Shown here: piece by piece, positions 1 through 64,000 of the stretch | How positions within the stretch are numbered: the stretch's first letter is position 1 | Layout of the letters: each line of letters opens with the position of its first letter | Origin: Defluviimonas salinarum | GTDB lineage: Bacteria > Pseudomonadota > Alphaproteobacteria > Rhodobacterales > Rhodobacteraceae | NCBI RefSeq assembly: GCF_026013545.1 | Contig: NZ_JAPDOG010000004.1 | Coordinates: 1 to 64,000, forward strand | Reading direction: 5' to 3' | Length of the DNA stretch: 64,000 bases | The notes under the pieces: model-generated | What the model was told of the DNA's origin: nothing | The model's database searches: none | The model's input: only the letters and a program-made list of their open reading frames with translations | Translations under genes and position numbers: made by a program

Positions 1-38
1 TCCATCTGCTCGTCCGTCAGCCAGAAAAGATTGCTCAT
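1..38 (-). CDS. IS5-family transposase, N-terminal fragment (runs off left edge)
   Basis: Read on the minus strand from an ATG at 38, the first twelve codons give MSNLFWLTDEQM, which matches from memory the conserved start of IS5-family transposases of alphaproteobacteria (the usual continuation is a PxxxGxPRVDDRRVLSGI-type stretch, which lies outside the window). Only the start is present, so completeness cannot be judged. The open frame points away from the broken integrase next to it, which suggests that the IS end lies somewhere between 39 and about 70. The call rests on a short motif, but the motif is characteristic. Confidence 0.72.
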   Translation of the reverse strand, partial: MSNLFWLTDEQM

Positions 39-67
39 CATCAACCCCGTCAGTCTGGAGCCTTGAA
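1..67. mobile_element. End of an IS5-like insertion sequence
   Basis: The transposase start at 38 plus about 30 bases of leader form the terminal part of an insertion sequence whose body lies to the left of the window. The leader (39-67) contains CCCCGTCAGTCTGGAGCC on the plus strand, which could be the terminal inverted repeat, but the other end is not available to confirm it. The neighbouring integrase frame stops at 68-70, so the element probably inserted into that gene and cut off its 3' part. Confidence 0.55.
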
Positions 68-613
68 TCACCCGGCGGCGGCAGCTTCAAGCAGATCAAT
101 GGGTCCTGACCCTAGCTGACGGCTGGCCTTCACACCATCGCCGACGGCGTTTCTGTCAATGTCGTAGCCCCACGCAGGCCCCGCGAGGTCAAGTGCTGCT
201 GAGAGGTGCGATAGGTAGTTCTGGACGGTCGATGGCGCGCGGCCCTCTGAGAGCGTCCTGGCAAACGTTGCGATATCCTCGGAGCATAGCTCATCGGACC
301 GGATGTCGGATATTGAGAAATCCCGCTCGATCGATCGGAGCACCTGAGCTTTGGTCTTGCCTATACCGTCTCGCTTCTCAGAGACATACCTTCTGCCGAT
401 TTCGCCAATAGTGCCGGTTCTGACCTTCGCCGCCGCCAGCCCGCCCGGCGCCTTCAGTTCCTTTTCGCGTTTCTTTAGCCAAGAAGCGGCGGTAGTCCTT
501 CGGTCGAAGCTGGAGGACTCCTGATGGACGATCTTGCTGCCTTGCTTTATGACGATCTGCGCCCGGTATAAAGCTGTGCCGTCCTTACGTCTGCGTTCGA
601 TGATGGTGCCCAC
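68..613 (-). pseudogene. Tyrosine recombinase/integrase, truncated: N-terminal part only
   Basis: The 181-residue frame starts at a GTG at 613. It has the beta-rich N-terminus of phage-type integrases (MGTIIERRRKDGTALYRAQI), an FDRR...WLKKREKEL segment and a helical core-binding (SAM-like) domain around residues 65-145. The catalytic domain with the R...HxxR...Y residues is absent; intact relatives are usually well above 300 residues. The frame ends in an alanine-rich tail just before the IS end, so the IS most likely removed the rest. It is divergent from dusA and about 100 bases from it, the position expected of an element integrated into the 5' end of dusA. It is probably inactive. Confidence 0.8.
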
Positions 614-617
614 GTGC

Positions 618-657
618 GGTAGTCCTTGCGCAGAATTCAGTAGTCCTATGGACTACT
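618..657. repeat. GTAGTCC repeats, one pair forming a perfect palindrome
   Basis: GTAGTCC occurs at 619-625 and 640-646. The second copy belongs to a perfect inverted repeat, AGTAGTCC-TAT-GGACTACT, at 639-657. The repeats sit just upstream of the integrase GTG start and between it and dusA. Integrase arm sites, an excisionase or repressor operator, or the promoter operator of the integrase are all possible; the sequence does not decide between them. Confidence 0.6.
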
Positions 658-714
658 CAACATGCGGGATGATGTGAAATAGCCCGGCATGATGCTGAAC
701 GATGCAAGCGAGAT

Positions 715-1731
715 ATGACGGAAGTGACTGGAATAATTGTTATAACCGACATTCTCCGTGCCGCGCGTCTGTCCGTCGCTCCGATGATGGACTGGACGGA
801 TCGGCATTGCCGCCACTTCCACCGCCAGATCAGCGTTGAGGCGCTGCTTTATACCGAAATGGTCACGGCGCCGGCGGTGATCCACGGCGACCGCGAGCGG
901 CTGCTCGGGTTCGACGCCACCGAAAGGCCGGTGGCTTTGCAACTGGGCGGCTCGGAGCCGGACGAGCTGGCAGAGGCGACCCGGATTGCCGCCGGTTTCG
1001 GCTATGACGAGATCAACCTCAACGTCGGCTGCCCGTCGGACCGGGTGCAGTCGGGCTGTTTCGGCGCGGTGCTGATGGAGCGGCCCGGCCTCGTGGCAGA
1101 CTGCGTCGCCGCGATGATCGCGGCGAGCCCGGTCGAGGTCACGGTGAAATGCCGGATCGGCGTCGATGAGCAGGTGCCCGAGGAGGTGCTGCCGGCCTTT
1201 CTCGAAACCGTCTCTGCCGCCGGCGTCAGCCGCTTCGCGATCCATGCCCGGAAGGCCTGGCTGAAGGGGCTGAGCCCGAAGGAGAACCGGGACATTCCGC
1301 CGCTGAACTATCCGCTCGTTGCCGAGATGAAGCGCGCATTCCCGCATCTTCACGTCTCGGTCAATGGCGGTATCACCTCGCTCGATCACGCGGAGGCATT
1401 CCTGGCCGACGGGCTCGACGGCGTGATGATCGGGCGGTCGGCCTATCACGAACCCTACGAGGTGCTGGGCGAGGCCGACGCGCGGATCTTCGGCGCGGGG
1501 CCGGGACCCAGTCGGCACGAGGTGGTGGAGCGAATGCGCCCCTATATCGCGCGGCATCTGGAAGCCGGCGGCAAGCTGCACCAGATCACGCGGCACATGC
1601 TCGGGCTCTTTCACGGCCAGCCCGGCGCGCGGGCCTGGCGGCGGATCCTGTCGGAGCGCGCCAACGCGCCCGGGGCCGGTCTCGACGTGATCGACGCGGC
1701 GCTGGCGCCGCTAAACGATCTTGCTGCCTGA
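715..1731 (+). CDS. dusA: tRNA-dihydrouridine(20/20a) synthase DusA
   Basis: A 338-residue flavoenzyme that reduces uridines in the D-loop of tRNA with FMN and NADPH. Diagnostic segments are RLSVAPMMDWTDRHCR near the N-terminus (FMN phosphate region), LQLGGSEPDELAEA, NLNVGCPSDRVQSGCFGA with the catalytic cysteine, VKCRIGVD and NGGITSLDHA; the length fits the DusA subfamily. The first ~18 residues (MTEVTGIIVITDILRAAR) are not family-like. This agrees with a 5' end rebuilt by integration of a mobile element, because dusA integrases recombine within the first codons and restore the gene with foreign DNA upstream. The start at 715 is the first ATG after the integrase region; a start slightly downstream is possible. 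Confidence 0.95.
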   Translation: MTEVTGIIVITDILRAARLSVAPMMDWTDRHCRHFHRQISVEALLYTEMVTAPAVIHGDRERLLGFDATERPVALQLGGSEPDELAEATRIAAGFGYDEINLNVGCPSDRVQSGCFGAVLMERPGLVADCVAAMIAASPVEVTVKCRIGVDEQVPEEVLPAFLETVSAAGVSRFAIHARKAWLKGLSPKENRDIPPLNYPLVAEMKRAFPHLHVSVNGGITSLDHAEAFLADGLDGVMIGRSAYHEPYEVLGEADARIFGAGPGPSRHEVVERMRPYIARHLEAGGKLHQITRHMLGLFHGQPGARAWRRILSERANAPGAGLDVIDAALAPLNDLAA

Positions 1732-1806
1732 GTTCCGGCGCGAGCCCGCTGGCGTTCGCCCGCGCCCCGCGCTATCCCGCAAGGGCGCGTTTGGGAAGGG
1801 AAGCTC

Positions 1807-2625
1807 ATGCCGCTCATGTCCGATCTCCTGCCGATGCTGGCGCTGCTTCTTGCGATCGGGGCGTTTGCCGGGGTGATCGCCGGGCTTCTTGGCGTCGGTG
1901 GCGGCATCGTGCTCGTGCCGGCCTTCTTCTACGCCTTCACCGGGCTCGATTACGGCGGGCCGGACGTGATGCAGGTCTGCCTCGCGACCTCGCTCGCGAC
2001 CATCATCGTGACCTCGACCCGCTCGGTCCTGGCGCATCACCGCAAGGGCGCGGTCGACTGGGCGATCCTGAAGGGCTGGGCGCCCGGGATCGCCATCGGC
2101 GCGGTACTCGGCGTGCTCGCCGTGGCGCAGCTCAGGACGCCGGCGTTGCAGGCGATCTTCGGGACGCTGGCGCTCGTGGTGGCCTTCTATCTCGGCTTCG
2201 GGCGGGCGGACTGGCGGCTCGCGCCGGCGATGCCGTTAGGCGGGAGGCGCGCGGTTCTCTCGCCGGCGGTGGGGTTCCTGTCGGTGCTGATGGGGATCGG
2301 CGGCGGCTCGTTCGGCGTGCCGCTTATGAGCCTCCACGGGGTGCCGATCCATCGCGCGGTGGCGACGGCGGCGGGGTTCGGCGTCGTGATCGCGGTGCCC
2401 TCGGTGGCCGGGTTCCTTTTGACCGGGGTGGATGGCGCGCCGCCCTACACGGTGGGGGCGGTCAACCTTCCGGCCTTCGTCACGATCATCGCGATGACGC
2501 TGATCACCACGCCCTGGGGGGTGAAGCTCGCCCACGCGATGGACCCGAAGCCCTTGCGGCGCGTTTTCGCGGCTTTCCTCGCGCTCGTCGCGCTCAACAT
2601 GCTGAGGAAGGCGGCCGGATGGTAG
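1807..2625 (+). CDS. TSUP-family transporter (TauE/SafE-like sulfite/sulfonate exporter)
   Basis: A 272-residue integral membrane protein with about eight hydrophobic segments. It carries the two glycine-rich repeats of the family, GLLGVGGGIVLVPAFFYAF near residue 25 and LMGIGGGSFGVPLMSL near residue 160. Members export or import small sulfur-containing anions and other organic anions; the substrate cannot be read from the sequence. The stop overlaps the ATG of the next gene by a few bases (GGATGGTAG), so the two are very likely translated together. The start at 1807 follows an AGGGAAGC ribosome-binding site. Confidence 0.88.
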   Translation: MPLMSDLLPMLALLLAIGAFAGVIAGLLGVGGGIVLVPAFFYAFTGLDYGGPDVMQVCLATSLATIIVTSTRSVLAHHRKGAVDWAILKGWAPGIAIGAVLGVLAVAQLRTPALQAIFGTLALVVAFYLGFGRADWRLAPAMPLGGRRAVLSPAVGFLSVLMGIGGGSFGVPLMSLHGVPIHRAVATAAGFGVVIAVPSVAGFLLTGVDGAPPYTVGAVNLPAFVTIIAMTLITTPWGVKLAHAMDPKPLRRVFAAFLALVALNMLRKAAGW

Positions 2626-3392
2626 CGGGATTCGCGGCGCGCGGCTGGGCAAGGTTTCCGACCGATCCGGCGCTTGCCCGCTGGGCCGAGGCGGCGCTGC
2701 CGGCCGCGCGGCGGGCGCTCGCCGAAGCCACCGAGGCGCTGCGCTGCGGCGGCACCTGGGATGTCGGGCTGGAGGCGCTGCCGAACGACGCCGAGGGCGC
2801 GGTCGCGGGCGTGCCGCTGGCGGGCGCCGCCATCGACGCGGTCGAGACCCTGGCGGGACGGCTTCAGCTTCACCGCGCGCAGCTCTCGACCGTCCATCCC
2901 GGCTATCCGCGCCCCTGGGTCGAGGAGGGCGAGGCCGCCTTCCGCTACAGGCTCTTGCGCGACGCGGCTCACGTGGACGGCCTGCTGCCCGTCGGCTCCG
3001 AGCGGCGTCGGATGATCCGCGAACCGCATGCCTGGATCCTCGGCCTGCCGCTAACCCGAACCGCGCCGGGCGCGAGCCCGCCGGTCGTCTGGGAGGGCAG
3101 CCACCACATCATGTCACGGGCGTTTTCCGAGGCGCTCGCCGGGCATCCGCTGAGCCGTTGGGCCGAGGTCGACGTCACCGAGGCCTACCACGCCGCCCGG
3201 CGCGAGGTCTTCGCCGTGTGCGATCGGGTCGTGCTTCATGCCGAGCCGGGCGAGGCGGTGCTGATCCATCGCCTTGCGCTCCACGGCATCAGCCCCTGGA
3301 CGGAGGCCGCAGAGGCCCCTCCGGAGGGCCGCATCATCGCCTATTTCCGCCCCGAACTGCCCGGCGGCATTGCCGACTGGCTGACGGTCTGA
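2619..3392 (+). CDS. Uncharacterised protein, PhyH (phytanoyl-CoA dioxygenase)-like C-terminal half
   Basis: A 257-residue soluble protein whose start lies inside the end of the TSUP gene. The C-terminal half has the run GSHH, then GEAVLIHRLALHGISPW and GRIIAYFRPEL. That resembles the distal histidine and arginine region of the PhyH-type Fe(II)/2-oxoglutarate oxygenase fold. The usual first metal motif HxD is not clear (the nearest is REPHAWILGL), so catalytic activity is uncertain. I recognise it as a conserved type of rhodobacteral unknown but cannot give a substrate. Coupling to a TauE/SafE exporter hints at metabolism of a small organic anion; this is inference. Confidence 0.7.
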   Translation: MVAGFAARGWARFPTDPALARWAEAALPAARRALAEATEALRCGGTWDVGLEALPNDAEGAVAGVPLAGAAIDAVETLAGRLQLHRAQLSTVHPGYPRPWVEEGEAAFRYRLLRDAAHVDGLLPVGSERRRMIREPHAWILGLPLTRTAPGASPPVVWEGSHHIMSRAFSEALAGHPLSRWAEVDVTEAYHAARREVFAVCDRVVLHAEPGEAVLIHRLALHGISPWTEAAEAPPEGRIIAYFRPELPGGIADWLTV

Positions 3393-3403
3393 CGCCTGAA
3401 GGC

Positions 3404-3640
3404 TCAGTCCCTGCCGCCCGTCCGCGCCGCCCGTCCGCCGCGCCTTTGCCGCAGTCGCGGCTGGCGCGCAGGCAGATCGGCCATGATCGCGCGCCGCTCC
3501 TCGGGGGTCATCCGCCCCCAGCGGCCGATCTCGTCGATCGAGCGCAGGCAGCCGACGCAGAGCCGTTCCACGGGGTGGATCGTGCAGATCTTCACGCAGG
3601 GGCTGTCGATCTCCTGCCGCTTCCAGACCTCGTCCGTCAT
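3404..3640 (-). CDS. DUF1289 domain protein
   Basis: A 78-residue protein with the cysteine-rich DUF1289 signature: SPCVKICTIHPVERLCVGC, followed by R(S)IDEIGRWGRMTPEERR. The four cysteines suggest metal (Zn or Fe-S) binding, but no function is established. The basic, low-complexity C-terminus (RQRRGGRAARTGGR) is common in this family. Its ATG overlaps the ruvX stop in an ATGA, so it is the last gene of a translationally coupled ccmI-ruvX-DUF1289 group. Confidence 0.88.
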   Translation of the reverse strand: MTDEVWKRQEIDSPCVKICTIHPVERLCVGCLRSIDEIGRWGRMTPEERRAIMADLPARQPRLRQRRGGRAARTGGRD

Positions 3641-4113
3641 CCCTGCCGCCTCATGTGCCCGATCCTGTCCAACGCTCCCTGCAGGATATACCCCGCCGCG
3701 ACGTGGTCGATCACCTCCGAGCGACGCTTGCGCGTCGTATCTGCCTCAAGAAGCGCCCGTTCCGCCGCCACGGTGGACAGCCGCTCGTCCCAAAAGCCGA
3801 TCGCGAGGTCGGTGAGGCGGCTGAGGTTGCGCGCGAAGGCGCGGGTCGACTGGCAGCGCGGACCCTCGCTGCCGTCCATGTTGAAGGGCAGGCCGAGCAC
3901 GATCCCGCCGATCTCGCGCTTCTCGCAGATTGCCAGAAGCGCGGCTGCGTCGAGCGTGAACTTCTTGCGCCGGATCGTCTCCAGCGGCGTCGCCACCGAA
4001 AGCCGGCGGTCCGAGACGGCGACGCCGATGGTCTTCTCGCCAAGATCGAGGCCCGCGAGCGCGCGATCGCGCGGTAGCGCCGCGACGAAGCTGTCCAAAG
4101 CGTCGTGGATCAC
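3637..4113 (-). CDS. ruvX: Putative pre-16S rRNA nuclease / Holliday junction resolvase YqgF (RuvX)
   Basis: A 158-residue RNase H-fold nuclease. The acidic residues expected of the family are visible: Asp in GLDLGEKTIGVAVSD (about residue 23), GLPFNMDGSEGPRCQ in the middle, FWDERLSTVAAER, and the C-terminal EVIDHVAAGYILQGAL. YqgF is linked to 16S rRNA 5' maturation, and older work calls it a Holliday junction resolvase. The chosen GTG start overlaps the ccmI stop (GTGA at 4113-4110). A longer open frame upstream lies inside ccmI and is not protein-like. Its own stop overlaps the DUF1289 start. Confidence 0.93.
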   Translation of the reverse strand: MIHDALDSFVAALPRDRALAGLDLGEKTIGVAVSDRRLSVATPLETIRRKKFTLDAAALLAICEKREIGGIVLGLPFNMDGSEGPRCQSTRAFARNLSRLTDLAIGFWDERLSTVAAERALLEADTTRKRRSEVIDHVAAGYILQGALDRIGHMRRQG

Positions 4114-5309
4114 TCTGCGACCCCCGCCTGACGTGCGGCGGCCCGCACGGTTTCCAGATCCGCCTCGTGGCCGGCGAATACAGACTGCGCGTCGGTCCAG
4201 ACCGCCTTGGCGCGCTCGGTTTCTCCCAGGACCCCGAGCGAGGTGATGAGCCGCGCCCAGTCCTCGGCCGGCCCGCCCTCGCTGGAGAGACGCTCGGCAA
4301 GGCCGTCGACCATGCCGCGGATCATGTCGAGGCGCTCCTCCTGGCTCATCCCGGCCGCTGCCGCAACGTCGCCGGCATCCGGGCCGGAAGCCGCCGGGGC
4401 AGGGGGCGTGTAGCGGACACCGGCTGCGGCGGCCAGCATCTCGATCTGTGCCCGGATCGGCGCGATCCACGGCGCGTCTTCCGGTCCGGCTTCGAGCAGG
4501 GCCTTCCAGAACTGGAACGCCCGGTCGGGGCGTCCGGTCTGCGCCCACATCAGCCCGGTATAGAACCGCGCGGTCGGGTTGCCGGGATCGAGCCGCAACG
4601 CCTCGTTCAGCGCGGCCTCCGCCTCGGGCGACACATAGCCGCCGGTCGCGAGCACGTAGCTGTCGGCGAGGGTCGCGTGATCGTTGGCTGTCGCTGCATC
4701 GCCGGCAAGCGCGATGACGCGCGCCTGCGCCTCGGCGGCGGCGGTATGGTTGCCAAGGGCCGCCTCGTTGCGGGCGAGCAGCCGCTGCCCGGTGATGTCG
4801 CCGGGATTCGCCGCCACCGCGGTCCGGAGCCGCTCCATCAACTCGGCGTAGGAAGCTTCGGGCGTTGGCGGCGTGGGTATTTGCGCGGTCTCGACGGCCT
4901 CGGCCTGCGAGGGGCGGTCCTCATGGAAGATCGCCGCGCGCTCGATCCTTTGGCCGATCGGCAGGTCGGGATAGCCCGGAGCGCCGATCGAGAGGTACAG
5001 CGCGAAGGCGCCCGCGAGGGCGACGGCGATGCCGAGTGCGGGCAGGGCGACCGATCCGCGCGCCACGCGGGCCGGGCCGGCGCTCCGGTCGGAATCGAGA
5101 ATCCGCCGCGAGATCTCGATGCGCACCCGCTCCGCCTCCGCCGCGTCAACGACGCCGCGGGCAAGATCGCGCTCCACCTCGGCCAGCTGGTCACGGTAGA
5201 CGCCGATGTCGGCATTGGCGGAGACCGTCTGGCCGCCTTGGGCCAGCGAGCGCAGAAGCGCCGCGCCGACGGCGGCGGAAAGGGCGAGCGACACGATCCA
5301 GAAGAGCAT
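4110..5309 (-). CDS. ccmI: Cytochrome c biogenesis protein CcmI (CycH)
   Basis: A 399-residue inner-membrane protein with one hydrophobic segment at the very N-terminus (MLFWIVSLALSAAVGAALL), a cytoplasmic loop of heptad character (YRDQLAEVERDLARGVVDAAEAERVRIEISRR is the CcmI hallmark, shown here in full only by position, residues ~38-69), a second membrane segment near residue 95 and a periplasmic TPR region from about residue 150. CcmI acts as the apocytochrome c chaperone that delivers substrate to the CcmFH haem ligase. The other ccm genes are not in this window. It is first of the coupled ccmI-ruvX-DUF1289 set and is divergent from the sox operon. Confidence 0.93.
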   Translation of the reverse strand: MLFWIVSLALSAAVGAALLRSLAQGGQTVSANADIGVYRDQLAEVERDLARGVVDAAEAERVRIEISRRILDSDRSAGPARVARGSVALPALGIAVALAGAFALYLSIGAPGYPDLPIGQRIERAAIFHEDRPSQAEAVETAQIPTPPTPEASYAELMERLRTAVAANPGDITGQRLLARNEAALGNHTAAAEAQARVIALAGDAATANDHATLADSYVLATGGYVSPEAEAALNEALRLDPGNPTARFYTGLMWAQTGRPDRAFQFWKALLEAGPEDAPWIAPIRAQIEMLAAAAGVRYTPPAPAASGPDAGDVAAAAGMSQEERLDMIRGMVDGLAERLSSEGGPAEDWARLITSLGVLGETERAKAVWTDAQSVFAGHEADLETVRAAARQAGVAE

Positions 5310-5390
5310 TTTGCCTCCGAAGTTCCGCCTTCATCTAAGCCTTTCGGTGCCCTGCCGAAAGGGAAAAGCCCGGCTCGGGGGCGGCGCGAT

Positions 5391-5453
5391 TGTCGCAGAT
5401 AACGGCTCATGTCGCATTTTTCCCAATAGCGACGCTTGCCAGCCTGTCGCTTT
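5391..5453 (+). promoter_or_regulatory. Repeated TGTCGC motifs upstream of the sarcosine oxidase operon
   Basis: TGTCGC occurs at 5391-5396, 5410-5415 and 5445-5450. An inverted half, GCGAC, lies at 5429-5433, giving GTCGC-N13-GCGAC with the second copy. The third copy is part of TGTCGCTTT, a 9-mer that also occurs in the palindrome upstream of the dimethylglycine dehydrogenase gene at 32099-32107. The cluster lies 60-120 bases before the soxB start. It is a candidate activator site, and the GlxA/GbdR-like regulator at 40378-41433 is the obvious candidate protein. The binding is inferred, not shown. Confidence 0.5.
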
Positions 5454-5511
5454 TCGCCCTGCGTTTAAGCAGGCGCCGTGGGTGGATACGCTGCCCGAAG
5501 GGGGATTCGAC

Positions 5512-6762
5512 ATGGCCATGAAACGCTACTCGGCTTTTGCAGTCGCTCGCCACGCGATGAGCTATCATCTCGGCTGGGAGCGTGCATGGGGTTCGCCCGC
5601 GCCGAAAAAGAAATACGACGCGATCATCATCGGTGCCGGCGGCCACGGCCTCGCCTCGGCCTATTATCTCGGCAAGAACTACGGGATCACGAACGTCGCG
5701 ATCATCGAGAAGGGCTGGCTCGGCGGCGGCAACACCGGCCGCAACACCACAATCATCCGCTCGAACTACCTGCAGGATCCCTCGGCCGCGATCTACGAAA
5801 AGGCGCGCTCGCTCTACGAGACGATGAGCCAGGACCTGAACTACAACGTCATGTTCTCCCCCCGCGGTCTCCTGATGCTCGGCCAGACCGAGCACGAGGT
5901 CCGCGGCTACAAGCGCACCGTCTACGCCAACAACCTCCAGGGCGTCGCGACCGAGTGGATATCGCCGCAGCGCGTGAAGGAGCTGGTGCCGATCATCAAC
6001 ATCGAGGGTCCCCGCTACCCGGTCCTCGGCGCGCTCTACCAGGCGCGTGGCGGCACTGCGCGGCACGACGCGGTGGCCTGGGGCTATGCCCGCGCCTGTT
6101 CGGCGATGGGCATGGACGTGATCCAGCAGTGCGAAGTGACGGGCGTGCGCACCGAAGGCGGCAAGGTCGTCGGCATCGACACCTCTAAGGGCGCGATCGA
6201 CTGCGACAAGCTCGGCATGGTCGTCGCCGGCCATTCCTCGGTCCTCGCCGAGATGGCGGGCTTCCGTCTGCCGATTGAATCGCTGGCACTCCAGGCGCTC
6301 GTCTCCGAGCCGATCAAGCCCTGCATGGACGTGGTCGTGATGGCCAATACGGTGCACGGCTACATGTCGCAGTCCGACAAGGGCGAGATGGTGATCGGCG
6401 GCGGCACCGACGGATTCAACAACTACACCCAGCGCGGCTCCTTCCACCACATCGAGGAAACCGTCCGTGCGCTGGTCGAGACCTTCCCGATGATCTCGCG
6501 CCTGAAGATGCTGCGCCAGTGGGGCGGCATCGTCGACATGACCGGCGACCGCTCGCCGCTGATCTCCAAGACCCCGGTCTCGGGCATCTTCGTCAACTGC
6601 GGCTGGGGCACCGGCGGCTTCAAGTCGATCCCGGGCTCGGGCTGGGCGATGGCGGAGCTCATGGCCCGCGGCCACTCGCCCTTGGCCGAGGAATTCTCCA
6701 TGTACCGCTTCCGCGAAGGCAAGTTCATCGATGAAAGCGTCGCTGCTGGGGTGGCGCATTGA
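5512..6762 (+). CDS. soxB: Sarcosine oxidase, beta subunit
   Basis: A 416-residue FAD/FMN subunit of heterotetrameric sarcosine oxidase, which demethylates sarcosine to glycine and passes the methyl to tetrahydrofolate with formation of H2O2. A dinucleotide-binding motif, IIIGAGGHGLASAYYLG, is at about 38-54. The segment GGTARHDAVAW contains the histidine (about residue 185 here) that aligns, from memory, with the covalent FMN site of characterised enzymes. Also typical are EKGWLGGGNTGRNTTIIRSN and the C-terminal NCGWGTGGFKSIPGSG. Start 5512 was chosen because GGGGGA at 5500-5505 is well spaced; an ATG six bases downstream is an alternative. It is first gene of the operon. Confidence 0.97.
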   Translation: MAMKRYSAFAVARHAMSYHLGWERAWGSPAPKKKYDAIIIGAGGHGLASAYYLGKNYGITNVAIIEKGWLGGGNTGRNTTIIRSNYLQDPSAAIYEKARSLYETMSQDLNYNVMFSPRGLLMLGQTEHEVRGYKRTVYANNLQGVATEWISPQRVKELVPIINIEGPRYPVLGALYQARGGTARHDAVAWGYARACSAMGMDVIQQCEVTGVRTEGGKVVGIDTSKGAIDCDKLGMVVAGHSSVLAEMAGFRLPIESLALQALVSEPIKPCMDVVVMANTVHGYMSQSDKGEMVIGGGTDGFNNYTQRGSFHHIEETVRALVETFPMISRLKMLRQWGGIVDMTGDRSPLISKTPVSGIFVNCGWGTGGFKSIPGSGWAMAELMARGHSPLAEEFSMYRFREGKFIDESVAAGVAH

Positions 6763-6835
6763 TGCGGAACACTGGGAACACAAGCGGCATCTTCTGCGTT
6801 GGCAAGGCTGATACCATTGCCAAGGAGCTGAAGAC

Positions 6836-7084
6836 ATGGCGAATTCATCGCAGACAGGCAGCAGCGCCAACATCGCCTTCATCGTGGGCGGGCTGGTCGT
6901 CGCTGTCGGAATTCTCGCGTATTTCATTTTCGGCGGCGATGCCCCGCCGGCCGCGACCAGCAGCCCGGATGCAGGCTCGACAAGTGTCACCATCGACAAC
7001 TCGACCGACGTCGCTCCGGAGCCGGACGCTGCAGCGCCTGCCGATGGCGACGCTGCCCCGGCGGATTCGGGCCAGAGCAACTAA
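6836..7084 (+). CDS. Small single-pass membrane protein within the sarcosine oxidase operon
   Basis: An 82-residue protein with a short polar N-terminus, one membrane helix (IAFIVGGLVVAVGILAYFIF, residues ~13-32) and an acidic tail rich in Ala, Pro, Asp, Gly and Ser. There is no recognisable domain. I accept it as real because an AAGGAG ribosome-binding site at 6822-6827 is perfectly placed eight bases before the ATG, and because soxB and soxD are otherwise separated by an unusually long 397 bases. Its role is unknown; tethering or stabilising the oxidase at the membrane is only a guess. A hairpin follows at 7112-7141. Confidence 0.72.
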   Translation: MANSSQTGSSANIAFIVGGLVVAVGILAYFIFGGDAPPAATSSPDAGSTSVTIDNSTDVAPEPDAAAPADGDAAPADSGQSN

Positions 7085-7111
7085 CGCGACACGACCGATT
7101 CACGACTTCCA

Positions 7112-7141
7112 GGGTGGGTGCCATTCGGCGCCCGCCCTTTT
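7112..7141 (+). terminator. Intrinsic terminator/attenuator between the small ORF and soxD
   Basis: A 10-pair stem GGGTGGGTGC (7112-7121) / GCGCCCGCCC (7128-7137) includes two G-U pairs and a six-base loop, and TTTT follows directly. It lies inside the sox operon, just before the soxD ribosome-binding site GGAGG, so it may lower transcription of soxDAG relative to soxB and the small protein, or mark a second promoter unit. Confidence 0.6.
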
Positions 7142-7159
7142 CATGTCCGGAGGCCAGAC

Positions 7160-7483
7160 ATGCTGACCCTTGAATGCCCCTATTGCGGCGTGAAAGCCGA
7201 GGAAACCGAGCTCCAGGCCGGCGGCGAGGCGCATCTGAAGCGCTTCGGGCCGGGCTCTTCCGACGACGAATTCGAAGGCTACCTGTTCCTTCGCAAGAAC
7301 CCCAAGGGCGTGCATTTCGAGCGCTGGCGGCATGCCTATGGCTGCGGCAAGTGGTTCCTCGCCGCCCGCTGCACCGCGACGCTCGAGGTGTTCGGCACCT
7401 ACAGCGCGCAGACCAAGGAGCCGCCTGCGGACCTGCAGGCAAAGATCAAGGCGAAACGCCCGGACTGGGAGGGCTACAAATGA
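7160..7483 (+). CDS. soxD: Sarcosine oxidase, delta subunit
   Basis: A 107-residue zinc-binding subunit. The N-terminal LECPYCG (Cys6, Cys9) and RHAYGCGKWF (His58, Cys62) match the Cys-Cys-His-Cys zinc site of the SoxD family to within one residue of the published numbering as I remember it. It packs against the alpha subunit and is structural. The start is set by GGAGG at 7149-7153; an upstream in-frame start at 7118 lies inside the terminator hairpin and is unlikely. The stop overlaps the soxA ATG (AAATGAGC). Confidence 0.96.
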   Translation: MLTLECPYCGVKAEETELQAGGEAHLKRFGPGSSDDEFEGYLFLRKNPKGVHFERWRHAYGCGKWFLAARCTATLEVFGTYSAQTKEPPADLQAKIKAKRPDWEGYK

Positions 7484-10461
7484 GCACGCGTCTTCAGAAA
7501 GGCGGCCGCCTGATCGACCGCTCGAAGGCCCTGTCCTTCACGTTCAACGGCAAGCGCATGAAGGGCTTTGCCGGTGACACGCTGGCCTCGGCGCTTCTCG
7601 GTGCCGACCAGATGATGGTCGGCCGCTCGTTCAAGTACCACCGCCCGCGCGGCGTTGTCGCGTCGGGCGCCGAGGAGCCGAACGCGCTCGTCGGCCTCGG
7701 GACCGGCGGCCGGTTCGAACCGAACCAGCGCACCACGACGACCGAGCTTTTCGACGGCGCGGTCACGGCCAGCCAGAACCACTGGCCGAGCCTCGAGTTC
7801 GACATCGGCGCGATCAACGACAAGTTCTACCGGTTCCTTCCGGCGGGCTTCTACTACAAGACCTTCATGTTCCCGCGCTTCGCGTGGAAGCACGTCTTCG
7901 AGCCGATCGTCCGCCAGTCGGCCGGTCTCGGCAAAGTGCCGCAGAACCGCGACGAGGACCGTTACGAATATGCCTATGCCTTCGCCGATCTGGTGATCGT
8001 CGGCGGTGGCATTGCCGGCCTTGCCGCGGCCCTTGCCGCCGGCAAGCAGGGCAAGCGCGTCTGGCTCATCGAGCAGACCGCCCATTGGGGCGGCCGCGCC
8101 GTCGTCGACGGTGTCCAGATCGAGGGCACGGATGCCGGCGCCTGGGTGAAGGAAGCCGTCCAAGCGCTTGAGAAGATGGAGAATGTCACGCTCCGCACCC
8201 GTACGATGGCCTCCGGTCTCTACGACCACGGCTATCTCATGGCCTATGAACGCATCGCCGACCATACGCCGGGCGACGGCCGTCCGCGCCACCGCCTCTG
8301 GCGGATGCGCGCCGGCCATATCGTCACCGCGACGGGCGCGATCGAGCGGCCGCTCTCCTTCGCGGGCAACGACATTCCGGGCGTCATGCTGGCTTCGGCC
8401 GTGCGCGATTACGTCGTCAACTGGGCGGTCAGCCCCGGTGACCGCACCGTGATCGTGACCAACAACGACGATGCCTACCGCACCGCGCTCGCGCTGCTCG
8501 ACGCGGGCCTCGTGGTGCCGGCCGTGATCGACGCGCGCCCCGAAGCCAAGGGCGAGCTGCCGCAGGCGGTGCGCGCCCGCGGCGTCCGCGTGCTCGAAGG
8601 CCACGGCATTGCCAAGGTCAAGGGCGGCAAGCGCGTCACCGGGGTTGCGACCTGCATCCAGGCCGGCGAGGGCGCCGAACTGGAGCAGATCGCCTGCGAC
8701 GCCGTGGCGATGTCCGGCGGCTGGTCGCCGGTCGTCCATCTCTGGTCGCATTGCGGCGGCAAGCTGATCTGGGACGACAAGCTGGCGATGTTCCGCCCCG
8801 ACCCGAAGCGTCCGGCGACGGGCGAGGACGGCGCGGCGATGGTGACGGCGGTGGGCTCGGCCAACGGAATCCTCGCGGCGCAGGACGTGCTCGCGGACGC
8901 GCATCAGGCTGTCGGTGGCAAGGGCACGGCGCCCGGCGCCGTCTCCGAGGCGGAAGAACCGCTGATCCCGGTCTGGATCATGCCGCAGGGCGCAGGCCCC
9001 GCGCTGCGCTTCAAGATGTGGCTCGACCCGCAGAACGACGTGAAGGTGTCGGACGTCCAGCTCGCCGCCCGCGAGGGTTACGAGTCGGTCGAGCACACCA
9101 AGCGCTACACCACGCTCGGCATGGCGACCGACCAGGGCAAGATCTCCAACATCAACGGTCTGGCGATCCTCTCGGACTCGCTCAACCGCGCGATCCCGGA
9201 GACCGGCACCACGACCTTCCGCCCGCCCTACACGCCGATCTCGATGGGCGCGATCGCGGGCGAGGCGCGCGGCGAGATCTTCCAGCCGCTGCGCAAGACG
9301 CCGATGCACGAATGGCACGAGACCCACGGCGCCCATTGGGAGCCGGTCGGTCTCTGGCGCCGTCCGTATTGCTTCCTGCGCTCGGGCGAGGGCGTCCACG
9401 ACGCGGTCAACCGCGAGATCCGGCAGGTCCGGAACTCGGTCGGCCTTCTCGACGCCTCGACACTCGGCAAGATCCTCGTGAAGGGGCCGGACGCGGGCAA
9501 GTTCCTCGACATGCTCTACACCAACATGATGTCGACGCTGCCGGTGGGCAAATGCCGCTACGGTCTGATGTGCAACGAGAACGGGTTCCTCTCGGATGAC
9601 GGCGTCGTCGTGCGCCTGACCGAGGACACCTGGCTCTGCCACACCACGACCGGGGGTGCGGACCGAATCCACGGCTGGATGGAAGACTGGCTCCAGTGCG
9701 AGTGGTGGGACTTCAAGGTCTATACCGCCAACGTCACCGAACAGTATGCCCAGGTGGCAATTGCGGGCCCGAACGCCCGGAAACTGCTCGAGAAACTCGG
9801 CGGCATGGATCTCTCGAAGGAGGCGCTGCCGTTCATGGAATGGCGTGAGGGCGTGCTCGGCGGGTTCCGCGCGCGGGTGCACCGGATCTCGTTCTCGGGC
9901 GAGCTTTCCTTCGAAGTCGCGGTTCCGGCGTCGGAAGGCCGCGCCTTCTGGGACGCGCTGATCGCGGCCGGCGAGGAGTTCGGCGTGATGCCCTACGGCA
10001 CCGAGGCGATGCACATCATGCGGGCCGAGAAGGGCTTCATCATGATCGGCGACGAGACCGACGGCACGGTGATACCGCAGGATCTCAACCTGCAGTGGGC
10101 GATCTCGAAGAAGAAGGAAGACTACCTCGGCAAGCGCGCCCAGGAACGCTCCTTCATGGCGAGCCCGGACCGGTGGAAGCTCGTCGGCCTCGAAACCCTC
10201 GACGGTTCGGTGATCCCGGACGGTGCCTATGCCGTTGCCGAGGGCTACAATGCCAACGGCCAGCGCAACATGCAGGGCCGGGTGACCTCGACCTACCATT
10301 CGCCGACCCTCAACAAGGGGATCGCGATGGGGCTCGTGAAGCACGGTCCCGACCGGATGGGCGAGGTGATCGAGTTCCCGGTGGACAATGGCAAGGTGGT
10401 CAAGGCGCGGATCGTCGATCCGGTCTTCTACGACAAGGATGGAGAAAAGCAGAATGTCTAA
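7480..10461 (+). CDS. soxA: Sarcosine oxidase, alpha subunit
   Basis: A 993-residue catalytic subunit with the expected order. An N-terminal ferredoxin-like fold lies at about residues 15-105 (FNGKRMKGFAGDTLASALLGA...SFKYHRPRGV). A dinucleotide-binding domain starting VIVGGGIAGLAAALAAGKQG near 173 binds NAD+. The C-terminal half, from about 600, is a GcvT-type tetrahydrofolate-binding aminomethyltransferase domain (LDASTLGKILVKGPDAGKFLDMLY cited by position; YGTEAMHIMRAEKGF). Length and domain order are normal. Together with SoxB, SoxD and SoxG it converts sarcosine, O2 and tetrahydrofolate into glycine, 5,10-methylene-THF and H2O2. It overlaps soxD by 4 bases and soxG by 8. Confidence 0.97.
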   Translation: MSTRLQKGGRLIDRSKALSFTFNGKRMKGFAGDTLASALLGADQMMVGRSFKYHRPRGVVASGAEEPNALVGLGTGGRFEPNQRTTTTELFDGAVTASQNHWPSLEFDIGAINDKFYRFLPAGFYYKTFMFPRFAWKHVFEPIVRQSAGLGKVPQNRDEDRYEYAYAFADLVIVGGGIAGLAAALAAGKQGKRVWLIEQTAHWGGRAVVDGVQIEGTDAGAWVKEAVQALEKMENVTLRTRTMASGLYDHGYLMAYERIADHTPGDGRPRHRLWRMRAGHIVTATGAIERPLSFAGNDIPGVMLASAVRDYVVNWAVSPGDRTVIVTNNDDAYRTALALLDAGLVVPAVIDARPEAKGELPQAVRARGVRVLEGHGIAKVKGGKRVTGVATCIQAGEGAELEQIACDAVAMSGGWSPVVHLWSHCGGKLIWDDKLAMFRPDPKRPATGEDGAAMVTAVGSANGILAAQDVLADAHQAVGGKGTAPGAVSEAEEPLIPVWIMPQGAGPALRFKMWLDPQNDVKVSDVQLAAREGYESVEHTKRYTTLGMATDQGKISNINGLAILSDSLNRAIPETGTTTFRPPYTPISMGAIAGEARGEIFQPLRKTPMHEWHETHGAHWEPVGLWRRPYCFLRSGEGVHDAVNREIRQVRNSVGLLDASTLGKILVKGPDAGKFLDMLYTNMMSTLPVGKCRYGLMCNENGFLSDDGVVVRLTEDTWLCHTTTGGADRIHGWMEDWLQCEWWDFKVYTANVTEQYAQVAIAGPNARKLLEKLGGMDLSKEALPFMEWREGVLGGFRARVHRISFSGELSFEVAVPASEGRAFWDALIAAGEEFGVMPYGTEAMHIMRAEKGFIMIGDETDGTVIPQDLNLQWAISKKKEDYLGKRAQERSFMASPDRWKLVGLETLDGSVIPDGAYAVAEGYNANGQRNMQGRVTSTYHSPTLNKGIAMGLVKHGPDRMGEVIEFPVDNGKVVKARIVDPVFYDKDGEKQNV

Positions 10462-11014
10462 GGCAGTCAGCGCCTTGGGGGGCGTTTCTCACAAAGGTTT
10501 CGTAGAGGTTTCCGAGGCAGGCCTGCAGGGCATGATCACCGTTCGCGGTGACTTGTCCTCGGCCAAGATGAAGAAGGCGGTGAAGGCTGCGACCGGCACC
10601 GCCGTTCCGGAAGCCCGCCGGATCGTCATTGCCGGCGACAAGGCCGCGGCCTGGATGTCGCCGGACGAGCTTCTGATCCTGGTGCCCTACACCGAGGCAG
10701 TGGCCACGGTCGCGGCGCTCGAAGAGGCGCTTGCCGGTGAGCACCACATCGTCGCGGACGTTTCCGACGCCCGCGCGATGTTCCGCATCAAGGGCGCGAA
10801 GGCGAGCCAGGCGCTCTTGAAGCTCTGCCCGGTCGACTTCGAGACGCTGGCGGAGGGCGAGATCCGTCGCACCCGCGCGGCCCAGGTCGCCGCGGCGCTC
10901 TGGAAATCGGCCGAGGACGAGTTCAGCCTCGTCTCGTTCCGCTCCGCCGCGGGCTATGTGTTTGGCGCGCTGGAAGTGTCGGCCCGCACCGGCTCGGAGC
11001 CGTTCCCGGCGTAA
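10454..11014 (+). CDS. soxG: Sarcosine oxidase, gamma subunit
   Basis: A 186-residue subunit, last of the operon. Family-typical stretches are ALGGVSHKGFVEVSE, ITVRGDLSS, AAWMSPDELLILVP and the C-terminal SFRSAAGYVFGALEVS. The fold resembles the C-terminal part of GcvT-like proteins, and the subunit helps to position folate in the alpha subunit. The ATG at 10454 lies inside the end of soxA, with GGAGAAAAG just upstream at 10441-10449. Two hairpins follow, the second a strong terminator at 11112-11145. Confidence 0.93.
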   Translation: MSKAVSALGGVSHKGFVEVSEAGLQGMITVRGDLSSAKMKKAVKAATGTAVPEARRIVIAGDKAAAWMSPDELLILVPYTEAVATVAALEEALAGEHHIVADVSDARAMFRIKGAKASQALLKLCPVDFETLAEGEIRRTRAAQVAAALWKSAEDEFSLVSFRSAAGYVFGALEVSARTGSEPFPA

Positions 11015-11020
11015 TCCTGA

Positions 11021-11050
11021 CGCCCCCGGTCCTGAAAGGGAGCGGGGGCG
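11021..11050 (+). terminator. Hairpin after soxG
   Basis: CGCCCCCG (11021-11028) pairs with CGGGGGCG (11043-11050), and a short internal CCT/AGG stem closes the loop. No T-run follows, so this may be a processing or stabilising hairpin ahead of the real terminator 60 bases downstream. Confidence 0.4.
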
Positions 11051-11111
11051 GATCCCTTGTGGCGTCGAGGCGATGGACGCGGTGATCGTCCCGCGTGGCT
11101 CCAGACAAGAA

Positions 11112-11145
11112 AACGCCCCCCGGCTGTCCGGGGGGCGTTGTTTTT
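11112..11145. terminator. Strong bidirectional terminator between soxG and the outer-membrane protein gene
   Basis: A perfect 12-pair stem AACGCCCCCCGG (11112-11123) / CCGGGGGGCGTT (11128-11139) with a 4-base loop is followed by GTTTTT on the plus strand and by TTTTCTTG on the minus strand. It separates the convergent sox operon and the gene at 11188-12354 and can serve both. Confidence 0.85.
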
Positions 11146-11187
11146 CGGGGTGCCGGAATTGTCTTCCGGAACGCCTGGCCTGGCGGC

Positions 11188-12354
11188 CTAGAATTCGAGC
11201 GATGCCCGGAGACCCAGCCGGTTCTCCTCTTCGCCATCGGCGGTGCTCAGGAACGAAAGGCCGGCGTCGAGGACCCAACTGGCGCCGGTTCCGAACGCCG
11301 AGCCGGCCGGGCGATAGATCACGCCGAGGGCGATGAGTTCGTCCGTCGCGTCGGGCTCGCCGAAGACCTCGGTCTTGCGGTTGGTATAGGTCGCGGTATA
11401 GGTCAGCGGTCCGGTTTCGATCGCCGCGGTTCCGGTGCTGAACAGCGCATCCTCGGGCGCGCTCTCGAAGTTGCGGAAATAGGCGACCTCTCCGAGCAGG
11501 ACCAGATCGACTGCGTCCGACAGCGCGAAGCGCTTGTTGACCGCGCCGAGATAGCCGATCTCGTCCTCCGGAACGATCTCGTCCTCGATCTGCTCCTCGG
11601 TCTGTGCGCCGGCCTTCTGGTAACGCAGCCCGAAACGGCCGCCGGCATCGCCGTCCTCGAAACAGCTCGTGGCCTCGGCGCCGGAGCAGAAGTCGTAGAA
11701 GATCCCGGCCGAGCCGATCCCCTCGACATTGCCGGCTCCGCCATCGGCGAGCGTCAGACGTGGCCGCTGGGTGCCGATCGAACGGTTCAGGATCGTGCGG
11801 TCGGTCGTGAAGACGTTGACGGTCACCGCGTGCGACAGCGACGCCGCCTCGAAGGGCACGGTGGCCTGGACGCCCCAGCGCTCCTCGGCGTCGTAGTCGC
11901 TCACGATGTCGGTGCCGTAGAGGTCGCTGAGCGCCGCGCTGGCGAGGCTGAAATCGGGATCGAACTTGCCGAGCCTGAAGCTGAACGGATCGGCTTCGTA
12001 CTGGCCGTAAATCTCGCCGAGAAAGGCGCCGGGACCATCCGACACGAAGCCGTCCTCGTCGGGGGCTTCGCTGATGTTCTCGGCGGTGATGGATCCGACG
12101 AAGCTCAATGCGTCGGTCGCCCGGAACAGGAGGTCGACGCTGAGGGTCGGTTCGAGCGTACTCGATGTACTGGGCGGCGGCGTGGCATCGAAGATCCAGT
12201 CGCCCTGCAACTCCAGCGTGAATGCGGTGTCCAGGCACGGTGCGGTGCACTCCTCGGCCGCCGCCGCCATCGTTGAGACGGCCAGCCCGATACCGGCAAG
12301 GCAGAACGTGCGGAGCAACCGAGATTCCGGTGCGTCTTCGTATTCAATTGTCAT
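11188..12354 (-). CDS. Putative outer-membrane beta-barrel (porin-like) protein
   Basis: A 388-residue exported protein. The N-terminus from the chosen ATG carries a signal peptide (hydrophobic segment TFCLAGIGLAVSTMAAAA, residues ~15-32). The mature part alternates polar and hydrophobic residues in short strands, contains few cysteines apart from CTAPC near the start and a pair near the middle, and ends in LRASLEF; a terminal Phe is the usual beta-signal for outer-membrane insertion. No specific porin family is recognised. A longer in-frame start at 12402 would bury the signal peptide, so 12354 is preferred although its ribosome-binding site (AGGGTGA) is modest. Substrate is unknown. Confidence 0.68.
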   Translation of the reverse strand: MTIEYEDAPESRLLRTFCLAGIGLAVSTMAAAAEECTAPCLDTAFTLELQGDWIFDATPPPSTSSTLEPTLSVDLLFRATDALSFVGSITAENISEAPDEDGFVSDGPGAFLGEIYGQYEADPFSFRLGKFDPDFSLASAALSDLYGTDIVSDYDAEERWGVQATVPFEAASLSHAVTVNVFTTDRTILNRSIGTQRPRLTLADGGAGNVEGIGSAGIFYDFCSGAEATSCFEDGDAGGRFGLRYQKAGAQTEEQIEDEIVPEDEIGYLGAVNKRFALSDAVDLVLLGEVAYFRNFESAPEDALFSTGTAAIETGPLTYTATYTNRKTEVFGEPDATDELIALGVIYRPAGSAFGTGASWVLDAGLSFLSTADGEEENRLGLRASLEF

Positions 12355-12779
12355 GGTCACCCTGGTCGCATCTATGCTGCTCGACGGGGACCAATCTGAC
12401 ACATGTCAGGTGAAATTGTGAACCATGTCGTGCTGATCGAACGCCGGTGCGCTCTATTCGCCACAAAGCGGCAGACTAACCATTAGGTTCCTACATCGGG
12501 ACGCGGTCCGCGAGGTTCATCGCCGCCGGAAGAGCCTCCGGAGTTCAACTGAAAGCCCAGGAATCCTATTGATTAATAGGAGAATTTCCTGATCGTCCCG
12601 ATGCGGCGATGCATTGAAATCGACGACTTTCCAAAGGCGGCGTTCGGTTCTTATCTCTAGATCTTTTGGGTAATTGCTGGCCGAAAAGGCTTATGAGACA
12701 ATGCAATTTCAACGCTATTCATGTGCAAGTCATACATTTGTCAGGCCTTATTGATTGGCCGAGTGGGTTTGGGGGGGTC
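12355..12779. promoter_or_regulatory. AT-richer divergent intergenic region with inverted repeat
   Basis: These 425 bases separate the outer-membrane protein gene (left) and the secreted protein of the RND cassette (right), and no gene is convincing in them. The base composition is clearly less GC-rich than the flanks, as expected of promoters. CCTATT-GATT-AATAGG at 12565-12580 forms a perfect hairpin, with GGAA/TTCC extending it loosely, and is the only clear symmetrical element; it is a candidate operator for the cassette to the right. Confidence 0.45.
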
Positions 12780-13616
12780 ATGGGTGTTCGGTTTGGACTA
12801 CTTGCAGGGTTCGCTTGTCTTTTCGTGACGCCGGTGGTGGCGGAAGTGGAACTGCTGGAAATTGATGCGAACAATTTCAGCGATCGTTCTCACGTCATCG
12901 ACAACCGCTGGACGCCGCTGAGACCGGGCGAACGTATGTCCTACGAAGGGTGGACCGTCGACGATGCCGGCGAAAAGGTGAAGCATCTCTATGTCGCCAC
13001 CGTGACCGACCTGACGAAGATGATCGCGGGAGTCCGCGTCCTCGTGCTCCTGGAGGAGGATTTCCAGGACGATACGCTGATCGAACAGGAGATCGCCTTC
13101 CGGGCGCAGGACAAGGACGGCAACGTCTGGCATGTCGGCGAACTGACCGAAGCCTTCGACGGCGACGACCTGATCGGCGCGAAATACTGGTTCCCCGGTG
13201 CCCCCGAAGGCGCCAGGGCAGGCATCAAGTTGGTGGCCGACCCCAAGGTCGGCGACCCTGAACTCTCGCAAGGTTACGCGCCGCCGCCGGTCAGTTGGAC
13301 CGACAGTGGTCAGGTGACCGAAGCGGGTCTCGTGGTGTCGGTGCCCGCCGGCGAGTTCTCGGACGTGATCGCGATCGACGAGCACGATCAGGAGACCGAG
13401 GAGGGCATATTCCAGACCAAGTATTACGCGCCGGACGTCGGGCTCGTGAAGATCGGCTTCAAGGGCGACGATCCGAACAAGGAAGAACTTTTTCTGACCG
13501 AAGTGATTGATTTGGACGAAGCGGGAATGGAGCGCGCCAGAGAACTCGCGCTCGAAATCGACGGACGCGGCTATGGGTATGCCGCGACGACACCAGCACA
13601 ACAAACCGAGGAATGA
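12780..13616 (+). CDS. Secreted protein of unknown function, first gene of the RND cassette
   Basis: A 278-residue protein with a signal peptide (MGVRFGLLAGFACLFVTPVVA, cleavage near residue 21). The mature part has features I associate from memory with a widespread unnamed family of secreted beta proteins: DNRWTPLRPGERMSYEG, TKMIAGVRVLVLL, AQDKDGNVWHVGEL and YYAPDVGLVKIGFKG near the C-terminus. Function unknown. The start at 12780 is the one that exposes the signal peptide; a 12666 start would add 38 unlikely residues. It ends 88 bases before the RND permease and is on the same strand, so a shared transcript is likely. Confidence 0.72.
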   Translation: MGVRFGLLAGFACLFVTPVVAEVELLEIDANNFSDRSHVIDNRWTPLRPGERMSYEGWTVDDAGEKVKHLYVATVTDLTKMIAGVRVLVLLEEDFQDDTLIEQEIAFRAQDKDGNVWHVGELTEAFDGDDLIGAKYWFPGAPEGARAGIKLVADPKVGDPELSQGYAPPPVSWTDSGQVTEAGLVVSVPAGEFSDVIAIDEHDQETEEGIFQTKYYAPDVGLVKIGFKGDDPNKEELFLTEVIDLDEAGMERARELALEIDGRGYGYAATTPAQQTEE

Positions 13617-13704
13617 GCCGGTAGCGCCGGAAGAGCGCCGACCGGACGAAAAACGAGGAGGCCGAGCGAGCAGGTTGTAGCGACTGCTAATAGGAGGTTT
13701 TGAC

Positions 13705-16659
13705 ATGACGAGGATCCACGAGGCTGCCGTTCGATACCGGCTTTTGATTCTCGTGCTCGGTGTCGTCGCCATGGTGGCGGGCGCCATCGAGTTCCGGCGG
13801 ATGTCGGTCAATTTGCTTCCCAACCTCTCGCCGACCATCGTCGAGGTGCAGACCGAGGCGCTTGGGCTGTCGGCTCAGGAAGTTGAGGCGATGATCACCG
13901 TTCCGCTCGAGGCCGACATGCTCAATGGTCTGCCTTGGGTCGACCGCATCGACTCGCGGTCGATCACGGGGCTGTCGTCGATCGAGATGGTGTTCGAACC
14001 GGGCACCGACCTGATGATCGCGCGCCAGATGGTCCAGGAGCGGTTGACGGCCGCCCACGCGCTGCCCAACGTCTCCAAGCCGCCGATCATGCGCCAGCCG
14101 GTCGCAACCGACGCGCGGGTCGTGCAGATCGGCTTGAGCTCGGAAACCCTCTCGCAGATCGACCTCTCGGTGCTTGCGCGCTGGACCATCCGGCCGCGGC
14201 TTTCCGGCGTTCCGGGTGTGGCGAACATCTCGATCTGGGGCGAACGCCAGCGCCAGATGCAGGTGATCGCGGATCCCGACGTGCTGTCGCAGAACGATGT
14301 GCTGCTCGAGGACATCATCCGGACATCGGGCAACTCGATGTGGGTGTCGCCGCTTTCGTATCTGGAAGCGTCGACGCCCGGCACCGGCGGGTTCATCGAC
14401 ACGCCGAACCAGCGACTCGGCATCCAGCACGTCTTTCCGATCGTGTCCCCCACGGACATGAAGGGGCTGCCGCTGACGGACAATCCCGCGATGGCGATCG
14501 GTGACGTCGCGGAGGTCGTCGAGGGGCACCAGCCGCTGATCGGCGACGCGCTGATCAACGGCAAGCCGGGACTCCTCATGGTTATCGAGAAGTTCCCCTG
14601 GGCCAGCACTGCCGAGGTGGCGCACGAAGTCGAACGCGCGATGGCCGGCATGAAACCGGGTCTGCCCGGCGTTGACGTGAACATGGACGTCTACAGCGCA
14701 GGCTTGATCGCCGAGCGCGCGGCCGACCGGATCCGGCTCGTGGCCGCGATCGGTGCGGCGGCTGCCCTCGCCGTGATCGCGCTCGTGTCGCGCGACTGGC
14801 GGTTCACTGCCGTCTCCGGCGTCACCGCAGGTGCTGCGGCGCTCATGTCGGTCTGGCTGCTCACCAGCATGGCCGGAGTGGTCAGCGGTGCAATGATGGC
14901 CGGGCTGTTCGCGGCGATCGGGATGATCCTTCACGACGCGCTTCAGGCCGCGGCTCCGGCCGGTGCCGAAGCGAGCGATCGCAAGCGAACGCTCATGGTC
15001 GTCACCACGCTCGCGGCGCTCCTCGCCGCGGTGCCGCTCATGTTCCTGGACGGTGTCAGCGGTGCCGTCGCAGCAGCATCGGTCTGGCCCTACATGGTCA
15101 CGATCGCGCTGTCGCTCGTGGTGGCCCTGTTGGTGGCGCCGGCTCTCGGCACGCTGATCGGTGGCCGCGGGCTCGCCGCCGCGCCGGCCTTTACGGCCGG
15201 GGGCAGTGTCTCGCGTATGCCGGGACTCGCGCTCGTCGCGCTTCTGGTGGCCGGCGGAGCGGGTGTCGTCGCGACGGTCAACATGGCCGCGGCGCCGAAC
15301 TTCCGCAACGAAAACGTGCTGGTCGAGTGGAACTCGGCGCCCGGTACGTCGCTCGAGGTCGTGATGGCGGAAGGCCAGGCACTGTCCGATACGCTGCTTG
15401 CGAGCGACATGGTCGCGCACGCGGCACTGCAGGTCGGCCGGGCCGAGATTTCGGACGAGGTTCTGAACGCGAACTCCGGTTCGTTGTGGCTGACGCTCGC
15501 CGATGGCGTGAACCCGGCCAAAGCAGAGCCCGAGATCGCCCGGATGGTGGAACAGGCCGGTCTTGCGGCTGCGGTCACGAGTTACCAGAACCGCCAGATC
15601 GCACGCGCGGCGCCGCCGACGGCGAACGCGGACCTGCTGGTTAGGGTCTATGGTCACGATTTCAACGAGTTGAACGCCAAGGCTCAGGAAGTCACTGATC
15701 GGCTGACCGCCATCGGCGGCATCAGCGGCGCCGAGTTGCGCCAGACCGATCTCGAGCAGGTGGTCGAAGTCGAAGTCGATCTGGACCGCGCCGCGAAATA
15801 CGGTGCCAAGCCGGGCGACGTCCGTCGCGCGCTCTCGGCGCTGGTCGCCGGGATTCAGGTCGGCCAGTTCTTCGAGAACCAGAAGGTGTTCGACGTGGTG
15901 GTGTGGGGCGACGGAACCCATCGCGGTTCGGTCGAGGCTCTCCAGACCGCGCTGATCGACGTGCCTGCGGGCAAGGTCGCGCTGTCTGACCTGGCCGACG
16001 TTCGGATCGCGTCGACGCCGGCCTTCATCAACCGCTCGGCGGTGTCGCGCTTCGTCGAGATCGCCGTGACGGCGCCTTCGGCGAATGCGGCGCTGGTGCG
16101 CGAGGTCGAGGCCACGCTCGCGTCGATCGATTTTCCGCTCGAATACCATGCGGAAGTGGTCGGCGGGACCGCGCTCGCCTCGACGGGCGGCGGGATTCCG
16201 ATCTGGCAGGTCGCTGTCGCGGCCTTGATCGGGATCGTGCTTCTGATGCAGGTCGCGCTTGACAGCTGGTCGCGCGCGGCGCTGGTGACGCTCTATGCGG
16301 CGTCGATCGGATCGGTCGCGGCGATTTCGGCCTTTGCGCTTGGTGTCTGGTCGGTGGCCGCGGCGATCGGCGCGGTGGCGGCGTTCGGCATCGGGCTCAG
16401 GGATGCGGCGACTGCGATGCGGTTCGATGCCCGCGATCCGGCGATGACGGCGCTCTTCACGGCCAAGGTGGCGACGATCGTGGCGCTTGCGCCGGCGATC
16501 CTGCTGTTCGCGCCGGGGCTGGAATTCGTCTGGCCGGCATCCGTGGCGTTGGTTGCGGGCCTGGTGGGTGCGGCTGCAATGGCGCGCTTCATCCTGCCGG
16601 CGCTCGCGGGCGCCCAGCCGGAAACGGCACTTGCTAGCGGAGGACAAGTCAATGCGTGA
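13705..16659 (+). CDS. RND-superfamily permease with altered proton-relay residues
   Basis: A 984-residue homologue of the RND permease at 17214-20357. The two align without gaps over the first ~420 residues (shared landmarks: VPLEA/IPLEQ, QMVQERL, GVPGVANISIWGER, GHQPLIGDA, EKFPWA). Twelve membrane segments and two large periplasmic loops are in the usual places. In TM4 the canonical VVDDAIIDVEN of the partner is replaced by ILHDALQAAAP, so Asp410 is His, Asp411 is kept and Glu417 is Ala. In TM10 GIAARNNIL is replaced by GIGLRDAAT at about residue 895. The protein therefore probably cannot couple protons alone and may act as the non-motor partner of a heteromer. The start has AGGAGG at 13691-13696. 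Confidence 0.85.
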   Translation: MTRIHEAAVRYRLLILVLGVVAMVAGAIEFRRMSVNLLPNLSPTIVEVQTEALGLSAQEVEAMITVPLEADMLNGLPWVDRIDSRSITGLSSIEMVFEPGTDLMIARQMVQERLTAAHALPNVSKPPIMRQPVATDARVVQIGLSSETLSQIDLSVLARWTIRPRLSGVPGVANISIWGERQRQMQVIADPDVLSQNDVLLEDIIRTSGNSMWVSPLSYLEASTPGTGGFIDTPNQRLGIQHVFPIVSPTDMKGLPLTDNPAMAIGDVAEVVEGHQPLIGDALINGKPGLLMVIEKFPWASTAEVAHEVERAMAGMKPGLPGVDVNMDVYSAGLIAERAADRIRLVAAIGAAAALAVIALVSRDWRFTAVSGVTAGAAALMSVWLLTSMAGVVSGAMMAGLFAAIGMILHDALQAAAPAGAEASDRKRTLMVVTTLAALLAAVPLMFLDGVSGAVAAASVWPYMVTIALSLVVALLVAPALGTLIGGRGLAAAPAFTAGGSVSRMPGLALVALLVAGGAGVVATVNMAAAPNFRNENVLVEWNSAPGTSLEVVMAEGQALSDTLLASDMVAHAALQVGRAEISDEVLNANSGSLWLTLADGVNPAKAEPEIARMVEQAGLAAAVTSYQNRQIARAAPPTANADLLVRVYGHDFNELNAKAQEVTDRLTAIGGISGAELRQTDLEQVVEVEVDLDRAAKYGAKPGDVRRALSALVAGIQVGQFFENQKVFDVVVWGDGTHRGSVEALQTALIDVPAGKVALSDLADVRIASTPAFINRSAVSRFVEIAVTAPSANAALVREVEATLASIDFPLEYHAEVVGGTALASTGGGIPIWQVAVAALIGIVLLMQVALDSWSRAALVTLYAASIGSVAAISAFALGVWSVAAAIGAVAAFGIGLRDAATAMRFDARDPAMTALFTAKVATIVALAPAILLFAPGLEFVWPASVALVAGLVGAAAMARFILPALAGAQPETALASGGQVNA

Positions 16660-17200
16660 TATCAGACACATACCGATGCTGTGCCTCGCCTTCGGTCTGA
16701 CCTGTCCCGCGCCGCTTCTGGCGGCCGGTGGGGGCGGGGGCGGATATGTCTCCGACGCCCCGATCCCCTGGCACATGACGCAGGACGGCGAGGGACGCAA
16801 TGTCATCGAGCTGATCCCGCATGCCGAGTTGCGGATCGGGCTGGAACTGACGGAAGTCACCGAACGGATGCCGCCGGAACCGCCGGCACAGGAGATCGTG
16901 GTCGCCTCGGCCGAGGAGCTCCAGACAGCGGCTGCAATCGAGGATCCGCCGGAGATCGTCAAGGTGCCGGTCCTGCCGCAGCTCACCGTGCCATACGGAT
17001 CGCTGATCTACTGGGCCGACGGCACCACCTGGGTCTACGGCGAAAACGGGGCCGAACGGCACTATGTCCGCTTGCCAGTGAACGTCGATCGGATCGAGGG
17101 TGAAACGGTCTATCTGCGGTCGGGGCCGCCCGTCGGAACCCAGATCGTCGCGGTTGGCGCTGCCGAACTCTTCGGTGCCGAGACCGGCACCGGTCATTGA
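16652..17200 (+). CDS. Reduced periplasmic adaptor (C-terminal RND adaptor domain only)
   Basis: A 182-residue exported protein with a signal peptide (residues 1-24, ending LLAA) and a glycine run. After a linker of about 70 residues comes a segment that matches the C-terminal, membrane-proximal part of RND membrane-fusion proteins: VPYGSLIYWADGTTWVY, then VNVDRIEGETVYLRSG and GTQIVAVGAAELFGAE. The lipoyl and alpha-hairpin domains that normally contact an outer-membrane channel are missing. The ATG overlaps the end of the first permease gene by 8 bases and the second permease starts 13 bases downstream, so all three are tightly coupled. GGAGGAC upstream at 16639-16645 supports the start. Confidence 0.75.
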   Translation: MRDIRHIPMLCLAFGLTCPAPLLAAGGGGGGYVSDAPIPWHMTQDGEGRNVIELIPHAELRIGLELTEVTERMPPEPPAQEIVVASAEELQTAAAIEDPPEIVKVPVLPQLTVPYGSLIYWADGTTWVYGENGAERHYVRLPVNVDRIEGETVYLRSGPPVGTQIVAVGAAELFGAETGTGH

Positions 17201-17213
17201 ACGGAGGCGCGTG

Positions 17214-20200
17214 ATGTTCAGGTTTCTGATCGAAGCAAGCATGCGCTTTCGCTATATTGTGATCGCGCTTGCGGCCATGCTGGTCATCTTCGGGGCGCAG
17301 CGGACCAACGATCTGAAGGTCGATGTGTTTCCCGAATTCGCGCCACCGCTGGTGGAGATCCAGACGCCCTCGCTCGGGCTGACGTCGATCGAGGTCGAGG
17401 AATATGTGACGATCCCGCTCGAGCAGGGTCTGGCCGGAATCGACGGGCTCGACATCATCCGGTCGAAATCGGCACCGCAACTGTCGTCGATCGTGATGAT
17501 CTTCACGCGCGACACCGATCTTCTGCGCGCCCGTCAGCTGGTGCAGGAGCGGGTCAACGAGATCTCGCCGACGCTGCCGACCTGGTCGAGCCCGCCGGTG
17601 ATCCTGCCGCCGCTCTCGGCGACGAGCCGGATCATGAAGATCGGCCTGTCCTCGGAGAAATACTCGCTGATCGACATGTCGATGACGACCTACTGGAAGA
17701 TCCGCGAGCGGCTCCTGCGGGTGCCCGGCGTGGCCAACGTCGCGATCTGGGGCGAGCGGCTGGAGATGCTGCAGGTGCAGGTCGATCCCGCACGCCTTGC
17801 GGAAAACGGCGTGACTCTGGACACGGTGATGGAAAGCACCGCCGACGCGCTCGATGTCGGGCTGTTGCAGTATTCCGACGGCGCTCGTGTCGGCACCGGC
17901 GGTTTCATTGACACCGATACGAACCGCTATCCGATCCACCATGTGCTGCCGATCCACTCGATCGACGATCTGAAGAAGGTCAGTGTCACCGGCACCGACA
18001 AGACGCTGGCCGACGTGGCCGACGTCAAGATCGACCACCAGCCGCTGATCGGCGACGCGGTTATCAACGACGGGCCGGGGCTCCTCCTCATCGTCGAGAA
18101 GTTCCCCTGGGCCAACACGCTCGACGTGTCGCTGAAGATCGAGGAGGCGCTCGACAAGATGCGGCCGGGTCTGCAGGACATCGAGATCGACAGCGAGATT
18201 TTCCGTCCGGCGACCTTCATCGAGACCTCTATCGACAATCTTTCCAAGGCGCTTCTCGTGGCGGCGGTGCTGGTCACGCTGGTGCTCTGGGTGTTCCTCT
18301 TCGACTGGCGCATCGCGCTCATCTCGATCGTTGCCGTGCCGGTGTCGTTGCTTGGGGCGCTCCTGGTGCTCGACTGGCAGGGAATGACGATCAACACGAT
18401 GGTGCTTGCGGGCTTTGCGATCGCGCTTGGCGCGGTGGTGGACGACGCAATCATCGACGTCGAGAACATCGTCCGACGATTGCGCGAAAACCGCGCAAAG
18501 CGGCTCGGCCGCTCTACCTTCCGGGTGATCCTTGAAGCGTCTCTCGAGATCCGGGCCGCGATCGTCTTCGCGACGGCGATCATCGTGCTGGCGGTCGTAC
18601 CGGTCTTCTTCCTCGAAGGACTGTCGGGGTCGTTCTTCCGGCCGCTCGCCTGGTCCTACGCGGTCGCCTTGATGGCCTCGCTCGTCGTCGCGGTGACCAT
18701 TACGCCGGCCCTGAGCTATGTGTTGCTCGGCAATCGCGACATCGGCGACAAGCCGGCGCCGCTGGCCCGGTTCCTGGTTGCGGGTTACCGCCGGATGCTG
18801 GATGCGATCTTCGCCGTCCCGCGCGTGACCGTCACGGCCTGCGTGGTGCTGCTCGGCGCCTGTTTTACGCTGTTGCCGTTCATGGGCCAGCAGCTCCTGC
18901 CCTCGTTCAAGGAGCGCGACTTCCTGATGCACTGGGTCACGGCACCCGGCGTCTCGCAGCCCGAGATGTACCGGATCACGGTCCAGGGCAGCAAGGAGTT
19001 GCGAGATATCGAGGGGGTGCGCAACTTCGGCGCCCATATCGGCCAGGCGCTCTACATGGACGAGGTCGTGGGCATGCATTTCGGCGAGAACTGGGTCTCG
19101 GTCGATCCCGCGGCGGACTATGACGCCACGCTCGACCGAATTCAGGAAGTGGTCGACGGCTATCCGGGGCTTTACCGGGACGTGCTGACCTATCTCAAGG
19201 AGCGCATCCGCGAGGTGCTGACCGGCGAGAGCGAGCCGATCGTCGTGCGCATCTTCGGTCCCGATTTCGAGGGGATCCGCGAACAGGCCGACCGCGTGGC
19301 CGAAGCGATCAGCGGTGTCGAGGGGCTCGTGGGGCTGCATGTCGGCCTGCAGAAGAATGTGCCGCAGATCGACATCCGGACCGACGTCGGGAAGGCGGCC
19401 GCCTATGGCCTGAAGCCGGGCGACGTGCGCCGCGCGGTCTCGACGATCATCTCGGGAATCGAGGCGGGCGACATCCATACCCATGCGCGCACCTATGACG
19501 TGCAGGTCTGGGGCACGCCGGAAGTCCGGGCGTCGCTGACGGATATCGAGAACATCCTGATCGACGCGCCGATCGGCGGGCAGGTGGCGCTGAAGGACGT
19601 GGCGGAAATCGCCGTCACGCCGACGCCCAACATCATCCAGCACGAGGATCTCTCGCGCTCGATCGAGGTTGGCGCCCATGTCTCGGGCCGCGATCTCGGC
19701 TCGGTCGCCTCCGAGGTGGAGGATATTGTCGAGGAGATGGAGTTCCCGCTCGGTTATCACTTCGAGATGCTGGGTGAGTTCGCGGAGCTGCAGGCCTCGC
19801 AGACCCGGCTCATCGCGGTGGAAATCGCGGTCGCGCTCGGGATCTTCGCGCTCCTGCACGCCTCGTTCCGCTCGATCCGCTACGCCGCGGTCGCCTTCGC
19901 AGCGATGCCGGCGGCGCTGGCCGGTGGCGTCGTCGCCGCCTGGCTCGGCGGCGGGATCTTCTCGCTCGGTTCGCTGGTCGGCTTCATCACCGTGCTCGGC
20001 ATCGCCGCGCGGAACAACATCCTGATGATCAGCCATTGCCAGCGGCTCGGGGAGGAGGGCATGCCCTTCGGTCCCGCGCGGGTCAGCCAGGCCGCCTGCG
20101 AACGGCTGGCGCCGATCCTGATGACCGCGATCACGACCGGTGCGGCGCTTCTGCCTCTGGTCGTGGCGGGCGAGATACCGGGACACGAGATCGAGTTCCC

Positions 20201-20357
20201 GATGGCGGTGGTGATCCTCGGCGGGTTGGTCAGCTCGACGCTGGTCAACCTGCTGATCATGCCGGTGCTGATCTTGTGGTTCGGCGCCGCCGCCGAGCGG
20301 GAGACTGCCGCGGCCAGTGGCGAGGCGTCTGCCGGTGGGTGGGCCGGCGCTCACTGA
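17214..20357 (+). CDS. RND-superfamily efflux permease (intact proton relay)
   Basis: A 1047-residue inner-membrane transporter of the AcrB/CusA type. TM4 carries GAVVDDAIIDVENIVRR (Asp410, Asp411, Glu417) and TM10 carries GIAARNNILMISH (about residue 929), both expected of a proton-driven pump. The two periplasmic halves each contain a PGVANV- or EGLVGL-type porter segment. The N-terminal style (LKVDVFPEFAPPLVEIQTPS, IPLEQGLAGIDGLD) is closer to heavy-metal-type (HME) RND proteins than to AcrB, but the methionine clusters of CusA are not evident, so the substrate is open. GGAGG at 17203-17207 precedes the ATG. No outer-membrane channel gene is nearby. Confidence 0.9.
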   Translation: MFRFLIEASMRFRYIVIALAAMLVIFGAQRTNDLKVDVFPEFAPPLVEIQTPSLGLTSIEVEEYVTIPLEQGLAGIDGLDIIRSKSAPQLSSIVMIFTRDTDLLRARQLVQERVNEISPTLPTWSSPPVILPPLSATSRIMKIGLSSEKYSLIDMSMTTYWKIRERLLRVPGVANVAIWGERLEMLQVQVDPARLAENGVTLDTVMESTADALDVGLLQYSDGARVGTGGFIDTDTNRYPIHHVLPIHSIDDLKKVSVTGTDKTLADVADVKIDHQPLIGDAVINDGPGLLLIVEKFPWANTLDVSLKIEEALDKMRPGLQDIEIDSEIFRPATFIETSIDNLSKALLVAAVLVTLVLWVFLFDWRIALISIVAVPVSLLGALLVLDWQGMTINTMVLAGFAIALGAVVDDAIIDVENIVRRLRENRAKRLGRSTFRVILEASLEIRAAIVFATAIIVLAVVPVFFLEGLSGSFFRPLAWSYAVALMASLVVAVTITPALSYVLLGNRDIGDKPAPLARFLVAGYRRMLDAIFAVPRVTVTACVVLLGACFTLLPFMGQQLLPSFKERDFLMHWVTAPGVSQPEMYRITVQGSKELRDIEGVRNFGAHIGQALYMDEVVGMHFGENWVSVDPAADYDATLDRIQEVVDGYPGLYRDVLTYLKERIREVLTGESEPIVVRIFGPDFEGIREQADRVAEAISGVEGLVGLHVGLQKNVPQIDIRTDVGKAAAYGLKPGDVRRAVSTIISGIEAGDIHTHARTYDVQVWGTPEVRASLTDIENILIDAPIGGQVALKDVAEIAVTPTPNIIQHEDLSRSIEVGAHVSGRDLGSVASEVEDIVEEMEFPLGYHFEMLGEFAELQASQTRLIAVEIAVALGIFALLHASFRSIRYAAVAFAAMPAALAGGVVAAWLGGGIFSLGSLVGFITVLGIAARNNILMISHCQRLGEEGMPFGPARVSQAACERLAPILMTAITTGAALLPLVVAGEIPGHEIEFPMAVVILGGLVSSTLVNLLIMPVLILWFGAAAERETAAASGEASAGGWAGAH

Positions 20358-20380
20358 CGCTTCCGCCTCCCCGCGAAAGG

Positions 20381-20410
20381 AACGCCCCGGCGCATCGCGC
20401 CGGGGCGTTT
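20381..20410. terminator. Terminator between the RND permease and guaA
   Basis: A perfect 13-pair inverted repeat AACGCCCCGGCGC (20381-20393) / GCGCCGGGGCGTT (20397-20409) is followed by a short T-run. It lies between convergent genes and is symmetric enough to act on both strands, though the T-tracts are short. Confidence 0.7.
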
Positions 20411-20466
20411 CAGTTGAAGCTTGCGTGCAAGGTCTCGCGAGACCGAACCGTTGGCAGTCGCGCGGC

Positions 20467-22026
20467 CTATTCCATCTCGATCGTGCCGGGGGGCTTCGAG
20501 GTGATGTCGTACATCACCCGGTTGATGCCCTGCACTTCGTTGATGATCCGCGTTGCGGTCTCGCCAAGGAAGTCGTGGGTGAAGGGGTAGTAGTCGGCGG
20601 TCATGCCGTCGACCGAGGTCACCGCGCGAAGCGAGCAGGCGTAGTCGTAGGTTCGCCCGTCGCCCATCACGCCCACGGTCTTCACGGGCAGGATCGCGAC
20701 GAAGGCCTGCCAGATCTCGTCGTAAAGCCCGTGCTTGCGGATCTGGTCGATGTAGACCGCATCAGCCTGCCGCAGGATCTCCAGCTTCTCGCGGGTGATC
20801 TCGCCCGGGCAGCGGATCGCGAGGCCGGGGCCGGGGAAGGGGTGGCGGCCGATGAACCGGTCCGGAAGTCCGAGCTCGCGGCCGAGCGCGCGGACCTCGT
20901 CCTTGAAAAGCTCGCGCAGCGGCTCGACAAGCTTCAAGCCCATCTTTTCCGGAAGGCCGCCCACGTTGTGGTGCGACTTGATGGTGACTGAGGGTCCGCC
21001 GGAAAAGCTGACCGACTCGATGACGTCGGGGTAGAGAGTACCTTGGGCGAGGAAGGTGGCGCCGCCGACCTCGTTGGCGTGTTTCTGGAAGACGTCGATG
21101 AAGAGCTTTCCGATGGTCTTGCGCTTCACCTCGGGGTCCGAGACGCCCTCGAGCGCGCCGAGGAAGAGGTCGGATTCATCCGCGTGGATCAGGGGAATGT
21201 TGTAGGTGTCGCGGAACATCGACACCACTTCCTCGGCCTCGTTGAGGCGAAGGAGCCCGTGGTCGACGAAGACGCAGGTGAGCTGGTCGCCGATCGCCTC
21301 GTGGATGAGGATCGCGGCGACGGAGCTGTCGACGCCGCCCGAAAGTCCGCAGATCACCTTCTGGTCACCGACCTGGGCCCGGATCTTCTCGATCGCGTCC
21401 TCGCGGTAGGCGCGCATAGTCCAGTCGCCGCTGAAGCCGGCGAGGCGGACGAAGTTTTCGTAGAGCTTCGCGCCCTTCGGCGTGTGGTGCACCTCGGGGT
21501 GGAACTGCACGGCGAAAAAGCGGCGCTCGGGGTCGGCGGTGATCGCGAAGGGGGCGTTCGGCGAGGTTCCGTAGACCTGGAAGCCGGGCGCGATCGCCGA
21601 GACGTGGTCGCCGTGGCTCATCCAGACCTGCTCGCGGCCTTCCGCGAACCAGCCGTCGAGGAGCGGCAGCCTGTCCTCGGTCGGCGTGACATAAGCGCGA
21701 CCGAACTCGGCGGTCTTGTGGCCGCGCTCGACGCGGCCACCCAGGCAGTGCATCATCACCTGCTGGCCGTAGCAGATGCCAAGGATCGGCACGCCAAGAT
21801 CGAACACGCCTGCGGGCGGCATCGGCGCGCCCTCGGCGAAGACCGAGGCGGGGCCGCCCGAGAAGATCACCGCTTTCGGGGCGAAATCCTTCAGGAAGGC
21901 ATCGTCCACCCGGTTGTAGGGGTGGATCTCGCAGTAGACGTTCAGCTCGCGCAGGCGCCGCGCGATGAGCTGCGTGACCTGGCTGCCGAAGTCGATGATG
22001 AGGAGGCGGTCATGGGCGTGTGTCAT
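20467..22026 (-). CDS. guaA: GMP synthase (glutamine-hydrolysing)
   Basis: A 519-residue enzyme that aminates XMP to GMP using glutamine and ATP, the last step of guanine nucleotide synthesis. The class I glutamine amidotransferase domain is N-terminal with the nucleophile in GICYGQQ (Cys85) and HPEVH (His176, Glu178). The ATP pyrophosphatase loop GLSGGVDSS is at about 227-235, and the C-terminal dimerisation domain ends in [12 protein letters not shown], the normal end. An in-frame extension upstream of 22026 has no domain character, and [20 protein letters not shown] is the usual start. It is a single gene with its own leader. Confidence 0.98.
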
Positions 22027-22079
22027 GGCCGGGGAATATTGCCTTGTCCGATCCGGCGCAAGGGTGTTTGGCGGGGAAG

Positions 22080-22138
22080 GCGGGGGCTGTCTGCCCCGTC
22101 GCCATTGGTGCTTGAACCGGTGGCACACCAATGGCGAC
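22080..22138 (-). repeat. Long perfect inverted repeat in the guaA leader / downstream of ocd
   Basis: GTCGCCATTGGTG (22098-22110) and CACCAATGGCGAC (22126-22138) form a perfect 13-pair stem with a 15-base loop. A second GC hairpin, CGGGG...CCCCG, abuts it at 22081-22098. On the minus strand it follows the ocd stop by 33 bases and precedes guaA, so it may terminate the rocF-ocd transcript or structure the guaA leader. No T-run is present. Confidence 0.6.
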
Positions 22139-22170
22139 TCCCGAGAATATTTCGGACAGAAAGTGGCGGA

Positions 22171-23217
22171 TCAGGCCGCCTTCGCCTTGGCGCGCAGGAG
22201 CATGCCATAGAGGTCGCGCGGATCGTCGGGATCGGCGATCATGTCGAGCGGCTCGCTGTAGGGCAGGGCCTTCAGCTGGTCATGGATGTAGCGCAACGCC
22301 GAGAAGTCCTCGATCGCGAAGCCGACCGAGTCGAAGAGCGTGATCTGGCGCGGATCGGAGCGGCCGGTCGCGGCGCCGGTGATAACCTGCCAGAGCTCGG
22401 TGACCGGGTGGTCGGGGTCGAGCTGCTGGATCTCGCCCTCGATGCGGGTCTGCGGCGGGTATTCGACGAAGATCGAGGAGCGCAGGAGAATGTCGCGGTG
22501 AAGCTCGGTCTTGCCGGGGCAGTCGCCGCCGACCGCGTTGATATGGACCCCGGTGCCGACCATGTTGTCGGTCAGGATCGTCGCGCATTGCTTGTCGGCG
22601 GTGCAGGTGGTGATGATGCCGGCCCCCTCCATCGCCTCCTCGGCGGTCTTGCAGGCGGTCAGCGCGAGGCCGGACCCCGCGAGGTTCCGGACGCATTTGG
22701 CCGTCGCGGCGGGGTCGATGTCGTAGAGCCGGACCTCGTTCACGCCGCAGATCGCCTTGAAGGCCAGCGCCTGGAACTCGGCCTGGGCGCCGTTGCCGAT
22801 CATCGCCATCACCGTCGCGCCCTTCGGCGCGAGGTGCCGCGCGGCGAGCGCCGACATTGCCGCGGTGCGCAGCGCGGTGAGGATCGTCATCTCGGTCAGG
22901 AGGATCGGGTAGCCGGTGTTCACCTCAGCCAGAAGGCCGAAGGCGGTGACGGTCTGGAGCCCTTCCTTGGTGTTCTTCGGATGGCCGTTGACGTATTTGA
23001 AGCCGTACATCTCGCCGTCCGAGGTCGGCATCAGTTCGATTACCCCGACTTCGGAATGCGAGGCCACGCGCGGGGTCTTGTCGAAGCTCTGCCAGCGGCG
23101 GAAGTCGGCCTCGATGTAGCCGGCGAGATCGGTCATCACGCGCTCAGGGCCGAGGTGAAGCACGAGCTTCATCATGTTGTCGACGCTGACGAAGGGGACG
23201 ATGTTCAGGTTTTCCAT
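22171..23217 (-). CDS. ocd: Ornithine cyclodeaminase
   Basis: A 348-residue NAD-dependent enzyme of the ornithine cyclodeaminase/mu-crystallin family that converts ornithine to proline and ammonia. Family segments visible are GEMYGFKYVNGHPKNT, LTEMTILTALRTAAMSALAARHLAP, a Rossmann motif in VMAMIGNGAQAEFQALAF (about residues 135-152) and HINAVGGDCPGKTEL with the conserved aspartate. The length is typical of the enzyme rather than the shorter alanine-dehydrogenase relatives. It lies five bases downstream of the arginase gene, so arginine to ornithine to proline is a two-gene operon. Confidence 0.95.
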   Translation of the reverse strand: MENLNIVPFVSVDNMMKLVLHLGPERVMTDLAGYIEADFRRWQSFDKTPRVASHSEVGVIELMPTSDGEMYGFKYVNGHPKNTKEGLQTVTAFGLLAEVNTGYPILLTEMTILTALRTAAMSALAARHLAPKGATVMAMIGNGAQAEFQALAFKAICGVNEVRLYDIDPAATAKCVRNLAGSGLALTACKTAEEAMEGAGIITTCTADKQCATILTDNMVGTGVHINAVGGDCPGKTELHRDILLRSSIFVEYPPQTRIEGEIQQLDPDHPVTELWQVITGAATGRSDPRQITLFDSVGFAIEDFSALRYIHDQLKALPYSEPLDMIADPDDPRDLYGMLLRAKAKAA

Positions 23218-23222
23218 CTGGG

Positions 23223-24149
23223 TTATCCGAAGCTGCGGGTGGGGCGGTCGAATACCTTGCGGCCCATGAGGGAGCCGACGAGCTCCACCATCAGCCGCGC
23301 GGTCTTGCCGCGTTCATCGAGGAAGGGGTTCAGTTCGACGAGGTCGAGCGAGGTGACGAGGCCGGATTCGTGCAGACGCTCCATCACCAGATGGGCCTCG
23401 CGGAAGGTGGTGCCACCGGGAACCGTGGTGCCGACCGCGGGCGCGATCCCGGGATCGAGGAAATCGACGTCGAGCGAGACATGGAGCAGGCCGTTCTGCG
23501 CCCGCACCGTGTCGAGGAACTCGCGCAGGGGCGCGACGATGCCGCGTTCGTCGAGCACTCGCATGTCACAGACGGTCATGTCGCTTTCCAGAAGACCCGC
23601 ATGTTCGGCCGAGTCGACGGAACGGATGCCGTAAAGGCAGATGCGCTCGGCCGGGACCGGCGCGGGGAAGGGCGGGAAAGCCTCGAAGCCGTTCCGGCCC
23701 GCGATGTAGGCGACGGGCGTGCCGTGCAAGTTGCCGGACTGGGTGGTGAGCGGCGTGTGGTAGTCGGAATGCGCGTCGAGCCAGAGCACGAAGAGCGGCC
23801 GGCCGACCTTCGCGGCATGGGCCGCGACCCCGGCGACCGAGCCGAGCGAGAGCGAATGGTCGCCGCCCATGAAGATCGGCAGGCCCTTGGCCATGGCTTC
23901 CTCGCCGGCTTCGGCGAGCGCCTCGGTCCAGGCGACGGTCTCGGCGAGGTGGTGGACGGCCGGGTTGGCGCAGTCGGTCTCGCGCAGCGGCGCCGGCGTC
24001 ACGTCGCCGTGGTCGATCACGGACTGGCCAAGTGCTTCGAGGCTCTGGGCGAGGCCGGCGACCCGGTAGGCGGCCGGCCCCATGAGGCAGCCTTCGCGTT
24101 TCTGGCCGGTGTCGATCGGCGCGCCGATCAGGATGCAGGTCGGTTTCAT
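23223..24149 (-). CDS. rocF: Arginase
   Basis: A 308-residue manganese ureohydrolase that splits arginine into ornithine and urea. The metal-binding motifs are intact: GGDHS at 95-99, DAHSD at 125-129 and SLDVDFLDP at about 226-234. NLHGTPVAYI and the C-terminal DLVELNPFLDERGKTA are typical of arginase rather than agmatinase. It is cotranscribed with ocd and divergent from an Lrp/AsnC-family gene 90 bases away, which is the usual arrangement for substrate-induced arginine catabolism. Confidence 0.95.
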   Translation of the reverse strand: MKPTCILIGAPIDTGQKREGCLMGPAAYRVAGLAQSLEALGQSVIDHGDVTPAPLRETDCANPAVHHLAETVAWTEALAEAGEEAMAKGLPIFMGGDHSLSLGSVAGVAAHAAKVGRPLFVLWLDAHSDYHTPLTTQSGNLHGTPVAYIAGRNGFEAFPPFPAPVPAERICLYGIRSVDSAEHAGLLESDMTVCDMRVLDERGIVAPLREFLDTVRAQNGLLHVSLDVDFLDPGIAPAVGTTVPGGTTFREAHLVMERLHESGLVTSLDLVELNPFLDERGKTARLMVELVGSLMGRKVFDRPTRSFG

Positions 24150-24239
24150 GGGCGTCTCCGGTGTTTCGGGGGGCGATGCGCAGTCTCTTGCCGGATTGCG
24201 TCGGTTTGAAGTAAATCAATGATCAATATGTTCAGATGA
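24150..24239. promoter_or_regulatory. Divergent promoter region of rocF-ocd and the Lrp-type regulator
   Basis: This 90-base AT-rich gap contains AATCAATGATCAATATG, a short run of ATCAAT direct repeats next to the regulator start. Lrp-family proteins bind degenerate AT-rich palindromes in such divergent gaps, so this is the likely operator, but no exact site can be fixed. Confidence 0.4.
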
Positions 24240-24701
24240 ATGTCCGAAACGGCGGCCAATATGAACGAACTGGACGAAACGGATCAGGCATTGATTGCGG
24301 CTCTCCGGCGCGACGGGCGCGCGTCGCTGTCCGAACTGGCCGCTCGGCTCGGTCTTGCACGGGCGACGGTGCGGGCGCGGATGGAGCGGCTGGTGGCGCG
24401 CGGCGAGATTCAGGGCTTCACAGTGGTCACGCGCGGCGACCTGACCGCGATGCCGGTGCGCGGACTGATGATGATCGGCATCGAGGGCCGCGGCACGGAC
24501 CGGGTCCTGGCGCGGCTCTCCGGCCTGCCGGAGGTGCAGGCGGTGCATTCGACGAATGGCCGCTGGGACCTCATCGCCGAGATCGGAACCCGGACGCTCG
24601 AGGAGTTCGACCGGGTGCTGGCGATGATCCGCAAGCTCGACGGGGTCACGGCGAGCGAGACGAGCCTGATGCTCTCTACCCGGCGCGCCGGCAGGCGTTG
24701 A
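24240..24701 (+). CDS. Lrp/AsnC-family transcriptional regulator
   Basis: A 153-residue regulator. The winged helix-turn-helix is at about residues 8-58 (LDETDQALIAALRRDGR then LSELAARLGLARATVRARMERL), followed by an RAM ligand-binding domain (AVHSTNGRWDLIAEIGTRTLEEFDRVLAMI). It is divergent from the arginase operon and therefore probably an arginine- or ornithine-responsive activator of it (ArgR/BkdR-like role in other alphaproteobacteria). A second ATG at 24261 (MNELDETDQ) is closer to the usual family start and may be the true one; neither has a strong ribosome-binding site. Confidence 0.92.
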   Translation: MSETAANMNELDETDQALIAALRRDGRASLSELAARLGLARATVRARMERLVARGEIQGFTVVTRGDLTAMPVRGLMMIGIEGRGTDRVLARLSGLPEVQAVHSTNGRWDLIAEIGTRTLEEFDRVLAMIRKLDGVTASETSLMLSTRRAGRR

Positions 24702-24708
24702 AAACTGT

Positions 24709-25164
24709 TCAGGTTCGGCGGGCGGCGGCGATCCAGAGCGCGGCGAGCGTGAAGGACAGGATCGCGTTCCATGTCGCCATGGAAAGGCCCGCGAACATCC
24801 AGGCGACCTCGTCGCAGCGCACCAGCGGCGCGGCCATGATCTGGTTCAGCAGATCCTCAGCCGACCCGGCGAGGTCGCCGGACGCGGTGCAGGTGTCGGG
24901 GCCCGGCCACCAGCGCAGTTCGACGCCGCTGTGAAACACGCCGATCCCGGCCGTGGCCAGCGCCGCCAGAGCACCGAGCCAGGGCAGCCACGGAAGCGAC
25001 GTGACAAGCGCGAGCCCGCCGATCGCGACCGCGATCCCGTGCGGCCAGCGCTGCCAGATGCAGAGCTTGCACGGCGCGTAGCCGAGCGCCTGAAAGACGA
25101 AGGCGCCGGCGAGGAGGGCGAGCGAGCCGCCCGCGGCAAGCAGGATCAGTCGTGTGCGTGTCAC
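24709..25164 (-). CDS. dsbB: Disulfide bond formation protein DsbB
   Basis: A 151-residue inner-membrane protein with four hydrophobic segments. The two catalytic cysteine pairs are present: Cys32-x-x-Cys35 in YAPCKLCIWQRWPH and Cys92 with Cys117 in the second periplasmic loop (DTCTASGD...LVRCDEVAW). It reoxidises DsbA and passes electrons to quinone. The GTG start at 25164 overlaps the stop of the upstream YqaA-like gene (GTGA), so the two are coupled; a longer upstream frame would run into that gene. Confidence 0.92.
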   Translation of the reverse strand: MTRTRLILLAAGGSLALLAGAFVFQALGYAPCKLCIWQRWPHGIAVAIGGLALVTSLPWLPWLGALAALATAGIGVFHSGVELRWWPGPDTCTASGDLAGSAEDLLNQIMAAPLVRCDEVAWMFAGLSMATWNAILSFTLAALWIAAARRT

Positions 25165-25739
25165 AGGTATTTCACCGCCGCGAAACCTCCGATCAGGAGC
25201 GCCATGCCGAGGCTGAAGACGATACCGAGGCGGCGCTCGATGAAGTCGCGGATCGGCGGGCCGAATTGCCACAGCAGGCCGGCCACGATGAAGAAGCGCA
25301 GGCCCCGCGCGATAATGGCCGAGATAATGAAGACCGGCAGCGACAGCCCGGTCCAGCCCGAGACGATCGTGATGACCTTGAACGGGAACGGGGTGACGCC
25401 GGCGATCAGCACCGCCCAGCCGCCATATTCGTTGAACCGCTCCGCGAAGACCGCGCCCGCTTCGGTCTTGCCGTAGAACTCGAGGATCGGCTGGCCGACG
25501 CTATCGAAGAGAACTGCGCCGATGAAATACCCGAAAAGCCCGCCGAGAACCGAGGTGACGAGCGCGATCGCGGCGATGAACCAGGCCCGCGACGGCCGCG
25601 CGATGATCATCGGAATCATCAGCACGTCGGGCGGGATCGGGAAGAACGAGCTTTCCACGAAGGAGACGACGCCAAGCGCCGACAACGCGCGCGGATGCTC
25701 CGCGAGCCGGATCGTCCAGTCATACAAGGTGCGGATCAT
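25161..25739 (-). CDS. YqaA/DedA-family (VTT domain) membrane protein
   Basis: A 192-residue integral membrane protein with the family features: FVESSFFPIPPDVLMIPMI near residue 27 (the re-entrant E..PxPPD region), GYFIGAVLFD and ITPFPFK-type GVTPFPFKVITIVSGW in the second half. DedA relatives flip undecaprenyl phosphate or influence proton-motive force; YqaA members are less studied. The start at 25739 opens directly on MIRTLYDWTIRLAEHP; the longer frame upstream is not protein-like. It is coupled to dsbB. Confidence 0.88.
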   Translation of the reverse strand: MIRTLYDWTIRLAEHPRALSALGVVSFVESSFFPIPPDVLMIPMIIARPSRAWFIAAIALVTSVLGGLFGYFIGAVLFDSVGQPILEFYGKTEAGAVFAERFNEYGGWAVLIAGVTPFPFKVITIVSGWTGLSLPVFIISAIIARGLRFFIVAGLLWQFGPPIRDFIERRLGIVFSLGMALLIGGFAAVKYL

Positions 25740-25875
25740 CGGACCTGCCCAAACAGCCTCGCCGCCGTTAGGCCATGTGCCGGCCTTGGCGTCAAGCGGG
25801 ACAATCTTTGTCTTCCAGCCTTCGCGGGGGTAATTTGGAGGCTGTGAACACCTGAGGCTGTCTAAGGGGGACGAT

Positions 25876-26721
25876 ATGAGATGGCAGGGGCGGCGCGGCA
25901 GCCGCAACATCGAGGACCGGCGCCGCATGAGCGGCGGGCGGGCAGGCGGGATCGGGATTGGCGGTCTCCTGGCGATCCTCGCAATCGGGTATTTCCTCGG
26001 CGTTGATGTCACGCCGATGCTGACCGGCGGGCCGGGCATCGGTACGAGCGGCGGCGGCGAGTTGACCGAAGCCGACAGGCGCGCTGGCGAGTTCGTCTCG
26101 GTCACGCTGGCCGACACCGAAGAGATCTGGGCCGAGATCTTCTCTCGCGAGCTCGGCCAGCGGTATGAGCCGGCGACGCTGGTCCTGTTCAAGGCGGCGA
26201 CGCAATCACCCTGCGGCGGCGCGTCCGGCGCGACCGGCCCGTTCTACTGTCCGCTCGACCGCAAGGCCTATCTCGATACCCAGTTCTTCACGACCCTTGC
26301 GCAGCGCCTCGAGGCGAAGGGCGACTTCGCCGCCGCCTATGTCGTGGCCCACGAGATCGCCCATCACGTCCAGAACGAGCTCGGGATCCTTGGCGAGGCC
26401 AACAAGATCCGCCAAGGTTCAAGCGAGGCCCAGTCGAACGCGATCTCGGTCCGCATCGAGCTGCAGGCCGATTGCCTCTCGGGCGTCTGGGCGCGCCATG
26501 CCGGCGAGCGGTTCGGCAGTCTGGAGCCCGGCGACATCGGCGAGGCGATGAATGCCGCCCGCCAGATCGGCGACGACACGTTGCAGCGCAATGCCGGCCG
26601 GCGGCCGATGCCGCACACGTTCACCCACGGCACGTCCGAACAGCGGCAGCGATGGTTCGCGCAAGGCTACGAGAGCGGTTCGGTCGCCGCCTGCGACACG
26701 TTCAGCGCGAACGCGCTCTGA
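25876..26721 (+). CDS. Neutral zinc metallopeptidase (YpfJ family)
   Basis: A 281-residue protein with a short basic N-terminus (MRWQGRRGSRNIEDRR), one membrane segment at about 24-42, and a C-terminal zinc peptidase domain with HEIAHH (His159-Glu160-His163). The usual downstream glutamate region is ELQADCLSGVWARHA. The second half has the family segment GDIGEAMNAARQIGDDTLQRN and HTFTHGTSEQRQRWF. It is membrane-anchored with the enzyme probably periplasmic. Function in vivo is unknown. The ATG follows GGGGGACGAT. Confidence 0.93.
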   Translation: MRWQGRRGSRNIEDRRRMSGGRAGGIGIGGLLAILAIGYFLGVDVTPMLTGGPGIGTSGGGELTEADRRAGEFVSVTLADTEEIWAEIFSRELGQRYEPATLVLFKAATQSPCGGASGATGPFYCPLDRKAYLDTQFFTTLAQRLEAKGDFAAAYVVAHEIAHHVQNELGILGEANKIRQGSSEAQSNAISVRIELQADCLSGVWARHAGERFGSLEPGDIGEAMNAARQIGDDTLQRNAGRRPMPHTFTHGTSEQRQRWFAQGYESGSVAACDTFSANAL

Positions 26722-26777
26722 GCACCGCCAAACAGCTTGTCTTTGACCGCGCGGGCAGCTAGACCGCTCGTCGCGTT

Positions 26778-26861
26778 GCCCGAGTGGCGGAATGGTAGAC
26801 GCAGCGGATTCAAAATCCGTCGCCGCAAGGCGTGCGAGTTCGAGTCTCGCCTCGGGCACCA
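26778..26861 (+). tRNA. tRNA-Leu (anticodon CAA)
   Basis: An 84-base cloverleaf. The acceptor stem GCCCGAG (26778-26784) pairs with CTCGGGC (26851-26857) and an encoded ACCA follows. The anticodon loop is TTCAAAA between GCGGA and TCCGT, giving anticodon CAA. There is a short class II variable arm and a T-arm GCGAG-TTCGAGT-CTCGC. Every stem is complete. Confidence 0.96.
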
Positions 26862-28130
26862 CCCAGACTGAGTCGGCCTCGAGTCTGCCACTGGCGGGCG
26901 AATCGAAACATGCAGACGCATGGGCGAGGGCGAACAAACCGACTGCGGCGCACCGAATTGGCGGTGGTTTGTGAACGATTGGATGCCCTGATTTTGACAC
27001 AAAGCTCGCGGCGGCGTGACCGCTAGGATCTTTATTGTATCCAAGCAGGAAACTTATGTGAGGCGGGGTGCGAGTCCGTGCCTTTGCCGGTTTCGCGTCG
27101 GCTGGCGGATGTGTCGGCTAATTTGTGTGGAGTGAAGGGTTGACCCCCCTTATCTAGTTTTCCGAGCATCCGGATCGTCGCTTTTTTCGAACCTTGCAAG
27201 ATCAATTTTCTCAACAATTGGCAATATTCTTTGAACTTCTCCTGCCATGATGTCGCCATTTTTTGGTTGGCCTCGGGGGGCACCAAAGGTATCCTGATAG
27301 ACGTCCTTCGGAGAGCATTGTCTGGGGGCTGGGGGTCTCGGTTTTCTGGCGGCGGCAAGCAAATGGACGCGCCGCAGGAAGCTGGATATCCAGAACGACC
27401 GATGGGGATTTAGCCCCATTACGAGTAGCGCGGAAACAATCGGTTCCGCGGTTAGTCACGAGTGCGGCCATCCCACGACCCGAAATTGCGGGACGTCTAT
27501 GAGTTCATTGAGTGGGTGCGAGGCGTGGGTAAACGGTGGATGGCAATTTCTGAGTGCGGCATTATTGGCGGCCTGGGGTTTATTTTCAAAGACGGATTCC
27601 CGGCCGCCGAATTTTCCCAAAAATCGAAAGCCGATCCGGCAGGAATAGCCGGACTTTGTCTCGGATCGAAATCCGACGATGTCCTCCAGCATGGTAAAAG
27701 CCTCAGACCGAACCGCTGCCGGGGCGTCGCGGCCAAGGGCGGCGCTCAGATCGCGGCGACTGTGGAATAGTCTACGTCGCCATTAAAGCGATCGGCGCCG
27801 CCCTGACGACCGGTGCCGGCATCGCGCGGAACCTCCAATCACATGACGCCGCCCGCAAGGCGGACAGCTTTTGTGGGCTTGTGTCCGGATCCGCGAGGCG
27901 TAACGCGAGTCGTCCAGGCCAGGCCAGGGACGCGGCGGAGCGGAGTTCAACTCAATTCCGAAGCGCGAACTCTTTGCACGAATAACAACCGTAAAATGAA
28001 TTGGGCGCGAGTTTCACCGCGACGCGACCGAAATGTCGCAGACTTGCCTAAATGCGACCGCATTTAGCTCTTAGCCACAAAATCGAGTGGTTTATTGTGC
28101 TAAGTGGTCATGGTGTAGGAACGAGTCGCG
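26862..28130. other. 1.27-kb gene-poor, compositionally odd stretch downstream of tRNA-Leu
   Basis: No frame here shows the codon usage, domain pattern or ribosome-binding site of the neighbours. Several stretches, for instance 27120-27260 and 27540-27640, are visibly AT-richer and contain runs of T. Short frames exist (minus 27032-27259; plus 27462-27770) but neither looks like a real protein. A small hairpin ATGGGG-ATTTAG-CCCCAT lies near 27396-27411. The position directly after a tRNA gene suggests a decayed integrated element, but I found no repeat of the tRNA 3' end. Confidence 0.5.
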
Positions 28131-28829
28131 ATGAATGTCGAAACGGAAACGAAGGTTGTGGCAAACCGATCCTGTGAGGCCGATGTGAAGGAGATGCCGT
28201 CGACGGCTGACGCGCAAATACCCGAAACATGCCCTCGCACGCCCTGTTTCATCGCGGGCGTTCGTATCGCGACGCTGCGCGGCGAGGTCGAGATCGAGAA
28301 CCTTCGGCCCGGCGATCGGGTCCTGACGCGCGACAACGGCTATCGCCCCCTGCGCTGGATCGGCGCGCGGCATTTTGATGCCGACGCGCTGGAGCGGTTC
28401 GCTGAGCTTCGCCCCGTCACGATCCGGCGCGGCAGTCTTGGCCCCGGCATGCCGTCACGCGACCTGACCGTCAGCCCGCAGCACCGGATACTGATGAGTG
28501 GCGAGGCGGCGCGCCTTCTCGGCGCCGAGAGTGAGGTTCTGGTGGCGGCCTGCGACCTCCACCCGGCGCAGCGCGTGCCGGAGGTCCACACCGAGGTGAC
28601 CTATTTCCATCTCATGTTCGACGCCCACGAGGTGATCCTCGCCGACGGCGCCTGGAGCGAGAGCTTCCGGCCGGATCGTGCGGCGCTCGACGGGTTGCAC
28701 ACGGCGCAGCTGTGGGAAATCCTGGCGATCTTCCCCGAACTCGCGACCGAGGCCGGTCTGGCCGCATACGTGCCTGCGCGGGCCGGGTGGAGCCGTCCCG
28801 GCGACAAGCGTATCGCCCTGGCGGCCTGA
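28131..28829 (+). CDS. Stand-alone Hint-domain (hedgehog/intein-like) protein
   Basis: A 232-residue protein. After a 38-residue N-terminal stretch it has a Hint_2-type domain: CFIAGVRIATLRGEVEIENL (first Cys about residue 39), RPGDRVLTRDNGYRPLRWIG, the block with SPQHRILM, and FDAHEVILADGAWSESF. Such domains occur at the C-terminus of large secreted calcium-binding or haemolysin-like proteins in Rhodobacteraceae, but here nothing large precedes it. The segment corresponding to the terminal catalytic Asn is not standard, so autoprocessing is uncertain. The N-terminus has no signal peptide. It lies directly after the gene-poor stretch; AGGAACGAG precedes the ATG. Confidence 0.85.
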   Translation: MNVETETKVVANRSCEADVKEMPSTADAQIPETCPRTPCFIAGVRIATLRGEVEIENLRPGDRVLTRDNGYRPLRWIGARHFDADALERFAELRPVTIRRGSLGPGMPSRDLTVSPQHRILMSGEAARLLGAESEVLVAACDLHPAQRVPEVHTEVTYFHLMFDAHEVILADGAWSESFRPDRAALDGLHTAQLWEILAIFPELATEAGLAAYVPARAGWSRPGDKRIALAA

Positions 28830-28842
28830 CCGATCCGCTTCG

Positions 28843-29442
28843 TCAGTCCTCGTGACGGCGGCGCCACGCGTCCCAGTCTTCGGGCGTGTCGAGATCGAGG
28901 ATGGCCCGGTCTCCCGGCAGGGTGCAGGTGCGGACGGATTCGCCTTCAAGGACGACGCGGGCGCCGCGGTCCCCGGTCAGAACCCTCAGCTCCTGCAGGA
29001 GCCGGCGGGGGAATATCACCGGATGGCCTTCGACACCGGTCTCCGTGGCGGCCCGCAGCGGCCGGGTCGGGTCCTCCGCGAATGCCGCGATCAGGAGCGT
29101 CAGGTCTTCTCGCTCGATATCGGGCATGTCCGGCATCAGCACCATCAGGCCCTCGACCGGCCCGGCATGATCCGCGCCGGCGCGCAGGCTTGCCGAGAAC
29201 CCGTCATGGGCGTCCGCGACCGGTACGATCTGCAGCGGGAGCCCGATCAGCGCGGCGCGGCGCCCCGGCGCGGATGGGCCGCTCTCGGGCAGGGTCACGA
29301 TCACCCGCTCGCCGGTCCGGGCCGCCATCGCTGCGGCCCGTCGAAGCAAAGGTTGGCCATCGACCTCGGCGAGCAGCTTGTCCGAGCCGTGCATGCGCCG
29401 CGATGCCCCCGCGGCCGGAATCAGAATTGCAAGCCCAGCCAT
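28843..29442 (-). CDS. MocA-like nucleotidyltransferase (molybdenum cofactor cytidylyltransferase family)
   Basis: A 199-residue NTP transferase-like protein. The N-terminal nucleotide-binding loop is LIPAAGASRRMHGSDKLL (residues ~7-24). DMPDI at about 110 supplies the metal-binding aspartate, and GHPVIFPRRLLQELRVLTGDRGAR is typical of the MocA/MobA_like subgroup that makes molybdopterin cytosine dinucleotide for xanthine-dehydrogenase-type enzymes. No such enzyme lies in this window, so the function is assigned by family only. It is convergent with the Hint gene, 13 bases apart. Confidence 0.85.
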   Translation of the reverse strand: MAGLAILIPAAGASRRMHGSDKLLAEVDGQPLLRRAAAMAARTGERVIVTLPESGPSAPGRRAALIGLPLQIVPVADAHDGFSASLRAGADHAGPVEGLMVLMPDMPDIEREDLTLLIAAFAEDPTRPLRAATETGVEGHPVIFPRRLLQELRVLTGDRGARVVLEGESVRTCTLPGDRAILDLDTPEDWDAWRRRHED

Positions 29443-29540
29443 TCCCGGCGCTCCTGCATCGCGGGCCGTGAACCCGGCATTCGTCCCGCCCCACTATTCC
29501 AACTGGAACCTGCAGCTGCAACCCTGTCGACGCTGCGTCC

Positions 29541-29570
29541 CGCGCCGCGCCCCTGACGGACCGCGGCGCG
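29541..29570 (-). terminator. GC-rich hairpin after the dimethylglycine dehydrogenase gene
   Basis: CGCGCCGCG (29541-29549) pairs with CGCGGCGCG (29562-29570) around a 12-base loop just downstream of the stop on the minus strand. No T-run is present, so it is a weak or accessory terminator at best. Confidence 0.4.
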
Positions 29571-29576
29571 GCGCGT

Positions 29577-32003
29577 TCAGCCGCGCATGCGGGCGCCGTC
29601 GGCGTCCCAGAGCGGGCCGGTCACCATCCGTGCCTTGCGGCGCTGGCCGAGGATCTCGACCTCGGCCTCGAGCCCATCGCGGATCAAGTCGACCGGGACG
29701 AAGCCCTGCGCCACCGACTGGCCGGTCCAGTGCGAATAGCCGCCCGAAGTGCAGAATCCCACGACCGCGTCCCCGATCCAGATCGGCTCGTAGGCCACGA
29801 CATCGGCATCGGCCGCATCGACGATGAAGGCGCAGAGCCGGCGCTTCGGACCTTCTGCCTTCTCCTTCAACGCGGGGGCCTTGCCGATCCAGTCGGCCTC
29901 CTTGTTCCAGCGGATGAAGCGGTCGATTCCGGTCTCGCCGGGGAAGTAGTCGGGCGAGAACTCGCGCGCCCAGGAGCCGAAGAGCTTGTCGAGCCGCAAG
30001 GACATCATCGCCCGCATCCCGAAGGGCTTCAGCCCAAGGTCCTGGCCTGCGGCCCAGAGCGTGTGCCAGAGCGTGCGCTGGCTCATGAAGTCGGTGAAGA
30101 TCTCGTAGCCGAGATCGCCGGTGTAGCTCACGCGCTGGACGAGGCAGTCGGCCATGCCGATGGTCATGCGTTTCGCATCCATGAACCGGAAAGCCTCGCC
30201 GGAGACATCCGACCGGGTGACGCGGCTCAGAAGCTCGCGCGCGTTCGGCCCGGCGATCTGGAAGCCGGTGACGCGGTCCGAGACATTCTCGACCGTCACG
30301 CCGGCGTCGAGGTTTGCCTCGAACCAGCGCAGGTGCTGGTCCTGCGCGCCGTAGGAGCCGGTGATGCGGAACTCGGTCTCGGAAAGGCAGGTGACGGTGA
30401 AGTCGCCGATGATCTTGCCCTCGGGCGAGAGCATCGGGGTCAGCGACAGCCGACCCGCCTTCGGGATCGCGCCGGCCATGATCCGGTCGAGCCAGGCGCG
30501 CGCGTTCGGCCCCGTGACGCGGAACTTGCCGAAGTTCTGGACCTCGTTGATGCCCACCGCTTCCCGCACCGCGCGGACCTCGGCCGCCGTCGCCTCCCAG
30601 GCGTTGGAGCGCTTGAAGCTCGGCGTCTCGTAGCGCGGCTCGCCGGGGAGCGCGAAGTAGTTGACGACCTCAAGCCCGTATTGCTGACCCCAGACCGCAC
30701 CCATGCCGTCGAAGATGTCGTACATCGGCGTGGTGCGGAAGGGGCGGGCGGCGGGGCGTTCCTCGTTCGGATAGGAGACCGAGAAGCGCATCTGGTAGTT
30801 CTCGATCACCTTCGGGACGGTGTAGCCCGGCGTCGTCCATTTGCCGAAGCGCGCGACGTCGAAGCCGCGCGGGTCGCATTCGGTCTCGCCGTGGATCATC
30901 CATTCGGCGAGCGACTTGCCCATGCCGCCACCTTGGGAGAAGCCGGCCATGACGGCGCAGGCGGACCAATAGTTGCGCAAACCCGGCACCGGGCCGATCA
31001 GGGGATTGCCGTCGGGCGCGAAGGTGAAGGGGCCGTGGATGACGCTCTTCACGCCGGCCTTTTCGAGGACCGGGAAGCGCTTGTAGGCGAAGGCGACGGA
31101 CTCCTCGATCTTGTCGAGGTTGTCGGGCAGAAGCTCATGCCCGAAGGTCCAGGGCGTGCCGTCGAGCGACCAGCCTTCGCAGGGCTTCTCGTAGAATCCG
31201 ATGCAGAGGCCGCGGCCCTCCTGGCGGAGATAGCTCTCGCCGCCGGGATCCATGACATGGGGGAATTCGCGGCCGGAGTTCAGGATCTCCATGATCTCGG
31301 GGATGTCGTCGGTGACGAGATACTGGTGCGCCATCGGCAGAAGCGGCAGGTAGACGCCTGCCATCGCCGCCACCTCGCGCGCCCAGAGACCGCCCGCGTT
31401 GACGATGTGCTCGGCGTGGATCGTGCCCTTCTCGGTGACCACGTCCCAGCCGCCGTCGGGGCGCGGATTGGTCTCCAGCACCCGGTTGTGCTCGACGATC
31501 TCGGCCCCGCCCATCTTCGCCGCGCGGGCGTAGGCATGGGTGGTTCCGGAGGGGTCGAGATGGCCGTCCAGAGGATCGTAGAGGCCGCCGATGATGCCCG
31601 TGGTGTTGACGAGGCCGTCGGTGAGCTTCTCGATTTCCGACGGGCCAAGGATCTCGGTATGAAGCCCCATGTAGCGGTGCTTGGCGCGTTCCGCGACAAG
31701 CATCTCGTAGCGCGCCTGATTGTCCGCGAGCGTCACGCCGCCGACGTGGTGGAGCCCGCAGGACATGCCGGTGATCGCTTCCAGCTCCTTGTAGAGCTGG
31801 ATCGTGTAGCCCTGCAGCGCCGCCATGTTGGTGTCGCCGTTCAGCGTGTGGAACCCGCCCGCCGCGTGCCAGGTGGAGCCCGACGTGAGCGTCGATCTCT
31901 CGATCAGCATCACGTCCTTCCAGCCGTATTTCGTCAGGTGATAAAGCACCGAGCAGCCGACGACGCCGCCGCCGATGACCGCGACTTGGACATGAGACTT
32001 CAT
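29577..32003 (-). CDS. Dimethylglycine dehydrogenase-type flavoprotein (FAD domain + GcvT folate domain)
   Basis: An 808-residue two-domain enzyme. The N-terminal half is a DAO-type FAD oxidoreductase: VAVIGGGVVGCSVLYHLTK (residues ~7-25), ERSTLTSGSTWHAAGG with the histidine expected for covalent FAD, and FAPDGNPLIGPVPGLRNYW. The C-terminal half from about 430 is a GcvT-type aminomethyltransferase domain (RVTGPNARAWLDRIMAG, VSYTGDLGYEIF, LKPFGMRAMMSLRLDK). This architecture is that of dimethylglycine and sarcosine dehydrogenases, which demethylate to sarcosine or glycine and load 5,10-methylene-THF. With soxBDAG in the same window, dimethylglycine is the more likely substrate. Start 32003 opens directly on the FAD motif. 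Confidence 0.9.
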   Translation of the reverse strand: MKSHVQVAVIGGGVVGCSVLYHLTKYGWKDVMLIERSTLTSGSTWHAAGGFHTLNGDTNMAALQGYTIQLYKELEAITGMSCGLHHVGGVTLADNQARYEMLVAERAKHRYMGLHTEILGPSEIEKLTDGLVNTTGIIGGLYDPLDGHLDPSGTTHAYARAAKMGGAEIVEHNRVLETNPRPDGGWDVVTEKGTIHAEHIVNAGGLWAREVAAMAGVYLPLLPMAHQYLVTDDIPEIMEILNSGREFPHVMDPGGESYLRQEGRGLCIGFYEKPCEGWSLDGTPWTFGHELLPDNLDKIEESVAFAYKRFPVLEKAGVKSVIHGPFTFAPDGNPLIGPVPGLRNYWSACAVMAGFSQGGGMGKSLAEWMIHGETECDPRGFDVARFGKWTTPGYTVPKVIENYQMRFSVSYPNEERPAARPFRTTPMYDIFDGMGAVWGQQYGLEVVNYFALPGEPRYETPSFKRSNAWEATAAEVRAVREAVGINEVQNFGKFRVTGPNARAWLDRIMAGAIPKAGRLSLTPMLSPEGKIIGDFTVTCLSETEFRITGSYGAQDQHLRWFEANLDAGVTVENVSDRVTGFQIAGPNARELLSRVTRSDVSGEAFRFMDAKRMTIGMADCLVQRVSYTGDLGYEIFTDFMSQRTLWHTLWAAGQDLGLKPFGMRAMMSLRLDKLFGSWAREFSPDYFPGETGIDRFIRWNKEADWIGKAPALKEKAEGPKRRLCAFIVDAADADVVAYEPIWIGDAVVGFCTSGGYSHWTGQSVAQGFVPVDLIRDGLEAEVEILGQRRKARMVTGPLWDADGARMRG

Positions 32004-32087
32004 GGATGGATACCCCCGCGTTGCGGCCCCGGTCGGGCCGGTTTTGCGCGAGGATGGCAAATCGCCGATCACCACGAGAGCGCGTCC

Positions 32088-32107
32088 GCGACAAACTTTG
32101 TCGCTTT
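32088..32107. promoter_or_regulatory. Palindromic operator candidate GCGACAAA-C-TTTGTCGC
   Basis: A perfect palindrome with one central base, 32088-32104, lies 85 bases upstream of the dimethylglycine dehydrogenase start and about 100 bases before the divergent glycosyltransferase. Its right arm extends to TGTCGCTTT, the 9-mer also present at 5445-5453 upstream of soxB. It is a candidate binding site for a shared regulator of methylated-amine catabolism. Confidence 0.55.
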
Positions 32108-32202
32108 CCTTGCGCGCAGGATCGATATTAGCCGCGTCGGTCTCAGGCCGGATTTGCGCTTCAGGGGCGGTGCGCTTAGGAGAGGATAACGCCCGACAGC
32201 CA

Positions 32203-33783
32203 ATGGAGCCGAGTTTGATTCGTCCTCAATCCGCCGTCTGGGCGCTCGTCCTTCTCGTCATCCTCGTCACCCTCGCCAGCTTCAGGCCGCTCCTGCCGAT
32301 CGACGAGACGCGCTATCTCGGTGTCGCGTGGGAGATGTGGCTCTCGGGCGACGTCTTCCACCTGACGCGGAACTTCGACCTCTACACCCACAAGCCGCCG
32401 CTCCTGTTCTGGCTGATCAACCTCGTCTGGCAATTCACCGGCGTGAGCGAATTTGCTGCGCGGCTGGTGGCGCCGGCCTTCGGCGTCGCCTCGGCCCTCG
32501 CGATGGCGGGGCTCGCCCGGCGGCTCTGGCCCGAGGATTCCGGCGTCGGCGCGCGATCGATCCTCGTGTTGGCGAGTTTCACGGTCTTCCTGATTTATGC
32601 GAGCCTGACGCTCTTCGACACGATGCTGACCTTTGCCACGATCCTCGGCGTCGGCATCCTGTGGCGCATCGGGCAGGGCGAGCGCGGCCGCCGGCTCTGG
32701 ATCGCTTTCGGGCTCGTGCTGGCGCTCGGGGTCTATGCCAAGGGGCCGGTGATCTTCGTCCATCTGATGCCGGCTCTTCTGACGATGCCGCTCTGGGCGC
32801 CGGAACCGCCACGGCTGAGCGAGGCCGGGAAGGGCTTCGGCATGGCGCTTGGCGCGGGGCTTATTCTCGTCGCGGTCTGGCTGGTGCCGGCTCTGATCGG
32901 CGGCACCGCCGCCTATCGCGAGGAGCTCTTGTGGACGCAGTCGGCGGCGCGGGTCGCTGGGGGGCTTGCCCATGACCGGCCGGTCTGGTTCCTCGTTGCA
33001 CTCCTGCCGATCTTGCTCTTTCCCTGGGCCTGGTCCTGGCGGCTCTGGCCCGCCACCGTGCGGGCGGTCAGGGGCGATGCCGGAGGGCGGATGCTCGCGA
33101 TCTGGGCGGGGTCGGGGCTCGTCCTCTTCTCATTGATCTCGGGCAAGCAGATCCACTACCTCATCCCGGAGTTTCCCGCGGTGGCGCTCCTCATGGCGCG
33201 GGCACTCGGGGGCATCGAGCGGAGTGGCCGCGGCGGCTCGGCGGCGGCGGTCTTTCCGGTGATCCTCGGGCTCGCCGCGCTTGCGCTCGCGGTGGGGCTG
33301 ATCCCGGCCACGGGCGACCTCGCGCCGCTGATGCCGGGCTGGGCGGTGGCGCTCTTCGGCCTCGTCGGCATCGGGCTCGGCGTTTTCGGCTGGCGGCTGA
33401 GTTTCACGCCGGCCCACGCGGTGTTTGGCATCGGACTCGCCGCCGCGCTGCATGTGCTCATCGTGACGACCGGGCTTTACGCCGCCTACGACCACCGCGA
33501 GATCAGCGCGAAGCTGGCGGCGGCGGAGAAGGGCGGGCTCGCCGTGGCCGAGATGATCTACAATGCCGAGTTCAACTTCGGCGCGCGCCTGACCACGCCC
33601 GTCGCCGTGTTGTCGGGGCCCGAGGCCCTGCGCAGCTGGGGTGCGGCGCATCCCGAGGGGCTCCTCTTCGGCCCCGTCGATCGCGTGCCGGTTACCGCGG
33701 AGCCTGAGGACGAGGCATTCTACAACGGGATCCGCTACGGCTTCTGGTCCGGCGCGACGGTCACCAGCAACATTCGCGACTAA
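32203..33783 (+). CDS. GT39/ArnT-type membrane glycosyltransferase
   Basis: A 526-residue multi-pass membrane protein. The N-terminal region has the family's acidic pair and basic loop: PIDETRYLGVAWEMW (DE motif near residue 33) and NFDLYTHKPPLLFWLINL with the HKPPL motif of ArnT/PMT enzymes. About eleven membrane segments follow and a soluble C-terminal tail of some 90 residues. It should transfer a sugar from a polyprenyl phosphate to a lipid or protein acceptor; the acceptor is unknown. AGGAGAGG at 32178-32185 is rather far from the ATG at 32203, but no nearer start exists in frame. Confidence 0.88.
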   Translation: MEPSLIRPQSAVWALVLLVILVTLASFRPLLPIDETRYLGVAWEMWLSGDVFHLTRNFDLYTHKPPLLFWLINLVWQFTGVSEFAARLVAPAFGVASALAMAGLARRLWPEDSGVGARSILVLASFTVFLIYASLTLFDTMLTFATILGVGILWRIGQGERGRRLWIAFGLVLALGVYAKGPVIFVHLMPALLTMPLWAPEPPRLSEAGKGFGMALGAGLILVAVWLVPALIGGTAAYREELLWTQSAARVAGGLAHDRPVWFLVALLPILLFPWAWSWRLWPATVRAVRGDAGGRMLAIWAGSGLVLFSLISGKQIHYLIPEFPAVALLMARALGGIERSGRGGSAAAVFPVILGLAALALAVGLIPATGDLAPLMPGWAVALFGLVGIGLGVFGWRLSFTPAHAVFGIGLAAALHVLIVTTGLYAAYDHREISAKLAAAEKGGLAVAEMIYNAEFNFGARLTTPVAVLSGPEALRSWGAAHPEGLLFGPVDRVPVTAEPEDEAFYNGIRYGFWSGATVTSNIRD

Positions 33784-33815
33784 CCGTCATAAAGATACGG
33801 CCTCCAAAACGACCG

Positions 33816-33846
33816 CAGCGCGCCCCCGGGCCCCGGGAACGCGCTG
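33816..33846. terminator. Hairpin between the convergent glycosyltransferase and livM
   Basis: CAGCGCG (33816-33822) pairs with CGCGCTG (33840-33846) and a CCCGGG core lies within the loop. There is no marked T-run on either side. It is placed to end both convergent transcripts. Confidence 0.45.
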
Positions 33847-33872
33847 CTATCGTCGATTGCGATGGCGTGGCC

Positions 33873-35189
33873 TCAGCGTTCCGGGATCAGACCCCTTGGG
33901 CTGAACCGCAGCACCAGCAGCAGCACCAGCCCCATCGTCAGGAGCCGCATATGCGCGGCGCTGTCCTGCAGGTGCGATTTCAGCGCGCCCTCGGCCATGC
34001 CCGAGGTGATGAGACCCATCAGCGCATGGCCCCACGGCTCGACCTTGATCCAGAGGAACCAGATCAGGAACCCGCCGAGGACCGAGCCCCAGTTGTTGCC
34101 CGAGCCGCCGACGATCACCATGACCCAGATGAGGAAGGTGAAGCGCAAGGGGTTGTAGGTGCCGGGCGTGAGCTGGCTGTCGAGCGTCACGATCATCGCG
34201 CCGGCGAGGCCACAGACCGCCGAGCCGAGGATGAAGATCTGCAGGTGCCGGCGGGTGACGTCCTTGCCCATCGCCTCGGCCGCGGTCTCGTTGTCGCGGA
34301 TCGCCCGCATCATCCGGCCCCAGGGCGAATTGAGCGCCTTCTCCGACGCCCAGATGAGCGCGAGGAGGATCACCACGAAGAGCCCGGCATAGAGGAGCTT
34401 CACAGCCACCGTCGAGGCCGTGACCGGATCGGAGCCGAAACTCGCGGCCAGGTCGATGAAGCCCGGATCGCGCTGCAGATCGACCTCGTACGGCACGGGC
34501 CGCGGGATCGAGATCACGTTCTTGACGCCGCGCGCCAGCCAGTCCTCGTTCTTCATCACCGCGATGATGATCTCGCCGATGCCAAGCGTAGCGATGGCGA
34601 GGTAGTCGGAGCGCAGGCCAAGCGCGGTCTTGCCGATCACCCAGGCGGCGCCGGCGGCGAAGAGCGCGCCGACCGGCCAGGCGAGGAGCACCGGCAGGCC
34701 GAGACCGCCGAGGTTGGAATGCGTCGCGGGCTGGAAGGATTCGACGACGTCGACAGCCGGGTCGAAGACTGCGCGGAAGAGGAAGAAGCCTCCGATCAGC
34801 ACCGCGAGGATCGCAAGCGTGCGGTTGCGACCCCGGAGCCGGCCGTAAAGCACGATCGCAAGCGCGATGACCGCGAGCCCGATGAGGAGCGCCAGGATCA
34901 GCCGGCCCGCGCCCTGCGTGGTCCAGACCTCGGTCACCGGCTGGGTCGAGACCAGCACCGGCGCGAGACCGCCGAGTGCGACGAAGCCGACGACGCCGAC
35001 GTTGAAGAGCCCGGCATAGCCCCATTGCATGTTCACGCCGAGCGCAAGGATCGCCGAGATCAGCCCCATGTTGAGGATGCCGAGCGCGGTGTTCCAGCTG
35101 CCACCGAAAAGCCCGAAGGCGGTCGTCGTGCCCTCGAGCACGATCAGCAGGGCGACGAAACCGAAAAGGAGGAGGTTGCGCAGGTTCAT
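33873..35189 (-). CDS. livM: Branched-chain amino acid-type ABC transporter permease LivM
   Basis: A 438-residue inner-membrane permease. Family-typical segments are NVGVVGFVALGGLAPVLVS, LRSDYLAIATLGIGEIIIAVMKN (residues ~215-237), RAIRDNETAAEAMGKDV with the EAA-like coupling loop, and GSGNNWGSVLGGFLIWFL. It is longer than classical LivM because of an extra hydrophobic region near residues 95-150. It is last of the livK-livG-livF-livH-livM series and overlaps livH by 4 bases. Confidence 0.93.
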   Translation of the reverse strand: MNLRNLLLFGFVALLIVLEGTTTAFGLFGGSWNTALGILNMGLISAILALGVNMQWGYAGLFNVGVVGFVALGGLAPVLVSTQPVTEVWTTQGAGRLILALLIGLAVIALAIVLYGRLRGRNRTLAILAVLIGGFFLFRAVFDPAVDVVESFQPATHSNLGGLGLPVLLAWPVGALFAAGAAWVIGKTALGLRSDYLAIATLGIGEIIIAVMKNEDWLARGVKNVISIPRPVPYEVDLQRDPGFIDLAASFGSDPVTASTVAVKLLYAGLFVVILLALIWASEKALNSPWGRMMRAIRDNETAAEAMGKDVTRRHLQIFILGSAVCGLAGAMIVTLDSQLTPGTYNPLRFTFLIWVMVIVGGSGNNWGSVLGGFLIWFLWIKVEPWGHALMGLITSGMAEGALKSHLQDSAAHMRLLTMGLVLLLVLRFSPRGLIPER

Positions 35190-36196
35190 ACCGCTTTCCC
35201 CTTGAAAAGCCCGGTGGGCTTGAAGAGCAGGACGATGACGAGGATCGCGAAGGAAACCGCGAACTTGTAATCGGTCGACAGAAGCTGGGCGAGCCCGTCC
35301 GGCGCCAGCGCGTCGGGCAGGACGTAGGTCGCGACCTTCTTCCAGGCATAGGTGAAGCCGACCTCGGTGAAGGCGATGAGGAACCCGCCCGCGATCGCAC
35401 CCAGGGGACTGCCAAGGCCGCCGACGATGGCGGAGGCGAAGATCGGCAGCAGGAGCTGGAAGTAGTTAAAAGCCTTGAACGACTTGTCGAGCCCGTAGAG
35501 CGTGCCGGCGATCACCGCGAGCCCCGCCGCGATGATCCAGGTCACCGCGACGACGCGCTCGGGATTGATGCCCGAGAGAAGCGCCAGATCCTCGTTGTCG
35601 GAATAGGCGCGCATCGACTTTCCGGTGCGGGTCTTGTTGAGGAACCAGAAGAGCGCGGCCACGACGATGATCGCGGTGAGGATGGTCAGACCTTGCGTCG
35701 AGCGGAATGCGAGGCCCTCGGCGAGGCCGGTGGCCTTCTTGAACTCGTTCGCGTTGACGATGAACCGGCCGCCGTCGTCGAAGCGGATCTCGCCCACGCC
35801 GATGATGAAGCGCGTGACGCCGTTCATGATGAACATCACGCCCATCGAGACGATGACGAGGATCACCGGCGCCGCCTTCTGTCGCCTGTAGAAGCGGTAG
35901 ACCGCCTTGTCGGTGGCCAGCACCAGCGCCGCGGTGATCGCGATGCCGAAGGGCAGGGCCAGAAGGGCGGTCGGCAGCGGCCCGAAATGGATGCCCACCG
36001 ACTGGAACGCCCAGGTGACGAGGATCACCATCGCGGTGCCGAAGGCCATCGTGTCGCCGTGGGCGAAGTTCGAAAAGCGCAGGATCCCGTAGATCAGCGT
36101 GACCCCGAGCGCCCCCAGCGCAAGCTGCGCGCCGTAGGAGGTGGCTGGGATCACGACGAAGTTCAGAAGTGCCACGATCGCGTTGAGGAAATCCAT
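35186..36196 (-). CDS. livH: Branched-chain amino acid-type ABC transporter permease LivH
   Basis: A 336-residue permease with the LivH N-terminus GALGVTLIYGILRFSNFAHGD (residues ~28-48, cited in part), MRAYSDNEDLALLSGINPE as coupling helix, and FASAIVGGLGSPLGAIAGG in the C-terminal half. It pairs with LivM to form the translocation channel for branched-chain amino acids or related amides; this family also imports urea and short amides, so the substrate is not fixed. It starts three bases after the livF stop and overlaps livM. Confidence 0.94.
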   Translation of the reverse strand: MDFLNAIVALLNFVVIPATSYGAQLALGALGVTLIYGILRFSNFAHGDTMAFGTAMVILVTWAFQSVGIHFGPLPTALLALPFGIAITAALVLATDKAVYRFYRRQKAAPVILVIVSMGVMFIMNGVTRFIIGVGEIRFDDGGRFIVNANEFKKATGLAEGLAFRSTQGLTILTAIIVVAALFWFLNKTRTGKSMRAYSDNEDLALLSGINPERVVAVTWIIAAGLAVIAGTLYGLDKSFKAFNYFQLLLPIFASAIVGGLGSPLGAIAGGFLIAFTEVGFTYAWKKVATYVLPDALAPDGLAQLLSTDYKFAVSFAILVIVLLFKPTGLFKGKAV

Positions 36197-36199
36197 GTC

Positions 36200-37027
36200 T
36201 CAGCCCCCGAGGAAGGTGCGGCGGACTTCCGGATCGGCCAGAAGCGCCTCTCCGGTATCCGTGTATTTGTTGGCGCCCTGCACGAGCACATAGCCCCTGT
36301 CGGCGATCTCCAGCGCCTGGCGGGCATTCTGCTCGACCATCAGGATCGAGATCCCGGTGCGAGCGACCTCGATGATGCGGTCGAAGAGCTCGTCCATGAC
36401 GATGGGCGAAACCCCGGCCGTCGGTTCGTCGAGCATCAGGAGCTTCGGCTTGGTCATCAGCGCCCGGCCGACTGCGACCTGCTGACGCTGGCCGCCCGAC
36501 AGTTCACCCGCCGGCTGGCGGCGCTTGTCCTTGAGGATCGGGAAGAGGTCGTAGACCTGCTCCATCGTGGCGCGGAAATCGTCCTTGCGGATGAAGGCGC
36601 CCATCTCGAGGTTCTCCTCGACGGACATCGAGGGGAAGACGTTGTTGACCTGCGGCACGAAGCCCATGCCCTTGGCCACCCGGTCCTGCGGCGTGAGGGC
36701 GGTGATGTCCTCGCCGTCGAGCTTCACATGGCCGCCGCGCAGGTTGAGCATGCCGAAGACGGCCTTCATCGCGGTCGACTTGCCGGCGCCGTTCGGGCCG
36801 ACGATGACCGCGATCTGGCCCTTCTCGACCGTAAGCGTGCAGTCATGCAAGATGTCCGCCGCGCCGTAGCCGCCGGTCATATTCTCGGCCGCGAGGAACG
36901 GGCCACCGGGGGCGGGACGGGCCTTGCCGCCCTTGGTCGGATATTCCAACTCGCCGCCGCCGGATTTGGTGATCGACCGGTCCTTGTTGCCGCGGTCGTC
37001 CTTGTAGGGATTTCTCGAACTGCTCAT
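36200..37027 (-). CDS. livF: Branched-chain amino acid-type ABC transporter ATPase LivF
   Basis: A 275-residue ATPase. Walker A is GPNGAGKST at 77-85, the signature is LSGGQRQQVAVGRAL in the middle, and Walker B is LLMLDEPTAGVSP. The first ~45 residues form a charged extension (MSSSRNPYKDDRGNKDRSIT...) that LivF proteins of about 235 residues lack. An internal start nearer the ATPase core is possible but none has a better ribosome-binding site. It overlaps livG by 4 bases. Confidence 0.92.
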   Translation of the reverse strand: MSSSRNPYKDDRGNKDRSITKSGGGELEYPTKGGKARPAPGGPFLAAENMTGGYGAADILHDCTLTVEKGQIAVIVGPNGAGKSTAMKAVFGMLNLRGGHVKLDGEDITALTPQDRVAKGMGFVPQVNNVFPSMSVEENLEMGAFIRKDDFRATMEQVYDLFPILKDKRRQPAGELSGGQRQQVAVGRALMTKPKLLMLDEPTAGVSPIVMDELFDRIIEVARTGISILMVEQNARQALEIADRGYVLVQGANKYTDTGEALLADPEVRRTFLGG

Positions 37028-37812
37028 GCCTCGGCCTCCGCCTTCGCCTTGTTCTTCAGGCCGCGGCCGAGATAGGCCTCGATCACCGCCTCATTCTGCA
37101 TGATGCTGTCAGCCGAGCCCTTGGCGAGCACCTTGCCCTCGGCCATGACGATCACCGGGTCGCAGAGCCGGCCGATGAAATCCATGTCGTGCTCGATGAC
37201 GCAGAACGTGTAGCCGCGCTCCTTGTTGAGCCTGACGATGGCGTCGCCGATGGTGTTGAGAAGGGTGCGGTTCACGCCCGCGCCGACCTCGTCGAGAAAG
37301 ACGATCTTGGCGTCGACCATCATCGTGCGGCCAAGTTCCAGAAGCTTCTTCTGGCCGCCGGAAAGGTTGCCGGCACGCTCGTCGGCGAGATGCGAAATCG
37401 TCAGGAAGTCAAGGACGTCGTCGGCTTTCTTCGCAAGCTCCGCCTCCTCTCGGGCGATCCGGCCACGATGGAACCAGGTGTTCCAGAGCGTCTCGCCCAA
37501 CTGACCGGCGGGAACCATCATCAGGTTCTCCCGCACCGTCATCGAGGAGAACTCGTGTGCGATCTGGAAGGTGCGCAGCAGCCCCTTGTGAAAGAGGTCG
37601 TGCGGCGGCAGCCCGGTGATGTCCTCGCCGTCCATGATCACCCGGCCCGCGGTCGGCTGGTAAACCCCCGCGATGACGTTGAAAAGCGTGGATTTTCCGG
37701 CCCCGTTCGGTCCGATCAGCCCGGTGATCGAGCCCGTGGCGATCTCGATCGACGCGCCGTCGACGGCCCGGAAGCCGCCGAAATGCTTGTGCAGACCCTC
37801 GACGACGATCAT
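37024..37812 (-). CDS. livG: Branched-chain amino acid-type ABC transporter ATPase LivG
   Basis: A 262-residue ATPase. Walker A is GPNGAGKST at 34-42, the signature LSGGQKKLLELGRTMM, and Walker B KIVFLDEVGAGV, where the usual DEP is DEV, a common LivG variant. It also has the LivG-specific C-terminal end VIEAYLGRG. It is separated from livK by 108 bases that contain a hairpin, so it may be expressed less than the binding protein. Confidence 0.94.
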   Translation of the reverse strand: MIVVEGLHKHFGGFRAVDGASIEIATGSITGLIGPNGAGKSTLFNVIAGVYQPTAGRVIMDGEDITGLPPHDLFHKGLLRTFQIAHEFSSMTVRENLMMVPAGQLGETLWNTWFHRGRIAREEAELAKKADDVLDFLTISHLADERAGNLSGGQKKLLELGRTMMVDAKIVFLDEVGAGVNRTLLNTIGDAIVRLNKERGYTFCVIEHDMDFIGRLCDPVIVMAEGKVLAKGSADSIMQNEAVIEAYLGRGLKNKAKAEAEA

Positions 37813-37872
37813 GCATCCCCCTCGCTTCCGTGACGCAAGGTTCGCGTCAGAAGCTGTTGTTGTTAAACGAAA

Positions 37873-37899
37873 AGTCAGCCCGGGCGTGCCGGGCTGACT
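37873..37899 (-). terminator. Attenuating hairpin between livK and livG
   Basis: An 11-pair stem AGTCAGCCCGG (37873-37883) / CCGGGCTGACT (37889-37899) with a 5-base loop is followed on the minus strand by TTTTCG. A partial terminator after the binding-protein gene is usual in such operons and would raise livK over livGFHM. Confidence 0.7.
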
Positions 37900-37920
37900 C
37901 GAAGTCGCGCGAAAGATCCC

Positions 37921-39105
37921 TCAGTGGAACTTCGTCGTGGTGATCTTGCCGTCGGTGAACTCGTACTCGCGGTACGCACCGGCGGCTTCGCCCGGTCCGA
38001 TCAGTTCGACCGCCGAGGCGCCAACATAGTCGATGTCGGTGCCAGCCGCGAGCAGCTCGAGGCCCTTGGCAAGCTCGCCCGGATAGATCGGCTCGCCCGG
38101 AGCGTTGGCGACGTCCATGATCTTGCCCATCAGGTCGGCCGACTTCGACGAGCCGGCGGCCTGCATGGCGAGCATGATCAGCGCGGCGGCGTCATAGCTC
38201 TCGCCCGCATAGGACGAGGTGCCGTCGAAGCCTGCGGCGGTGGCCATTTCCTGGAAGGTTGCACCACCAGGGCTGTCGGTGCCCGGCACGGTGCCGAAGG
38301 AGCCGTCGAGCGAGGAGCCGAACTTCTCTTCGAGCACGGTGCCGTACATGCCGTCCGGCAGCACGAAGGTCGAGAAGGCGCCGGTGTCGAGCGAGCCCTG
38401 GATGACGCCCGAGCCGCCCTGGTCGACATAGCCCGCGACGATCAGCGCGTCGCCGCCGGCGGAGGCCAGCGCGCCGACCTCGGCCGAGTAGTCGGCCTTG
38501 CCGTCCTCATGCGCGGCCGAGATCGTGACCGAACCGCCCGAGGCTTCGACCGCCGCTTGGATGCTGTCGGCGAGGCCCTTGCCGTAGTCGTTGTTGGTGT
38601 AGGAGATCGCCACCGAGCCGATGCCGCGCTCCTTCAGGATCGCTGCGAGGATCTCGCCCTGGCGCGCATCCGACGGCGCGGTGCGGAAGAACAGGCCGTT
38701 GTCCTCGGCCGAGGTCAGGCCGGGCGAGGTTGCGGAGGGCGAGACCATCACGATGCCGTTCGGCACCGCGACGTTGGCGAGAACCGCGCCGGTGACGCCC
38801 GAGCAGTCCGCACCCATGATCGCGCTGACGCCGTCGGTGGTCACGAGGCGCTCGGCGGCGGCCTGCGCGGCGGCGGCGTCGACGCAGGTCGAGTCGCCGC
38901 GGACCGACGTCACGGTCGAGCCGTCGAGCAGCTTGCCCGAGTCAGACACTTCCTTCATTGCCAGCTCGGCGCCCGAGCCCATCATCGGAGTGATCGATTC
39001 CAGCGGTCCGGTGAAGCCGAGGATCACGCCAATCTTGATGTCCTCCGCGCCGGCCGCGCCGGTCATGAGGGCTGCAGCCGCGGTGGCGGCCAGAAGTTTT
39101 TTCAT
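37921..39105 (-). CDS. livK: ABC transporter periplasmic substrate-binding protein, LivK type
   Basis: A 394-residue exported binding protein with a clear signal peptide (MKKLLAATAAAALMTGAAGA, cleavage near 20) and a type I periplasmic fold: IKIGVILGFTGPLESITPMM at the N-terminus, DCSGVTGAVLANVAVPNGIVM, a pair of cysteines (about 73 and 100), and SVAISYTNNDYGKGLADSI. It delivers a branched-chain amino acid or related amide to LivHMGF. First gene of the operon. Confidence 0.92.
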   Translation of the reverse strand: MKKLLAATAAAALMTGAAGAEDIKIGVILGFTGPLESITPMMGSGAELAMKEVSDSGKLLDGSTVTSVRGDSTCVDAAAAQAAAERLVTTDGVSAIMGADCSGVTGAVLANVAVPNGIVMVSPSATSPGLTSAEDNGLFFRTAPSDARQGEILAAILKERGIGSVAISYTNNDYGKGLADSIQAAVEASGGSVTISAAHEDGKADYSAEVGALASAGGDALIVAGYVDQGGSGVIQGSLDTGAFSTFVLPDGMYGTVLEEKFGSSLDGSFGTVPGTDSPGGATFQEMATAAGFDGTSSYAGESYDAAALIMLAMQAAGSSKSADLMGKIMDVANAPGEPIYPGELAKGLELLAAGTDIDYVGASAVELIGPGEAAGAYREYEFTDGKITTTKFH

Positions 39106-39270
39106 AGTTCACTCCCATGTTGGAACGTTGTCCTGAGGGCAAACTAGAGCGGCTGAATCGAAAAGAAAAGCCACAGAACAGCTAGCAATTCGCCGGCGCC
39201 TGTCGGCAATGTGACTGGACCGGCCGCCGAACGGCATTATTTTCGGACAAGCAATCCGAAAGGGAAGACC

Positions 39271-40371
39271 ATGCCCGGTGTCGCGGCCCTCGCACGGCGG
39301 ACTGTCCTTGCGCTAACCTTCGTGTTTGGCGCCGCCGAAGCCGCCCCCCTGGAAACGACGGTCGGCAGGCTCGGAATCGATACCGTTGCGGAGGGGTTCC
39401 GCGAGCCCTGGTCGCTGGCTTTCCTGCCCGATGGCGGATTTCTCGTCACCGAGCGCGAGGGACGGCTGACGCGGATCGGCCCCGGCGGCGCGGCCGTGCG
39501 GGTCGGCGGCGTGCCGAAGGTTCGGGCCGAAGGGCAGGGCGGTCTCTTCGACATCCTCGTGCCGCGCGACTTCGGGAAAAGCGGCGAGGTGCTCCTCAGT
39601 TTCGCACGCCCCCAGGGCCGGGGGGCGGGAACCGCGGTGGTGGCGGCGCGGCTCGGGCCGGACCGGCTCGACGGTCTGCGGATCCTTTGGGAAATGCCGG
39701 CGGGCTCCTCCGGCGGGCGGCATTTCGGCGGACGGCTGGCCGAGGCGCCGGACGGTGCGATCTTCCTCACCATCGGCGAGCGCGGCGCATTCGATCCGGC
39801 GCAGGATCTGGACATGCTGCACGGCAAGATCATCCGCATCACCCGCAATGGCGCCGCCGCCCTCGGCAACCCGTTCCCCGACCGCGCGGGCGGCGTGATC
39901 TGGAGCTATGGCCACCGCAACCCGCAGGGCCTCGCCTTCGATGAGCGGGGCAGGCTCTGGGCCTCGGAACACGGTGCGCGGGGCGGCGACGAGATCAACC
40001 TGATCGAGCGTGGTGCCAACTACGGCTGGCCGGAGATCGCCTACGGTCGCCACTACAGCGGATTGAAGATCGGCCGCGGCACCTCGGCGCCCGGAATGGA
40101 GCAGCCGAAGCATTACTGGGATCCCTCGATCGCGCCCTCGGGGCACATGATCTATTCGGGCAAGCTCTGGCCCGGCTGGCGCGGCCATCACTTCGTCGGC
40201 AGTCTCAAGTTCGACTACATCGCCCGGCTCGACCCCGAGGCGGGCTGGGCCGAGGAGGCGCTGAAGACGGACGAGACCGCCCGCGTCCGCGACATCCGCG
40301 AGGCGCCGGACGGCACGATCTGGTTCCTCTCCGTCGACCGCGGCGCCGTCTACCGGATCCGCCCGGAATGA
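39271..40371 (+). CDS. Soluble PQQ-dependent aldose sugar dehydrogenase-type beta-propeller (YliI-like)
   Basis: A 366-residue exported protein with a signal peptide ending near residue 26. The six-bladed GSDH domain starts at FREPWSLAFLPDGGFLVTEREG and contains GGRHFGGRLAEAPDG (likely catalytic histidine), GHRNPQGLAFDE, SEHGARGGDEINLIERGANYGWP and a PSIAPSGHMIYSG motif. These are standard for periplasmic PQQ sugar dehydrogenases. PQQ synthesis genes are not in the window, so cofactor supply is unverified. The start at 39271 follows AAAGGGAAGA; the longer frame upstream has no role. Confidence 0.9.
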   Translation: MPGVAALARRTVLALTFVFGAAEAAPLETTVGRLGIDTVAEGFREPWSLAFLPDGGFLVTEREGRLTRIGPGGAAVRVGGVPKVRAEGQGGLFDILVPRDFGKSGEVLLSFARPQGRGAGTAVVAARLGPDRLDGLRILWEMPAGSSGGRHFGGRLAEAPDGAIFLTIGERGAFDPAQDLDMLHGKIIRITRNGAAALGNPFPDRAGGVIWSYGHRNPQGLAFDERGRLWASEHGARGGDEINLIERGANYGWPEIAYGRHYSGLKIGRGTSAPGMEQPKHYWDPSIAPSGHMIYSGKLWPGWRGHHFVGSLKFDYIARLDPEAGWAEEALKTDETARVRDIREAPDGTIWFLSVDRGAVYRIRPE

Positions 40372-40377
40372 CGCGGG

Positions 40378-41433
40378 TCAGATCGACAGGCGCGGGGTGG
40401 CCACGTTCGGCGTGCCATGCGAGCCGCGCTCGCGGTAGGGCGTGGTCTTATAATGCGCCCGGTAGCATTTGGAGAAATGCGAAGGGCTCGCGAAGCCGCA
40501 GGCCAGCGCGACGTTGATCACGCTCATGTCGGTCTGCATCAGGAGGTTGCGCGCTTTTTGCAGCCTCAGCTCCATGTAATACCGCTTGGGCGACCGGTTG
40601 AGGTAGCGCCGGAAGAGCCGCTCGAGCTGGCGCGTCGACATGCCGACATCCTCGGCAAGGTCCGCCGGGCTGATCGGGTCCTCGATGTTCTGCTCCATCA
40701 TCTGGATGACCTGGCTGAGCTTCGGATGCCGGACCCCGATCCGGGTCGGGATCGACAGCCGCTGGGTATCCTGGTCGGTGCGGATCGAGGAATAGATGAG
40801 CTGGTCGGCCACTGTGTTGGCGACATCCTCGCCATGGTCCTGGGCCACGATCTTCAGCATCATGTCGATCGACGCCGTGCCGCCCGCCGTCGACATCCGG
40901 TTGCCGTCGACGACGAAGACCGACTTCGTCAGCTTCACCTCCTCGAACTCCTCGAGGAAGCTGTCCTGGTTCTCCCAGTGGATCGTCGCGCGCTTGCCGT
41001 CGAGCAGCCCGGCCTTGGCGACGGTGTAAGCGCCGGTGCAAAGCCCGCCGATCGGCACGCCGCGCCGCGCCTCGCGCCGCAGCCAGTTGAGGATCGGCTT
41101 GGTCGTCGCGGACTGCACGTCGATGCCGCCGCAGACGAGAATCGTGTCCTCGCGGTCGATCTCTTCGAGCCCCATGTCGAGCTTGAAGGCCGCGCCGTTC
41201 GAGCAGGTGCTGAATTCGCCGCCCTCGCCGGCCAGGACCCAGGTGTAGGCCTCGCGCCCCAAGACACGGTTGGCGATGCGCAGCGGCTCGATCGCACCGG
41301 CGAAGGAGAGCATGGTGAAACGGTTCAGCAACAGGAACACGAAGCGCCGTTGCCGGAGCGTGCTGTCCGCCTCTTTCTTGCCCTTCACGGGAGCGACCGG
41401 CATAATGCGACCCATCGTTGTCGTTTTGCGCAT
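40378..41433 (-). CDS. GlxA-type AraC-family regulator (DJ-1/PfpI-like sensor + HTH), GbdR-like
   Basis: A 351-residue regulator. An N-terminal class I amidotransferase-like domain carries FLLLNRFTMLSFAGAIEPLR, VCGGIDVQ and GGLCTGAYTVAKAGLLDGKRAT, where the cysteine sits on the nucleophile elbow. The C-terminal double helix-turn-helix has ADLAEDVGMSTRQLERLFRR and VINVALACGFASPSHFSKCYR. The layout is that of GbdR, the glycine betaine/dimethylglycine sensor of pseudomonads. Together with dimethylglycine dehydrogenase and sarcosine oxidase in the window, this makes it a candidate activator of both; arginine and carnitine regulators share the layout. None of the possible ATG starts (41433, 41415, 41403) has a good ribosome-binding site. 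Confidence 0.85.
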   Translation of the reverse strand: MRKTTTMGRIMPVAPVKGKKEADSTLRQRRFVFLLLNRFTMLSFAGAIEPLRIANRVLGREAYTWVLAGEGGEFSTCSNGAAFKLDMGLEEIDREDTILVCGGIDVQSATTKPILNWLRREARRGVPIGGLCTGAYTVAKAGLLDGKRATIHWENQDSFLEEFEEVKLTKSVFVVDGNRMSTAGGTASIDMMLKIVAQDHGEDVANTVADQLIYSSIRTDQDTQRLSIPTRIGVRHPKLSQVIQMMEQNIEDPISPADLAEDVGMSTRQLERLFRRYLNRSPKRYYMELRLQKARNLLMQTDMSVINVALACGFASPSHFSKCYRAHYKTTPYRERGSHGTPNVATPRLSI

Positions 41434-41549
41434 AAAAATCACTAATGCAGGTTCCCCGCAAGCAACATTTGCGACCATAACGGTTTGCAGGGACGCGGTC
41501 GCTTGAGTATAAGCCGCCCGTTGACGGCACTGCTTTCAGGAGAGTTGAG

Positions 41550-42920
41550 ATGACCAAGGGCTGGACCAAATCCGACTGGCGCGCCAAGCCGCGGGTGCAG
41601 ATGCCCGACTATCCGGATCAGGCCGCTCTGAACGCCGTCGAGGCGCAGATCGCCGCCTATCCGCCGCTGGTCTTCGCCGGTGAGGCGCGCAAGCTCAAGC
41701 GCGCGCTCGGCGAGGTGAGCCAGGGCCGCGCCTTCCTGCTTCAGGGCGGCGACTGCGCCGAGAGCTTCGCCGAGTTCTCGGCCGACAATATCCGCGACAC
41801 GTTCAAGGTGCTGTTGCAGATGGCGATCGTGCTGACCTGGGGCGCGAAGCTCCCGGTGGTCAAGATCGGCCGCGTCGCCGGCCAGTTCGCCAAGCCGCGC
41901 TCGGCCGCTACCGAGACGCTGGAGGGGGTGGAACTGCCCTCCTACCGTGGCGACATCATCAACGGCTTCGACTTCACCGCGGATGCGCGGGTGCCCGACC
42001 CGGCGCGGATGCTGCAGGCCTATACTCAGGCCGCGGCCTCGCTGAACCTCTTGCGCGCCTTCTCCACCGGCGGTTTCGCCGATATGCACCGGGTCCAGAG
42101 CTGGATCGCGGGCTTCACCGACGAAGACGAGGCCAAGCGCTACCGCGAGGTGGCGACGCGGATCCAGGACGCGATGGACTTCATGGCTGCCGCGGGTGTG
42201 ACCTCGGACACCGTCCATGCGATGGCGGCGGTCGATTTCTACACTAGCCACGAGGCGCTGCTTCTCGAATACGAAGAGGCGCTCTGCCGGATCGACTCGA
42301 CCTCCGGACTGCCGGTCGCGGGCTCGGGCCACATGATCTGGATCGGCGACCGCACCCGGCAGCCTGACGGCGCCCATGTCGAGTTCTGCCGCGGCGTGCA
42401 GAACCCGATCGGACTCAAGTGCGGCCCGTCGCTCACCTCGGACGACCTCAAGGTGCTTCTGAAGAAGCTCAATCCGGAGAACGAGGCCGGCCGCCTGACC
42501 CTCATCGCGCGCTTTGGCGCGGGCAAGGTCGGCGATCACCTGCCGCGCCTGATCCGGGCGGTCGAGGAGGAGGGCGCCAAGGTCGTCTGGACCTGCGACC
42601 CGATGCACGGCAACACGATCAAGGCCGCCTCGGGCTACAAGACCCGGCCCTTCGACAGCGTTCTGCGCGAGGTCAGGGAGTTCTTCGCGGTCCACAAGAC
42701 CGAGGGCACCATCCCTGGTGGCGTGCATTTCGAGATGACCGGCAAGGACGTGACCGAATGCACCGGCGGCGTGCGCGCGGTGACGGACGAGGACCTCTCG
42801 GACCGCTACCACACCGCCTGCGACCCGCGGCTCAATGCCTCGCAATCGCTGGAACTGGCCTTCCTCGTCGCCGAGGAACTGCAGGGCCGCCGCGCGATGC
42901 AGAAGGCGGCCGGGATGTAA
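41550..42920 (+). CDS. 3-deoxy-7-phosphoheptulonate synthase, class II (DAHP synthase)
   Basis: A 456-residue enzyme that condenses phosphoenolpyruvate and erythrose 4-phosphate in the first step of aromatic amino-acid synthesis. Class II markers include [31 protein letters not shown] (metal and PEP-site residues), [28 protein letters not shown] and the C-terminal [14 protein letters not shown]. The length matches the plant-like class II group common in alphaproteobacteria. A classic AGGAGAG ribosome-binding site is at 41539-41545. It is monocistronic and followed by a terminator. Confidence 0.95.
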
Positions 42921-42946
42921 CCGGCCGCTCCATCGCTGGTTTTCTG

Positions 42947-42969
42947 AAACGGCCCTTCGGGGCCGTTTT
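42947..42969. terminator. Terminator after DAHP synthase
   Basis: AAACGGCCC (42947-42955), loop TTCG, GGGCCGTTT (42960-42968) then T. A 9-pair stem with a UUCG tetraloop lies between convergent genes and may serve both. Confidence 0.8.
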
Positions 42970-43640
42970 CATTTATCGGTGACGATGAGCCGGAGGTGGC
43001 TGCGGCCCGGCTCCGGCGCTGCGTCGCGAAACGGGAGCGTGGGCTCGGCAAAACCGGTCGCTGCCACCGTGCCGCGGCTGGGCGAGGGCAGTCCGGGCGC
43101 GATCGGGGTGATGCTGCGGGCGCCGATCTCGAACCGGCGCGGGGCGCGGCCCAGCGCTCCCTCTGCCATCAGGCAACCGAGCGCCCGGCTGATATCGCCG
43201 AGATCGCTCTTCAGGGGCAGGATGAGGAGCCGCGCCTCCATCGGCGGGCGGCCGAGGCCGGTCTCGGCCGTGAGCGTCATCTCGGCGGTGCTCGGGGCCG
43301 AGAACACCCGGTCAAGGATCGATGCGACCTCGGCGCGGGCCTTCGGCGTGAAGAAGGCGGTCAGCGGCATGCCGCGCACCTCCATCCCCATGAGGCTGTT
43401 CAGATGCATTCCGGCCAGCCGGAACCGTGCCACGCCCGGTGCGATCCGCTCCAGCACGAAGGTGTATTCGAGCGCGCGTTCGATCCCGCGGGGATCGACC
43501 TCGGACCGGCAGGGAACCTGGCGCCCGTCGCGCAGCGCCTCCCAATAGGCCTGAACCTCAGAAATGCACGGAAATCTCATGTTCCTGCGATATCCCGATA
43601 TCGGGACGATCTTGTCCCGAGGATGCCCCGTCACGTCCAC
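42969..43640 (-). CDS. PAS_5 (DUF1457) domain protein
   Basis: A 223-residue protein. ISEVQAYWEALRDGRQVPCRSEVDPRGIERALEYTFVLERI, residues ~25-66, is the recognisable start of the PAS_5 family, followed by FRLAGMHLNSLMGMEVRGMPL and a poorly conserved C-terminus rich in Pro, Ser and Gly. No catalytic domain is present, so it is probably a small sensor or binding module of unknown signal. The GTG at 43640 is preferred because GGAGGG precedes it by seven bases. A start at 43580 (MRFPCISEV) would put the palindrome at 43593-43606 upstream of the gene instead of inside it. Confidence 0.85.
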   Translation of the reverse strand: MDVTGHPRDKIVPISGYRRNMRFPCISEVQAYWEALRDGRQVPCRSEVDPRGIERALEYTFVLERIAPGVARFRLAGMHLNSLMGMEVRGMPLTAFFTPKARAEVASILDRVFSAPSTAEMTLTAETGLGRPPMEARLLILPLKSDLGDISRALGCLMAEGALGRAPRRFEIGARSITPIAPGLPSPSRGTVAATGFAEPTLPFRDAAPEPGRSHLRLIVTDK

Positions 43641-43787
43641 GTCAAACCCTCCGCACCGGTACTTGCCAATACTCCGGCGCGCGCCGCGTTGTGGCGGCGG
43701 TCAGGTTTTGTTAACCCTAGGACCGGAATGCTTACCCAAGTCTTAATTTAGCGCGTTTCGCGGCGGTCGGGGGGACAAAAGTCTTAA

Positions 43788-44690
43788 ATGGTTAATTCGC
43801 AATTGGTGTCGATGACCGGCTTTTCCGCCCGCCGCGGCGAGGGCTGCGGCTATGGATGGGCCTGGGAAATCCGATCGGTCAACGGCAAGGGGTTCGACCT
43901 GCGGCTCCGGCTGCCGGACTGGATCGAGGGGCTGGAGCCGGCGGTGCGGGCAGCGGTTGCGCGGGTGGCGAGCCGCGGCAACATCACGCTGTCGCTGAAG
44001 CTGGCGCGCGACGGCGGCGGCGAGGCGCTGCGGGTCAATCCCGCCGGGCTCGACGCCGCACTCGCGGCACTCGCGCTGGTGCGGGCGAAGTCCGAGGCGG
44101 CGGGGATTCCCGTGGCCGATCCGAGCGCGGTCGAGATCCTTGCCCTCCGCGGCGTGACCGACCAGGGCGGCGAGGCGGAGGAGACCGGGCCGCTCCGGGA
44201 CGCGCTTCTCGCGGATCTCCCGCCGCTTCTGGATGATTTCGCAGCGGTGCGCGCCGCCGAGGGCACAGCGCTGGCCGGGGTGATCGAGAGCCGCATCGAC
44301 AGGATCGAGGCGCTGACCGCCTCGGCGGCCACTGCCGCCGAGGCGCGGCGGCCCGAGATGGAGCGGGCGCTTTCCGACAACCTCGCGCGGGTGATGGCCG
44401 GCGCAGCCGAGGCCGATCCGGCGCGGGTGGCGCAGGAACTGGCGGTTCTGGTCGTCAAGGCCGACGTCAGCGAGGAGATCGACCGGCTCATTGCCCATGT
44501 CGCGGCGGCGCGGGCGCTTATGGCGGAGCCGGGCGCGGTCGGCCGGAAACTCGACTTTCTGATCCAGGAGTTCATGCGCGAGGCGAACACGCTCTGCTCG
44601 AAATCCGGAAATGCCGGGCTGACCCGGATCGGGCTTGACCTCAAGACCGTCATCGACCAGATGCGCGAGCAGGTTCAAAACGTGGAATGA
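43788..44690 (+). CDS. YicC family endoribonuclease-related protein
   Basis: A 300-residue protein with the YicC N-terminus ([28 protein letters not shown], residues ~8-35) and the C-terminal DUF1732 region ([20 protein letters not shown], ending [16 protein letters not shown]). YicC has been shown in E. coli to take part in RNA decay; here only the family is claimed. The start codon lacks a good ribosome-binding site, and the next candidate (GTG, 43806) is hardly better. Its stop overlaps the gmk ATG, so the two are coupled. Confidence 0.92.
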
Positions 44691-45328
44691 CCATGAAGCG
44701 CAAGGGTTTGCTCATTATTCTCTCGTCGCCCTCCGGTGCTGGGAAATCGACGCTGGCGCGGCGGCTGATGGCATGGGACCAATCCCTGCGCTTCTCGGTC
44801 TCCGCCACGACCCGCGCGCCGCGCCCCGGCGAAGAGGACGGGCGGGAATACTATTTCCGCTCGCGGCCTGAATTCGAGGCGATGGTCGAGGCCGGCGAGA
44901 TGCTTGAACATGCCGAGGTCTTCGGCAATCTCTACGGTTCGCCCAGATCGCCCGTCGAGGCGGCGATGGCCGAGGGGCGCGACACGATCTTCGACATCGA
45001 CTGGCAGGGCGGCCAGCAGATCCGCAACTCGGCACTCGGGCGCGACGTCGTGTCGATTTTCGTGCTGCCGCCGTCGATCGCCGAGCTGGAGCGGCGGCTC
45101 AGGTCGCGGGCGCAGGACAGCGACGAGGTGATCGCGGGCCGCATGGCCAAGTCCGAAGCCGAGATCAGCCATTGGGCGGAATACGACTACGTTCTGATCA
45201 ACGAGGATATCGACCGCGCTGAATCCGAGCTCAAGACGATCCTCACGGCCGAGCGGATGCGCCGTGACCGCCAGCCGGATCTGGCGGAGTTCGTCCGCGG
45301 CCTCAACCGGGAGTTTGCTGCAAGATGA
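44687..45328 (+). CDS. gmk: Guanylate kinase
   Basis: A 213-residue kinase that phosphorylates GMP to GDP. The P-loop [10 protein letters not shown] is near residue 12. The GMP-binding region is visible as [21 protein letters not shown] and [11 protein letters not shown], and the lid is the arginine-rich region [18 protein letters not shown]. It overlaps yicC (ATGA) upstream and the carbonic anhydrase homologue downstream (ATGA). A start six bases later (MKRKGLLI) is equally possible. Confidence 0.97.
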
Positions 45329-45843
45329 TCTACGAACTCGATGGAATCGTGCCGGAAATCGGCGAGGACGCCTGGGTCGCGCCGGGCGCGAACCTGATCG
45401 GCAAGGTGGTTCTGGAGGCGGGCGCCAATGTCTGGTTCGGCTCCACGCTGCGCGGCGACAACGAGGAGGTCCGCGTCGGAAGCGGTTCCAACATCCAGGA
45501 GAACTGCGTCCTGCACACCGACATGGGTTTCCCGCTGGTGATCGGCGCGGACTGCACCATCGGCCACAAGGCGATGCTGCACGGCTGCATCATCGGCGAG
45601 GGCTCGCTGATCGGGATGGGCGCGACGGTGCTGAACGGCGCGAAGATCGGCAAGGGCTGCCTGATCGGCGCCGGTGCGCTCATCACCGAGGGCAAGGAGA
45701 TCCCTGACGGCAGCCTCGTGATGGGGGCTCCGGGCAAGGTCGTCCGCGAACTAGATGCGGCGGCGCGGGCGAAGCTCATCGCCTCGGCGGCGCATTACCG
45801 CGCCAACGCGGCGCGCTACCGTGCGGGCTTGCGCGAGACCTGA
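45325..45843 (+). CDS. Gamma-carbonic anhydrase family protein (left-handed beta-helix)
   Basis: A 172-residue hexapeptide-repeat protein. Repeats such as [20 protein letters not shown] and [20 protein letters not shown] build the beta-helix; HTD and GHKAMLHG provide the three zinc-ligand histidines seen in gamma carbonic anhydrases. Many relatives (YrdA, PaaY) have other or unknown activities, so enzyme activity is not certain. It is translationally coupled to gmk. Confidence 0.93.
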
Positions 45844-45849
45844 GCCGGG

Positions 45850-46227
45850 TCAGATCCGGGCCGGCTCCGCGACCACTAGAAGATCGAAATCAATTCCCAC
45901 GCAGGCGCCCCGGACCTCGGCCGTGACCTCGGCCGGGCAGGGGATCGGCCCGGTCACGGCGCGCAGGGCGCCGCCATAGCCGAAGGCTGCGAGGCGTCGT
46001 GCGAGATCGAGGATATCGATCCCCGGCCCGATGAGCGGCGTGATCACCACGTCCGGCATCACCTGCGCGAGCGCGCGGAGGTCAAAGGTCTCGGAGCCGA
46101 TGCTGACGGTACTGAGCCGCCCGAGTCCGGGCAGGCTGGCGGCGAGATCTTGCGGTAGATCGACCAGCAGGGCGCGGATCGCGCCCGCTCCGATCTCTGC
46201 CTGTTCGTTGTGTCGTGCCGCCCCCAT
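45850..46227 (-). CDS. Conserved hypothetical protein, response-regulator-like fold suspected
   Basis: A 125-residue protein of unknown function. The run LSTVSIGSETFDLRALAQVMPDVVITPLIGPGIDILDLARRLAAFGYGGALRAVTG (residues ~40-94, cited by position) resembles receiver domains in its order beta strand - PDVVITPL - helix - YGGALRAV, but the phospho-acceptor aspartate pair is not obvious. It has the codon usage of its neighbours and a plausible ATG. It is convergent with the carbonic anhydrase homologue and divergent from phoR; no operon context helps. Confidence 0.68.
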   Translation of the reverse strand: MGAARHNEQAEIGAGAIRALLVDLPQDLAASLPGLGRLSTVSIGSETFDLRALAQVMPDVVITPLIGPGIDILDLARRLAAFGYGGALRAVTGPIPCPAEVTAEVRGACVGIDFDLLVVAEPARI

Positions 46228-46388
46228 GACATCCTGCTTGCCCGGTTCGCCTGTCGGAAGGCCGATGCGAACGATTCTCAGCTCCTCATCTATCCTGTCC
46301 CGGCGACCGAGGAAACCTCCGCGGAGATTTACAATGGATGCGCGCTGGCTCAGGGTGCGGCTCCGGTTCGGGCAAGGGGGCGAAGGCG

Positions 46389-47429
46389 ATGCGCAAGGAA
46401 GAAATCGGAACGGTCCTTGACGGGGTGCCGATGGCGCTGGTGCTGGCCGGGCCGGACCAGCGCGTCGTGGCCGCCAACGAGGCGGCGACCGCGCTGTTCG
46501 GCGCCGCGATGGTCGGCCGGCCCTGCAACGCCTTCCTGCGGCATCCGGATTTCCTCGGCGGTCTCGAGGCGAGCCTCGGCGCCCGGCGCCGTTCTACCGC
46601 CCGCATCCTCCATGCCGGGGCGGGCCGCGAGACCCATCTTGAGGTGACGTTCAGCCCGATGCCGGTCGAGAACCGCTCCGGCACGCTGATCGCCTTCGAG
46701 GATCTCACCGCCTTCGAGCAGGCCGGCGCGATGCGCCGCGATTTCGTCGCCAATGTCAGCCATGAGTTGCGCACGCCTCTGACCGCGCTCGTCGGCTTCA
46801 TCGAGACCCTGCGCGGCGCGGCGCGCGACGACGCGGGCGCGCGCGAGAGGTTCCTCACGATCATGGAGCGCGAGGCCGGCCGCATGATCCGGCTCGTCAA
46901 CGACCTCCTGTCGCTCAGCCGGGTCGAGGCCGAGGAGCGGCGCCGGCCCTCCGACGAGGTTGAGATCCTCGGCCTTCTCGGCAGCGCGCTGGCGAGCCAC
47001 AAGGACGCGGCGGCGGCGACCGGCGTGACCCTGCGGCTCGAACCCTGTCCGGGTCCGGTGAAGCTCAGGGCCGATGCCGACCAGTTGACCCAGGTCTTCC
47101 ACAACCTCATCGAGAACGCGTTGAAATATGGCGCCTCCGGCAAGGAGGTGACGGTGCGGGTGTCGCGGATCGAGCGCGAGCCGGTGCTGCGCGGCCCGGC
47201 CGTGCAGATCGAGGTCATCGACCGCGGCGAGGGAATCGATCCCCTGCACCTGCCGCGCCTGACCGAGCGGTTTTATCGGGTCGATACCCACCGGAGTCGC
47301 GAAAAGGGCGGAACCGGGCTTGGTCTCGCGATTGTAAAACACATCGTTAACCGTCACCGCGGCCGGTTGCGGATCGAGAGCGAACTCGGAAAAGGTAGCA
47401 GATTCATGGTGATACTGCCGTCCGGCTAG
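46389..47429 (+). CDS. phoR: Phosphate regulon sensor histidine kinase PhoR
   Basis: A 346-residue kinase. A PAS domain lies at about residues 5-110 and the dimerisation helix carries FVANVSHELRTPLTALVGF with His125. The ATPase domain has the N box NLIENALKYG, a G1 box VIDRGEGI and a G2 box KGGTGLGLAIVKHI. No membrane helix is visible before the PAS domain, unlike the E. coli protein, so it may sense through association with PstB/PhoU in the cytoplasm. The start at 46389 follows a GGGGGCGAAGG stretch. It lies directly upstream of pstSCAB-phoU-phoB, while phoB is at the far end. Confidence 0.92.
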   Translation: MRKEEIGTVLDGVPMALVLAGPDQRVVAANEAATALFGAAMVGRPCNAFLRHPDFLGGLEASLGARRRSTARILHAGAGRETHLEVTFSPMPVENRSGTLIAFEDLTAFEQAGAMRRDFVANVSHELRTPLTALVGFIETLRGAARDDAGARERFLTIMEREAGRMIRLVNDLLSLSRVEAEERRRPSDEVEILGLLGSALASHKDAAAATGVTLRLEPCPGPVKLRADADQLTQVFHNLIENALKYGASGKEVTVRVSRIEREPVLRGPAVQIEVIDRGEGIDPLHLPRLTERFYRVDTHRSREKGGTGLGLAIVKHIVNRHRGRLRIESELGKGSRFMVILPSG

Positions 47430-47457
47430 CGATTTCCAATGCGCGGACCTGTCGCGG

Positions 47458-47486
47458 CCGTCATAAAACTGTTACTGAAGCGTCAC
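47458..47486 (+). promoter_or_regulatory. Pho box upstream of pstS (three 7-bp repeats at 11-bp spacing)
   Basis: CCGTCAT (47458-47464), CTGTTAC (47469-47475) and GCGTCAC (47480-47486) begin exactly 11 bases apart, with A-rich spacers. This is the direct-repeat layout of PhoB-binding boxes (CTGTCAT-N4-CTGTCAC). It lies 78 bases before the pstS ATG and shows that pstSCAB-phoUB is induced by PhoB in low phosphate. Confidence 0.88.
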
Positions 47487-47563
47487 AAAAGCATAGCGGC
47501 ACGCTTCTACACGGGCGGCGAGGTCGTCATGGGGCGGCCGCAAGTGACTTGCAGGAGAATGCA

Positions 47564-48601
47564 ATGGCTTCCGTGAAATTCACCGTCTCGGCTCTCGCGC
47601 TGGCTGCCGCCGCGACCGCGGCCGACGCCCGCGACCAGCTCCAGATCGCCGGCTCCTCGACGGTTCTGCCGTATTCCACCATCGTCGCCGAGCTCTTCGG
47701 CGAGAACTTCGACTTCCCGACCCCGGTCGTCGAGGGTGGCGGTTCGGGTGCTGGCCGCAAGAAGCTCTGCGAAGGCGTGGGCGAGACCACGATCGACATC
47801 GCCAACTCCTCGAGCCGCATCAAGCAGTCGGACATCGACCTGTGCACCACCAACGGCGTGACCGAGATCATGGAAGTCCGCATCGGCTATGACGGCATCG
47901 TCTTCGCCTCGGACATCAACGGCCCGGAATTCGCCTTCACGCCCGCCGACTGGTTCAGCGCGCTCGCGGCCGAGGTCGTGGTCGACGGCGCAGTCGTCGC
48001 CAACCCGAACAAGAGCTGGACCGATATCCGCGCCGACCTGCCCGCGCAGGACATCCTCGCCTTCGTCCCGGGCACCAAGCACGGCACCCGCGAAGTCTTC
48101 GACGAGAAGGTGATCCTCGCCGGCTGCGAGGCCACGGGCGCTTTCGAGGCATTCAAGACCGTCGCGGGCGGCGATGAGGACGCGGCCGAGGAGAAGTGCA
48201 TGGCGCTTCGGACCGACGGCGTGTCGGTCGACATCGACGGCGACTACACCGAGACGCTGGCCCGCGTGGACGCGAACAAGAACGGTATCGGCGTGTTCGG
48301 CCTTTCGTTCTACCAGAACAACACCGACAAGCTCGTCGTCGCGACGATGGACGGCGTTGTCCCGACCGTCGAGGCGATCGCGGCCGGCGACTACCCGGTC
48401 TCGCGCCCGCTCTACTTCTACGTCAAGACGGCGCATCTCGGCGTGATCCCGGGCCTGCAGGAGTACATCGACTTCTTCGTCTCGGACGACGTCGCCGGCC
48501 CGGACGGCCCGCTCGCCGAATACGGCCTCGTGTCGGATCCGGAACTGGCCGCGACCCAGGAAATGGTTGCCGCCGGCACGCCGATGGCGCCGTTGAACTG
48601 A
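47564..48601 (+). CDS. pstS: Phosphate ABC transporter periplasmic binding protein PstS
   Basis: A 345-residue binding protein with a signal peptide (residues 1-22, ending AADA). The mature start DQLQIAGSSTVLPYSTIVAE and VEGGGSGAGRKKLCEG carry the SGSS/SGAG-type phosphate-contacting loops of the family; IANSSSRIK follows. It captures phosphate for PstCAB. CAGGAG at 47552-47557 sets the ATG start. A hairpin separates it from pstC, consistent with excess PstS. Confidence 0.94.
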   Translation: MASVKFTVSALALAAAATAADARDQLQIAGSSTVLPYSTIVAELFGENFDFPTPVVEGGGSGAGRKKLCEGVGETTIDIANSSSRIKQSDIDLCTTNGVTEIMEVRIGYDGIVFASDINGPEFAFTPADWFSALAAEVVVDGAVVANPNKSWTDIRADLPAQDILAFVPGTKHGTREVFDEKVILAGCEATGAFEAFKTVAGGDEDAAEEKCMALRTDGVSVDIDGDYTETLARVDANKNGIGVFGLSFYQNNTDKLVVATMDGVVPTVEAIAAGDYPVSRPLYFYVKTAHLGVIPGLQEYIDFFVSDDVAGPDGPLAEYGLVSDPELAATQEMVAAGTPMAPLN

Positions 48602-48613
48602 TCTCCAGCCTTG

Positions 48614-48643
48614 CGGGCGGCGCGATTGACGCCGCCCGTTCCT
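48614..48643 (+). terminator. Attenuator between pstS and pstC
   Basis: A perfect 9-pair stem CGGGCGGCG (48614-48622) / CGCCGCCCG (48630-48638) with a 7-base loop is followed by TTCCTTC. Partial termination here would favour pstS over the permease genes. Confidence 0.65.
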
Positions 48644-48659
48644 TCACTCGGAACCTCCC

Positions 48660-50120
48660 ATGAACATTGCCGTCCTCGTCCTGATCGTGCTGGCCATCTC
48701 CGCGGCGGGCTACGTGCTGGGCCGTCACCGTGCGCTGTCCGGCGCGCAAGGCGACCGTCGCAACCTCCACTCGCTCATCGGCTATTACGGCCAGACGGTG
48801 TTCCTCTTCGCCTCGGTTCCGGCGCTTTTTCTGCTCGCCGTTTGGCTGTTCCTGCAGCCGATGCTGATCGAGGCGCGGGTGGGCGCGATGATCCAGCCCT
48901 CCGACATCCCCGAGGGCGGATCGGCCACCCTGGTGATGAGCGACGTGCGCCGTCTCGCCGAGGGGCTCGATGCCGCGATCGCGTCAGGTGCGGTTACTGA
49001 AGAAGCGCTCGCCGGTTTACAGGCTGGTGACGCCGAGCTCGGCAGCCTCCTGAGTGACGCGGGCGTCGCGCTCGGCGCCGAATTGCGGCCGAACGTGCTT
49101 GAGGCGGCGAAGGCCTACCGGTCAGACAGCCATGGCGCGCGGCTGGCGCTGACCGCGGCGGTGATTGCGGTGTCGCTCGTGGGGGCGCTTCTGTCTCTGC
49201 TCCGCGTCTCGCCCGAATATCGCGCCCGCAATGTCTTCGAACGCTTCGTCCTCGCCGCGCTGATCGCCTCGTCGCTGGTCGCGGTGCTGACCACCGCGGG
49301 CATCATCGCTTCGCTCCTCTTCGAGTCGATCCATTTCTTCCAGCTCTACCCGGCCAAGGACTTCTTCCTGAGCCTGACCTGGAACCCGCAGTTCCGAGGC
49401 GGCTCCGACCTGGGCATCTGGCCGCTTCTCTGGGGAACGCTCTACGTCTCCTTCGTGGCGCTGATCTTCGCGGTGCCGGTCGGGCTGCTGATCGCGATCT
49501 ACCTGTCGGAATACGCCTCCAAGCGGCTGCGCACCTTCGCCAAGCCCGCGATCGAGATCCTCGCCGGCATCCCGACCATCGTCTACGGTCTCTTCGCGCT
49601 GATCACGGTCGGCCCGCTCCTGCGGGATTACTTCGCCCAGCCGCTCGGGCTCGGCACGTCCTCGGCCTCGGTGATGACGGCGGGCCTCGTGATGGGGATC
49701 ATGCTCATTCCGTTCGTGTCCTCGCTGTCGGATGACATCATCAACGCGGTGCCGCAATCGCTGCGCGACGGTTCCTTCGCGATCGGCGCGACGCAGTCCG
49801 AAACCGTGCGCCAGGTGATCCTGCCGGCCGCATTGCCAGGCATCGTCGGCGCGATCCTTCTCGCCGCGAGCCGGGCGATTGGCGAGACGATGATCGTCGT
49901 CATGGGGGCAGGGGCCGCGGCCAAGCTTGACCTCAACCCGTTCCAGGCGATGACCACGATCACCGTCAAGATCGTCAGCCAGCTTACCGGCGACACCGAG
50001 TTCGCCTCGCCCGAGACGCTTGTCGCCTTCGCGCTCGGGATGATGCTCTTCCTCTTCACGCTGGTGCTGAACGTGCTCGCACTCGTCGTCGTGCGCAAAT
50101 ACCGGGAACAGTACGAATGA
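48660..50120 (+). CDS. pstC: Phosphate ABC transporter permease PstC
   Basis: A 486-residue inner-membrane permease. After an N-terminal membrane segment and a ~150-residue extension typical of alphaproteobacterial PstC, the transport core has GTLYVSFVALIFAVPVGLLIAIYLSEYASKR, IEILAGIPTIVYGLFAL and the coupling region LRDGSFAIGATQSETVRQVILPAALPGI (residues cited by short landmark only). It forms the channel with PstA. The stop overlaps the pstA ATG by 4 bases. Confidence 0.94.
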   Translation: MNIAVLVLIVLAISAAGYVLGRHRALSGAQGDRRNLHSLIGYYGQTVFLFASVPALFLLAVWLFLQPMLIEARVGAMIQPSDIPEGGSATLVMSDVRRLAEGLDAAIASGAVTEEALAGLQAGDAELGSLLSDAGVALGAELRPNVLEAAKAYRSDSHGARLALTAAVIAVSLVGALLSLLRVSPEYRARNVFERFVLAALIASSLVAVLTTAGIIASLLFESIHFFQLYPAKDFFLSLTWNPQFRGGSDLGIWPLLWGTLYVSFVALIFAVPVGLLIAIYLSEYASKRLRTFAKPAIEILAGIPTIVYGLFALITVGPLLRDYFAQPLGLGTSSASVMTAGLVMGIMLIPFVSSLSDDIINAVPQSLRDGSFAIGATQSETVRQVILPAALPGIVGAILLAASRAIGETMIVVMGAGAAAKLDLNPFQAMTTITVKIVSQLTGDTEFASPETLVAFALGMMLFLFTLVLNVLALVVVRKYREQYE

Positions 50121-51460
50121 CCGACGCCTCCCTTCCGACCACGCCGCACCGCGGTTCGCTGATTGAGGTCGACGCCCGCACCCGCCGCCGCAACGCGGCC
50201 GAGAAGCGCTTCCGCCTCTACGGCCTCGTCGCGCTCGGGATCGGCCTCGCGGCGCTGGTGATCCTGCTCACCTCGGTCCTCTCCAACGGTGTCAGCGCCT
50301 TCCGCCAGACCTCGCTCGTGCTCGAGATGAACCTCGACGCGGCCGTGCTCGACAAGAAGGGCAACCGCGATCCCGAGGAGATGAAGAAGGTCACCACGAT
50401 CGGCTACGGCAAGCTCATCGACAAGGCGCTGAAGGAAGCCGTCGCCGCGAAGGGGATCGCGATCGAGGGGCTGACCGACAAGGACGTCGCCAACATGATC
50501 TCCAAGGAGGCGGCGGCACAGGTGCGCGAGCGGGTGCTCTCCAATCCGGATCTCGTCGGCGAGACGGTGACGGTCAAGGTGCTCGCCAACGGCCGGATCG
50601 ACGGCTACCTCAAGGGCCGAGTGACGATGCAGAGCGCCGAGCGCGACAGCAACGTGACGCCGAACCAGCTTCGGCTCGCCGATGCGCTGATGGCCGAGGG
50701 GCTGCTCGTCAAGGCCTTCAACTGGGACTTCATCACCGGCCCGGACGCCTCGGAGCTTCGCCCCGAAGCCTCGGGGCTCGGCGTCGCGATCCTCGGCTCG
50801 GCCTACATGATGATCATCGTTCTAATCCTGTCGCTGCCGATCGGCGTCGCCGCCTCGATCTATCTGGAGGAATTCGCGCCGAAGAACCGCTGGACCGACC
50901 TCATCGAGGTCAACATCTCGAACCTCGCGGCGGTGCCGTCGATCGTCTTCGGGATCCTCGGTCTCGCAATCTTCATCAACTTCGCAGGTCTGCCGCAATC
51001 GGCGCCCATCGTCGGCGGGCTGGTGCTGACGCTGATGACGCTGCCCCGGATCATTATCCCGACCCGCGCGGCACTCGGCGCGGTGCCGCCGTCGATCCGC
51101 GAGGCGGCGCTCGGTGTCGGCGCGTCGAAGATGCAGACGATTTTTCACCATGTGCTGCCCTTGGCGATGCCCGGCATCCTGACCGGCATGATCATCGGAC
51201 TTGCCCAGGCGCTCGGCGAGACCGCGCCGCTTCTCCTGATCGGCATGGTCGCCTTCGTGCGCGACTTCCCGGCCGCGCCGCCCGAGGGCTTCTTCGATCC
51301 TGCCGCGGCGCTGCCGGTGCAGGTCTACAACTGGACACAACGCGCCGATCCCGGCTTTGCCGAGCGGGCCTCGGGTGCGATCATCGTTCTGCTGGTGTTC
51401 CTGCTGGTGATGAACGCGGTCGCGATCCTGCTGCGCAACCGATTTGAACGGCGGTGGTAA
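50117..51460 (+). CDS. pstA: Phosphate ABC transporter permease PstA
   Basis: A 447-residue permease. The first ~200 residues hold one membrane helix and a periplasmic insertion (the DUF3333-type extension of alphaproteobacterial PstA). The core then carries [37 protein letters not shown], and the EAA-like loop [21 protein letters not shown] with [10 protein letters not shown]. It ends three bases before the pstB start. Confidence 0.94.
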
Positions 51461-51462
51461 GA

Positions 51463-52278
51463 ATGGCGGAGACTCAAACCATGGAAGACATGCGACTGGC
51501 CGACCGCACCGCGTCGGCGCGCGAGAACAAGATCACCGCCCGCGGCGTGCAGGTCTATTACGGCACCAACCACGCGATCAAGGACGTCGATGTCGACATC
51601 GCCGACCGCACCGTCACGGCCTTCATCGGTCCGTCGGGCTGCGGCAAGTCGACCTTCCTGCGCTGCCTCAACCGGATGAACGACACGATCCCGATCTGCC
51701 GAGTCGAGGGGCGGATCGAGATCGACGGCGAGGACATATACGACAAGCGCGTCGATCCGGTGCAGCTCAGGGCCCGCGTCGGCATGGTGTTCCAGAAGCC
51801 GAACCCGTTCCCGAAGTCGATCTACGACAACGTCGCCTACGGGCCGCGCATCCACGGCCTGACCCGCAACCGCGCCGAGCTTGACGAGGTCGTCGAGAAG
51901 TCGCTGCGCCGCGCCGCCTTGTGGAACGAGGTCAAGGACCGGCTGACCTCGCCCGGCACCGGGCTTTCGGGCGGCCAGCAGCAGCGGCTCTGCATCGCCC
52001 GCGCGGTCGCGACCTCGCCGGAGGTGCTCCTGATGGACGAGCCCTGCTCGGCTCTCGACCCGATCGCGACGGCGCAGGTCGAGGAACTGATCGACGAATT
52101 GCGCGAGAATTTCTCGGTGGTGATCGTGACCCACTCGATGCAGCAGGCCGCCCGCGTCAGTCAGCGCACGGCCTTCTTCCACCTCGGCAATCTCGTCGAG
52201 TTCGGCGAGACCGGCCAGATATTCACCAACCCGCGTGATCCGCGCACCGAAGCCTATATCACCGGCCGGATCGGCTGA
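51463..52278 (+). CDS. pstB: Phosphate ABC transporter ATPase PstB
   Basis: A 271-residue ATPase. Walker A is GPSGCGKST at 56-64, [11 protein letters not shown] follows as in all PstB proteins, the signature is [14 protein letters not shown] from 168, and Walker B is [12 protein letters not shown]. The first ~25 residues are a variable extension. An alternative ATG at 51481 has a GGAG placed ten bases before it and would shorten the protein by six residues. Confidence 0.97.
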
Positions 52279-52289
52279 GGGAGACCGAC

Positions 52290-53003
52290 ATGAGCGAACA
52301 GCACATCCTGCGCGCCTTCGACCGCGATCTGGAGGCCGTCCAAGGACTCGTCATGCGCATGGGCGGCATGGTCGAGACCGCGATCCTCGACGCCGCCGAG
52401 GCGCTCGCCGCACGCGACGAGGACATGGCCGAGAAGGTGCGGGCCGGCGACAAGGCGATCGACGCGCTCGAGGAGAAGATCAACGAGGAGACGGCGCGCC
52501 TGATCGCGCTGCGCGCGCCGGCCGCGTCGGACCTGCGCACCGCGCTCTCGGTGCTGAAGATCGCCTCGAGCCTGGAGCGGGTAGGGGACTTTGCCAAGAA
52601 CATGGCGAAACGCACCACGGTTCTCAGCCAAATGCACGACATTCCCGGCGCCGGCGGCGCGCTCAAGCGGATGTCGAAGGCGGTGGTGCAGATGCTGTCT
52701 GATGCGCTCGATGCCTACAATTCGCGCGACGTGGCGCTGGCCGAGGACGTGCGCGCGCGCGATCGCGAGGTCGACCAGATGTACACCGCGCTGTTCCGAG
52801 AGTTCCTCACCCACATGATGGAGGATCCGCGCAACATCACGCCCTGCATGCACCTGCACTTCATCGCCAAGAATATCGAGCGGATGGGCGACCATGCCAC
52901 GACGATCTCCGAGCAGGTGATCTACCTCGTCACGGGCGCCATGCCGGAGGAAAGCCGGCCGAAGGCGGACAGCGTGACCACGGCCGGCATCGAAGGGAAG
53001 TGA
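52290..53003 (+). CDS. phoU: Phosphate signalling protein PhoU
   Basis: A 237-residue all-helical protein of two PhoU repeats. Family segments include FDRDLEAVQGLVMRMGGMVE, ALEEKINEETARLIALRAP, SLERVGDFAKNMAKRT and the repeated NIERMGDHATTISEQVIYL with the metal-cluster E(R)xxD motifs in both repeats. It links Pst activity to PhoR and keeps the regulon off when phosphate is plentiful. It lies between pstB and phoB with tight spacing. Confidence 0.96.
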   Translation: MSEQHILRAFDRDLEAVQGLVMRMGGMVETAILDAAEALAARDEDMAEKVRAGDKAIDALEEKINEETARLIALRAPAASDLRTALSVLKIASSLERVGDFAKNMAKRTTVLSQMHDIPGAGGALKRMSKAVVQMLSDALDAYNSRDVALAEDVRARDREVDQMYTALFREFLTHMMEDPRNITPCMHLHFIAKNIERMGDHATTISEQVIYLVTGAMPEESRPKADSVTTAGIEGK

Positions 53004-53004
53004 G

Positions 53005-53688
53005 ATGCAGGCGCCGAGCGTATTGGTGGTCGAGGACGAGCCCGCACAGCGCGAGGTTCTGATCTACAATCTCGAGGCCGAGGGCTTCCGCGTCGCCCAG
53101 GCCGACAACGGCGAGGAGGCGCTGCTTCTCGTGGCCGAGGAGGCGCCCGACCTGATCGTGCTCGACTGGATGTTGCCCAACGTCTCGGGGATCGAGGTCT
53201 GCCGGCGGCTGAAGTCGCGGCCCGAGACGCGCGGGGTGCCGATCATCATGCTCTCGGCGCGGTCCGAGGAAGTCGATCTCGTGCGCGGGCTCGAGACCGG
53301 GGCCGACGACTACATGGTCAAGCCCTATTCGGTCGTCGAGCTGATGGCGCGGGTGCGCACCCAACTGCGCCGCACGCGGCCCGCGGTCCTGGGCGAGACG
53401 CTGGAATACGCGGACATCACGCTCGATGCCGAGACCCATCGGGTGCACCGCGACGGCAAGGCGCTGAAACTCGGCCCGACCGAGTTCCGGCTGCTGGCGA
53501 CCTTCATGGAAAAGCCCGGCCGGGTCTGGAGTCGCGACCAGCTACTCGACCGGGTCTGGGGGCGCGAGATCTATGTCGACACCCGCACCGTCGACGTGCA
53601 TGTCGGGCGGCTGCGGAAGGCACTCTGCGCCCAGGGCGGCGAAGATCCGATCCGCACGGTGCGCGGCGCGGGCTACGCGCTCGGCTGA
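53005..53688 (+). CDS. phoB: Phosphate regulon response regulator PhoB
   Basis: A 227-residue regulator. The receiver domain carries VLVVEDEPAQREVL (acidic pair Glu10-Asp11), phospho-acceptor Asp54 in IVLDWMLP, and MVKPYSVVEL with the conserved lysine. The C-terminal winged helix has LKLGPTEFRLLATFMEKPGR and VDVHVGRLRKAL. It binds the Pho box found at 47458-47486. It is the last gene of the phosphate operon, one base after phoU. Confidence 0.97.
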   Translation: MQAPSVLVVEDEPAQREVLIYNLEAEGFRVAQADNGEEALLLVAEEAPDLIVLDWMLPNVSGIEVCRRLKSRPETRGVPIIMLSARSEEVDLVRGLETGADDYMVKPYSVVELMARVRTQLRRTRPAVLGETLEYADITLDAETHRVHRDGKALKLGPTEFRLLATFMEKPGRVWSRDQLLDRVWGREIYVDTRTVDVHVGRLRKALCAQGGEDPIRTVRGAGYALG

Positions 53689-53697
53689 GGCCGGGCC

Positions 53698-54024
53698 TCA
53701 GCGCCCGGCGCCGTCGTCGCCGAAGCGGGAGTCGTCGTCGTATTCATCCTCGCCCTCGGGCAGGTACTTGCCCGAGAGCCGGATCGAATGGTCGTCGTGG
53801 CGGGGATCCATGACCACGTCGGAAGGAAGCTCGCCGGACAGCCAGTCACGGATTTCCTCGCGCGCGTCGGAGGGTTCCTGTCCGGTCAGTTCGGCGACAT
53901 AGGCGATGAAGGCGCGCTGATCGCCGTCGATTTCCTCAAGCTCGGTTTCGTCGGCGTCGGGCCATTTGTCGAGGATCGCGTCAAAGAACGCAGACCAGTT
54001 TTCCTGAACATGATGCCATTTCAT
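53698..54024 (-). CDS. CsbD-like stress protein homologue
   Basis: A 108-residue acidic protein. The N-terminus MKWHHVQENWSAFFDAILDKWP and then ETELEEIDGDQRAFIAYVAE follow the pattern of CsbD/UPF0337 proteins (MNWDxIEGNW...W..L.xxDLxxIxGxR), but the second half is an extra acidic tail (DEYDDDSRFGDD). CsbD proteins are abundant stress proteins without known biochemistry. It is a single gene convergent with phoB, nine bases apart. Confidence 0.78.
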   Translation of the reverse strand: MKWHHVQENWSAFFDAILDKWPDADETELEEIDGDQRAFIAYVAELTGQEPSDAREEIRDWLSGELPSDVVMDPRHDDHSIRLSGKYLPEGEDEYDDDSRFGDDGAGR

Positions 54025-54075
54025 CGCGGATGCTCCGCCGGGAATTGTTGTTTTTTCCAGTCTGCACCCGATCGC

Positions 54076-54723
54076 TCAGTCAGAAAAGAGCTTCGGCAGA
54101 GAAAACGCCGCGAGCGTGGCGCCGGCCAACTGGGCCAGGACGAAGGCGAGGATGTGGGCGGGGTCGATGCCGGCGAAGGTGTCCGTGAGCCCTCGCGCGA
54201 TGGTCACGGCCGGGTTGGCGAAACTCGTCGAGGCAGTGAACCAGTAGGCGCCGGCAATGTAGGTGCCGACCAGCGCCGGCACCTGGGCCGGGGCGTGGCG
54301 CAGCCCGCCGAGGATCGCGAAGAGAAGGCCGAAGGTGGCGATGACCTCGGCCAGCCACTGCGCGCCGCCGGTGCGTGCGGTCGTTGAAACCTGCAGGATT
54401 TCGAGGTCGAACATCGCGTGGGCGAGCCAGACCCCGACGATCCCGCCGGCGACCTGCACGGCGGCATAGGCGGCGGCCTCGGCCGGGGCGATCCGGCGCA
54501 TCAGCGCGAAGGCGAGCGTCACGGCGGGGTTGAAATGCGCCCCCGATACCGGGCCCAGCACGGTGATCAGCACATAGAGCGCGCAGCCGGTCGGGATCGC
54601 GTTGGCAAGGAGCGCGAAGCCGGTATTCCCGCCCGAAAGCGTCTCGGCCATGATCCCCGAGCCGACTACGGCGATGAGCAGGAAGGCGGTGCCGAGCGCC
54701 TCGGCGACAAGTCGTCGGGTCAT
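54076..54723 (-). CDS. aqpS: Aquaglyceroporin-type channel, probably AqpS (arsenite)
   Basis: A 215-residue MIP-family channel with six membrane segments and both NPA boxes intact, HFNPAVT (Asn65-Ala67) and FANPAVT (Asn169-Ala171). The call of arsenite channel rests on context: the gene overlaps arsC by one base (TGATG at 54725-54721), as in the aqpS-arsC arrangement known from Sinorhizobium meliloti, where AqpS lets arsenite leave the cell downhill after arsenate reduction. The start at 54723 opens directly on MTRRLVAEALGTAFLL; upstream frame is inside arsC. Confidence 0.85.
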   Translation of the reverse strand: MTRRLVAEALGTAFLLIAVVGSGIMAETLSGGNTGFALLANAIPTGCALYVLITVLGPVSGAHFNPAVTLAFALMRRIAPAEAAAYAAVQVAGGIVGVWLAHAMFDLEILQVSTTARTGGAQWLAEVIATFGLLFAILGGLRHAPAQVPALVGTYIAGAYWFTASTSFANPAVTIARGLTDTFAGIDPAHILAFVLAQLAGATLAAFSLPKLFSD

Positions 54724-55196
54724 CAGAGCGTTCCGATCCGGGCAAGCTCGGCCGAGAGCGCGGCGCGGTCCATGCTTTCGAACGGCAAAGCGAGAAGGAG
54801 ATGGGCCCGCGCCGAGAGGATGTCCCAGGCCTCGGCGAAGGCGGCGGGCTGGTCGGGTTCGGCCGCGGCGGCCGGATCCTCGACGCCCCAATGGGCGCGG
54901 AGCGGCGCGCCCGGCCACATCGGGCAGGTCTCGCCTGCGGCCGAGCCGCAGACCGTCACCACCATGTCCATCGCGGGAGCCTCGGGGCCGGCAAATTCGT
55001 CCCAGCTCTTCGAGCGCAGGCCGGAGATGTCGATGCCCTTGCTGTCAAGGAGCCGCAGGGATTGCGGATGGACCCGGCCCGCGGGGCGCGATCCGGCGGA
55101 GAAGGCGCGGGCGCGGCCCGCGCCGTCACGGTTCAGGATCGCTTCGAGCAGGATCGAGCGCGCGGAGTTGCCGGTACAGAGGACGAGTATGTTCAT
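54723..55196 (-). CDS. arsC: Arsenate reductase ArsC, low-molecular-weight phosphatase type
   Basis: A 157-residue enzyme of the LMW-PTP fold. The N-terminal loop is LVLCTGNSARSILLEA, where Cys7-x5-Arg is the catalytic anion-binding loop with the Asn typical of arsenate reductases. Two more cysteines (VTVCGSAAGETCP, about residues 83 and 90) are placed for the disulfide relay. It reduces arsenate, a phosphate analogue, to arsenite; the neighbouring channel provides the exit. Its position next to the Pst/Pho operon makes sense because arsenate enters through phosphate importers. Confidence 0.92.
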   Translation of the reverse strand: MNILVLCTGNSARSILLEAILNRDGAGRARAFSAGSRPAGRVHPQSLRLLDSKGIDISGLRSKSWDEFAGPEAPAMDMVVTVCGSAAGETCPMWPGAPLRAHWGVEDPAAAAEPDQPAAFAEAWDILSARAHLLLALPFESMDRAALSAELARIGTL

Positions 55197-55245
55197 GCCC
55201 GCCCTCTAGCGTGCGAGTGTAACGGTTCTGCGAAGTGGAGCGGTT

Positions 55246-55359
55246 TCAGAACCAGCTCTGCACGGTGCGGGCGCCGCCCGAGACATCTTCGCCGACACCG
55301 GCCACGGTGTTGCAGGCCGCCAGCGCCAGAAGGACGGTGAGCAGGGCAATCTTCTTCAT
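55246..55359 (-). CDS. Entericidin-like small lipoprotein
   Basis: A 37-residue peptide on the minus strand: MKKIALLTVLLALAACNT is a lipoprotein signal with the lipobox LAAC, and the mature part VAGVGEDVSGGARTVQSWF matches the EcnA/EcnB entericidin pattern (NTxxGxGxDxxxxG). GAGGA upstream at 55368-55372 (reading on the minus strand) supports the start. Entericidins are small cell-envelope lipoproteins of uncertain role in programmed lysis. The frame was read directly from the sequence; it begins four bases after the stop of the upstream binding-protein gene. Confidence 0.85.
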   Translation of the reverse strand: MKKIALLTVLLALAACNTVAGVGEDVSGGARTVQSWF

Positions 55360-55363
55360 CGGG

Positions 55364-57190
55364 TCATTCCTCATACCACCAGGTTTCGGGCTGGAAGCCC
55401 GGCCAGTCGCCGTATAGCGGAATTCGCTCGGGGTAGTGAAGATGCGCCGAATGGGCGATGCGCGAGACCTTGGAGAACCAGACCGGGATCACGTAGCGCC
55501 CCGCCGTCAGAACCCGGTCGAGCGCCCGGGTCGCAGAGATGAAATCCTCCTGGCTGCGGCTTTCAACCATCGCCTTGATCATCGCCTCGGCCGCCGGCGC
55601 GTTCATGCCCATCCAGTTACGGCTGCCGGGTTCGGTGACCCCCTTAGCGCCCCAGTAAAGGTATTGCTCGTTGCCGGGGCTGAGCGACAGGGCGCGCGTG
55701 TACCAGGCCATGCCGAACTCGTAGTTGTTCGTACGCTCCTTGTACTGGGCGCTGTCGACCACGGTCACGCGCGGGAAGATGCCAAGGTTCTTAAGCGCCT
55801 CGACATAGATGTCGACGACGGTCTGGGTCTCGGTCGCACCGGCGGCGAGAAGGATCTCGAACTCGAAGGGTGCGCCTTCGGCGTTCTTCAGAACGCCGTC
55901 CTCTACGGTCCAGCCGGCCTCCTCCAGAAGCGCCACGGCCTTCCTGTGCGACTTGCGGTCGAGCGCGCGGTCGGCGCTTCCCTCGGGCAGCGCGTAGCCC
56001 TCGATCGTGCCGGGCGGCAGTTCGGTGGCGAAGGGGGCGAGCAGTTCGGCCACCTTGCCCTCGGCCGGGCCGGCGCCCATGCCGAGCACCGAGTTCGAGT
56101 AGTACGAGCTGATGCGCGGTTCGGTGCCGCCATTCATGGTCTGGTTGATGAACTCGAAATTGAAGGCGAGGATCATCGCCTCGCGCACCCGCCAGTCGGC
56201 AAAGACCGGCAGGCGGGTGTTCATGACAAGGCCGGTGATGCCCGAGGGCCGCTGGTTCGGAATTTCCGACTTCACCACCTCGCCGGATGTCACGGCCGCG
56301 AAGTCGTATTGGCTCGCCCATTTGGCCGCGTTGTATTCGCGCTGGCTCGTGGTCTCGCCGGCGGTGAAGGCCTGAAGCACAATGTCCCCGTCGCCGAAAT
56401 AGTCGTAGCGGATCTCGTCGAAATTGTTCTGGCCTTTGTTGAAGGCGAGATCCTTGCCCCAGTAGTCGGGGTTGCGCTTGAAGCTGATGAAGCGGCCGGG
56501 CTCGAAGGCGTCGACAACATAGGGGCCTGAGCCCACCGGCACGTCGAGCGAACTGGCGGTGAAGTCCTTGCCCTCCCACTGCGCCTTCTTCAGGATCGGC
56601 CGCATCCCCATCAGAAGGGCAAGCTCGCGGTCGGCGGTATCGAAGGTGAAGCGGACTGAATGCTCGCCGGTCTGTTCCATCTTCGCAACCTTGGACCAGG
56701 CGGTCTGGTAGCGCGGGTGGCCGGTCGTGCCGAGCGTCTCGTAGCTCCACATCACGTCCTCGATCGTGACCGGGCTGCCGTCGGAGAACCGCGCCTCGGG
56801 GCGCAGCGTGAACTCGACCCAGGTCCGGTCCTCGTCGGTCTCGACCGATTCGGCCAGGAGGCCGTAGAGCGTGAAGGGCTCGTCGATTGAACGGCCCATA
56901 AGCGTCTCGACCGTGTGGAGCCCGAGACCCCAGGGAGCCGTGCCCTTGAGGATGAATGGGTTGAGTGAATCGAAACCGCCCGGTTCGCCGAAGAGGATAC
57001 TTCCCCCTTTCGGAGCCTCCGGGTTCACATAAGGAAGCGACACAAAATCAGGTGGCAGGGCAGGACGGCCATACATAGCTATGCCGTGCTGCGGCTCTGC
57101 TGCGGCGATCGGCGCGGCGATCGGCGAAGCGGCCATAAGCGCGGTGAGGCACGCAGCCTGTCCAAGCCGGGTGAAGAAATACGTTCTCAT
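55364..57190 (-). CDS. Periplasmic oligopeptide-type ABC substrate-binding protein (SBP_bac_5, YejA-like)
   Basis: A 608-residue exported binding protein. A signal peptide runs to about residue 30 (ending PIAAA). The family-5 body shows FGEPGGFDSLNPFILKG, LAESVETDEDRTWVEFTLRPEARFSDG (cited in part), GSGPYVVDAFEPGRFISFKRNP and WYTRALSLSPGNEQYLYWG. The long form and YGRPALPP near the N-terminus fit the YejA-type group, which serves peptide importers. No permease genes follow in this window, so it is either an orphan or the first gene of a split system. Confidence 0.9.
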   Translation of the reverse strand: MRTYFFTRLGQAACLTALMAASPIAAPIAAAEPQHGIAMYGRPALPPDFVSLPYVNPEAPKGGSILFGEPGGFDSLNPFILKGTAPWGLGLHTVETLMGRSIDEPFTLYGLLAESVETDEDRTWVEFTLRPEARFSDGSPVTIEDVMWSYETLGTTGHPRYQTAWSKVAKMEQTGEHSVRFTFDTADRELALLMGMRPILKKAQWEGKDFTASSLDVPVGSGPYVVDAFEPGRFISFKRNPDYWGKDLAFNKGQNNFDEIRYDYFGDGDIVLQAFTAGETTSQREYNAAKWASQYDFAAVTSGEVVKSEIPNQRPSGITGLVMNTRLPVFADWRVREAMILAFNFEFINQTMNGGTEPRISSYYSNSVLGMGAGPAEGKVAELLAPFATELPPGTIEGYALPEGSADRALDRKSHRKAVALLEEAGWTVEDGVLKNAEGAPFEFEILLAAGATETQTVVDIYVEALKNLGIFPRVTVVDSAQYKERTNNYEFGMAWYTRALSLSPGNEQYLYWGAKGVTEPGSRNWMGMNAPAAEAMIKAMVESRSQEDFISATRALDRVLTAGRYVIPVWFSKVSRIAHSAHLHYPERIPLYGDWPGFQPETWWYEE

Positions 57191-57268
57191 TTGGTCGACA
57201 ATCCCAACTGCTCTTGTTCGTTAGGCGCAGACGCTAGCCGTGCTTTCCTGCCTTTTCAAACTTTTAGC

Positions 57269-57297
57269 TTGGCCGTGGGCGAAGGACCGCGTATAAA
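57269..57297 (+). promoter_or_regulatory. Sigma-70-type promoter of the candidate small RNA
   Basis: A -35-like TTGGCC (57269-57274) and a -10-like TATAAA (57292-57297) are separated by exactly 17 bases. Transcription would start near 57303-57305, just before the hairpin and terminator of the candidate RNA. Confidence 0.6.
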
Positions 57298-57303
57298 GAA
57301 TGC

Positions 57304-57379
57304 ACTGCTCGATAGGTTTCTTGCCTGTATGAAACCTGCCTCAACAACTTAACGCCCGCCTTGCGCGGGCGTTTTTTTG
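57304..57379 (+). ncRNA. Candidate small RNA of about 75 nt
   Basis: Between the divergent binding-protein gene and bdhA there is a compact transcript-like unit. It has a promoter at 57269-57297, a stem-loop AGGTTTC-TTGCCTGTAT-GAAACCT (57314-57337), a short single-stranded CAACAAC-type segment, and a strong intrinsic terminator AACGCCCGC...GCGGGCGTTTTTTT ending at 57378. There is no ribosome-binding site or open frame. The terminator is not needed by either neighbouring gene, because both read away from or start after it. The family is not recognised. Confidence 0.6.
57351..57378 (+). terminator. Intrinsic terminator of the candidate small RNA
   Basis: AACGCCCGC (57351-57359) pairs with GCGGGCGTT (57365-57373) around a five-base loop and runs into seven T residues. 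It is one of the strongest terminators in the window. Confidence 0.85.
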
Positions 57380-57531
57380 TTGGCTTTGCGGCTACCCCGT
57401 CAACGGCATGAACGCGGTCGTCCGTTCAAGAGAATCGGTTTCACCGGCGGGCCGGAAAAACAGCCCTGCCCCCTGTTCTTTGCGCGCGCAGCATGTAGTC
57501 TTGCTGCACCGCAATGAAAACGAGGCGCATC

Positions 57532-58305
57532 ATGAACCTTTCGGGAAAGACCGCGATCATCACCGGATCGAATTCCGGCATCGGGCTTGGCGTCGCGCGC
57601 GAACTGGCGCGGGCCGGTGCCGATGTGGTGCTGAATTCCTTCACCGACCGCGATGAGGACCATGCGCTGGCCGCCGAGCTTGGCAAGGAGTTCGGGGTCC
57701 GGGGACGCTACATCAAGGCCGACATGTCGAAAGGCGACGAGTGCCGGGCGCTGGTCGAACAGGCCGGCGATTGTGACATCCTCGTCAACAATGCCGGGAT
57801 CCAGCATGTCGCGCCGGTCGACGAGTTCCCGACGGAGAAGTGGGACGCGATCCTCGCGATCAACCTCAGCTCGGCCTTCCACACGACCGCGGCGGCGCTG
57901 CCGGGGATGCGGGCGAAGGGCTGGGGCAGGGTGGTCAACATCGCCTCGGCGCATGGGCTGACCGCCTCGCCGTTCAAGTCGGCCTACATCGCCGCGAAGC
58001 ACGGCGTGGTCGGCCTGTCGAAGACCGTGGCGCTCGAGACCGCGGGGCAGGGGATCACCTGCAACGCGATCTGCCCCGGCTACGTTCTGACGCCGCTCAT
58101 CGAGTCGCAGATCCCCGGCCAGATGAAGGTCCACAACATGGACCGCGAGACGGTGATCCGGGAGGTCATGCTGCTGCGCCAGCCCTCGCGCCAGTTCGCG
58201 ACCGTCGAGGAGATCGGCGGCACCACGGTGTTCCTGTGTTCGGACGCCGCCGCACAGATCACCGGCACGACGATCTCGGTGGACGGCGGCTGGACCGCGC
58301 TCTGA
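57532..58305 (+). CDS. bdhA: D-3-hydroxybutyrate dehydrogenase
   Basis: A 257-residue short-chain dehydrogenase. The cofactor loop is TGSNSGIG at 11-18, NNAG lies in LVNNAGIQHVAPVDEFP, and the catalytic set is Ser139 in NIASAHG with Tyr152-x3-Lys156. The HGLTASPFKSAYIAAKHG segment and IESQIPGQMKVHNMDRE loop are specific for 3-hydroxybutyrate dehydrogenase, which interconverts 3-hydroxybutyrate and acetoacetate in polyhydroxybutyrate use. The start at 57532 follows GAGG; six upstream codons from another ATG are unlikely. Confidence 0.94.
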   Translation: MNLSGKTAIITGSNSGIGLGVARELARAGADVVLNSFTDRDEDHALAAELGKEFGVRGRYIKADMSKGDECRALVEQAGDCDILVNNAGIQHVAPVDEFPTEKWDAILAINLSSAFHTTAAALPGMRAKGWGRVVNIASAHGLTASPFKSAYIAAKHGVVGLSKTVALETAGQGITCNAICPGYVLTPLIESQIPGQMKVHNMDRETVIREVMLLRQPSRQFATVEEIGGTTVFLCSDAAAQITGTTISVDGGWTAL

Positions 58306-58378
58306 TCGATAACCGACCCGGGGCGCGCGGCTGCGGGTACTGAAGCGCGTTGTGCATACGGAACGGAGAGGGCGGGCG

Positions 58379-59416
58379 ATGACGATCCGGCGGATCAATC
58401 TCGCGCTGCAGGGCGGCGGCGCGCATGGCGCCTTCACCTGGGGCGTGCTCGACAGGCTCCTGGAAGAGGAGATGATCGAGATCGCCGGGATCTCGGGAAC
58501 CTCGGCAGGCGCATTGAACGGCGCGGCGCTGAAGGCGGGGTTGGCGATGGGTGGTCGCGAGGGCGCCCGCGCCAATCTCGACTGGCTCTGGTCCCAGGTC
58601 GGCGCCGTCGGCGACATGCGGTTGTCGGGATGGTTCCGCGCCTTCCTCCCGGTCTCGACCCTATGGGAGGACATGACCGAGCGCTTCACGCCGTTCTCGC
58701 CGGCCGAGACCTTCACGCGCCTGTTCAGCCCCTATGATTACGGCCCGTTCTACGTCAACCCGCTGGCGCGGGTGGTCGAGCGGTTCCGCTACGATCTGGT
58801 CTGCGCGGCCACCGGGCCGGCGCTCTTCGTCGCCGCGACCAATGTCCGGACCGGCAAGATCGCGGTCTTTTCGGGCGAGGCGATCTCGACCGAGGCGATC
58901 CTCGCATCGGCGGCCCTGCCGACGCTGTTCCAAGCGGTCGAGGTGGCCGATCCCGAGACCGGCGCCGTCGAGGCCTACTGGGACGGCGGCTACACCGGCA
59001 ATCCGGCGCTGTTTCCGCTCTTCGACCCCGGACTTCCCGACGACATCGTGGTCGTGAGCATCAACCCGCTGCGGCGCGAGGCGGTCCCGCGGTCCTCGCA
59101 GGACATTCTCGACCGCATCAACGAGATCAGCTTCAATTCCTCGCTTCTCAGGGAGTTCCGGGCGATCAATTTCGTGAAGGAACTGATCGCGGCGGGAAAG
59201 GTCGAACCGGGCGCGATGAAGGACGTGCTGGTGCACGTGATCGCCGACGACACTCTTATGAACCGCCTGAACGCGCGTTCCAAGCTCGCCCCCTCGCCGG
59301 CGCTGTTTTGGGAGCTGAAGGCGGCCGGGCGCGCGGCGGCGGCGGCATTTCTCGAGCGCGACGGCGCACGCCTCAACCGCGAGAGCAGCGTCGACCTCGC
59401 GGGCTTCATCGCCTGA
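58379..59416 (+). CDS. Patatin-like phospholipase
   Basis: A 345-residue acyl hydrolase. The oxyanion-hole glycines are in LALQGGGAHGAFTWGVLD, the nucleophile is Ser42 in GTSAG, and the dyad aspartate is Asp202 in WDGGYTGNP. GGAGAGG at 58365-58371 sets the ATG. It follows bdhA by 73 bases on the same strand; patatins beside bdhA are frequent in polyhydroxybutyrate-using alphaproteobacteria, so a link to granule turnover is possible, but the substrate is not shown. Confidence 0.92.
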   Translation: MTIRRINLALQGGGAHGAFTWGVLDRLLEEEMIEIAGISGTSAGALNGAALKAGLAMGGREGARANLDWLWSQVGAVGDMRLSGWFRAFLPVSTLWEDMTERFTPFSPAETFTRLFSPYDYGPFYVNPLARVVERFRYDLVCAATGPALFVAATNVRTGKIAVFSGEAISTEAILASAALPTLFQAVEVADPETGAVEAYWDGGYTGNPALFPLFDPGLPDDIVVVSINPLRREAVPRSSQDILDRINEISFNSSLLREFRAINFVKELIAAGKVEPGAMKDVLVHVIADDTLMNRLNARSKLAPSPALFWELKAAGRAAAAAFLERDGARLNRESSVDLAGFIA

Positions 59417-59455
59417 GCGCGACCGCGCGTCCGGACCATCTCTCCACGGCACCGT

Positions 59456-60187
59456 TCACTGGGCGGCGATCTGGGGCTTTTCCTTGTCCTTGTCCTTGCC
59501 GTTGGGATAGACGAGCCCGGCCGAGATCACCAGCTTCGCGGCATCCTCGACCGACATGTCGAGGAAGGATACGTCGCGTTTCGGCACGTAGAGCAGGAAG
59601 CCAGAGGTCGGGTTCGGCGTCGTCGGCAGGAACACCGTCATCACCTCGTCGTCGGGCAGCCGCGCGAGGATCTCGCCCTTGGCAGCGGTCGAGACGAAGC
59701 CGATCGCCCAGATGCCGGGACGCGGGTATTCGATCAGGCAGGCCTTGTCGAACTTCGACTCGGTCTGCGAAAAGACCGTCTCGGCGACCTGCTTGACGCC
59801 GCTGTAGACCGAGCGCACGACCGGCATCCGATCGACGAGGCCCTCGCCCCAGCCGATCAGCGAGCGGCCGATCAGCCCCTTGGCGATCCAGCCGACGAAG
59901 ACCGTGAAGAGCAGGAAGACGACGACGCCGACGCCGCGGACGTTGATCGCGGTATCCTCGCCGAGGATGTCCTTGATGAAGCGGTCGGGCTGGTACTGGT
60001 CGGGCACGAAGGGCAGCACCCAGCTGTCGATCCAGCCGGTCACCGTCCAGATCAGCCACAGCGTCAGCCCCACGGGCGCAACGACCACGAGGCCCGTCAG
60101 GAAATTGGCACGGAGCCGAGCGAGAATGCCCCGCCTCCGCGGCGGATGGATGATGCCGTGTTCGTGGCCGTCGTGATCTGGCTTCAT
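59456..60187 (-). CDS. DUF502 family membrane protein
   Basis: A 243-residue protein with two membrane helices (TGLVVVAPVGLTLWLIWTV around 30-50 and VGVVVFLLFTVFVGWIAKG around 85-105). The typical DUF502 body follows: VRSVYSGVKQVAETVF, LIEYPRPGIWAIGFVS and VFLPTTPNPTSGFLLYVPK. A histidine-rich N-terminus and a lysine-rich C-terminus flank it. Plant relatives (LCV-like proteins) are in the secretory pathway; the bacterial function is unknown. Confidence 0.92.
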   Translation of the reverse strand: MKPDHDGHEHGIIHPPRRRGILARLRANFLTGLVVVAPVGLTLWLIWTVTGWIDSWVLPFVPDQYQPDRFIKDILGEDTAINVRGVGVVVFLLFTVFVGWIAKGLIGRSLIGWGEGLVDRMPVVRSVYSGVKQVAETVFSQTESKFDKACLIEYPRPGIWAIGFVSTAAKGEILARLPDDEVMTVFLPTTPNPTSGFLLYVPKRDVSFLDMSVEDAAKLVISAGLVYPNGKDKDKEKPQIAAQ

Positions 60188-60253
60188 CGTCAGCGCTTCC
60201 CGTTCCCGAAGGGAATGTAGGTGGTCCGCAGGCGCCCCACAATGGGGAGAAAG

Positions 60254-61171
60254 TCAGGACTGCCGGGCGATTTCGCAGGAAATGGCGGCTCCGAGGCGGG
60301 CATTGTTCAGAACGAGCGCGATATTCGCCTCGAGCGAGCGTCCGCCGGTCAGATCGAAGATTCGCGCGAGCAGGAACGGCGTGACCGCCTTCGCGGCGAT
60401 GCCCTGCGCCTCTGCCTCGGCGAGCGCGGTCTCGATCACCGGCATGATCTCGGCGCGCGGGATCTCGGCGGACTCGGGGATCGGGTTCGCGACCAGCTGG
60501 CCGCCGTCGAGCCCGAGGCGCGCGCGCATCTGATGCGCGGCGGCGATGTCCCGGGCTTTGTCCATCCGCAGCGGTGCGGGCAGGCCGGACCGGTGCGACC
60601 AGAAGGCGGGAAACTCGTCCTGCCCATAGGCGATGACCGGGACGCCGAGCGTCTCGAGCACCTCGAGCGTCTTCGGCAGGTCGAGGATCGCCTTGGCGCC
60701 CGCGGCGACGACGGTGACCGGGGTGCGAGCCAGTTCGTGGAGATCGGCGGAAATGTCGAAGGAGGTCTCGGCCCCCCGGTGGACGCCGCCGATGCCGCCG
60801 GTGGCGAAGACGGCAATCCCGGCGAGGCGGGCGGCGATCATCGTCGCGGCGACGGTCGTGGCGCCGGTGCGGCCGGCGGCGAGGCAGGCGGCGATATCGG
60901 CGCGCGAGAGCTTCATCACCGCCTCGGCCTGGGCCAGCCGTTCCAACTCGGCCGCGGTCAGCCCGACATGCAGCCTGCCGTCCATCACCGCGATGGTCGC
61001 AGGCACGGCGCCATGCGCGCGGATCTCGGTCTCCACCCGGCTGGCCGTTTCCAGATTTTGCGGGAATGGCATGCCGTGCGTGATGATCGTCGATTCCAGC
61101 GCAACAATGGGCGCGCCATTCAAGCGCGCGTCGGCGACCTCGGGCGAGAAGGCGAGGGGCAGGTCGGTCAC
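60254..61171 (-). CDS. psuG: Pseudouridine-5'-phosphate glycosidase
   Basis: A 305-residue enzyme that splits pseudouridine 5'-phosphate into uracil and ribose 5-phosphate. Family segments include VALESTIITHGMPFPQNLE, GRTGATTVAATMIAARLAGI (catalytic lysine region follows in KAILDLPKT), FATGGIGGVHRG and PVIAYGQDEFPAFWS. It overlaps psuK by 4 bases, so the kinase and glycosidase form a complete pseudouridine degradation pair. A transporter for pseudouridine is not in the window. Confidence 0.96.
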   Translation of the reverse strand: MTDLPLAFSPEVADARLNGAPIVALESTIITHGMPFPQNLETASRVETEIRAHGAVPATIAVMDGRLHVGLTAAELERLAQAEAVMKLSRADIAACLAAGRTGATTVAATMIAARLAGIAVFATGGIGGVHRGAETSFDISADLHELARTPVTVVAAGAKAILDLPKTLEVLETLGVPVIAYGQDEFPAFWSHRSGLPAPLRMDKARDIAAAHQMRARLGLDGGQLVANPIPESAEIPRAEIMPVIETALAEAEAQGIAAKAVTPFLLARIFDLTGGRSLEANIALVLNNARLGAAISCEIARQS

Positions 61172-62061
61172 GATCCGATATCTCCCGATACATATTGCGC
61201 GGCGGCATCGAGCGCCGAACGGAGTGCCGTCGCGCGGTCTTCGCCCCGCGTCTCGGCGACAATGTGGGCCGCCATGAAAGTATCCCCCGCGCCGGTGACG
61301 CGGGTGACCAGAACCGCCGGCGGATCGGCGGTGACGATGCCCTCGCGCGAGCCATCTGCCGTGGTGCGGCCGCCATCGGTGACGAGCACGCGCGCGGCGC
61401 CGCGGTCGACCAGGGCCGCCGCCGCCTCGGGGGCGGTGGCGAAGCGGCGGTGACCGAGGAGCCCCGCTTCCTCGAGGTTCACATAGAGCGTGGCATTGGC
61501 GACGGCGAGGAGCGGCAGCAGCCGTTCGGCCTTGCCGGGCGAGGCCGGGGCGACGCGCAGGTCGGCCGCGGCGAAGAGCGGCGAGTGGGCGATGTCGGCG
61601 AGAAGGCCGGCGGTCAGGTTGCCGTCGAGCGCGATCGGCCCGGCCCAGGGCGCCCCGGCCCGGCCGAGCGCACCATCGGAAAGCGGACGCAGGATCTTGT
61701 CGCCGGCGGCCTCCAGAGAATGGGCATCCGCGATCGCCGCGATGAGGCCGTTCGCCCCCTCGACCGCCATGTAGCGGTCGGTCGGAAGGTCGTCGGAGCG
61801 GTAGATGTGGCGGGTGACGAGCCCCATCCGGGTGCAGGCGGCGACAAGCTCGTCGCCCTCAGGGTCGCGTCCCACGGCGGTAAGGAGGGCTGGGCGGACA
61901 CCGAAACGCGCGAGCGTCATCGCGATGTTCATCGCCACCCCGCCGGGCAGGCGGGTGATGCGGCCAGGCACATCGGCGCCCGCGCCCATGTGGGCCGGCG
62001 TGCGGCCGATGATGTCCCACAGAACGGAGCCAATGCAGAGAATGTCGGGCTGCGCTGTCAT
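61168..62061 (-). CDS. psuK: Pseudouridine kinase (PfkB family)
   Basis: A 297-residue PfkB-type sugar kinase. N-terminal LCIGSVLWDIIGRTP and GGVAMNIAMTLARFGVRPALLTAVGRDPEGDE carry the first PfkB signature (cited in part), and VTRVTGAGDTFMAAHI near residue 260 is the second, with the catalytic aspartate in GAGD. It phosphorylates pseudouridine for PsuG. The ATG at 62061 is preferred to the GTG three bases earlier. It is first gene of the psuK-psuG pair. Confidence 0.93.
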   Translation of the reverse strand: MTAQPDILCIGSVLWDIIGRTPAHMGAGADVPGRITRLPGGVAMNIAMTLARFGVRPALLTAVGRDPEGDELVAACTRMGLVTRHIYRSDDLPTDRYMAVEGANGLIAAIADAHSLEAAGDKILRPLSDGALGRAGAPWAGPIALDGNLTAGLLADIAHSPLFAAADLRVAPASPGKAERLLPLLAVANATLYVNLEEAGLLGHRRFATAPEAAAALVDRGAARVLVTDGGRTTADGSREGIVTADPPAVLVTRVTGAGDTFMAAHIVAETRGEDRATALRSALDAAAQYVSGDIGS

Positions 62062-62090
62062 CACGCTGGTTTGCCGGGAAACACTGCCGA

Positions 62091-62705
62091 CTACAAGCGC
62101 GGTTCAAATGTCTGGCGGATGAACTGCCGCAGGAGCAGGATCTGGCCGACGATCATGTGGGGCTCGCCGAGCGCCTTGCCCATGACGATCCCGCCCTCGA
62201 TCACCGTGCCGATCATGTCCGCCAGGGCCTCGGTGTCGACGTCGTCCCGGGGGGGATAGGTCGCGCACAGCTCGTCGAACACATCCTGGAAGCGCCGCCG
62301 CCACGCCAGGACGGCGCGCCGGTTGGCCTGCCGCACCTCTTGATCGAACAGGCGGTCCTGATAGGCGGCCGTCGCCACGATGCAGCCGGGATGCCCGTTG
62401 GGCATGTCCTCCAGCAGCTCGGCCAGGAGCCGCAGGCCGATCAGGGTCGTGTGCAAGGGATCGTCGCTCAGCTCCCGCGCCCGGGACCAGAGACCGTCGA
62501 AGAGTTCGTTCTCGACCTCGATGTGGCGCTCGATCAGCGCATGGGCGAGCGCGTTCTTGTCCGGGAAATGGTAGAAGAAGCCGCCCTTGGTGATCTCGGC
62601 CCCGGCCACGATCTCCTCGATCGAGGTCGCGTCGAAGCCCTTGGAGAGCACCGCCGCCTCGGCGATATCCATGATCCGGGTCCGGGTGTCGGTCTGCTTT
62701 GCCAT
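62091..62705 (-). CDS. TetR/AcrR-family repressor
   Basis: A 204-residue regulator. The helix-turn-helix is at residues ~8-55: RIMDIAEAAVLSKGFDATSI, then EEIVAGAEITKGGFFYHFPDKNAL. The ligand domain is of the type with GHPGCIVATAAYQ near residue 105. A perfect 19-base palindrome 19 bases upstream of its start is the likely autoregulatory operator. Downstream it is followed within 30 bases by psuK, on the same strand, so it might be cotranscribed; the divergent gene is the homocysteine S-methyltransferase. Confidence 0.93.
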   Translation of the reverse strand: MAKQTDTRTRIMDIAEAAVLSKGFDATSIEEIVAGAEITKGGFFYHFPDKNALAHALIERHIEVENELFDGLWSRARELSDDPLHTTLIGLRLLAELLEDMPNGHPGCIVATAAYQDRLFDQEVRQANRRAVLAWRRRFQDVFDELCATYPPRDDVDTEALADMIGTVIEGGIVMGKALGEPHMIVGQILLLRQFIRQTFEPRL

Positions 62706-62723
62706 CTCGCTCCCTTGCGTTCT

Positions 62724-62742
62724 ACTGGACCGACGGTCCAGT
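62724..62742. promoter_or_regulatory. Perfect palindromic operator ACTGGACCG-A-CGGTCCAGT
   Basis: Two 9-base arms, 62724-62732 and 62734-62742, are exact inverted repeats around one central A. The site lies 19 bases upstream of the TetR-family ATG and about 150 bases before the divergent gene at 62896. TetR-type repressors typically bind such 15-20-base palindromes to control themselves and a divergent target. Confidence 0.8.
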
Positions 62743-62895
62743 TCTCCGAGGGCGGAACTGCGGCCGACTTCACGCCGGCATGCACAAGCTTCTGAATTAC
62801 AACGGCAAAAAATGTTACCTCGTAGTATACCGCAAGCAAACTAGGTCTCAAAGCCGCAATTCGTCATTCCTTTCTTACGGACAAGGAGGAGTGAA
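62743..62895 (+). promoter_or_regulatory. AT-richer promoter region upstream of the homocysteine S-methyltransferase
   Basis: The stretch is less GC-rich than its surroundings and has GTAGTATACC near 62822-62831 as a possible -10 region. AAGGAGGAG at 62883-62891 is a very strong ribosome-binding site for the ATG at 62896. No recognisable SAM or SAH riboswitch consensus is present. Confidence 0.5.
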
Positions 62896-63858
62896 ATGAC
62901 TTTGAAACAGGACGCCACGCGCCGTTTTCTCGACGATCCTAGGATCTACCTGACCGACGGCGGCTTCGAGACCTCGATGGTCTTCCACGAGGGGCTGGAC
63001 CTGCCCGCCTTTTCGGCCGTCGTGCTTCTTGATGATGCGAAAACGCGAGCGGCCGTGACCCGGTATTTCGAACGGTTCCTCGCCATCGCCGAGGAGGCCG
63101 GGACCGGCTTCGTGCTCGACACCGCCACCTGGAGGGCGGCCGACCACTGGGCTGCGGCCATCGGGCGGCCGAAGGCGGAACTGCGGCAGCTCGCGCGCGC
63201 ATCGGTGGCATTCGCGCAGGCGCTGAGGGCGCGGTGGGCTGGAAGGGTCGACCCGATCCTGATCGAGGGTGTGGTCGGGCCGGCCGGTGATGGCTATGCG
63301 CCTGAATCCCTGCTGGCGCCCGATGAGGCCGAGGCGCTGCATGCCGGACAGGTCCGACTCCTCGCCGAGGAGGGCGTGGATTTCATCGGCGCCATCACGA
63401 TGACCCATCCCGGCGAAGCGATCGGCATCGTCCGGGCCGCGCAGGCGGCGGGTGTTCCGGTGGTGGTCAGCTTCACCGTGGAGACCGATGGGCGCCTGCC
63501 GAACGGCCAGACGATCGGCGCGGCGATTGCCGAGACCGATGCCGCGACCGGGGCCGCGCCGCTCTACTACATGATCAACTGCGCCCATCCCGATCACTTT
63601 GCGGCAGAACTTGGACAGGGCGACTGGCGCGCCCGGATCGGCGGGATCAGGGCCAACGCCTCGCGCCTCAGCCATGCCGAACTCGACAAGGCGGAGGAGC
63701 TCGATGACGGCGATCCGGAGGAGTTCGGCCAGCTTCATGCCGCCTTCGCCGGGCTCCTGCCGGGGCTCAAGGTCACCGGCGGCTGCTGCGGCACCGATCA
63801 CCGTCATGTCGGCTGCGTCGCGCGGCATGTCGTGGGACCGGCCGTCGCCGTCGCGTGA
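62896..63858 (+). CDS. Homocysteine S-methyltransferase family protein
   Basis: A 320-residue (beta/alpha)8 zinc enzyme. The zinc ligands are Cys229 in MINCAHPDH and Cys297-Cys298 in the terminal GGCCGTDHRH, and LTDGGFETSMVFHEGLDLP opens the barrel as in betaine/S-methylmethionine-homocysteine methyltransferases. VVVSFTVETDGRLPNG is also typical. The methyl donor (betaine, S-methylmethionine or dimethylsulfoniopropionate) cannot be told. With dimethylglycine dehydrogenase and sarcosine oxidase in the window, betaine is attractive because the product would be dimethylglycine; this is inference. Confidence 0.88.
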   Translation: MTLKQDATRRFLDDPRIYLTDGGFETSMVFHEGLDLPAFSAVVLLDDAKTRAAVTRYFERFLAIAEEAGTGFVLDTATWRAADHWAAAIGRPKAELRQLARASVAFAQALRARWAGRVDPILIEGVVGPAGDGYAPESLLAPDEAEALHAGQVRLLAEEGVDFIGAITMTHPGEAIGIVRAAQAAGVPVVVSFTVETDGRLPNGQTIGAAIAETDAATGAAPLYYMINCAHPDHFAAELGQGDWRARIGGIRANASRLSHAELDKAEELDDGDPEEFGQLHAAFAGLLPGLKVTGGCCGTDHRHVGCVARHVVGPAVAVA

Positions 63859-63887
63859 ACACCCAACTCAGCAACAGGAGAAGACCA

Positions 63888-64000
63888 ATGAAGTTCCTTA
63901 CCATCACCGCCTTCGCCACCGGCCTCGCGCTGCCGGCCTTCGCAGCACCCCTCAGCGGCTTCGACGTGGCCGAGGATCTGTCGCGGTTCGTCCATGCGGC
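63888..64000 (+). CDS. Secreted protein, N-terminal part only (runs off right edge)
   Basis: The first 37 codons are visible: MKFLTITAFATGLALPAFA is a signal peptide with cleavage after AFA, followed by APLSGFDVAEDLSRFVHAA. CAGGAGAAG upstream confirms the ATG. It follows the methyltransferase gene by 29 bases on the same strand. The family cannot be named from this fragment. Confidence 0.75.
   Translation, partial: MKFLTITAFATGLALPAFAAPLSGFDVAEDLSRFVHA

Follow-up and report, generated by a model that had tools for sequence, protein, structure and literature searches.

A tandem RND permease pair in which one partner may be released from proton coupling

Introduction

Two tandem paralogous RND permeases, products of one old duplication, are known from MdtABC and MuxABC-OpmB (HAE-1, MdtB2C). 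For this type, a split between energy transduction by MdtB and substrate handling by MdtC has been proposed in the excerpted text of PMC4338810. Among 6205 permeases surveyed in 920 Gram-negative proteomes, with Actinobacteria and Chloroflexi left out, tandem permeases were restricted to the HAE-1 MdtBC clade, according to excerpts of the study (PMC10872679). The HME-RND pumps CusA and ZneA are homotrimers, and in the Cus system the single permease works with an adaptor of full length (cusB, 407 codons). Excerpts of PMC8092243 state that CusA needs D405, E939, and K984, and describe its three protomers as working independently. When the protomers of an AcrB trimer are linked covalently, a single one with a dead relay inactivates the whole complex (PMC4403515, in excerpt).

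Here we describe a locus that encodes two RND permeases, termed A and B, together with an adaptor of only 182 aa. It is located in the window, which is the whole 64,000-nucleotide stretch of Defluviimonas salinarum DNA that was analysed. Our searches of the open-licence literature found no published description of the A/B pair.

Results

Permease A (984 aa, 13705..16659), the 182-aa gene (16652..17200), and permease B (1047 aa, 17214..20357) are located in this order on the forward strand. These genes overlap or almost touch, and the 182-aa gene shares its first 8 bases with the end of A. Both large proteins match the ACR_tran profile (PF00873; 286 bits for A and 689 bits for B, cut-off 28), which bears out the initial annotation of both as RND permeases. 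A and B are neighbours, as it had also claimed, but the 182-aa gene sits between them. Both miss the curated cut-off of the CusA/CzcA family TIGR00914 (701 bits; B 548, A 165), and the best sequence matches among solved structures are ZneA (1e-143) and CusA (1e-123). The best plasmid matches of B, with ~48-55% identity over most of the length, are single-permease HME-like pumps on plasmids of Methylomonas and Sphingomonadaceae (L025, L026). The Methylomonas plasmid locus is annotated as TolC family, membrane fusion protein, and one permease, and no A partner was seen there.

Permease B reads DDAII from residue 410 in TM4 and therefore contains Glu417; Asp410-Asp411 (18441..18446) and Glu417 (18462..18464) are invariant in the 48 rows of the B clade. 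Permease A reads HDALQ at the same position, and its His410-Asp411 (14932..14937) aligns to D407-D408 of AcrB and D405-A406 of CusA. The TM10 motif is GIGLRD in A (residue 895, 16387..16404) and GIAARN in B (residue 929). All of these residues read as the initial annotation stated. Window A retains Asp411 (AcrB D408) and the TM10 Arg (AcrB K940), and has Ala at the positions of AcrB R971 and T978. The Ala417 substitution claimed for A is, on alignment, a position inside a deletion, as A lacks the last part of TM4 together with the linker to TM5 (44 residues, against at least 58 in the other 48 A rows of the family alignment and a median of 63 in B). The TM10-TM11 stretch is also partly missing (47 residues, against at least 60 in the other 48 A rows). 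In window A, even both cytoplasmic-side stretches are thus cut short. An ungapped reading of the first 420 residues gives 86/420 identical positions between A and B; the global alignment, which had been claimed to be gap-free over this range, contains several one-residue gaps that cancel out before TM4.

The tandem A/B family was sampled from five phyla. The family alignment, from which ORFs below 650 bits or 560 aa were left out, contains 49 A rows. The 66 rows first labelled B comprise 48 rows of the B clade and 18 single relatives, and two of the 37 rows labelled S (L029, L030) are fragments of a B that lies next to an A. B was found alongside A in 46/46 assessable cases, and the remaining three A rows run into contig ends. 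The two paralogues occur together at all assessable loci, as in the MdtBC type, and the B beside A is intact. In 16/16 whole genomes, selected for holding pairs, neither A nor B was found without its partner. Genome scans scored only 2-4 candidates per genome, so the prevalence figures are lower bounds. We take many of the pair-bearing bacteria to be without an outer membrane. No A homologue was found in the window's own genus, and no close relative of window A was found; the selection figures given below therefore come from the A copies of relatives, not from the window copy.

The 182-aa gene encodes a mini membrane-fusion protein with a signal-peptide-like start and a terminal adaptor domain, and a relative of it is present between the two permeases in 46/46 pairs, whereas mdtB and mdtC of E. 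coli abut without an intervening adaptor gene. Its profile aligns with AcrA, MexJ, and CusB over their C-terminal part, and its 182 residues leave no space for hairpin and lipoyl parts. The aligned part of the adaptor is at most 190 aa in 35/46 pairs, with a maximum of 313, and thus the pairs fall short of a full-length hairpin adaptor such as that of the Cus system. The mini-adaptor is the sole gene common to all loci; other recurrent ORFs were seen, and the neighbour genes gave no clue to the substrate. Upstream of A, nb278 (12780..13616, forward strand) encodes a protein of 278 aa whose start looks, by eye, like a signal peptide. It belongs to a family without a name and has no significant match in NCBIfam, in Pfam, or among PDB sequences (best E in the PDB 0.04). 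Homologues of nb278, some of them weak matches, are found in the fetched stretch at 22/46 pair loci including the window, and elsewhere they are mostly located downstream of B. A divergent gene on the reverse strand (11191..12402), which is porin-like by eye and has no Pfam match, could conceivably encode an outer-membrane partner. Among the fetched loci, it has matches only in three Mesorhizobium pair loci (L040, L048, L064; 758-764 bits), at the same place. No TolC-type outer-membrane factor was found among the five locus proteins scanned against NCBIfam and Pfam.

In a quick tree calculated without the relay columns, A forms one clade (100) and B is its sister (98); A and B are products of one old duplication. 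MdtB and MdtC are sisters at 100/100, while A and B join each other elsewhere at 100/100, on another RND branch. Filing A/B under MdtBC was rejected, as the duplications are separate and the relay is kept in both Mdt permeases (20/20 each), with A differing from them in this respect. When rooted on AcrB, MdtB, and MdtC, the A/B group joins CusA, the nearest of the four references, with a support of 100/99, CusA being represented by a single long-branched sequence.

Asp410, Asp411, and Glu417 are all kept in 48/48 B rows and in 53/53 single relatives. Among the A rows, Asp410 is kept in 40/49, Asp411 in 43/49, Glu417 in 21/49, and the TM10 Arg in 42/49. Over the 44 loci with both genes aligned, the five relay residues (D-D-E-R-R) are complete in 12 A and 44 B proteins; A is without Asp-Asp at 12 of these loci, and B is intact at each of them. 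The minimum number of changes within the A tree is 6 for Asp410, 3 for Asp411, and 10 for Glu417. His410 is found in the window and in L132/L133 only, and L132/L133 retain Glu417. Other altered A proteins have Ala-Val with Phe/Leu in TM10 (L062/L063) or Phe410 (L037). The first tree splits the His410 proteins, but a tree that groups them is not rejected by an AU test (p 0.969) and outscored the one from the free quick search, and in a more careful search the window took no firm place among the A rows. Losses of Asp410 are therefore given as about 5-6. The initial annotation had proposed a phylogeny asking for a conserved His/Ala clade beside an intact partner. The A type is indeed a distinct clade beside intact B, but a conserved His/Ala clade was rejected, as the first paired relative found (G115) has an intact TM4 and His410 recurs only in L132/L133. 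"Non-motor" is thus at most a state reached to varying degree in several A lineages, and does not define the clade.

The three TM4 residues changed 19 times in A and not at all in B. If changes were spread by tree length (21.4 versus 13.2), the chance of this would be ~1e-4, and for Asp410 alone ~0.055, both values being computed after seeing the data. The A/B asymmetry exceeds chance across the family, although the two Asp residues alone are unremarkable. Homologues with the intact residues, named in the initial annotation as evidence against its proposal, do exist: Asp410 and Asp411 are both present in 36/49 A rows, and Asp-Asp-Glu in 16/49. Most A copies could therefore still be proton-coupled. 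In that case, A would itself be a proton-coupled subunit, either in its own homotrimer or as an equal partner, with a membrane domain that just evolves fast and with other residues standing in for the missing ones, so that His410, Asp411, and the TM10 Arg carry the protons. The frequent retention of the TM10 Arg agrees with this reading, whereas the relay is complete in none of L062/L063, L037, and the window, and no assessable A stands without B, an A alone being another refuting observation that the initial annotation had named. We consider this reading unlikely, also in view of the conservation by domain.

In the N-porter, columns at least 90% conserved over 44 loci are about as numerous in A as in B (90 versus 85). 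The numbers are 40 versus 84 in the C-porter, 10 versus 62 in TM2-6, and 15 versus 70 in TM8-12. After removal of near-copies (>85% identity), the membrane/N-porter ratio of highly conserved columns is 0.28 in A, against 1.48 in B, 1.59 in 35 single relatives, 1.75 in MdtB, and 1.48 in MdtC. For the Mdt comparison, 1/20 fetched loci (L208) was dropped, as its two copies could not be told apart. The single relatives are more diverged than A. Membrane conservation in MdtB and MdtC is thus like that of other permeases, and the low ratio of A counts against its being an ordinary proton-coupled subunit. B-invariant positions are retained in A at 0.68 in the C-porter, 0.62 in TM4-TM5, 0.63 in TM10-TM11, and 0.94 in TM12, and retention of Asp410 and Asp411 ranks 63 and 77 of 131. 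The two Asp residues are lost no more than a middling B-invariant column, which favours a coupled A, weakens the idea of a pinpoint relay loss, and makes the claim rest on the whole membrane domain. The loosening in A is broad and is not aimed at the relay.

The relay-altered A sets of relatives have an omega of 0.13-0.34 overall, with the N-porter tightest (0.06-0.19) and TM2-6 relaxed in most sets. L132/L133 are hardly relaxed in TM2-6 (0.13, against 0.10 in B), so His may act as a proton carrier there, again in agreement with a coupled A. Purifying selection shows that these copies are not in random decay, which the initial annotation had listed as a refuting observation. Random decay was rejected as a general cause, also because window A keeps porter sites (of the positions conserved across the other 48 A rows, 77/84 in the N-porter and 35/40 in the C-porter). 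That window A is itself a decaying copy is suggested by its long branch, its two unique deletions, and the lack of an A in the genus, but its 984-aa frame is open, its third-position GC is 0.85 against 0.88 in B, and its porter sites and the omega values of its relatives point the other way, making decay very improbable.

Eight of the ten positions conserved only in A are located in the N-porter part. A segment with such residues (A residues 209-246, 14329..14442) aligns around AcrB 208-240, a stretch that in AcrB reaches the neighbouring subunit. Evolutionary distances of A and B correlate at 0.84 over 44 loci. These A-only positions, and the co-occurrence of the mini-adaptor and often nb278, would also fit A as a scaffold or an assembly or regulatory partner that moves no substrate itself, such as a platform on which the mini-adaptor and nb278 dock. 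The A clade nevertheless has 40 conserved C-porter positions, 35 of them kept by the window, and we give this scaffold role little credence.

Discussion

With moderate confidence, we favour an obligate heteromeric two-permease RND pump in which B is the motor and A a periplasmic partner released from proton coupling to varying degree. Within the RND tree, the family lies with CusA among the heavy-metal-efflux permeases. B, with its full proton relay, would drive conformational cycling. A is an old paralogue of B that kept the porter, above all its N-terminal half, while its membrane domain would have been freed from the proton-coupling constraint; several lineages have gone as far as losing the relay. 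The two permeases most likely form a single mixed trimer together with the shortened adaptor, the assembly, its stoichiometry, and the direction of transport being inferred. Substrate would be handled in the periplasm, and protons may pass mainly through B, with A probably non-conducting in the window organism. An unchanged motor in one partner and a drifted membrane half in the other suggest pump subunits that share one engine. More tentatively, and with somewhat less confidence than we place in the heteromeric pump, the pair may represent a cross-phylum obligate heteromeric RND class with a true non-motor permease, whose porter stays under selection while its proton machinery in the membrane may disappear, and in which a mixed trimer with a shortened adaptor runs on one or two motor subunits. 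The A rows with both Asp residues are a counterpoint to the favoured heteromeric pump. The linked AcrB trimer, killed by one dead unit, also counts against an unpowered subunit, unless protomers are independent as claimed for CusA in the excerpts cited above.

It is unsettled whether an RND trimer needs a proton relay in each of its protomers, as the excerpted accounts of linked AcrB (PMC4403515) and CusA (PMC8092243) disagree. Set against the excerpted survey (PMC10872679), A/B is a second tandem-permease lineage beside HAE-1 MdtBC. Because the A permease has repeatedly lost relay residues and yet stayed under selection, this naturally occurring pair provides a direct test of the relay-per-protomer question.

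The tandem permease locus

The window encodes two permeases matching the RND family, permease A (984 residues, 13705-16659, +) and permease B (1047 residues, 17214-20357, +). The initial annotation took them to be directly adjacent, but a separate adaptor-like gene of 182 residues (16652-17200, +) lies between them; its first 8 bases overlap A, and 13 bases separate it from B. The residues and numbering given there are correct for His410-Asp411 in TM4 and GIGLRD in TM10 of A, and for Asp410-Asp411, Glu417 and GIAARN of B. The gap-free alignment claimed for the first 420 residues requires several one-residue gaps, which cancel out; without gaps, 86 of the 420 positions are identical. What was read as Ala417 in A is a deletion of the Glu417 place. 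The TM4-TM5 stretch of window A has 44 residues (at least 58 in the other 48 A sequences aligned, median 63 in B), and its TM10-TM11 stretch has 47 (at least 60 in the other 48). These deletions are a stronger change than point substitutions. The fold has a two-fold repeat, and the deletions fall at matching places of both halves. We consider it very improbable that window A is a decaying copy, as it keeps 77 of the 84 N-porter and 35 of the 40 C-porter positions (periplasmic halves) conserved in the other 48 A sequences. No close relative of window A was found in the genomes sampled.

The flanks of the module (7471-22101) contain genes that we take, by recognition, to be sox-like and guaA-like, which are 83-93% and 85-93% identical to their same-genus counterparts, respectively. 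These counterparts lie far apart in the genus where both are placed on one contig, so the flanks of the window module are rearranged. A divergent gene at 11191-12402 (-), presumably porin-like, has counterparts in no fetched loci other than three Mesorhizobium pair loci (758-764 bits) and is possibly an outer-membrane partner.

Distribution and phylogeny of the permease pair

A search with A alone gave no match in the named genomes. Sixty genomes related to that of the window, including 21 from its own genus, all lacked A; the more distant genome G040 matched, but with a single-type permease. The 340 other genomes of the order (partly identical with the 60) gave 0 matches. When window A was aligned with the A-type permease from genome G115 (40% identical to it, with Asp-Asp and Glu kept) and used as query, 75 loci were recovered in named genomes, many of them tandem pairs. 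Because few candidates were scored per genome, the prevalence counts are lower bounds: within the class, 1 of 384 further genomes has the pair (G115), as do 2 of 397 further ones from the phylum, where a fragment in G954 was left unclassified; matches number 14 among 246 Actinomycetota and 5 among 201 Chloroflexota, search centers included. The named loci belong to Actinomycetota, Chloroflexota, Pseudomonadota, Bacteroidota and Myxococcota. Since many of them are metagenome-assembled, contamination may explain single odd placements. Most Actinomycetota and Chloroflexota are not known to have an outer membrane. One genome of the Actinomycetota sample, G1112, carries two separate A-adaptor-B modules (L171 and L184), both with Gly410 in A.

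The aligned set contains 49 A-type and 48 B-type permeases. In quick tree searches, which one comparison showed can miss a better tree, the A sequences form one clade (support 100) and the B sequences its sister (98) when the TM4-TM5 and TM10-TM11 columns are left out. With E. coli references, A and B group together on the CusA side (100/100), and MdtB and MdtC are sisters (100/100) on the AcrB side, so the two tandem duplications arose independently. A precedes B in 44 loci and follows it in 2, and 3 A sequences end at contig edges. An A copy occurring alone had been named as evidence against a paired function; no A without an adjoining B was seen among the assessable sequences (46 loci), and the two occur only together in 16 of 16 whole genomes, all chosen as pair holders. 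Distances in A and B correlate over 44 loci (r 0.84), and 945 of 946 comparisons show greater divergence in A.

Relay residues and regional conservation

Asp410, Asp411, Glu417, Arg933 and Arg964 of the proton relay are invariant in the 48 B sequences, as are Asn418, Arg421, Arg422 and Asn934. Among the 49 A sequences, Asp410 is kept in 40 (the others have 3 His, 2 Ala, 2 Gly, 1 Phe and 1 Asn), Asp411 in 43, Glu417 in 21, both Asp in 36 and Asp-Asp-Glu in 16. A is one clade beside B, but the His/Ala form is not a conserved clade, and His410 itself occurs in only 3 of 49; copies with both Asp410 and Glu417, which were to count against the idea, do occur, as these 16. Within A, at least 6 changes are needed for Asp410 (5 if His has a common origin in the window and L132/L133), 3 for Asp411 and 10 for Glu417. 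Both genes were aligned for 44 loci; A lacks Asp-Asp in 12 of these, and B is complete in each of the 12. All 53 single-permease relatives have Asp410, Asp411 and Glu417, so relay loss in A is a derived state. Retention of the two Asp in A is mid-rank (63 and 77) among 131 B-invariant positions, which counts against a narrow, relay-specific reading.

A is set apart by a regional signal, not by the two Asp. With domain borders taken from general knowledge of AcrB-type proteins, columns at least 90% conserved over 44 matched loci number 90 in A vs 85 in B for the N-porter, 10 vs 62 for TM2-6, 15 vs 70 for TM8-12 and 40 vs 84 for the C-porter. After thinning, the membrane to N-porter ratio of conserved columns is 0.28 in A (43 sequences), 1.48 in B (41) and 1.59 in single permeases (35). 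It is unlikely, in our view, that A is still proton-coupled and simply fast-evolving, as its frequent retention of both Asp might be read; with a mean identity of 0.44 against 0.47 in A, the single permeases have diverged further, yet have the ratio of 1.59. The comparator consisted of the E. coli Mdt pair and 19 others from Pseudomonadota. Its ratios are 1.75 for MdtB and 1.48 for MdtC, and all 20 sequences of either permease keep the six relay positions checked, so this known heteromeric RND pump is without the A pattern.

The loosening of A extends beyond the membrane: the fraction of B-invariant positions kept in A is 0.87 in the N-porter, 0.68 in the C-porter, 0.62 in TM4-TM5, 0.63 in TM10-TM11 and 0.94 in TM12. 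Ten positions are near-fixed in A and free in B, with 8 in the N-porter; at two positions the clades are fixed for different residues (Gly216 to Ser, Tyr761 to Phe). Several A-specific positions lie in segment 209-246, which aligns with a stretch of AcrB at about 208-240. This AcrB stretch reaches the neighboring subunit, and segment 209-246 of A may make a similar contact. That A has a scaffold role, for which the conserved N-porter could speak, seems improbable to us.

Selection on the A copies

Random decay in relatives had been named as a further observation against the proposal. In closely related species, relay-altered A sets have dN/dS of 0.13 to 0.34 and their B partners 0.08 to 0.20, so these A copies are not in decay; the sets are L132/L133 (His410), Streptacidiphilus (Glu417 to Ala), L062/L063 (Ala-Val), Mesorhizobium (Asp411 to Thr) and L182/L183 (Asn410 in L183). 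A first pass of seven comparisons gave 0.17-0.34 for A and 0.08-0.13 for B. The N-porter of relay-altered A has values of 0.06-0.19. In TM2-6, A has 0.33-0.48 vs 0.00-0.20 in B for Streptacidiphilus, L062/L063, Mesorhizobium and L182/L183, so in most relay-altered sets it is the membrane part that has loosened. For L132/L133 the TM2-6 value of A (0.13) is near that of B (0.10), so His410 need not mean an uncoupled subunit. In L178/L179, where both Asp are kept, TM2-6 values are 0.14 for A and 0.06 for B.

The mini-adaptor and neighboring genes

Each of the 46 pairs has an adaptor-like gene between its permeases. The adaptor aligns over at most 190 residues in 35 of the 46 and at most 313 overall, and the middle of the protein is missing in most rows of the alignment. 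The profile matches AcrA, MexJ and CusB in their C-terminal part (best match overall, E 2e-5), and none of 36 adaptors matched Pfam at E 0.01. Many adaptors have starts that, by eye, resemble lipoprotein signals. Near single permeases, 48 of 57 adaptor-like ORFs have at least 290 residues. Judging from these alignments, the adaptor of these RND pumps seems to lack a hairpin.

A 278-residue neighbor, nb278 (12780-13616, +), is from a family for which Pfam, NCBIfam and PDB sequences gave no significant match. Of the 46 pair loci, 22 have a homologue within the stretch fetched, in some cases a weak match and usually downstream of B, and L028 has two copies in one frame (15199-17040). In two Chloroflexota loci, genes that are presumably an ABC ATPase and ABC-2 permeases lie between A and the mini-adaptor (L038 11125-13598, L046 11114-14510).

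Discussion

We found no description of the A/B pair in the literature searched, which covered open-licence papers. A survey counts 203 tandem permease repeats among 6205 permeases of 920 Gram-negative proteomes, all in the HAE-1 clade of MdtBC, and left out Actinobacteria and Chloroflexi (PMC10872679); the MdtBC duplication has been described earlier (PMC7015380). CusA is reported to require D405, E939 and K984, with protomers proposed to be independent (PMC8092243), and a single relay-dead unit is reported to inactivate a linked AcrB trimer (PMC4403515). A division of roles has been proposed for MdtB2C (PMC4338810), and the A/B family fits a split of that kind taken further. We lean towards an obligate mixed pump with B as its motor, a reading drawn from sequence comparison. 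In such a pump, B would supply the proton-driven motion, and A would contribute porter and docking surfaces.
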